This document shows positions 1-20,328 of a stretch of DNA of 20,328 bases, piece by piece. How positions within the stretch are numbered: position 1 is the first letter of the stretch; the number at the start of each line of letters is the position of its first letter. A model generated the notes under the pieces. That model worked only from the letters and a program-made list of their open reading frames with translations, searched no databases and was not told the origin of the DNA. Origin of the DNA: a virus; the IMG/VR virus record IMGVR_UViG_3300046689_000442, positions 1 through 20,328 of that record, one strand, 5' to 3'. A program made the position numbers and the translations under genes.

Positions 1-2
1 TA

Positions 3-92
3 GTCCTACCATTCCCGGTAATCACTGATGGCGCAACGGACATTGGCACCACCCGCTGTGCGACAATCATCAGGGGCCGGGGGATACCATGA
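3..92 (+). CDS. C-terminal end of an unidentified upstream gene (partial)
   Basis: Reading frame 3 is open from the window edge to TGA at 90-92 and gives 29 residues ending RGRGIP. The stop overlaps the next gene's start as ATGA, the junction seen throughout this genome, which is the main reason to believe it. Too short to assign a function; a phage structural or morphogenesis protein is only a guess. Confidence 0.45.
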   Translation, partial: VLPFPVITDGATDIGTTRCATIIRGRGIP

Positions 93-226
93 AGAAAACT
101 GCAATTGGACTAATCACACTACTCACGCTGGCTTACGCGACGGCCGCATGGGCGGCTTGCCCGATGGGCACGCGCTACACTTGCCAGCAGGGCATTAACG
201 GCAAGGTGGTTTGCAGTTGCTCGTAA
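89..226 (+). CDS. Small secreted cysteine-containing peptide (45 aa)
   Basis: The first 24 residues form a classic signal peptide: MKKT, a hydrophobic core (IGLITLLTLAYA), then TAAWA-A, a good signal peptidase I site. The mature part is only about 21 residues and has four cysteines (ACPMG, YTCQQ, VCSCS), consistent with one or two disulfides in the periplasm. A G-rich stretch (GGGGCCGGGGG) just upstream can act as ribosome binding site, and the start overlaps the preceding stop as ATGA. A strong terminator follows. Function unknown; a secreted phage accessory peptide or small lipoprotein-like factor are both possible, but there is no lipobox. Confidence 0.6.
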   Translation: MKKTAIGLITLLTLAYATAAWAACPMGTRYTCQQGINGKVVCSCS

Positions 227-262
227 TTGCATTGCGTTAGCGCCACAAGCGCGGTGCAATAA

Positions 263-292
263 AAACGCCGCCCCATTTCCGGGGCGGCGTTT
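263..292. terminator. Bidirectional rho-independent terminator
   Basis: Perfect 12-bp stem (AAACGCCGCCCC / GGGGCGGCGTTT) with a 6-nt loop, flanked by A-rich sequence on the left and T-rich sequence on the right. It sits between two convergent genes and can serve both. Confidence 0.9.
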
Positions 293-304
293 CATTTGTG
301 ACCT

Positions 305-658
305 TTAGGCCTTGGCTTTGCGCTTCGGCTTTATGTAGTCGAGTGCAGCCTTGCCGGTGAGCGGCATCGCCTTCTTATCGACCTTCACTTTGCGCCGGTC
401 GAGGAAGGTTGGCAGGTCCAGCTTGTCATCCTCCTTGCCCATCACCGACTCCTTTGCGGGGATCGTAAACATGGCTGGCTCTGATTCGGGCGCCCTTTGT
501 TCTGGTGCCGGCAGCAGCTTCGGCTTGGGTACTGCCAGCAATCGCCGGCGTTGTTTTTCCAGCTTTTGCAGCATGTTGGCTGCCCGCGTTAAACGGGTAT
601 GCCAGCGCTTCAGGCTGGCTTCGACGGCGGTCAATTTGGCATTAAGGTCTTTCTGCAT
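305..658 (-). CDS. Lysine-rich coiled-coil hypothetical protein (117 aa)
   Basis: No family recognised. Residues 1-42 are a charged amphipathic helix with heptad-like spacing (KLTAVEASLKRW, MLQKLEKQRRRLL), probably a coiled coil. The middle is proline-rich (VPKPKLLPAPEQ). The end is very basic (KPKRKAKA), which may bind nucleic acid. GGAG lies about 7 nt before the ATG, supporting this start. The gene converges on the terminator at 263-292. Codon use matches the rest of the window. The opposite-strand reading frame over the same DNA looks like a shadow. Confidence 0.6.
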   Translation of the reverse strand: MQKDLNAKLTAVEASLKRWHTRLTRAANMLQKLEKQRRRLLAVPKPKLLPAPEQRAPESEPAMFTIPAKESVMGKEDDKLDLPTFLDRRKVKVDKKAMPLTGKAALDYIKPKRKAKA

Positions 659-686
659 TATAAGCTCCGTACTGGTTGGTTGAATG

Positions 687-726
687 ACGGCCCCCGCTTG
701 TTGGTCCTTGCGGGGGCCGTTGCTTT
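687..726 (+). terminator. Strong hairpin terminator
   Basis: Perfect 11-bp stem ACGGCCCCCGC / GCGGGGGCCGT (687-697 with 710-720), 12-nt loop, followed on the plus strand by TGCTTTTT. The loop holds TTGGTCCTT, the reverse complement of the AAGGACCAA leader core found before many genes here. It lies upstream of the minus-strand gene at 305-658, so which transcript it ends is unclear. Confidence 0.75.
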
Positions 727-940
727 TTCAAAGCACGCCAAGCCTAGCAGGTGGGGTCCACGCTTTTTGCGGTTTTGGCAAAGTAGTCCTTGCGGCAGTA
801 GGGCAACTTGAACGTTTTGGCCGACTTGACTCTAGGCTCGACGGGCACAAGTCGCGCGTTTTAGATCCGATGCAATCGCAGAAGTCCTTGCGGCGCAGGG
901 TGTAAACCGCTGAAAAATAATTTTTTGCTAGTATTCTGCG

Positions 941-1486
941 ATGGCCGGAATGTCGGACCTCCTCGACGCCCCGCCGACGCTGCTTGACCAAGCGCGCCAG
1001 CAATACCCGGCGCTGCTCAACTACGACATCGCCTATAAGGACAACCCCGGCGGCGGGCAGGGCTACATGGAGTCGTGGCCACCGGGCGAAACGGGGACGC
1101 CACAGCAACCACGGCCGGCGGAATTCTCCCCAAATAGATTTGGCGTCGAAAACTACCGGCCAGATTCCAAGCCGCTTGACGTGCTCGGTGATGTTGTGTC
1201 GCACCATCTGGTCAACATCGACCCGACCATCAAACAGGCCTACCAATCCTTCACCGGCTCGATCCAGCCGTGGCAAGAGGACATTCTGAAAAGCCAGTAC
1301 CAGCACGCCGTCGCCAATCAGGGCGAGCAACGGCCCTATGAGGCTTGGCGGACGATGTCTGGGGTGCCGGGGTATTTCCGGGGCTACGCTTTCCAGCAGT
1401 GGCCGGCGGCATTCAATCAGCGCGCCTACACGCCGGAACAGATGAATTCCTTTGACCACATGATGCAATACCTGCGTTCGCGCTGA
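941..1486 (+). CDS. Phage-type hypothetical protein (181 aa)
   Basis: Full-length plus-strand gene with protein-like composition: soluble, rich in P, Q, Y and W. The N-terminus (TLLDQARQQYPALLNYDIAY, then DNPGGGQGYMESWPPGE) and the C-terminus (YTPEQMNSFDHMMQYLRSR) suggest small helical segments around a loop-rich core. I cannot name a family. The style resembles proteins from phage structural or accessory modules. There is no clear Shine-Dalgarno sequence before ATG 941; ATG 950, preceded by GGCCGGA, is an alternative. The 296-residue frame on the other strand is arginine-rich and is taken as a shadow. It stops just before the attachment region. Confidence 0.65.
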   Translation: MAGMSDLLDAPPTLLDQARQQYPALLNYDIAYKDNPGGGQGYMESWPPGETGTPQQPRPAEFSPNRFGVENYRPDSKPLDVLGDVVSHHLVNIDPTIKQAYQSFTGSIQPWQEDILKSQYQHAVANQGEQRPYEAWRTMSGVPGYFRGYAFQQWPAAFNQRAYTPEQMNSFDHMMQYLRSR

Positions 1487-1512
1487 ATCACTTAGCCGGT
1501 TTTCCTCACAGA

Positions 1513-1766
1513 TTTGCTGTCGGTTTGCTGTCGGTTTAGGGTCCAAACGGGTCCTTTTGTGTCCCTTTCGTTCTCCAAACGACTTGCGGCGGCTCTTGTA
1601 AGAACCGCCGCAAACCATTAGAAAACAAACATCTTTTTTAGCTTCGGGGCATAGCGCAGTCTGGTAGCGCGTCTGGTTTGGGAGTGTTCCTTACGACGCA
1701 ACTTTTCCAGCCACGTCAACAACTTGCACCGCTTCTTGGTCGGCCTGTTGTCGGCTTTGCTGTCGG
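1513..1766. other. Phage attachment region (attP-like) with arm-type repeats
   Basis: TTTGCTGTCGG occurs twice in tandem at 1513-1523 and 1524-1534 and again at 1756-1766, on either side of a tRNA-derived core at 1645-1683. Direct repeats flanking a tRNA core beside an integrase gene match the arm-site/core-site layout of tyrosine integrase attP sites. The third copy lies inside the end of the integrase reading frame, so it may partly reflect coding (a QQSRQQ repeat). Arms on both sides suggest the unintegrated phage form; this is inference. Confidence 0.55.
1645..1683 (+). other. Attachment core: 5' half of tRNA-Pro (anticodon TGG)
   Basis: The segment folds as the first half of a tRNA: acceptor strand CGGGGCA, TA, D stem GCGC/GCGC around AGTCTGGTA, then anticodon stem TCTGG and loop TTTGGGA with anticodon TGG and the G37 expected of tRNA-Pro. 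Identity stops exactly after the anticodon loop. No 3' half follows, so this is not a working tRNA gene. It is the identity block by which the phage recombines with a host tRNA-Pro gene, next to the integrase gene. Confidence 0.8.
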
Positions 1767-2839
1767 CTTCCCGTTTCCGCTTCCATCGCCGCCCGCAAGT
1801 CCTCATCGTACACCGCCATATACTTGGCGGTTGTCTGAATGTCAGAGTGACGCATCAGCTTCTGCACCACCTTGATGTTGGCAACCTTGGCCAGCCGCGT
1901 CGCAGCGGTGTGGCGACAATCGTGCAGGTGGAAGTCCTCTAGCCCGGCCCGCTTTGCGTACCGCGTCCACGCGCTGCCCAGCCCCGAATAAGTAATCGGC
2001 ACCACCTGACCACGGACATAGGCGCGGCCGGTTTTCGGGTTCTTGCGGGTGCGCTTGGTCACAAACGTAAAGACGTACTCGGTCGGGTTGCTCATCAGCG
2101 GCCAAAGGATTTGCCGCAACTCGGTCGATAGCGGGATCGTCGCCAGCTTGTCGCCCTTGCCCAGCACGGTGATGGTGCGCTCGCCCCAGTCGATGTCTTT
2201 CTTTTTGAGGTTGACGATTTCAGCTTTGCGAAAGCCCGACTTGATCGCAAACTGAATGACCGGCAGGTAATCAGCCCGCATCGCCGCCATCAGTCGCGGC
2301 TCCTCATGCGACTTGAGCGAGGTAATGCGCTCCGGTGTCCCCTTCAGCCTCAGTTTGCGCCACTCCATCGGCTCAACCGTTTGGCCCCACAGATCGCGCG
2401 AGCGCAACCAGATTTGCTTGAGCAAAAAGGTCACGGTCTTGTTCACGGTGGAGTTGGCAACCCCTTCGCCCCGGCGTCTGGCAACGGCCGTTGTCACCAT
2501 TGCCGGCGTCAGTCTGCCGATGAGCGTCGTCGGCACAAGGCCGCTTTTTCTCTCATCCACCAGCCAAGCCAAGGCGGTGAATGTCGTCTTGCCCCAAGTG
2601 CCGCCGTAGTGCTGGCCGACTTCCTCCCAGAAACGGTCAAAGGCCGCCGTCAACGTCAACGGCCGGCTGTTCTGTTCCTTCGCCGTGAGGATGTCCTTTA
2701 GCGCTTGGTCCCGCGCGGCCTTCTCAAACTTTTTGGCTTGCGCGCGGTCGGTCGTTTCAGTCGATCCATGAAATCGTAAACCCTTAAGGCGGAATGCGTA
2801 GTGATACGTCCCGCCTTTCCCTCTTGTTTGGACAGACAT
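1691..2839 (-). CDS. int: Tyrosine recombinase / phage integrase (382 aa)
   Basis: Catalyses integration and excision at the neighbouring tRNA-Pro attachment site. Residues 1-60 resemble an arm-binding domain (GTYHYAFRLKGLRFHGST), 60-165 the SAM-like core-binding domain, and 175-350 the catalytic domain. Visible active-site residues are R204 (SGFRKAEIV), a lysine in GKGDK (228-231), H306-x-x-R309 (HDCRH), H331 (MRHSD) and the nucleophile Y340 (TAKYMAVY). Length is normal for the family. The C-terminus carries a QQSRQQ repeat coded by the same sequence as the putative arm sites. The ATG is preceded by GAAGGACCAAACC, a copy of the leader motif seen before many phage genes here. The first 142 bases overlap the end of the excisionase-like gene. 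Confidence 0.95.
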   Translation of the reverse strand: MSVQTRGKGGTYHYAFRLKGLRFHGSTETTDRAQAKKFEKAARDQALKDILTAKEQNSRPLTLTAAFDRFWEEVGQHYGGTWGKTTFTALAWLVDERKSGLVPTTLIGRLTPAMVTTAVARRRGEGVANSTVNKTVTFLLKQIWLRSRDLWGQTVEPMEWRKLRLKGTPERITSLKSHEEPRLMAAMRADYLPVIQFAIKSGFRKAEIVNLKKKDIDWGERTITVLGKGDKLATIPLSTELRQILWPLMSNPTEYVFTFVTKRTRKNPKTGRAYVRGQVVPITYSGLGSAWTRYAKRAGLEDFHLHDCRHTAATRLAKVANIKVVQKLMRHSDIQTTAKYMAVYDEDLRAAMEAETGSRQQSRQQADQEAVQVVDVAGKVAS

Positions 2840-3030
2840 GGTTTGGTCCTTCGGTGATTATCAATAAACGCGGTGATGTCGGATGCCGCAAAGCGGATTG
2901 CACGCCGTTTGCGACCACGCCCGACTTCGATGTAGGAAATTTCACCGTCCCGAACGTGCCGCATCAGCGTCTTGGTGCTGATGGTCAATTCCTTGGCAGT
3001 CTGTTCGGGCGATAGAGTTAGCCCCGTCAT
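2698..3030 (-). CDS. Excisionase-like HTH DNA-binding protein (110 aa)
   Basis: Residues 1-60 form a MerR/HTH_17-type winged helix typical of phage excisionases: LSPEQTAKELTISTKTLMRH, then a wing (GEISYIEVGRGRKRRAIRF) and an end helix (SDITAFIDNH). The C-terminal 45 residues are basic and probably disordered. The start at 3030 is chosen because AAAGGAGG lies 7 nt before it; the upstream start at 3057 lacks such a site. The gene runs into the integrase and overlaps it by 142 bases in another frame, much more than the few bases usual here. Likely role: directionality factor for the integrase, by family and position. An AlpA-like regulator is the alternative. Confidence 0.8.
   Translation of the reverse strand: MTGLTLSPEQTAKELTISTKTLMRHVRDGEISYIEVGRGRKRRAIRFAASDITAFIDNHRRTKPCLSKQEGKAGRITTHSALRVYDFMDRLKRPTARKPKSLRRPRGTKR
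2841..2851 (-). promoter_or_regulatory. Start-associated leader copy 1 (integrase)
   Basis: AAGGACCAAAC directly before the integrase ATG. It is the short form of the repeated leader: it lacks the upstream CCAACC block and lies inside the preceding gene. Confidence 0.6.
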
Positions 3031-3072
3031 CGACGCACCTCCTTTACGCGATTTCACAAAATGTTAAAAGCC

Positions 3073-3555
3073 CTAACCGGACGAGTCGCGCGGCGGGGGG
3101 TGATTGGAACAGCCCCGCCGCGCGTTTTCGACAGGCTCGATCCCTCCGGGGCTGGCCGTGGGTGAGGGGTGAGGTCGGCCAACTCTCAGAACGTGCCTGT
3201 CAAAAAGGTCGTCTGGTTGCAGCTTGCGCTTCTGAAAATGTACGCGCGCCATGCGGCGCGCCGTGTACGGGCTTTTGAACTGCAAGCGGTCGATCACCAC
3301 CAGATCGCCGGGATTAAGGCCACGGTCGCACGCAAACACATGACGCTCGGCCTCGCTGCGCCCGATCAGCCGTTCATGGTTCCTGATGGCCTTGGCGGTC
3401 CCGCCGGCGTGGTTGGCGCCGCCGCAAATGCAGCGGCAGACCATCTTGTGCTTGCCGCTCTTTAATTCGGATGGTGGCGTCGCATTGTGACAGCGCGCGT
3501 CGCATAAGCCGATGCAGCGGTTGTTGCGGTCGAATACTGCGAGCACGGTCGTCAT
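3073..3555 (-). CDS. Cysteine-rich, probably zinc-binding phage protein (160 aa)
   Basis: The N-terminal half carries closely spaced Cys/His residues: CIGLCDARCHNA, then CRCICGGANHAGG and a downstream H (IRNH), suggesting one or two zinc sites. The CICGGxNHxxG stretch is, from memory, a recurring motif of uncharacterised phage proteins. The C-terminal 40 residues are proline/serine-rich and may be unstructured. The start overlaps the preceding winged-helix gene as ATGA, with GGTGGAGG 4 nt upstream, so the two are translationally coupled. Function unknown; nucleic-acid binding is a guess from the zinc motifs. Confidence 0.75.
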   Translation of the reverse strand: MTTVLAVFDRNNRCIGLCDARCHNATPPSELKSGKHKMVCRCICGGANHAGGTAKAIRNHERLIGRSEAERHVFACDRGLNPGDLVVIDRLQFKSPYTARRMARVHFQKRKLQPDDLFDRHVLRVGRPHPSPTASPGGIEPVENARRGCSNHPPPRDSSG

Positions 3556-3869
3556 GCGGCCTCCACCTTGTAGAGGCTGCCCGGCCCGCCATGGCGCCGG
3601 TTGCTGGTGATCCGCACCTTGATGGCTTGCAGCTTTTTGTTGGCGTGAATGCGCTGAATGTGGATAGAGCGGCTTCCCTGCATCGGGGTGTGCATGCCGG
3701 TGTAGATGCGTTCAAACAAGGCCTCTGGCGACACGCCGATGGTGGAACCGGCGATGATTTCAAACATGCGGTACTGCATCGGCGACAGCGACACCTCGAC
3801 ACCGTCGCGCACCACCAAATAGCCCTTCGGATGTAGCAGCACGCCGCTACTGTCGAGGGAGTTGCTCAT
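3552..3869 (-). CDS. Stand-alone winged-helix DNA-binding protein, OmpR/PhoB C-terminal type (105 aa)
   Basis: Residues 18-103 match the layout of a Trans_reg_C domain: short N-terminal strands (YLVVRDGVEVSLSP), helix 1 (MQYRMFEIIAG), helix 2 (SPEALFERIY), recognition helix (RSIHIQRIHANKKLQA), then a C-terminal hairpin (IKVRITSNRRHGGPGSLYKVE). There is no receiver domain, so it is not a two-component regulator. The start overlaps the preceding gene by 23 nt and follows AAAGGCGGAACAAG. Likely a phage transcription regulator of the recombination operon it belongs to; the target is unknown. Confidence 0.7.
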   Translation of the reverse strand: MSNSLDSSGVLLHPKGYLVVRDGVEVSLSPMQYRMFEIIAGSTIGVSPEALFERIYTGMHTPMQGSRSIHIQRIHANKKLQAIKVRITSNRRHGGPGSLYKVEAA

Positions 3870-4011
3870 CTTGTTCCGCCTTTACAGCCGCACACAGTTC
3901 GGTCAGCGCTTGCAGGTATTCAATCTTGCTGTTGTCCCGGCGCTCGTAGCCGTTGATCGCCGCATTGACGGCAACCCGGCGGGCGATTGCGGCGATGGTC
4001 TGGTCGCTCAT
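3847..4011 (-). CDS. Small helical hypothetical protein (54 aa)
   Basis: Starts MSDQTIAAIARRV and ends EQLPRQ; alanine-rich and predicted mostly helical. Its ATG overlaps the stop of the upstream HTH gene by one base (TGATG), and its end overlaps the winged-helix gene by 23 bases, which supports it as a real coupled member of the operon. No family recognised and no cysteines or membrane segment. Confidence 0.6.
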   Translation of the reverse strand: MSDQTIAAIARRVAVNAAINGYERRDNSKIEYLQALTELCAAVKAEQDEQLPRQ

Positions 4012-4286
4012 CAGTGCGCTACTCCCGTTTCAAAAACTGCTGTAGCCAGCAACTTGTCAAATTCGTAGCTCACGGCACGCTTGCGCGGCGCGTCCTCGAC
4101 AACACGGCTGTCCTCAATCCGCTCTACCAAGCGCTCGGAATAGATGCGCCGGCGAGGACCGATGTCGCCGGGCGGGATTTCGCGGTCGCGGCGCCAGCGA
4201 TAAACCGTTGCACGCGACACGCCCCAGCGAATTGCCAAATCTTTCAGCTTCAATGCCTTGCCTTCAGTGCTGGGTGTGCGCGCCAT
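4011..4286 (-). CDS. Small HTH protein, MerR/AlpA-like (91 aa)
   Basis: Residues 12-45 form a helix-turn-helix: LKLKDLAIRWGVSRATVYRWRRD, followed by a wing with IPPGDIGPRRRIYS. The C-terminal part is helical and unassigned. GAGGAGG lies 5 nt before the ATG. It starts inside the preceding gene (23-nt overlap) and its stop overlaps the next start by one base. Likely DNA-binding regulator or accessory factor of the recombination operon. A second small HTH protein 1 kb away is the candidate excisionase, so the two may have separate roles. Confidence 0.75.
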   Translation of the reverse strand: MARTPSTEGKALKLKDLAIRWGVSRATVYRWRRDREIPPGDIGPRRRIYSERLVERIEDSRVVEDAPRKRAVSYEFDKLLATAVFETGVAH

Positions 4287-4509
4287 ACGTCACCTCCTCA
4301 CAGGCTCTGTCGTAATCCGTTTCCATCGCCTCCTTCATTCCGGCCGCCACATAGTCGAGCATCCGCAATGCGTCCTCTTTGTTGTCGGTGCGCTGATGCA
4401 CGCTTGAGAGCAGCAAGGCAAAGGCGGCGAGAAAGACATCGTCAACGTCCTTGTCCTTGCACAGCACGCGCATGTCTGTGATGAGGGTGTTGAAGCTGCG
4501 CTTGGTCAC
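4264..4509 (-). CDS. Hypothetical acidic helical protein (81 aa)
   Basis: No family recognised. Acidic and helical throughout (MRVLCKDKDVDDVFLAAFAL, then KEDALRMLDYVAAGMKEAME), soluble, without motifs. The start is GTG at 4509; GTGA overlaps the stop of the RecT-like gene and GGAGGAGG lies about 8 nt upstream, a strong sign of translational coupling. Its position between RecT and HTH genes suggests a recombination accessory protein, which is inference only. Confidence 0.7.
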   Translation of the reverse strand: MTKRSFNTLITDMRVLCKDKDVDDVFLAAFALLLSSVHQRTDNKEDALRMLDYVAAGMKEAMETDYDRACEEVTYGAHTQH

Positions 4510-5342
4510 GGCGGCACCTCCTCCTTGGGCTTTGCCTCCTTCTTTGGCTTCAACTTGTCGGCGCGCTTGTGGACGTAGAGCATCATCTTTTCAAAAAGCT
4601 TCGGCTCGTCGGTCGCCATCAGTTCAAGCTCGGCCGCGTTGTGTTCGCGCCACAGCTTGATGTCCTCCTCAGTTTCCGCCGCGCCGATGGCGGCCATGAA
4701 ACGCTGACCCCACGCCAGCCATTCCTCTTGATCGCCGATGGCCAGATTGCGCGGCCCGATTTCGCCGGTGTCGGGGTCGGCTTCCGGTGCAATCGGCTGC
4801 GCCAGTTGCGGCAGTTCGGTGGTGGGGACTTCGGTGGCGTCCAGTTCGATGACGTGCTCGCCCTTGAAATGGATGCCCACAAACAATTGCGGGCAGTTGC
4901 GGCGGCCCCAGACCCGGTTGGCGGTATAGGCAAGCTGCTGGTCGGGCTGTTTTTTCCAAGCGCTGTTGGGCGTGCGGGCGTCACCCAGCCGTACCTCGAT
5001 TTCGCGCGGCTTAGTCTCCCCGTTGAATGTCGCGGAAGCCGTGACGGTGCGGTCGTCGCCTTCGCCCCTGTAGGTGTGAACGATTGGCCGCTGCACGTTG
5101 GCCAGCGCATTGATAAGCGCGCCCGCCATCTGTCCGTCGATGAAGCGCTTGCCCTGAATAATCGACACATGCTCCATCACCGCCCAGATGTCCATTTGCC
5201 AGCGCTGCGCCAGCGAAATGGCACTGAGGATGTCGGGCGGCGACCCCTTAAAATCCTTCGGGATCAGCCGGCTACTGGCAAGCTGGTCGGCCAGTTCCAT
5301 GGCTTCATGCAGCGACTGCGGGACAAGCGCGGGGAGGGACAT
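4506..5342 (-). CDS. RecT-like single-strand annealing protein (278 aa)
   Basis: The N-terminal 150 residues match the layout of phage RecT-type annealing proteins: EAMELADQLASSRLIPKDF, PPDILSAISLAQRWQMDIWA, then VSIIQGKRFIDGQMAGALI, where family members read like a variant of ...QNIAVINGRP.... These proteins coat single-stranded DNA and anneal it during phage recombination. The middle has a TRP/G-rich strand segment (NRVWGRRNCPQLFVGIHF). The C-terminus is a lysine-rich tail (KLKPKKEAKPKEEVPP). It lies 3 nt downstream of a YqaJ-like exonuclease, the classic exonuclease/annealase pairing. The plus-strand frame over this gene is a shadow. Confidence 0.75.
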   Translation of the reverse strand: MSLPALVPQSLHEAMELADQLASSRLIPKDFKGSPPDILSAISLAQRWQMDIWAVMEHVSIIQGKRFIDGQMAGALINALANVQRPIVHTYRGEGDDRTVTASATFNGETKPREIEVRLGDARTPNSAWKKQPDQQLAYTANRVWGRRNCPQLFVGIHFKGEHVIELDATEVPTTELPQLAQPIAPEADPDTGEIGPRNLAIGDQEEWLAWGQRFMAAIGAAETEEDIKLWREHNAAELELMATDEPKLFEKMMLYVHKRADKLKPKKEAKPKEEVPP

Positions 5343-5345
5343 GGG

Positions 5346-6152
5346 TTAGCCTCGCTTCACGGTGATGCTGCCAGCGCGGTTGCGGATGACACGCATATTT
5401 TCAAACTCGATCAGCCCGACATCGTCGGGGATGATGTCGCGCAGTTCCTTGTTGGCTTCGGCATACATTTCGGCGTGTGCCTTGGTGAACTTCCACACCC
5501 GCAAGCACGCCGCCATGTCCTGCCCCCAGTTCGGCCACACGCCCTCATTGTCGGGGTCGAGGACGATCTTGCGCCACTGCGACGGCGGGATGGCCTTGGG
5601 GAGTGCCATCGGCGGGGTCAACGTTTCAACGCACAGCCAGAACGCGGCCATGCGCTCCCACAGTTCCTTTTCGTATTCCGGGTCCGCCTTGATTTCCAGT
5701 TCGCGCGGGGCGGCGGTGCCGTGGACGACCAGTAACGCGCCACGCGCCGCTTGCCGGCAGCGCATCTGCACGATGATCTGCGGCGTGTAGTATTCGATGA
5801 TGTCGTCGAGCGGGTTGAAGCTGGAACTAACTTTGCAGTCGAGCACGGTATCGTCGAAGGCGCGGTAGGCGTCGAGCGTGCAACCGATATAGGGCAGCGT
5901 CGGATGCGGGCAGAACGTGCCGCGCTCGGTCAGCGGCTGGCCGGTTTTGCGTTCATGCCAGTCGAGGGTGAACGTTTCGCCGTGTGATCCCCACTGCACC
6001 GCCCACACATCGGACAAGTCCGGTTCGGGCATGGCGCCGATGGCGACCTTCCAGCGTTCGGTCAGCTTGGATTGATCGTCACCCATGACCACCGGCGCAA
6101 CGGAAGCGGTCAATCTGTTTTCGCGGGCTTTGAGTTGCGCTTGGGTCAGCAC
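5346..6152 (-). CDS. YqaJ-like viral exonuclease, PD-(D/E)XK fold (268 aa)
   Basis: Expected to resect double-stranded DNA ends for the annealing protein encoded next. Motifs in order: an R-containing entry helix (KARENRLTASVAPVVMG), E59 (WGSHGET), D94 (IGCTLDAY), D105-C-K107 (VLDCKVSS) and Q125/Q129 (YYTPQIIVQM). This is the order of YqaJ/lambda-exo family nucleases, though the catalytic E-x-K is D-x-K. Start is GTG at 6152, with GGGAG 8 nt upstream. First gene of the minus-strand recombination/integration operon, opening from the control region at 6153-6460. Confidence 0.85.
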   Translation of the reverse strand: MLTQAQLKARENRLTASVAPVVMGDDQSKLTERWKVAIGAMPEPDLSDVWAVQWGSHGETFTLDWHERKTGQPLTERGTFCPHPTLPYIGCTLDAYRAFDDTVLDCKVSSSFNPLDDIIEYYTPQIIVQMRCRQAARGALLVVHGTAAPRELEIKADPEYEKELWERMAAFWLCVETLTPPMALPKAIPPSQWRKIVLDPDNEGVWPNWGQDMAACLRVWKFTKAHAEMYAEANKELRDIIPDDVGLIEFENMRVIRNRAGSITVKRG

Positions 6153-6460
6153 TGCTTACTCCCTGCAACGGACTCTGCCGGGTCAATCGGATTCGGGATG
6201 GCGGCTAATTAGAAATTGCTAATAATAAAAACTTAAACTCATAAAAAATCAGTGCAACAGTTTTCTGATGAATGCGTGACAGACCATAAACCGCTCGGCG
6301 GTAACTGGTAGGGGCAAGCGTGTTTCATTCTGCATCATGCTGTGTCAAAACGTTTCATTTGTAAAAAAGTTGTGATGCAAAATAGCACAAAATGAAACAT
6401 TGCCGGTCTGTGTAAACATCGCGACGTTGAGAATGCCTCTCCCCAAAAAGGCATTCCAAA
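6153..6460. promoter_or_regulatory. Divergent control region with operator-like repeats
   Basis: 307 bp without a gene, much more AT-rich than its flanks, between two divergent operons. GTTTCAT occurs at 6322-6328 and 6352-6358 and inverted (ATGAAAC) at 6392-6398. A dyad TTGTG/CACAA (6370-6374 with 6386-6390) sits between the last two. Such clusters are typical of repressor/Cro operators, and the next gene downstream is Cro-like. I see no consensus -35/-10 pair that I would call with confidence on either strand. Confidence 0.6.
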
Positions 6461-6706
6461 ATGGCTAAACGCAAAAAACAAATACTTTCAACGCAGTCGG
6501 CCGTGGTCGCGGCGCTGGGTGGCATAAGTTCCGTGGCGCGGCTGGTGCGCCGGCGACCGCCGCAAGTCCACCACTGGGTGAATGAACGCAAAAGTTTCCC
6601 CGCCAGATTTTACCCGATGATGCGAAAGCAATTGCGCGCAAACGGTTACGACGCGCCGCAAGGGCTATGGGATTTTGAGCCAGAACAAAACAGTGCAGCG
6701 GCTTAG
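6461..6706 (+). CDS. Cro/YdaS-like HTH regulator (81 aa)
   Basis: Residues 12-65 contain a helix-turn-helix: QSAVVAALGGISSVARLVRR, then PPQVHHWVNERKSFPARFYPMMRKQL. The form ALGG...VARL...PPxVxxWxxxxxFPARxY is typical of short Cro/YdaS-type regulators of proteobacterial phages. First gene of the plus-strand early operon, directly after the operator region, so it probably controls that region. The ribosome binding site (AAAAAGGC) is weak. Ends 9 nt before the VRR-NUC gene. Confidence 0.8.
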   Translation: MAKRKKQILSTQSAVVAALGGISSVARLVRRRPPQVHHWVNERKSFPARFYPMMRKQLRANGYDAPQGLWDFEPEQNSAAA

Positions 6707-6715
6707 GGGTCGCGC

Positions 6716-7153
6716 ATGGCGCAATTGTCGCTGTTCAAAAGCAAACGGCAGCGCGGCGTGAAATCACCGCCGGCCAAAGAGTACGTCACGCACTGCATGG
6801 TCGCCGACACGCTGCGCCGCTGGCAGATGCCGGGCTGGCGCTGGTCGCATTTCCCGGCCGGCGAGTACCGGCACCCGGCAACGGCGATGCGGCTGAAACG
6901 CATGGGCGTGCAAGTCGGCTGGCCGGATTTTATTCTGCTGGCGCCAATCCAGACATTTGAGGATTTGCATGAATTCGGCGGCGTGCATTTTCTGGAATTG
7001 AAGCGCAAAGGCAGCAAGCTATCGGAGTGGCAACAATCGTTTTCCGAATTCTGCGTGCTCAACGGCTATCCGTATTTCTGGTGCGACAACTACAAGGACG
7101 CCATCAACAAACTCAAAGCATGGGGCGCCGTAAAGGCCAGTGTGTCGGTATGA
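6716..7153 (+). CDS. VRR-NUC domain nuclease (145 aa)
   Basis: Single-domain member of the VRR-NUC branch of PD-(D/E)XK nucleases, structure-specific enzymes in phage replication and repair. Visible motifs: E22 (KEYVTHCMVA), H45-P-A-G-E50, the RLKRMGVQVGWPD71F signature, E94-L-K96 (FLELKRKG) and Q106 (EWQQSF). All catalytic positions are present and the length is typical. The stop overlaps the next start as ATGA. Position before primase and helicase genes suggests a role in replication or processing of branched DNA. Confidence 0.9.
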   Translation: MAQLSLFKSKRQRGVKSPPAKEYVTHCMVADTLRRWQMPGWRWSHFPAGEYRHPATAMRLKRMGVQVGWPDFILLAPIQTFEDLHEFGGVHFLELKRKGSKLSEWQQSFSEFCVLNGYPYFWCDNYKDAINKLKAWGAVKASVSV

Positions 7154-7608
7154 ACAATCATCCCGGTTTTCAGAAACGTCTGCGTGCATCCGGGTCGGCG
7201 ATGGTCGCGGTCGCGGCGCACCTTCACGCAAAGGGTTGCTCGGTCGAAATCCGGCCCATCAAAGTTGCGGCGACTGCCGGCGAAGCAGAGCATTTCCTTG
7301 ATGACGGCGACTTGATTGTGCGCCGTCGCTACGAAGTCAAACATCGGCCCGACATTGATTTTACGTCCGCTTTGGATTGGCCACACACCGACATGATTGT
7401 TTCCAGAGTTGGCGTGGTTGATCGCGCCGGTGACGATGTTGCTGCCTACGTCATCGTCAACGCAAGCATGACCTACTGCGCCATCATTCCGTACAGGACA
7501 AAACCGTGGTGGCGCAAAGGCAACATTCTGGCCAGCAACACCGGCAATGTTGAGGACAACTATTTTTGTCCGCTCAATCAGGTCATCTTTGAAAAGATGC
7601 TGCCATGA
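7150..7608 (+). CDS. Putative PD-(D/E)XK-like protein (152 aa)
   Basis: The start at 7150 (MNNHPGFQKR) is chosen because ATGA overlaps the previous stop; a longer frame from 7027 would run 127 bases into the VRR-NUC gene. Residues 50-64 read LDDGDLIVRRRYEVK, placing D54 eight residues before E62-V-K64, the spacing of a nuclease active site. The following KHRPDIDF and PHTDMIVSR segments fit a mixed alpha/beta fold. I do not recognise a named family. The stop overlaps the primase start as ATGA. Likely a second small nuclease or a degenerate relative; moderately sure it is a gene, less sure of its activity. Confidence 0.7.
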   Translation: MNNHPGFQKRLRASGSAMVAVAAHLHAKGCSVEIRPIKVAATAGEAEHFLDDGDLIVRRRYEVKHRPDIDFTSALDWPHTDMIVSRVGVVDRAGDDVAAYVIVNASMTYCAIIPYRTKPWWRKGNILASNTGNVEDNYFCPLNQVIFEKMLP

Positions 7609-8525
7609 ACGCAGAACAAATCGCACTCGCGCTTGGTGGCAAACGTTCGGGCCGGCAGTGGGCGTGCTGTTGCCCGGCGCATGAAGATCGCTCGCCGTCG
7701 CTCATTGTGTTCGACGGGCGCGAAGCCGTGCAAGTGCGCTGCATGGCCGGCTGCGATCCGCGCGATGTCATTGCCGTGCTCAAATCGCGCGGCCTCTGGG
7801 ATTCAGACTACGCAAGGGAACGCTGCCGGCTTGATAACGAGAGCCGCGAGACTCCCGGCTACGAAATGGTCGATGCGCGCAAGTGGGCCAAGCACTACGA
7901 GAACAGGCCGCTGGCGGCGCCGGCGTCCGATCTGGCGCTGAAAATCTGGCAAGAGTCGTGGTCGCCGTATTCGACTGACGCGGAAAGGTACTTGCACAGC
8001 CGTGATCTGCTACTTCCAAAGGACGCGAGCGTCGTTCGTTTTCACCCGGTTTGCCCGCGCGGCAATGGCAAACAGCCGGCGTTGATTGCGCTGTTCCGCG
8101 ACGATGAAACGGACAGGCCGAAAGCAATTCACCGGCTGTTCCTGACCAAAGACGCCACCAAGGACTGCGCGATGATGCTCGGCCCGGTCGGTGGCTGCGC
8201 CATCAAGCTGACCAGCAGGGCCGAAACATTCGCAAGCGATCTGGCTACCTGCGACTGTCTCAATATCTGCGAAGGCCTTGAAACGGGTCTGGCGTTGCTG
8301 GCGTCGGGCGTCAAACCGATCTGGGCCGTTGGTTCGGCCGGCGCTATTCAGTCGTTCCCGGTGATATTCGGGCTAGGCGGCATCTGCATCTGGGCCGATA
8401 ACGACGCTGCCGGCCTCTACGCGGCAGAGCAGTGCTATTCGCGCTTTGTCGAGGCCGGGCGCACCGCAATCATCAGAACGCCGGAGGACGAAGGTTACGA
8501 CTTCGCCGACTTCCTGCATGGCTAA
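7605..8525 (+). CDS. Toprim DNA primase with N-terminal zinc finger (306 aa)
   Basis: Makes RNA primers for phage replication, by family. The N-terminal zinc finger is C23-x2-H26 (CPAHEDRSPSL) with C46 and C50 (RCMAGC). A linker/RNA-polymerase-like region (FHPVCPRGNGKQPALIALF) follows. The Toprim domain shows E223 (ICEGLETGLAL) and D265-N-D267 (IWADNDAAG), the metal-binding residues. The start overlaps the preceding gene by 4 bases and the end overlaps the helicase gene by 8. All key residues are present. Confidence 0.92.
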   Translation: MNAEQIALALGGKRSGRQWACCCPAHEDRSPSLIVFDGREAVQVRCMAGCDPRDVIAVLKSRGLWDSDYARERCRLDNESRETPGYEMVDARKWAKHYENRPLAAPASDLALKIWQESWSPYSTDAERYLHSRDLLLPKDASVVRFHPVCPRGNGKQPALIALFRDDETDRPKAIHRLFLTKDATKDCAMMLGPVGGCAIKLTSRAETFASDLATCDCLNICEGLETGLALLASGVKPIWAVGSAGAIQSFPVIFGLGGICIWADNDAAGLYAAEQCYSRFVEAGRTAIIRTPEDEGYDFADFLHG

Positions 8526-9777
8526 AGAAATCCGGCCTTACGTCGAAAAGAATTCGCGGCACGACAAGCCTGACATTTCATGGGCGCGCAAAGCCAACGG
8601 CCATGACAAGCCGTGGATGGCGGACGAATACAAAGGCCAGTGGGAAGGCGACCCGGATGAAACGCCGCCGCAAGGCTGGCTGGTCAAGGGCATTGTCCCC
8701 AAGATGGGCGTTGGGCTGATGGCCGGCCAGTCCGGCATGGGCAAGACGTTTGCCGTGCTCGATCTGGTGCAGTGTCTGATTCTGCAACGCGACTTTGCAA
8801 ACAAACCAGTTGACCAAGTTGGCGGTGTGATCCTGTTCGCGGCAGAGGCGCCGTCACAGGTCCGCAAGCGCTGGGAGGGATTACGCAAGGCTAAAATCGC
8901 GCCGTGGTTCACTGAAATCGGCGAGGACATGAAGCGCCTGCCGTTCAAGTGGATTACCAATGTGCCACGGCTGTCTGCGGACGATGCCTACGACAAGATG
9001 TTTAATTTCTGCGAGCGTATGAAGCATGAACTGGCAGAGCAATTCGATTGTGGGCTGGTACTCATTGCAGTTGATACGCTGGCCGCTGCCGCCGACTTCA
9101 AAGATCAGAACGATGCCAGCGAAGCACAGCGGGTTATGAATCTGCTTGCGCGTCTGTCGGCAGCAACGGACGCTACCGTGCTGGTGGTCGATCACTTCGG
9201 CAAGGACGAAAGCCGGGGCGTGCGCGGGTCGAGTGCCAAGGAAGCCAGCGCCGACTTTGTGCTCTCGGTGCTCGGTGAGAAATCGCAAACCGGCGTGCTG
9301 CGTAACTCGCGGCTGGCCATCCGCAAGATGCGGGGCGGGGCGGCCGGCGATGAAATACCTTTCAGGCTGTCGCCGGTTGACATGGGCCGTGATCTGGATG
9401 GTGAGCCAATTGTGGAAATGACAGTACAGTGGGACGGTATCGTGGTTCACAGTCGGGCAGGGCGGCCCAATGTGTCGCTGTTGCCGCTGTTGGCTGCGCT
9501 TGATGATGCACTGGCCAGCAGCGGCAAGATGATGGCACCGGGTCCGGGGTATCCGGTCATGCGTTGCGTCGAGGACTCAGTTGTGCGCGACGCCTTCGCG
9601 CACAAGTATCCCTCAGTAGGCGACCCAACCAAGCGCGACGATGCTGTGAGGAAAGCATGGGATAGGGCAAACAAGCACCGCGAGGCGCGCAAGTTTGTGT
9701 CGAGCTACGCCGGCGATGGCAAGGTTTTGATGTGGCGCGTGCTGCCGGAAGCTACAACCGCCCCTGTACCCGGCTAA
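8518..9777 (+). CDS. RepA/DnaB-like RecA-fold ATPase, putative replicative helicase (419 aa)
   Basis: ATPase of the RepA/AAA_25 group that usually accompanies a phage Toprim primase. Walker A is AGQSGMGKT (69-77), Walker B is VLIAVDTL (D186) and the VVDHFGK segment (224-229) with RGSSA (236-240) matches the sensor region of this group. The start at 8518 (MAKEIRPY) is preferred to the frame-open start at 8446, which lies 80 bases inside the primase gene. The last 26 bases overlap the convergent serine recombinase gene. The C-terminal third is helical and basic ([14 protein letters not shown]), perhaps DNA-binding. Confidence 0.85.
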
Positions 9778-10390
9778 CGGTCTTACCGGACCATGGCGCG
9801 CCGGTCGGGGTCGCAACCTTGCGACGGTTTAATTCCAGCGCGATTTGTCTGGCGCTCAATTCTGCCAGTTCAACAAAGACGGGTTTTAGTTCCAGCGCCC
9901 GCTTGGCTGCGGCCTTTTTGTTCTTTGCTCCAAAGTCCGGCGTTCCGATTCTGGCACCGCGCGCCTTGGCGGCCTTGAGTGCGGCCTTGGTGCGCTGGCT
10001 AATCATCCGCCGTTCCTGTTCTGCCAGTGCGGCATAGATGTGCAGCATGAACGGGTCGGCTTGCGTGCCCAATTCGGCGGTGATGAACGGCACCTTGCGC
10101 ACCATCAGCGTCGATATAAACGCAACGTCGCGGGAAAGGCGGTCGAGCTTGGCCACCACAATCGAAGCACCTTGCTTCTTGGCTGCCTGCATGGCGGCGG
10201 CAAGCTGCGGGCGACGGTCAAGGGCGTCTGAGCCTTTGCCGGTTTCCACCTCTGTGAATTCCGCCAGTAGCTTTAGTTGTTCGGCTTCGATGAAACGCAA
10301 CACCGCCGCGCGCTGGGCTTCCAAGCCCAGCCCGCTGCGGCCTTGCTTCTGCGTCGATACCCGATAGTAGGCAATGACGGCTTTAGTCAT
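9752..10390 (-). CDS. Serine recombinase, resolvase/invertase family (212 aa)
   Basis: Catalyses site-specific recombination through a serine-DNA intermediate. R10 and nucleophile S12 ([10 protein letters not shown]), GLGLEAQ, R60 (LDRRPQL), D83-R84-x-S86-R87 (KLDRLSRD) and helix E ([15 protein letters not shown]) are all present; the C-terminal HTH is [15 protein letters not shown]. The size fits a resolvase/invertase rather than a large serine integrase. The start at 10390 is chosen over 10477 because it overlaps the upstream stop as ATGA and begins at the conserved strand. It converges on the helicase gene with a 26-bp overlap. A second recombinase beside a tyrosine integrase suggests resolution or inversion instead of integration. 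Confidence 0.9.
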
Positions 10391-10596
10391 GGTCGTGCCT
10401 GTCGCTTCGCTTCTTCCATACGGTTGCGGAATTGTAGCTCCTGCATGGCTTCGTAACTCTTGCGAGTGGCCTCCCATTCAGCTTCGCGCCTCGCTTCTTC
10501 CGCCCTAACCTCTGGCGGATATAAAAAAACGTCGATCATTTTGTGGGCCAGCCAATAAAGGCCATACAAAACGGCAATCCCTACGACCCAGTCCAT
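10387..10596 (-). CDS. Small membrane-anchored charged protein (69 aa)
   Basis: Residues 1-26 are a single membrane segment ([19 protein letters not shown]). Residues 30-69 are a highly charged helix ([18 protein letters not shown] to [10 protein letters not shown]). AAGGAG lies 8 nt before ATG 10596; the longer frame to 10734 has no site and would cover two smaller genes. The ATG overlaps the preceding 27-aa peptide gene by one base and the stop overlaps the recombinase start as ATGA. Topology resembles small phage holin-like or spanin-like proteins, but no family is recognised and the context is not a lysis cassette. Confidence 0.6.
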
Positions 10597-10679
10597 CACG
10601 CCGACTCCTTGGTGATCCACCAGACAACGACGTGGATGATGAGCCAAGCCAAGAGGCCCAGCAGGAGAATCAGAATCAT
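10596..10679 (-). CDS. Tiny single-pass membrane peptide (27 aa)
   Basis: Almost entirely hydrophobic (MILILLLGLLAWLIIHVVVW, then WITKESA). A full leader copy (AACCAACCAAAGGACCAA) precedes its ATG, as for the larger genes of this cluster, which is good evidence that it is translated. Its stop overlaps the next start as TGATG. Function unknown. Confidence 0.6.
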   Translation of the reverse strand: MILILLLGLLAWLIIHVVVWWITKESA

Positions 10680-10683
10680 TTGT

Positions 10684-10701
10684 TTGGTCCTTTGGTTGGT
10701 T
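10684..10701 (-). promoter_or_regulatory. Start-associated leader copy 2
   Basis: AACCAACCAAAGGACCAA, ending 4 nt before the ATG of the 27-aa membrane peptide. Confidence 0.75.
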
Positions 10702-10774
10702 AGAACGCATCATCAAAAATGATCCACAAGACAATGGCGATGATGCCGGCCATTGGCAGGGCGGTACTACTCAC
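10700..10774 (-). CDS. Tiny hydrophobic peptide (24 aa from GTG, or 17 aa from ATG 10753)
   Basis: From GTG 10774 the peptide reads MSSTALPMAGIIAIVLWIIF and ends DDAF. The GTG overlaps the last codons of the upstream HTH gene, and AGGTG lies a few bases before it. The internal ATG at 10753 would give only MAGIIAIVLWIIFDDAF and lacks a ribosome binding site. Hydrophobic single segment with an acidic end. Its stop sits inside the leader of the next gene. Tentative. Confidence 0.4.
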   Translation of the reverse strand: MSSTALPMAGIIAIVLWIIFDDAF

Positions 10775-10967
10775 CCGGCACCTGTTTGGGGATGCCGTGC
10801 TTGCGATACATATGAAGCAACAGTTCTAGCTGGCGCGTGACACGTTGCCGGCCGGATGCCAGCCGCTGAATCTGCGTCACGGTCACGCCAAGCGCGCGCA
10901 CGGTCGCTTTGCTGGCAGTGCCAAGGTGCAATTCTTTAAGCGCTGCTAGGAATTCACGTTTGGTCAT
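10767..10967 (-). CDS. Small HTH regulator (66 aa)
   Basis: Compact helix-turn-helix: REFLAALKELHLGTASKATV, then RALGVTVTQIQRLASGRQRV, followed by TRQLELLLHMYRKHG. The layout (F...L..L......A..LGV....I.R..SG...V....ELLL) is common to short Xre-like proteins of rhizobial phages and plasmids. The start at 10967 is preceded by AAAGGGACGCA; the upstream ATG at 10982 has no such site. It overlaps the preceding gene by 14 bases. Likely regulator of the small-gene cluster. Confidence 0.7.
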   Translation of the reverse strand: MTKREFLAALKELHLGTASKATVRALGVTVTQIQRLASGRQRVTRQLELLLHMYRKHGIPKQVPGE

Positions 10968-11412
10968 TGCGTCCCTTTGCATTCACAGCGTCCACAATCA
11001 TCACGACAAGCCGGCCGCTTGCTGTGTCTAGCGGCTCCTTGTCGGTTTCCTCGATGTAGGGCAGTTCAAAAACAAGCCTGTCGTTTTTGTCCACGATGGC
11101 AAACGTGTCGCCGTTGCCCCGGAATTCCCACGGCGTCGGCGGCAATCCGCTACGCTCTGAGTCTGCCAGCGCCTTCGACTCGTTGGTGTGGCGGATGTAG
11201 TAGCCCATCAGCTTGGTGGCCACGGCGATGTTGACATCGTTTGCCAGCTTCACCGGCTCAATTTCTTTGCAGTACCGTGTTAGGACCTTTTGGCGAACGT
11301 GCTCCATCCACTCGCCTAAATCCTTGCCAACTAGGGCAAGGTGCGTCTGGTAGAATTCGCCGGTATTGATTGCATACGGTTCCAGATCGTGCGCTTCGAC
11401 AAAACGGGTCAT
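10954..11412 (-). CDS. Hypothetical protein of the leader-motif cluster (152 aa)
   Basis: Begins MTRFVEAHDLEPYAINTGEF and has a mixed alpha/beta pattern: a helical middle (LVGKDLGEWMEHVRQKVLTR, then ANDVNIAVATKLMGYYIRH) and a strand-rich end (DTFAIVDKNDRLVFELPYIEE, LVVMIVDAV). No family recognised. The start at 11412 follows a diverged leader copy (CAAGGACCATAGAC). The longer frame to 11466 would cross the hairpin at 11449-11478. Overlaps the HTH gene by 14 bases. Confidence 0.7.
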   Translation of the reverse strand: MTRFVEAHDLEPYAINTGEFYQTHLALVGKDLGEWMEHVRQKVLTRYCKEIEPVKLANDVNIAVATKLMGYYIRHTNESKALADSERSGLPPTPWEFRGNGDTFAIVDKNDRLVFELPYIEETDKEPLDTASGRLVVMIVDAVNAKGRNDQT

Positions 11413-11417
11413 GTCTA

Positions 11418-11433
11418 TGGTCCTTGCTGGTTG
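11418..11433 (-). promoter_or_regulatory. Start-associated leader copy 3 (diverged)
   Basis: CAACCAGCAAGGACCA before ATG 11412, with a further CCAACC block a few bases upstream. Confidence 0.65.
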
Positions 11434-11448
11434 TCGGTTGGGGTATAT

Positions 11449-11478
11449 AGCCCTATTGCCTACCAAGGCAATAGGGCT
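11449..11478 (-). other. Perfect 12-bp hairpin in the intergenic leader
   Basis: AGCCCTATTGCC / GGCAATAGGGCT (11449-11460 with 11467-11478), 6-nt loop, between the stop of the 90-aa gene and the leader of the 152-aa gene. On the transcribed strand it is followed by ATATACC, not a T tract, so it is a poor terminator. It could be an operator, an RNA-processing site or an attenuator. Confidence 0.7.
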
Positions 11479-11484
11479 AATGGC

Positions 11485-11757
11485 TTAGACGTTAACAGGA
11501 TGGAAGCCGGCGGCATTGAACGCATCAAAGCCGTTCGGCGAACGGTCGCCTCTGGCAATCCGCAAGGAAACGACAAGCGGAATTCCAAGCGCGGCCGCCT
11601 CTTGTTTGTAGGTTTCCAGTTCGGCCGCCGCATCTATGGTGCGTTTAATTTCTACCGTCTTTGACGGCAGCGGCCCATCGCTGCCGATACTAAGCGCGAC
11701 TTGCAGAAAGCCATTTGAACGTTGGGCGTTGTAGGTCGATAGAATAAGCTTCGCCAT
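11485..11757 (-). CDS. Hypothetical protein of the leader-motif cluster (90 aa)
   Basis: Reads MAKLILSTYNAQRSNGFLQV and on, with strand-rich start (LQVALSIGSDG), a helix (DAAAELETYKQEAAALG) and a strand (IPLVVSLRIARG). No family recognised, no membrane segment, no cysteines. A full leader copy precedes the ATG. The frame is clean and codon use matches its neighbours. Confidence 0.7.
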   Translation of the reverse strand: MAKLILSTYNAQRSNGFLQVALSIGSDGPLPSKTVEIKRTIDAAAELETYKQEAAALGIPLVVSLRIARGDRSPNGFDAFNAAGFHPVNV

Positions 11758-11761
11758 TGTC

Positions 11762-11778
11762 TTGGTCCTTGGTTGGTT
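11762..11778 (-). promoter_or_regulatory. Start-associated leader copy 4
   Basis: AACCAACCAAGGACCAA, 4 nt before ATG 11757; the commonest form of the motif. Confidence 0.8.
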
Positions 11779-11800
11779 GACGGCACCATCGCCATCGTGA

Positions 11801-11860
11801 CACGGCCGGCAGGGTGTGGCGGACCTGCGCGGCCGTGCTGCGATAGCGACTGATTAGGCC
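11801..11860 (-). repeat. Intergenic hairpin repeat, copy A
   Basis: CACGGCCG (11801-11808) pairs with CGGCCGTG (11830-11837), with an inner GCAGG/CCTGC stem. It is followed by GATAGCGACT and TAGGCCGC at the end of the 130-aa gene. Copy B at 12970-13024 shares all of these blocks. Confidence 0.65.
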
Positions 11861-12246
11861 GCCTCTTGCAGTGGTTCCGACTCTGCCAAGGACTCCGGTA
11901 TGAAGTCCCAGTTAGGCAGGTCGATTGTCACGGTCCCGAAAGTCACGGCGCGAATTCTGCGCTCCCATCGGGACGCGTTGTTAGCGCTCACACCTGACCA
12001 GATCACGCTAACGCTGTATGTGTTGGGCAACACAATCCCGTCGCGCTTGGCAAGCCATCGGGCATAGTCGGCGGCCTTGCGCTCAAATTGCGAGTCGGTG
12101 GTTGGCGTGACTTTCGGGCGCTTGGGTGCGCGGTAGTGCAGCTTGTGGCGCTTGCCGTCCGCTATCCAGCGCTTTAATGGCATCGGGCCTTGCTGCGGCT
12201 GGTAACCCTCGCTGCGTTGCGTGAATGCGTCGTAAAATTTCCACAT
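11854..12246 (-). CDS. Hypothetical protein of the leader-motif cluster (130 aa)
   Basis: No family recognised. Basic N-terminal half (RWIADGKRHKLHYRAPKRPK), then a helix (ERKAADYARWLAKRD) and a strand-rich C-terminal half (YSVSVIWSG, AVTFGTVTIDLPNW), suggesting a small alpha/beta, possibly DNA-binding protein. The leader is a double one: AAGGACCAAGGACC before the ATG. The stop lies in intergenic repeat A. Confidence 0.7.
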   Translation of the reverse strand: MWKFYDAFTQRSEGYQPQQGPMPLKRWIADGKRHKLHYRAPKRPKVTPTTDSQFERKAADYARWLAKRDGIVLPNTYSVSVIWSGVSANNASRWERRIRAVTFGTVTIDLPNWDFIPESLAESEPLQEAA

Positions 12247-12272
12247 GGTCCTTGGTCCTTTTGGTTGGTTGG
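12247..12272 (-). promoter_or_regulatory. Start-associated leader copy 5 (doubled core)
   Basis: CCAACCAACC and AAAAGGACC followed by a second AAGGACC directly at the ATG of the 130-aa gene. Confidence 0.8.
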
Positions 12273-12288
12273 AGTCTGCCTGATATGT

Positions 12289-12639
12289 TCAACGGTGCGG
12301 CTCATCAGCTTCGCAGTGGCGTGCAATGCGCGCCTCTTTATCCTCTGCCACCTCGCAATAGCGCGCTTGCAATTCTTCATAGAGCATGGCCGCCATGCTG
12401 CCGGGCAGGACTCCATTGCTGGTCAGGCCCGGCCGGTACATCGAGGCACACAAGGCCGCATAAAGATTTGACCATTGTCCGCCATGCCAGTCGTTTGCAA
12501 ACCAGTAGATTGCGGCCTCACGGTCAAATTGGTCTGCCTCGCCGGGATAAAAGCCGGCGAGAAAGGTAAGCATTTCGTTTCTGGTGGGGTCGCGCATGGT
12601 GCGCGCCTTGTCAGCCTGTAATCGCTTTGTGAGGGTCAT
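12289..12639 (-). CDS. Hypothetical phage protein (116 aa)
   Basis: Helical, acidic protein: EMLTFLAGFYPGEADQFDRE, then AAIYWFANDWHGGQWSNLYA. It has a conserved-looking aromatic core and reads like a small accessory protein of the type found in clusters in rhizobial phages; no named family. ATG 12639 is preceded by a full leader copy. In-frame ATGs at 12597 (MRDPTRNEM) and 12573 lack any site. Confidence 0.7.
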   Translation of the reverse strand: MTLTKRLQADKARTMRDPTRNEMLTFLAGFYPGEADQFDREAAIYWFANDWHGGQWSNLYAALCASMYRPGLTSNGVLPGSMAAMLYEELQARYCEVAEDKEARIARHCEADEPHR

Positions 12640-12643
12640 AGCG

Positions 12644-12662
12644 TTGGTCCTTGGTTGGTTGG
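12644..12662 (-). promoter_or_regulatory. Start-associated leader copy 6
   Basis: CCAACCAACCAAGGACCAA, 4 nt before ATG 12639. Confidence 0.8.
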
Positions 12663-12935
12663 CTACAGGCCGCGCAAGCTTGCGCGGATGATGGCCGGAA
12701 TTCTGGCCGGCCTATCAATGCGGTATGTGCTGCCTAGCGATGGCAGGACAGAAAGCGTTTTGCCTTGTTCGCGGTAGCTGGTTAGCTCAAAAGGTTCGAC
12801 GATGGCGCAGTCGCGCTTTTTCACGCGGACATAGAGCACATCAATGCCCCATGGAGTCCCGTCGCTATAGCGTTTCGTTTCGCGGCGGAATTCAAGGCGG
12901 CCGCGTTTGCGCCAGACGTTCTTTTTGCTCGGCAT
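12663..12935 (-). CDS. Hypothetical basic protein (90 aa)
   Basis: Strongly basic N-terminus (MPSKKNVWRKRGRLEFRRET), then beta-rich segments (GIDVLYVRVKKRDCAIVEPF, KTLSVLPSLGSTYRI). No family recognised; an OB-fold- or SH3-like small protein is conceivable from the strand pattern but unproven. A leader copy precedes the ATG, and the stop abuts the leader of the next gene. Confidence 0.7.
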   Translation of the reverse strand: MPSKKNVWRKRGRLEFRRETKRYSDGTPWGIDVLYVRVKKRDCAIVEPFELTSYREQGKTLSVLPSLGSTYRIDRPARIPAIIRASLRGL

Positions 12936-12939
12936 TGTC

Positions 12940-12955
12940 TTGGTCCTTGGTTGGT
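12940..12955 (-). promoter_or_regulatory. Start-associated leader copy 7
   Basis: ACCAACCAAGGACCAA, 4 nt before ATG 12935. Confidence 0.8.
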
Positions 12956-12969
12956 CGATAGCCTTAGAT

Positions 12970-13024
12970 GCTATCCCGACACGGCCGGCATTGCGCCGGC
13001 CGTGCTAGATAGCGACTAGGCCGC
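12970..13024 (-). repeat. Intergenic hairpin repeat, copy B
   Basis: 10-bp perfect stem CACGGCCGGC / GCCGGCCGTG (12980-12989 with 12995-13004), 5-nt loop, inside an outer GCTATC/GATAGC stem. GATAGCGACTAGGCCGC follows at the ArdC stop. Shared with copy A at 11801-11860. No T tract on the transcribed strand. Confidence 0.7.
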
Positions 13025-13909
13025 GACTGCAAGCGGCTCTGCGAGTGCAAGGCCGCGCATATAATCGGCGGCCTTTTGTGCAGCGCTTGCCGCTGTGAAG
13101 AATGCTTTGGAGTCTGACTTTAGAATAGCAATCCAGTTCGACACATAGGCCGCATGGCGCAAATCGCCGTCGATACCGAATTCAGCGCAAAGGAAAGCCG
13201 CTGTGAGTTCAGCGACCAATTCTTCCGCCGCATAGGCCTTGTCGCCAAAGCGCTTTCCGAATTCGCGGTTAAGCCGCTTTTCGTTGCCAGTCCAATGGCC
13301 GTGTTCATGGAAGCTTGTCGCATAGTAATGGTCAGCGCCTTTGAAGTCTTGGAAGTTAGGCAACATCACAAAGTCATGGCTGGAAGCGTAGTAAGCCCGG
13401 TCCTCGCCATGCCTCAAGTCGCTGCCAAGCGTGGCAATGAATGAGTCAACGGTAGAGTCGCGGCTGTCCTTGTTCCTGATTTTTGGCGCGACTGTGCCAA
13501 GGCAACGGGCCGGCAAGTTGTCGCATTGGGCGACGTTGAAAACGGTGAATTCGCGCAACATGGTGATGCGCTTCAATTCTTCATCACCGGCTGGCTGTTC
13601 TTTCTTGCCCTTAACCAGTAGCGGCTTCACAAAGTAAACCTGTATGCCGTGCTCATCCTTTTTGACGTGTCCGCCTAGCGCTTGGCATTGCTTGAACGTC
13701 AGGAAGCGGGGAGTCGTCCACTGCGGATTAGATGCCATGGCTTGCCAAATCAGGATGATATTGACGCCCGAATACGGCCGGCCGGTATCCGCATTGCAAG
13801 GTTGATTGGCACCGGCTGTCGCTGCCCATGGCTTGACCCATGGCACACAGCCTTTTTCCAGTTCAGAAAGAATTCGGTTTGTTACTGTCTGGTACAGGTC
13901 TTTTTTCAT
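13016..13909 (-). CDS. ArdC-like antirestriction protein: ssDNA-binding N-domain plus zincin metalloprotease (297 aa)
   Basis: Residues 1-135 match the ArdC N-terminal domain (KKDLYQTVTNRILSELEKGC, VPWVKPW, RPYSGVNIILIW, ITMLREFTVFNVAQCD), known to bind single-stranded DNA in plasmid ArdC. Residues 155-285 are a zincin-like domain with H201-E-H-G-H205 (SFHEHGHWTG) and the downstream glutamate helix (EELVAELTAAFL), the third metal ligand. ArdC-type proteins protect incoming DNA from host restriction. It is the first gene of the minus-strand leader-motif cluster, directly behind its promoter, as expected for a protein needed early. Full length, no damage seen. Confidence 0.9.
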   Translation of the reverse strand: MKKDLYQTVTNRILSELEKGCVPWVKPWAATAGANQPCNADTGRPYSGVNIILIWQAMASNPQWTTPRFLTFKQCQALGGHVKKDEHGIQVYFVKPLLVKGKKEQPAGDEELKRITMLREFTVFNVAQCDNLPARCLGTVAPKIRNKDSRDSTVDSFIATLGSDLRHGEDRAYYASSHDFVMLPNFQDFKGADHYYATSFHEHGHWTGNEKRLNREFGKRFGDKAYAAEELVAELTAAFLCAEFGIDGDLRHAAYVSNWIAILKSDSKAFFTAASAAQKAADYMRGLALAEPLAVAA

Positions 13910-13930
13910 GGTCCTTGGTCCTTGGTTGGT
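13910..13930 (-). promoter_or_regulatory. Start-associated leader copy 8 (doubled core)
   Basis: ACCAACCAAGGACC followed by AAGGACC at ATG 13909 of the ArdC-like gene. Confidence 0.8.
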
Positions 13931-13940
13931 CGCTGTGATG

Positions 13941-13970
13941 GTTATATGCCCTTATCGTGTATGGTGTCAA
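13941..13970 (-). promoter_or_regulatory. Sigma70-like promoter of the minus-strand cluster
   Basis: On the minus strand TTGACA (13970-13965) and TATAAC (13946-13941) are 18 nt apart, about 30 nt before the ArdC start. GGTTATATGCCCTTA (13940-13954) overlaps the -10 and a near copy, GGTTATATGGTCTAA (13974-13988, 12 of 15 identical), lies upstream of the -35, so operators are likely. Confidence 0.7.
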
Positions 13971-14017
13971 TAGGGTTATATGGTCTAAATGTTCCATAAC
14001 AGTGGCGAATTGACTAG

Positions 14018-14033
14018 GTAAAAGAACGGTTTA
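14018..14033 (+). repeat. 16-bp direct repeat, copy 1
   Basis: GTAAAAGAACGGTTTA, identical to 14853-14868. Here it lies between TTGACT (14010-14015) and TACAAT (14032-14037), a possible second plus-strand promoter. The surrounding stretch, 13989-14158, holds no gene that I can see. Confidence 0.6.
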
Positions 14034-14158
14034 CAATGAGCCGCAAGGATGGCCGTGGGCGGGTTTAAAGGCGGTGCGGGGATAGCAGGTAGCGGGGAGG
14101 TTTTTTAAAGGCTTGTAGGGTCAAATGGCCTATTAGACTAATTGAGCATATACACCTA

Positions 14159-14187
14159 TTGACAGCATGGCGGCCGGATGTTAAAAA
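14159..14187 (+). promoter_or_regulatory. Sigma70-like promoter of the plus-strand pair
   Basis: TTGACA (14159-14164), 17-nt spacer, TAAAAA (14182-14187), 30 nt before the 66-aa gene. CATATACACCTATTGACAGC around the -35 aligns with CATATAACCCTATTGACACC at the divergent promoter, so the two probably share a regulator. Confidence 0.65.
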
Positions 14188-14190
14188 CCG

Positions 14191-14217
14191 CAACCAACTG
14201 AGAAAGGACCAAAGCAA
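14191..14217 (+). promoter_or_regulatory. Start-associated leader copy 9 (plus strand)
   Basis: CAACCAACTG, then AGAAAGGACCAAAGCAA directly before ATG 14218. Shows that the leader belongs to gene starts and not to one strand. Confidence 0.75.
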
Positions 14218-14418
14218 ATGACCAAATCAAGTTTTTACGCAGACGGGTATCGCGACGGGCAAAGCGGCAAGGACTATTGCCCGCCAGACGTTGCCGTGTA
14301 CGGGCAAGAATATGCGGCCGGGTATGTTGATGGCCGGGCAAGAACATTCGTCGATGTCGGAACCGTAAGCGAGTACGGATTGACACAAAAACTAAGCAGC
14401 GCAATTCGCTGTTTTTAA
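14218..14418 (+). CDS. Small RMF-like protein (66 aa)
   Basis: Residues 7-42 read YADGYRDGQSGKDYCPPDVA followed by YGQEYAAGYVDGRA. The order GY-x2-G-x2-G-x-D/R...CP...Y/W-x2-GY/W resembles ribosome modulation factor, which dimerises ribosomes into inactive 100S particles in stationary phase. The end is unrelated and acidic/hydrophobic (FVDVGTVSEYGLTQKL). The resemblance is by eye and the core is short. Preceded by a leader copy and a good promoter. Confidence 0.65.
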   Translation: MTKSSFYADGYRDGQSGKDYCPPDVAVYGQEYAAGYVDGRARTFVDVGTVSEYGLTQKLSSAIRCF

Positions 14419-14420
14419 CT

Positions 14421-14442
14421 CCAACCAAAAAGGACCAACCAA
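14421..14442 (+). promoter_or_regulatory. Start-associated leader copy 10 (plus strand)
   Basis: CCAACCAAAAAGGACCAACC ending 2 nt before ATG 14443. Confidence 0.8.
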
Positions 14443-14733
14443 ATGAAAACGCCACAAGTACCAGCAATGCCGGGGATGACGCCACTGGGATTGAAGCCGG
14501 CCTATCCGACAAGCCCGCCCTATGTCGTCGGCGCGATGGCGGTACGGCGCGCGATGATGTTCTACGCAAAGACGGGGATGAAGGTTAACAGCGCTTATAG
14601 CCCGGCCAACATGCTGGCCACGGCCGGTAAGATTTGCGGCAAGGACTACGGCAAGCGGTGGAACGCAAAGAACAGTGCGGCAGCCATCGCAGACCTGACA
14701 GCATGGCTGGAAGCGAACGGCGCGCCAGTGTGA
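14443..14733 (+). CDS. Hypothetical protein (96 aa)
   Basis: Proline-rich N-terminus (MKTPQVPAMPGMTPLGLKPA), a helix (AVRRAMMFYAKTGMKV), then KICGKDYGKRWNAKNSAAAI and a final helix (IADLTAWLEANGAPV). No family recognised; it reads like a small, soluble phage accessory protein. Full leader copy before the ATG; a strong terminator follows 22 nt after the stop. Confidence 0.7.
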   Translation: MKTPQVPAMPGMTPLGLKPAYPTSPPYVVGAMAVRRAMMFYAKTGMKVNSAYSPANMLATAGKICGKDYGKRWNAKNSAAAIADLTAWLEANGAPV

Positions 14734-14755
14734 CGGCCGGCGACATCAAATGCGG

Positions 14756-14786
14756 AAAGGCCTAGCAGGTTTGCTAGGCCTTTTTT
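14756..14786 (+). terminator. Rho-independent terminator
   Basis: Perfect 12-bp stem AAAGGCCTAGCA / TGCTAGGCCTTT, 4-nt loop GGTT, followed by further T residues (14781-14786). Ends the two-gene plus-strand unit. Confidence 0.93.
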
Positions 14787-14852
14787 GTTAACAGGTCGGA
14801 TTTAATGTATTTCGTCCGAAAAATGCGTTTTTATTTCACACGTTGAAGCTGT

Positions 14853-14868
14853 GTAAAAGAACGGTTTA
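14853..14868 (+). repeat. 16-bp direct repeat, copy 2
   Basis: GTAAAAGAACGGTTTA, identical to 14018-14033, 835 bp downstream. Preceded by TTGAAG at 14843. Confidence 0.6.
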
Positions 14869-14945
14869 AGGGTGTGTCCGGTAGGGTAGGGTGCTTAACG
14901 TTTTGATGTGTAACTGTTTTTAGAGTTGTTGGACGAAAGGACATA

Positions 14946-15064
14946 ATGGATTTAATTCGGACGGAATTGGATTTAATCCGCCCGTTACTCTCTGGACGTA
15001 ATACACACACTCTCTAGAGTGTGTATTACGTCCAAGAACCGTCCGGGTTTAAATCCGTCCAATG
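14946..15064. repeat. Nested inverted-repeat structure with 15-bp hairpin
   Basis: Centre: GGACGTAATACACAC (14994-15008) pairs perfectly with GTGTGTATTACGTCC (15019-15033) around a 10-nt loop. Outer arms: GGATTTAATTCGGACGG (14948-14964) and, inverted, GGATTTAAACCCGGACGG (15056-15039). GGATTTAAT recurs at 14969-14977 and 14798-14806. The rest of 14787-14945 has no gene. Candidate origin, packaging site or recombination site. Confidence 0.75.
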
Positions 15065-15325
15065 CCAGTCACCGCAGGAAGTGGAAACGTAGTTTGGAAA
15101 GTCGGGCTGTTAAAAGCGCGACTGTTACCGGGCAACGTTAACAGGCGACGATGTGAACGGTTAAAGGCTGATGGATCGCCGTGCCATAACATCGCCGTCA
15201 CATCATCGCGTTTTTGTAATAAGCATGGCGGCCAAAAGCGAATGAGGTTTAAGACCTCGCACGTTAACAAGGTTAAAAAACTACATAAATGCCGCGCGGA
15301 ATTCCAAGGACACTCAGCGATTTAA
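15062..15325 (+). CDS. HGG-motif zinc-binding small phage protein (87 aa)
   Basis: Residues 30-56 carry RRRCERLKADGSPCHNIAV and FCNKHGG, i.e. C-x8-C-x10-C-x2-H-GG, a presumptive zinc site seen in many small proteins found before terminase genes. The rest is basic (KVKKLHKCRAEFQ). ATG 15062 is at the edge of the inverted-repeat structure and has no clear ribosome binding site, so the true start could lie elsewhere. The end overlaps the next gene by 37 bases. Confidence 0.6.
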   Translation: MPVTAGSGNVVWKVGLLKARLLPGNVNRRRCERLKADGSPCHNIAVTSSRFCNKHGGQKRMRFKTSHVNKVKKLHKCRAEFQGHSAI

Positions 15326-15510
15326 TTAGGGAAGAATTGCTGACCATTCTGCAAGATCGCAAAGCGCCAGCATCGGCGCGTGCAAGCGCCGGCCGCACGC
15401 TTGCAGAATTCTACGGTAGCGACTCGCGCGCCGATGGAAGCAAAGCGCCGGCAGCGATGAGCATAGAAGAATTAGACTCTGAGATTGCAGCGAGCGCGAA
15501 AGAGAATTGA
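15289..15510 (+). CDS. Possible small terminase-like protein (73 aa)
   Basis: Helical protein: RTLSDLIREELLTILQDRKA, PASARASAGRTLAEFYG, then MSIEELDSEIAA. The pattern of a helix, a KAPASAR-A-A-RTL-E repeat and a short final helix recalls small terminase-associated proteins of alphaproteobacterial phages, but the match is by memory and there is no large terminase nearby. AAGG lies about 15 nt before the ATG. A small DNA-binding accessory protein is the alternative. Confidence 0.55.
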   Translation: MPRGIPRTLSDLIREELLTILQDRKAPASARASAGRTLAEFYGSDSRADGSKAPAAMSIEELDSEIAASAKEN

Positions 15511-15730
15511 CGCAAGGCCTTTAACAAGCGCTGCAATAACACGTTGCATCAGTGCGCGTGCGGCTTGTCCCCAAACAAACCCCTGAAAAGCGCGCATTGA
15601 TGTGACACAGCATCGTCCGATACTGTGTCGCATACAGCACGTATTAATCACTGTGCTGCAAGGCTTTCTAAAAAATCAAAACCGACCCCTGCCCACCCCC
15701 CGACTTGAGGAACGCTGGCGACCGCAACCC
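15511..15730. other. Noncoding convergent spacer with two weak dyads
   Basis: No gene seen. GACACAG/CTGTGTC (15604-15610 with 15623-15629) and CAGCAC/GTGCTG (15635-15640 with 15653-15658) form two successive similar dyads. Lies between convergent genes; possible terminators are poor, lacking T tracts. Confidence 0.4.
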
Positions 15731-15907
15731 TCACTGACTAAATTTTCCGTCCACGTTTCCAAACCGTTCGCGCATCGCGTACAGCATCACGGCGAAGTCT
15801 GAGCCAAGCGTTGTGAGAAATTTGTTTGCGTCGGCCGGTGTCGGATTGGTCGCAAAAAACTCATTGATAAGTTTTTCGACCGCCTTGATGTGATCCTCGA
15901 CTGTCAT
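15731..15907 (-). CDS. Small helical hypothetical protein (58 aa)
   Basis: Starts MTVEDHIKAVEKLINEFFAT and ends GNVDGKFSQ; two helices with a NPTPADANKF link. ATG 15907 overlaps the upstream stop as ATGA, and GAGAG lies upstream. A longer frame to 16093 would lie across the zinc-ribbon gene and is rejected. Last gene of the minus-strand operon. No family recognised. Confidence 0.6.
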   Translation of the reverse strand: MTVEDHIKAVEKLINEFFATNPTPADANKFLTTLGSDFAVMLYAMRERFGNVDGKFSQ

Positions 15908-16116
15908 CTGGTTTTCAACTCTCGCAGCACTTGTCTGCCGCGCGCCGTTTGCTTCAGGTGTCCCTCGATGCGATCCATTCGGCGGTGAAACACTTTCGCC
16001 TCTTGCTTGTTCACGCAGTCGGGACATCGCACTTGGATTTTCCACATCACCGACTGCACCGGCAGTGCGATGGTCTGTTCGCACCTGTCGCATTTGAATT
16101 CAAACAGCGCTGTCAC
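15904..16116 (-). CDS. Zinc-ribbon protein (70 aa)
   Basis: Two CxxC pairs (FKCDRCEQT and RCPDCVNKQ) 21 residues apart make a zinc ribbon. The C-terminal half is a basic helix (HRRMDRIEGHLKQTARGRQV). Start is GTG at 16116, overlapping the upstream stop as GTGA. Likely nucleic-acid- or protein-binding; function unknown. Confidence 0.7.
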   Translation of the reverse strand: MTALFEFKCDRCEQTIALPVQSVMWKIQVRCPDCVNKQEAKVFHRRMDRIEGHLKQTARGRQVLRELKTR

Positions 16117-16301
16117 TTCGCCGCGCTCACCAGTTCAACCACGCGCTCGACGCTCTCGGTGACGTACAGCGTTGACGGTCCTGTGACCGTGATGCACGTC
16201 TGGCCGTCATCGTCCTCGACCGCGATGACGTGTGCGGCGTTCAACCACACCACGCGTTCGTTGTGCGCGTTCATAGTCAAAAGCTGAATGAGTTTTATCA
16301 T
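16113..16301 (-). CDS. Small FlbD-like protein (62 aa)
   Basis: MIKLIQLLTMNAHNERVVWL, then NAAHVIAVEDDDGQTCITV and YVTESVERVVELV. This follows the plan of the FlbD family (start MIxLT, xLNA..I..IE, TxITL.nG..YxVxESVxEVV), a short beta-rich fold. It may be a distant copy used by the phage for something unrelated to flagella. GGAAGCGGCG precedes ATG 16301; 4-base overlaps on both sides. Confidence 0.6.
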   Translation of the reverse strand: MIKLIQLLTMNAHNERVVWLNAAHVIAVEDDDGQTCITVTGPSTLYVTESVERVVELVSAAK

Positions 16302-16465
16302 CGCCGCTTCCGTTTCAGTGCGGCGAGCGCTTTGACTGACGAACCGTACTTTGTCACCGCATCAACGAACTCTTTTTCAAGGTCCACGTTACGCACCACC
16401 TTGTCGCCGATCAAAAACACAATCAGGTCCATGTCGGCTTGGTATTCTTTGTCGTCCTCGCTCAT
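16298..16465 (-). CDS. Small hypothetical protein (55 aa)
   Basis: MSEDDKEYQADMDLIVFLIG, then a helix ending in a basic tail (ALAALKRKRR). ATG 16465 overlaps the upstream stop as ATGA, and its own stop overlaps the next start likewise. No family recognised; tight packing is the main support. Confidence 0.6.
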   Translation of the reverse strand: MSEDDKEYQADMDLIVFLIGDKVVRNVDLEKEFVDAVTKYGSSVKALAALKRKRR

Positions 16466-16551
16466 CCAAACACCCACCAGCTACCGAACGCGATCACCAG
16501 CAGCATCGTCACGCCAATCGCCACATCGACGGCATCAATCGGGCCGAGCAT
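16462..16551 (-). CDS. Tiny single-pass membrane protein (29 aa)
   Basis: MLGPIDAVDVAIGVTMLLVI, then AFGSWWVFG: one membrane helix with a short N-terminal tail. The start lies 17 bases inside the preceding gene and the stop overlaps the next start as ATGA. No strong ribosome binding site. Function unknown. Confidence 0.5.
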   Translation of the reverse strand: MLGPIDAVDVAIGVTMLLVIAFGSWWVFG

Positions 16552-16744
16552 TTGCAATCGTATCCTTTATGATCTTGGCCGCAGCATCAGCCCGCCCCGC
16601 CATCAAGGCCCGGTGCGCCGCGATCATGGCACCGCGCCACAATATGATTTCATTGCACGCATCCGCCAGCAGTTCGCGGCCATGACGCGACCTCCCAACA
16701 CGATCCCGGTACGCGATCAACCGCTCCACGATGTCCAGCTTCAC
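16535..16744 (-). CDS. Small helical hypothetical protein (69 aa)
   Basis: MKLDIVERLIAYRDRVGRSR, then GRELLADACNEIILWRGAM. The pattern of a first helix (ERLIAYRDR) and a second helix ending in DACNEIILWR is common in small phage proteins of this host group; no known function. Start is GTG at 16744, overlapping the upstream stop as GTGA. Confidence 0.65.
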   Translation of the reverse strand: MKLDIVERLIAYRDRVGRSRHGRELLADACNEIILWRGAMIAAHRALMAGRADAAAKIIKDTIANARPD

Positions 16745-16902
16745 TTGCCATCACCGCGATCATTCAGCAGCGCCGCCGTCATCGCCACCAGATAGGCGCG
16801 ACGTGATGACACTTCACCACCCCCGTCCTTCACCGCCTCGCGCGCCGCAAGGTACTGGTCCAGCGCGTTGACAAAGCTGGCCGCCTTCACCTGTTCATTC
16901 AT
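16741..16902 (-). CDS. Small hypothetical protein (53 aa)
   Basis: MNEQVKAASFVNALDQYLAA, then SSRRAYLVAMTAALLNDRG; two helices. Start at 16902 is chosen because AAGGAGCGG lies just before it; the frame is open to 16953 without a site. The stop overlaps the next start. Confidence 0.6.
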   Translation of the reverse strand: MNEQVKAASFVNALDQYLAAREAVKDGGGEVSSRRAYLVAMTAALLNDRGDGK

Positions 16903-17016
16903 AAACCGCTCCTTAACCGCTGTTGCCCGTGAAACATTCCACCCCCCCACCATCCCACCACCGCTTTCCGATCAACGCGATTAAACTACACAACGCCGGG
17001 GCAGGGATCATTGCCC

Positions 17017-17136
17017 ATGACTTCATTCAACGTCGCCCTTGTCGCCTACACCGCGATGTCCACTGGCGCCGTCCTTGGCTTTCTGTGCGCGGCGTTTTTT
17101 CATCCGCCTAGCGATGAGGACACCGTGGGGCGTTAA
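17017..17136 (+). CDS. Possible small membrane protein antisense to the operon (39 aa)
   Basis: MTSFNVALVAYTAMSTGAVL, then GFLCAAFFHPPSDEDTVGR: one membrane helix with a charged tail. AGGGA lies about 10 nt before the ATG. It is opposite to most of the last third of the 84-87 aa minus-strand gene, so one of the two may be spurious; both could be real. Confidence 0.35.
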   Translation: MTSFNVALVAYTAMSTGAVLGFLCAAFFHPPSDEDTVGR

Positions 17137-17286
17137 TGAAACGTGGACCGCGTTGACCTCGACCACACCGCCACGTTCAAGGCGCACCAGCATGGCCTTG
17201 GCGCGCACGCGGAAACGGTCCAGCGGCAAACTTTTGTCACGCTGCGACAGCAGAGCCAGCAACATGCGCCGCTCCATCCACGCCAT
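17023..17286 (-). CDS. Small winged-helix-like protein (87 aa; 84 aa from ATG 17277)
   Basis: Residues 4-58 show helices followed by a wing (MLLALLSQRDKSLPLDRFRV, MLVRLERGGVVEVNAVHVSL, then LTPHGVLIARR), a pattern like winged-helix DNA-binding proteins. The end is basic and glycine-rich (KKRRAQKAKDGASGHRGVG). Two possible starts, 17286 and 17277 (preceded by GGAAATGGCGTGG). A 120-bp gap separates it from the next gene downstream. Likely a regulator; low certainty on fold. Confidence 0.6.
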   Translation of the reverse strand: MAWMERRMLLALLSQRDKSLPLDRFRVRAKAMLVRLERGGVVEVNAVHVSLTPHGVLIARRMKKRRAQKAKDGASGHRGVGDKGDVE

Positions 17287-17313
17287 TTCCGACTTTCAAG
17301 GGCCGACTTTGCT

Positions 17314-17700
17314 TCAGCCGTGCCCATTGCTTTTCTTCTTCGCGCGCTTCTTTTTTGGCTGCGCGTGTTTAATCACCCAGTCCGCTTGCTTTAACGCTTC
17401 TTCTTTCCAGTCCAGTTTCCTGCGTTTGCGAAAGCCGACCACGACGCGGCCGTCCGCAGTAATTTCATCGTGGCGCGCATAACCCAGCGCCGCCGTGACC
17501 GCCGTCACCGTCGAGTTTTGTGGTTGCCGCGTCGGGCCATCAAACCAGTTGTCCAAGGTGGCGGTGGCAACACCCGACACCGCATGCACGGCGGAATTCT
17601 TTAGCCGCTCTTGCTGCACCACGGTGCGCACCGCATCAATCACCGGGTCTTTGTCGATGAAGCGATAGCTGCGATAGATGTAGGTTCTTGCCATCATCAA
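17314..17700 (-). CDS. HTH DNA-binding protein (128 aa)
   Basis: Residues 17-65 form a helix-turn-helix of the Xre type: DPVIDAVRTVVQQERLKNSA, then VSGVATATLDNWFDG and a further helix (STVTAVTAALGYAR). The SGVATATLDNWFDGPTRxPQ form is typical of phage-borne regulators of rhizobial phages. C-terminus is lysine-rich. Three ATGs in a row after AAAAAGGGG make the exact start uncertain by two codons. Likely regulator of this operon. Confidence 0.75.
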   Translation of the reverse strand: MMMARTYIYRSYRFIDKDPVIDAVRTVVQQERLKNSAVHAVSGVATATLDNWFDGPTRQPQNSTVTAVTAALGYARHDEITADGRVVVGFRKRRKLDWKEEALKQADWVIKHAQPKKKRAKKKSNGHG

Positions 17701-17720
17701 ACCCCTTTTTCATCGCCGTC

Positions 17721-18140
17721 TTACTTTTTTTTCTTCGCAGCCTTCCTGTGCCGCATGCGGTCGCGCACTTTTGTTGCCAGCGCGTAGCTGCCGTCCTCGC
17801 GCGCCACCAGATCACCGGACTTTTTCAGCTTGTGGACCAATGAATGCACCGACACCGGCGAGCGGCCCATCGCTTCAAAGCTATCGGCCATCTGCGACAC
17901 CGTCATCGGCGGCTTGCCGTGCATGGCCTTGAACAGCGCTTCATCGCCGGTGGTTTCGTATTTCTTGTAAGGTCCGCGCACTGTGCCCTTGCGCGCTTCG
18001 GCGTGACCGTTCGGCTTGGTCTTGTCGCTCAGTCCGGTGAGCACGATCTTGGCAACGCCGTCCATGTTGTCGAGCATCCGGTAAACCCGCCCGACATACA
18101 TTTCCTCGACTTCAATGTGGATCGGAAACAGCTTTGGCAT
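17721..18140 (-). CDS. Hypothetical protein with winged-helix-like C-terminal half (139 aa)
   Basis: First gene of the minus-strand operon. N-terminal half: PKLFPIHIEVEEMYVGRVYR, of unknown fold. Middle linker is glycine/proline-rich (KGTVRGPYKKYETTG). Residues 70-128 read like a winged helix (MTVSQMADSFEAMG, then SPVSVHSLVHKLKKSGDLVA, then a wing REDGSYALATK), with a lysine tail. ATG 18140 with GAGAGGGTG upstream is chosen over GTG 18149. A divergent HTH gene lies 88 nt away. Confidence 0.65.
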   Translation of the reverse strand: MPKLFPIHIEVEEMYVGRVYRMLDNMDGVAKIVLTGLSDKTKPNGHAEARKGTVRGPYKKYETTGDEALFKAMHGKPPMTVSQMADSFEAMGRSPVSVHSLVHKLKKSGDLVAREDGSYALATKVRDRMRHRKAAKKKK

Positions 18141-18228
18141 TGTTCTCACCCTCTCGCTATATAGGTGTAGTATAATGCACCCTTAGCACCGGGTGAAGCC
18201 ATAAAAAGTTCGCGCGCAAGGAGGTGTA
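18141..18228. promoter_or_regulatory. Divergent control region of the right-hand operon
   Basis: Between the first minus-strand gene and the plus-strand Xre gene. Plus strand has TATAAT at 18171-18176 (no good -35). On the minus strand TTCACC and TATACT are 17 nt apart. CTATATAGGTGTA (18157-18169) resembles the half-sites near 13940-13990 and 11444. AAGGAGGTGTA before 18229 is a near-perfect ribosome binding site. Confidence 0.55.
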
Positions 18229-18543
18229 ATGGTGGCATTAAGGAACATGGTTTTAGACAGCCCGCAATGTCACCCTGTGAGCATGAAAAAGAACGGCAAC
18301 GAACGCATCGCTTGGAACGTGCGCCGCATCCGGGTCGAAAAGGCGCTGTCGCAGGAGCAACTGGCGACCGATTCAGGCGCCGACCGCTCCTACGTCAGCC
18401 GGCTTGAGCGGGGACTGGAAAACCCCACCGTCGCCATGCTCGACCGCATCGCCAAGGCGCTCGACGTGACCATCGCCGACCTCTCGGCCATCCCGACCGG
18501 CCCCAAGCCGAAGCCGCTGCCGTCCGGGCGGCGTCCGCGTTAA
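18229..18543 (+). CDS. Xre-family HTH transcription regulator (104 aa)
   Basis: Residues 26-88 form an Xre/HTH_3 domain: IAWNVRRIRVEKALSQEQLA, then SGADRSYVSRLERGLENPTV and LDRIAKALDVTIADLS, with the ERGxxNPTV signature. The C-terminus is proline-rich. ATG 18229 follows AAGGAGGTGTA; the inner ATG at 18283 has no comparable site. Divergent to the minus-strand operon at 18140, so probably its repressor or activator. By form it may be a host-type or phage-type repressor. Confidence 0.9.
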   Translation: MVALRNMVLDSPQCHPVSMKKNGNERIAWNVRRIRVEKALSQEQLATDSGADRSYVSRLERGLENPTVAMLDRIAKALDVTIADLSAIPTGPKPKPLPSGRRPR

Positions 18544-18658
18544 CCTTCCAGTTTTCAGGCAACGGGTGTATTAAAAACCATCACTGCTCGTCACGCGCCG
18601 GCAGCGCAACGCTCTAGGCATTCCAGCGTTCTAAAACGGAAGCCTCACTGACCCAATC

Positions 18659-20059
18659 GTGACGATCATCAAGCGGCCCACCCGCTCGTTCTCGTTCACC
18701 GACTGGACGAAGTCGCACCCGCGCGACCAGCATCCCGGCGACCGCCTCGATGCCATGTTCATCGAACTGACCCAAGCCATCCAGACCACGCAGGACGCGC
18801 TCGCCGAAATCAGGCAGCCGAACGGCACGCTCAAGCCGCAGAGCGTCGGCCCCGAACATTTCCGTCACAACTTCATCGCCGAAGTGACCGACGCCATCGC
18901 CAAGACGGTCGAGCCGGTGCGCGCCGCCATCCGTCACGCCGCCGAAAACGTGCAGGAGTACGAAAAGAACGCCGCGCTCTATGCCAAGGATGCCGAAGCC
19001 GCCGTCAGCGTCGCCAAGGAACTGGTCAACGGCTTGAACGCGCTGCGCCAGATCATCGAGCAGCACAGCGGCGCCAACACAAAAGCCGCCAACGACGCCG
19101 ACACCTACGCCACCGATTCGGAAAACTGGGCGAACTACAGCCAAGCGATGGCCGACAACGCCATCGCGGCAAAAGACGAAGCGCTGGCGTGGGCCGAATT
19201 CCTCGCCGGTCCCGTCGTCAACCCGGCCGACGCGCCGGCCTACATCGCCGGTTCCAAATGGCCGCACGGCCTCTACTACCAGCCGGTGCATGGCTCACAG
19301 ATGGCGGGGCTGTGGTCGGCGAAGTGGTGGGCGATCTATGCCCAGCAACTGGTCGGTGGGCTATCAACGTTCTATCTGGGCGGCTGGGCAGAGCCGCCGC
19401 TGCCGGGCGAAGTCAATCCCGACAACGGCATGAACGCGCCAAATCCGATCCCGCCCGGCTCGCTTTATTTCAACACCTCCGATGACCTGCTCTACGTCTG
19501 GAACGGCATCGCGTGGATACCGTCCTCGCAACTGGCGCACGGTTACGCCTCCCGCTTCGTCTACACCGCTGCCACCAACGGCCAGACCGTGTTCTCAGGC
19601 GCCGACGACAACGGCATGGCGCCGGCGGTGCTCACTTCGCCGTCCGACGTTCACTTGAACGGCGTCAAGCTGGTCGAGGGCCATGACTTTGCAATCGACA
19701 AGGCCGCCAACAAACTGACGCTCACCGGCGATGTCGCCGCCGGTTCCGTCGTGCAGTGGGACTTGCTGGTGCCGCCGGAAAACGTGGCGCCGGGCGCGGT
19801 GCTGGCGTGGAAAATTCAGCCCATCACCCCGGACGGCACCACGCAGAATTTTCCGCTGAAATATCAGAACGCCGTTGGCGCCATCGTCGATGCCAATGTC
19901 GGCACCGGCGCGCAACTGGCGCTGTCGCAGGACGGCGTCATTCAGGAAGCCGGCAAGGACTTCACGGCCACCGGCAACAACGTGCATTTCGGCGTGGCGC
20001 CTCCCGCCGACGCCCACATCTGGATGGTCTGGTTCCAGCCGGGGACGGCGCCGCCATGA
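18659..20059 (+). CDS. Tail-fibre-like protein (466 aa)
   Basis: Residues 1-50 (MTIIKRPTRSFSFTDWTKSH, then PRDQHPGDRLDAMFIELTQA) look like the adhesin-attachment start of tail fibres in alphaproteobacterial phages. Residues 45-200 are helical/coiled-coil (IRHAAENVQEYEKN, DADTYATDSENWANYSQAMA). Residues 210-466 are beta-rich with repeated G/D turns (GSLYFNTSDDLLYVWNGIAW, LNGVKLVEGHDFAIDKAA). The start is GTG at 18659 with no good ribosome binding site (GGAAG is 17 nt away), so the start may be wrong by some codons. The stop overlaps the next start as ATGA. Function by family style, not by named domain. Confidence 0.75.
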   Translation: MTIIKRPTRSFSFTDWTKSHPRDQHPGDRLDAMFIELTQAIQTTQDALAEIRQPNGTLKPQSVGPEHFRHNFIAEVTDAIAKTVEPVRAAIRHAAENVQEYEKNAALYAKDAEAAVSVAKELVNGLNALRQIIEQHSGANTKAANDADTYATDSENWANYSQAMADNAIAAKDEALAWAEFLAGPVVNPADAPAYIAGSKWPHGLYYQPVHGSQMAGLWSAKWWAIYAQQLVGGLSTFYLGGWAEPPLPGEVNPDNGMNAPNPIPPGSLYFNTSDDLLYVWNGIAWIPSSQLAHGYASRFVYTAATNGQTVFSGADDNGMAPAVLTSPSDVHLNGVKLVEGHDFAIDKAANKLTLTGDVAAGSVVQWDLLVPPENVAPGAVLAWKIQPITPDGTTQNFPLKYQNAVGAIVDANVGTGAQLALSQDGVIQEAGKDFTATGNNVHFGVAPPADAHIWMVWFQPGTAPP

Positions 20060-20328
20060 CACAGAACGCGCGCGTCGCCCGCTGGGTGCCGACCACCGTC
20101 AACGCCATTTCCGACACCGTGCTCACCACCGAGACACCGCGCCCGCAGGACAATGCCATCCCGACCATATTCGCCGCGCAATCGACCGGCGGCGGCGCCA
20201 CCATCGACTGGGCCACCGACGCCGACATGGCGGCCGGGACCGATGGCCTCAAGGTTGTGTCGCCCAACACGCTGCGCGACGAACAGATGCGCCAGCTTGG
20301 CATCCCGGAAGCCAACTTCGCCGATCCC
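20056..20328 (+). CDS. Second tail-fibre-like protein, 5' part only (91 aa seen)
   Basis: Starts MTQNARVARWVPTTVNAISD and runs off the window. The stretch DWATDADMAAGTDGLKVVSP with NTLRDEQMRQLG fits the (A/T)DAEMxAGTDxxKxVxPxxL repeat common in phage tail fibres. The start overlaps the preceding stop as ATGA, so it is coupled to the previous fibre gene. Confidence 0.75.
   Translation, partial: MTQNARVARWVPTTVNAISDTVLTTETPRPQDNAIPTIFAAQSTGGGATIDWATDADMAAGTDGLKVVSPNTLRDEQMRQLGIPEANFADP

Follow-up and report, generated by a model that had tools for sequence, protein, structure and literature searches.

Results

The DNA analysed here (the window) is a whole virus record of 20,328 bases, itself a fragment with no host genome attached. 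Nine gene starts in the window, seven on the minus strand and two on the plus strand, carry the full leader CCAACC-(AA)n-AAGGACCAA-N4-5-ATG (Table 1). The leader is always in sense orientation relative to its gene and keeps a fixed distance to the start codon. In front of the integrase, AAGGACCAA is present and the CCAACC block is absent, making this a partial copy. The phage carrying these leaders is probably temperate and its host probably alphaproteobacterial. The ArdC-like antirestriction protein encoded at 13016–13909 has its nearest plasmid matches in Microvirga and Bradyrhizobium (55–57% identity), which is a hint of an alphaproteobacterial host.

Table 1. Leaders, promoter/operator-like repeats and hairpins located in the window.
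Feature	Position	Strand	Remarks
Short form AAGGACCAAACC, no CCAACC block	2840..2851	-	Before integrase (2839); within overlapping upstream ORF
Leader ACCAACCAAAGGACCAAACAA	10680..10700	-	Before 27-aa ORF, ATG 10679; same leader in L060 and L012
Degenerate leader CCAACCGACAACCAGCAAGGACCATAGAC	11413..11440	-	Before 152-aa gene (11412); L063 orthologue has canonical leader
Second inverted half-site pair, 40 bp	11444..11483	-	Upstream of 11412; weaker hexamers
Leader	11758..11780	-	Before 90-aa gene (11757); orthologous leader in L063
Hairpin, paralogue of 12968..13012	11789..11849	-	Before 11757 leader
Leader, GGACC doubled	12247..12272	-	Before 130-aa gene (12246)
Leader	12640..12662	-	Before 116-aa gene (12639); directly 3' of stop codon of 12935 gene; one side of L060 joint
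Leader	12936..12955	-	Before 90-aa gene (12935), missing from L060 and L012; other side of L060 joint
Strong hairpin (CGCTATC..GCACGGCCG..CGGCCGTGTC..GATAGC)	12968..13012	-	Between ArdC and 12935 leader
Leader, GGACC doubled	13910..13930	-	Before ArdC (13016-13909); kept in L060 and L063
ESAS-like putative promoter/operator of ArdC	13941..13982	-	Inverted 15-bp half-sites; TTGACA-N18-TATAAC; -10 box ends 31 nt before ATG
Single half-site CATATACACCTATTG	14147..14187	+	TTGACA-N17-TAAAAA; upstream of 14218
Leader CAACCAACTGAGAAAGGACCAAAGCAA	14191..14217	+	Before 66-aa gene (14218); L060 homology ends within it, unrelated 52-aa gene then
Leader	14421..14442	+	Before 96-aa gene (14443); L060 keeps leader, 70-aa gene then

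We scanned the 20,328 bases for CCAACC and AAGGAC separated by a gap of 0–11 nt, with one mismatch allowed in all, and obtained 12 matches: 11 fell at the nine starts, where 12246 and 13909 are counted twice because their GGACC is doubled, and one lay elsewhere, inside a gene (2698). The same scan of 200 dinucleotide shuffles gave a mean of 1.0 matches, with 0.16 start-linked on average and never more than 2, a test that is partly circular because the motif was derived from these very sequences. The independent check is the L063/L088 lineage described below, which has 12 leadered genes. A first-pass annotation of this DNA had listed ten near-identical leaders. All of its start coordinates are correct and the motif it gave precedes each start it named, but only nine copies are full, the integrase copy consisting of AAGGACCAA alone. 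Its observation that the motif accompanies start codons irrespective of strand agrees with the scan, and the motif is indeed absent from most other genes of the window, which use AGGAG-type Shine-Dalgarno (SD) sequences or none. Its RMF-like label for the 14218 gene was not borne out by any Pfam match.

Scans of a viral collection recovered near-identical contigs, the L060 lineage (about 90% identical) and a lineage of about 70% identity (L062, L063, L085, L086 and L088), in which a single 43,577-base contig carries both L063 and L088. L012 combines the L060 type and the window type in a mosaic. These relatives are metagenomic assemblies. A final helicase-alignment scan of the viral collection found no further lineages, and helicase relatives in four genome samples (397, 300, 250 and 337) were limited to distant matches in two genomes of the first.

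Aligning 24 leaders of the three lineages at their AGGA brought out several features: (i) AGGA lies 8–9 nt from the ATG in 23 of the 24, and AAGGACCAA is almost invariant; (ii) AGGA is followed by CC in 22–23 and by AA in 19–23 of the 24, so that AAGGACC, not AAGGAG, is retained in 22; (iii) positions -10 to -4 are 88–100% A/C; and (iv) the A/C block upstream of AGGA varies in phase, the gap between the CCAACC and AAGGA blocks is variable, and above about -13 the information content is at background level. In the doubled copies (12246 and 13909), the upstream GGA has the usual 9-nt spacing and the downstream GGA is merely spacer. A CC after GGA is unable to extend pairing with the anti-SD of 16S rRNA. 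Conservation well beyond the SD core had been proposed from the window alone and extends to its relatives, where CCAACC and CCAA, and not only AAGGA, persist at about 70% nucleotide identity. The other SD-bearing genes of these phages have mostly AGGAG-type or other SDs. Because the remaining genes of these phages have either an AGGAG-type SD or no SD at all, the leader is a second start-site class within one genome and not a general preference of the host.

Predicted accessibility of the leader zone was 0.59, compared with 0.45 for other genes of the window (p = 8e-4), and dropped to 0.43 when the leader was swapped for random sequence. A CsrA/RsmA-type leader (CARGGA or ANGGA in a hairpin loop) was considered and rejected, since the base before AAGGA varies and the leaders are predicted to be relatively unstructured. 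Pairing of CCAACC to the GGUUGG near the 3' end of 16S rRNA, a stretch that lies in helix 45, was also discarded: in most copies, CCAACC and AAGGA follow each other on the mRNA in an order that does not allow them to pair jointly. An Rfam search gave no match.

Is the leader a signal of the host? Across 289 alphaproteobacterial genomes the full motif has a single occurrence, and the genome concerned had been chosen because of the motif; the leader is thus no host signal. A shorter form occurs at most about 5 times per genome in a phylum sample. Scanning 257 Gb genome-wide for the 16-nt leader plus ATG returned 14 stretches, about the chance estimate, none of them multi-copy. In the viral collection, CCAACCAACCAAGGA-N4-12-ATG was found in at least 119 stretches versus 35 with GTA replacing ATG and 28 for a permuted A/C block; each control is a single pattern and these ratios are rough. 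The excess of CCAACCAACC before AAGGA and ATG over the permuted block implies that composition alone is not the whole story. Among the matches listed, 11 contig groups unrelated at the DNA level, that of the window included, have at least four CCAA-rich leaders each, and the other groups tested have no protein kinship to the window group, one weak match excepted. CCAA-rich leaders are thus a recurrent feature of unrelated phages and often contain AAGGAG; AAGGACC characterises the window group and one other (L009/L016/L091/L099). In another unrelated phage (L076, 7519–9908), a TATATAAAGAACCAATAAAGANAAGGAGATG-like sequence stands five times before starts and looks like a promoter plus leader of a different type.

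On the 43,577-base contig, the 12 leadered genes all lie within the first 16.2 kb, and the remaining 27 kb, with the major head, portal, terminase and tail genes, has 0 start-linked copies. Orthologues of ArdC, 11757, 11412 and 14443 are leadered in this lineage; for its 7 other leadered genes, blastp returned no match from the other lineages. Leaders persist in the relatives of about 90% and about 70% identity while the genes differ, and hence outlast the genes that follow them. In L060, which like L012 lacks the 12935 gene, the joint has on its left the sequence that precedes the 12935 leader and on its right the sequence that follows the 12639 leader; the switch point falls inside 17 nt common to both leaders (GACCAACCAAGGACCAA). 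At 14218, L060 retains the putative promoter together with the leader's first half, behind which stands an unrelated gene. At 14443, it keeps the leader, followed by the 70-aa gene and then by the 14443 homologue, whose start overlaps the stop codon. L012 switches from the window type to the L060 type at 12061–12226, inside the 12246 gene, which rules out this crossover as a leader joint; it may be a natural recombinant or a chimeric assembly.

A second repeat accompanies a subset of the leaders. Inverted pairs of a 15-bp half-site (CATATRNCCCTATTG), 40 bp end to end with arms about 10 bp apart, lie upstream of ArdC (13943–13982) and of 11412 (11444–11483). The half-site pattern, which was derived from these sites, recovered both window pairs and yielded none from 500 shuffles. 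Inverted pairs are also found in L060 and L063, and thus in all three lineages. Within the half-sites lie -35/-10-like hexamers spaced 17–18 bp apart (weak at 11412). The -10-like box ends 29–32 nt before the ATG of ArdC (window, L060 and L063), 14218 and 11412, and about 40 nt before that of a 56-aa gene in L060 and a 45-aa gene in L063. Given the spacing of 29–32 nt, a transcript from the putative half-site promoters would start at the edge of the leader, which would then form almost the whole 5' UTR. The first-pass annotation had seen in the leadered genes one regulon including the integrase: the shared promoter/operator-like repeats favour such a set, but the integrase is no full member of it.

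A hairpin element stands before the leaders of 12935 and 11757 and before one L063 leader. The strong hairpins of the region (11448–11479, 11789–11849 and 12968–13012) lie between a gene end and the next leader; two of the three are paralogues with identical leaders after them. The window also encodes an HTH_3 (Cro/C1-type) protein at 18229–18543 and a weak HTH-like small protein at 10767–10967. Both are candidates for a repressor acting on the inverted half-sites.

Discussion

What is the function of the leader? We propose, with a probability of roughly 0.7, that it is the standard translation-initiation module of small, exchangeable, non-structural genes in a probably temperate phage, where it works with a shared promoter/operator repeat. 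AAGGA, at a constant 8–9 nt from the start codon, would pair with the anti-SD end of 16S rRNA, its A/C-rich surroundings (CCAACCAA on the 5' side, CCAA on the 3' side) would keep the site single-stranded in the cell, and the CC after GGA may limit SD pairing to a short length. For promoter-proximal genes, the leader would be almost the whole 5' UTR of a transcript made from the shared promoter/operator, where a repressor may bind the inverted half-sites; elsewhere, it would lie within a polycistronic run. With both promoter and leader as standard parts, genes could be lost, gained or exchanged behind the leaders, sometimes via recombination between two leader copies. The earlier interpretation, which had offered a translational enhancer, a regulator site or a recombination seam, is as a whole partly supported.

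In a plainer form of this proposal, the leaders could be ordinary SD sequences in A/C-rich, structure-poor surroundings, grown alike through selection for accessibility alone and with no cassette or promoter logic. That A and C cannot self-pair, that the leaders are predicted to be more accessible than other starts and that CCAA-rich leaders have accumulated in several unrelated phages gives this explanation a modest chance. However, CCAACCAACC-AAGGA-ATG outnumbers the one permuted block of equal composition at least fourfold, and AAGGACC has been kept rather than AAGGAG. A point against the proposed module itself is that neither CCAACC nor CC(AA) can extend SD pairing, so that plain ribosome binding leaves the exact letters unexplained. 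These letters may instead be the recognition site of an mRNA operator, through which an RNA-binding regulator or small RNA of phage or host would switch the cargo set. Conservation of the CC and the use of ordinary SDs by the other genes of the same phages fit such an operator, as do a form with a single A separating AACC from AGGA, present in 4 of the 9 window leaders and in none of 12 from the other lineage (p = 0.02), and the comparison of leader distances within and between genomes (p = 0.027). Yet the distances of the window leaders are barely lower within than between genomes (4.42 vs 4.45), and recombinational homogenisation accounts equally well for lineage-specific forms. Moreover, the gap between the blocks varies, the CsrA site CARGGA is not conserved, and we found no candidate RNA-binding protein. 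We thus regard an mRNA operator as doubtful.

The leader might, alternatively, be chiefly a recombination seam, a short homology for cassette exchange between phages in which translation is secondary. This idea, already raised in the first-pass annotation, gains from the one exact joint at the missing 12935 gene and from the two swaps in L060, at 14218 and 14443. But the breakpoints of L060 that fall at leaders (5 of 14) are enriched relative to uniform placement (p = 0.011) and not significantly so relative to intergenic placement (p = 0.12), the enrichment in L063 is not significant, and the L012 crossover falls inside a gene. A seam would also have no need of a constant AGGA-ATG spacing, and we consider exchange an unlikely primary role. 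A DNA-binding site such as a stoperator would likewise be repeated, asymmetric, 13–20 bp long and intergenic; it is very improbable here, as the leader is always sense-oriented at a fixed distance from the start, and stoperators in Cluster A phages work at the level of transcription and have been contrasted with start-associated sequences (PMC3203893).

The proposed module can be compared with known phage elements. PeSL cassettes of T4-type phages were reportedly described by Arbiol in 2010 and Comeau in 2014. As far as they are mentioned in PMC4503421, these promoter/stem-loop cassettes are, like the leader, repeated regulatory elements between small genes tied to gene shuffling; unlike them, the most constant part here is a translation leader. 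The start-associated sequences (SAS) of Cluster K mycobacteriophages, already named in the first-pass annotation as comparable but with a different motif, are the right comparison and match in layout. SAS (GGGATAGGAGCCC) typically lie 3–7 bp from the starts of non-structural genes of different families (PMC3203893), and about half of them have upstream an extended SAS (ESAS), with inverted repeats and SigA-like hexamers 17–18 bp apart (PMC11373665). As far as we found in the literature, this pair has been described only for Cluster K.

Like SAS (PMC3203893, PMC12699233), the leader is a short asymmetric repeat a few nucleotides from the ATG that joins an SD core to conserved letters unable to pair with 16S rRNA, and it serves only non-structural genes of unrelated families and is rare in the host. 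In contrast to SAS, it consists of two blocks with a variable gap (CCAACC-(AA)n-AAGGACCAA), has AAGGA followed by CC and not AGGAG as its core, serves genes of both strands and belongs to an unrelated phage. No leader comes within two mismatches of the SAS consensus, all being CCAACC..AAGGACCAA or close variants; what they share with start-associated sequences in general is a start-proximal position in one orientation, conservation beyond the SD, varied gene families and a non-structural region. By consensus the leader is therefore no Cluster K SAS, and judged by layout it would work like one. Similarly, some of the start-associated genes have upstream intergenic inverted repeats of 15–17 bp that hold -35/-10-like hexamers 17–18 bp apart (weak for 11412) and recall ESAS (PMC11373665), whereas the half-site CATATRNCCCTATTG is unrelated in sequence and its pairs span 40 bp instead of 46–47 bp.

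The role of SAS and ESAS was still called unclear in 2024–2025 (PMC11373665, PMC12699233) and PMC12699233 continues to ask for functional tests of SAS; the leader offers a short, swappable element for direct tests. It would also be one concrete way for phages to gain or lose small genes with expression retained. A rather speculative extension is that leader and promoter/operator repeat exert two-level control over a plug-in pool of early genes, with a trans-acting factor reading the mRNA leader, and that this arrangement arose independently in mycobacteriophages and here. In layout, the leader and its promoter-like repeat closely resemble SAS and ESAS with unrelated sequences, and this second occurrence of the same two-part layout, in a probably alphaproteobacterial phage, suggests that the solution has recurred rather than been inherited within one family.
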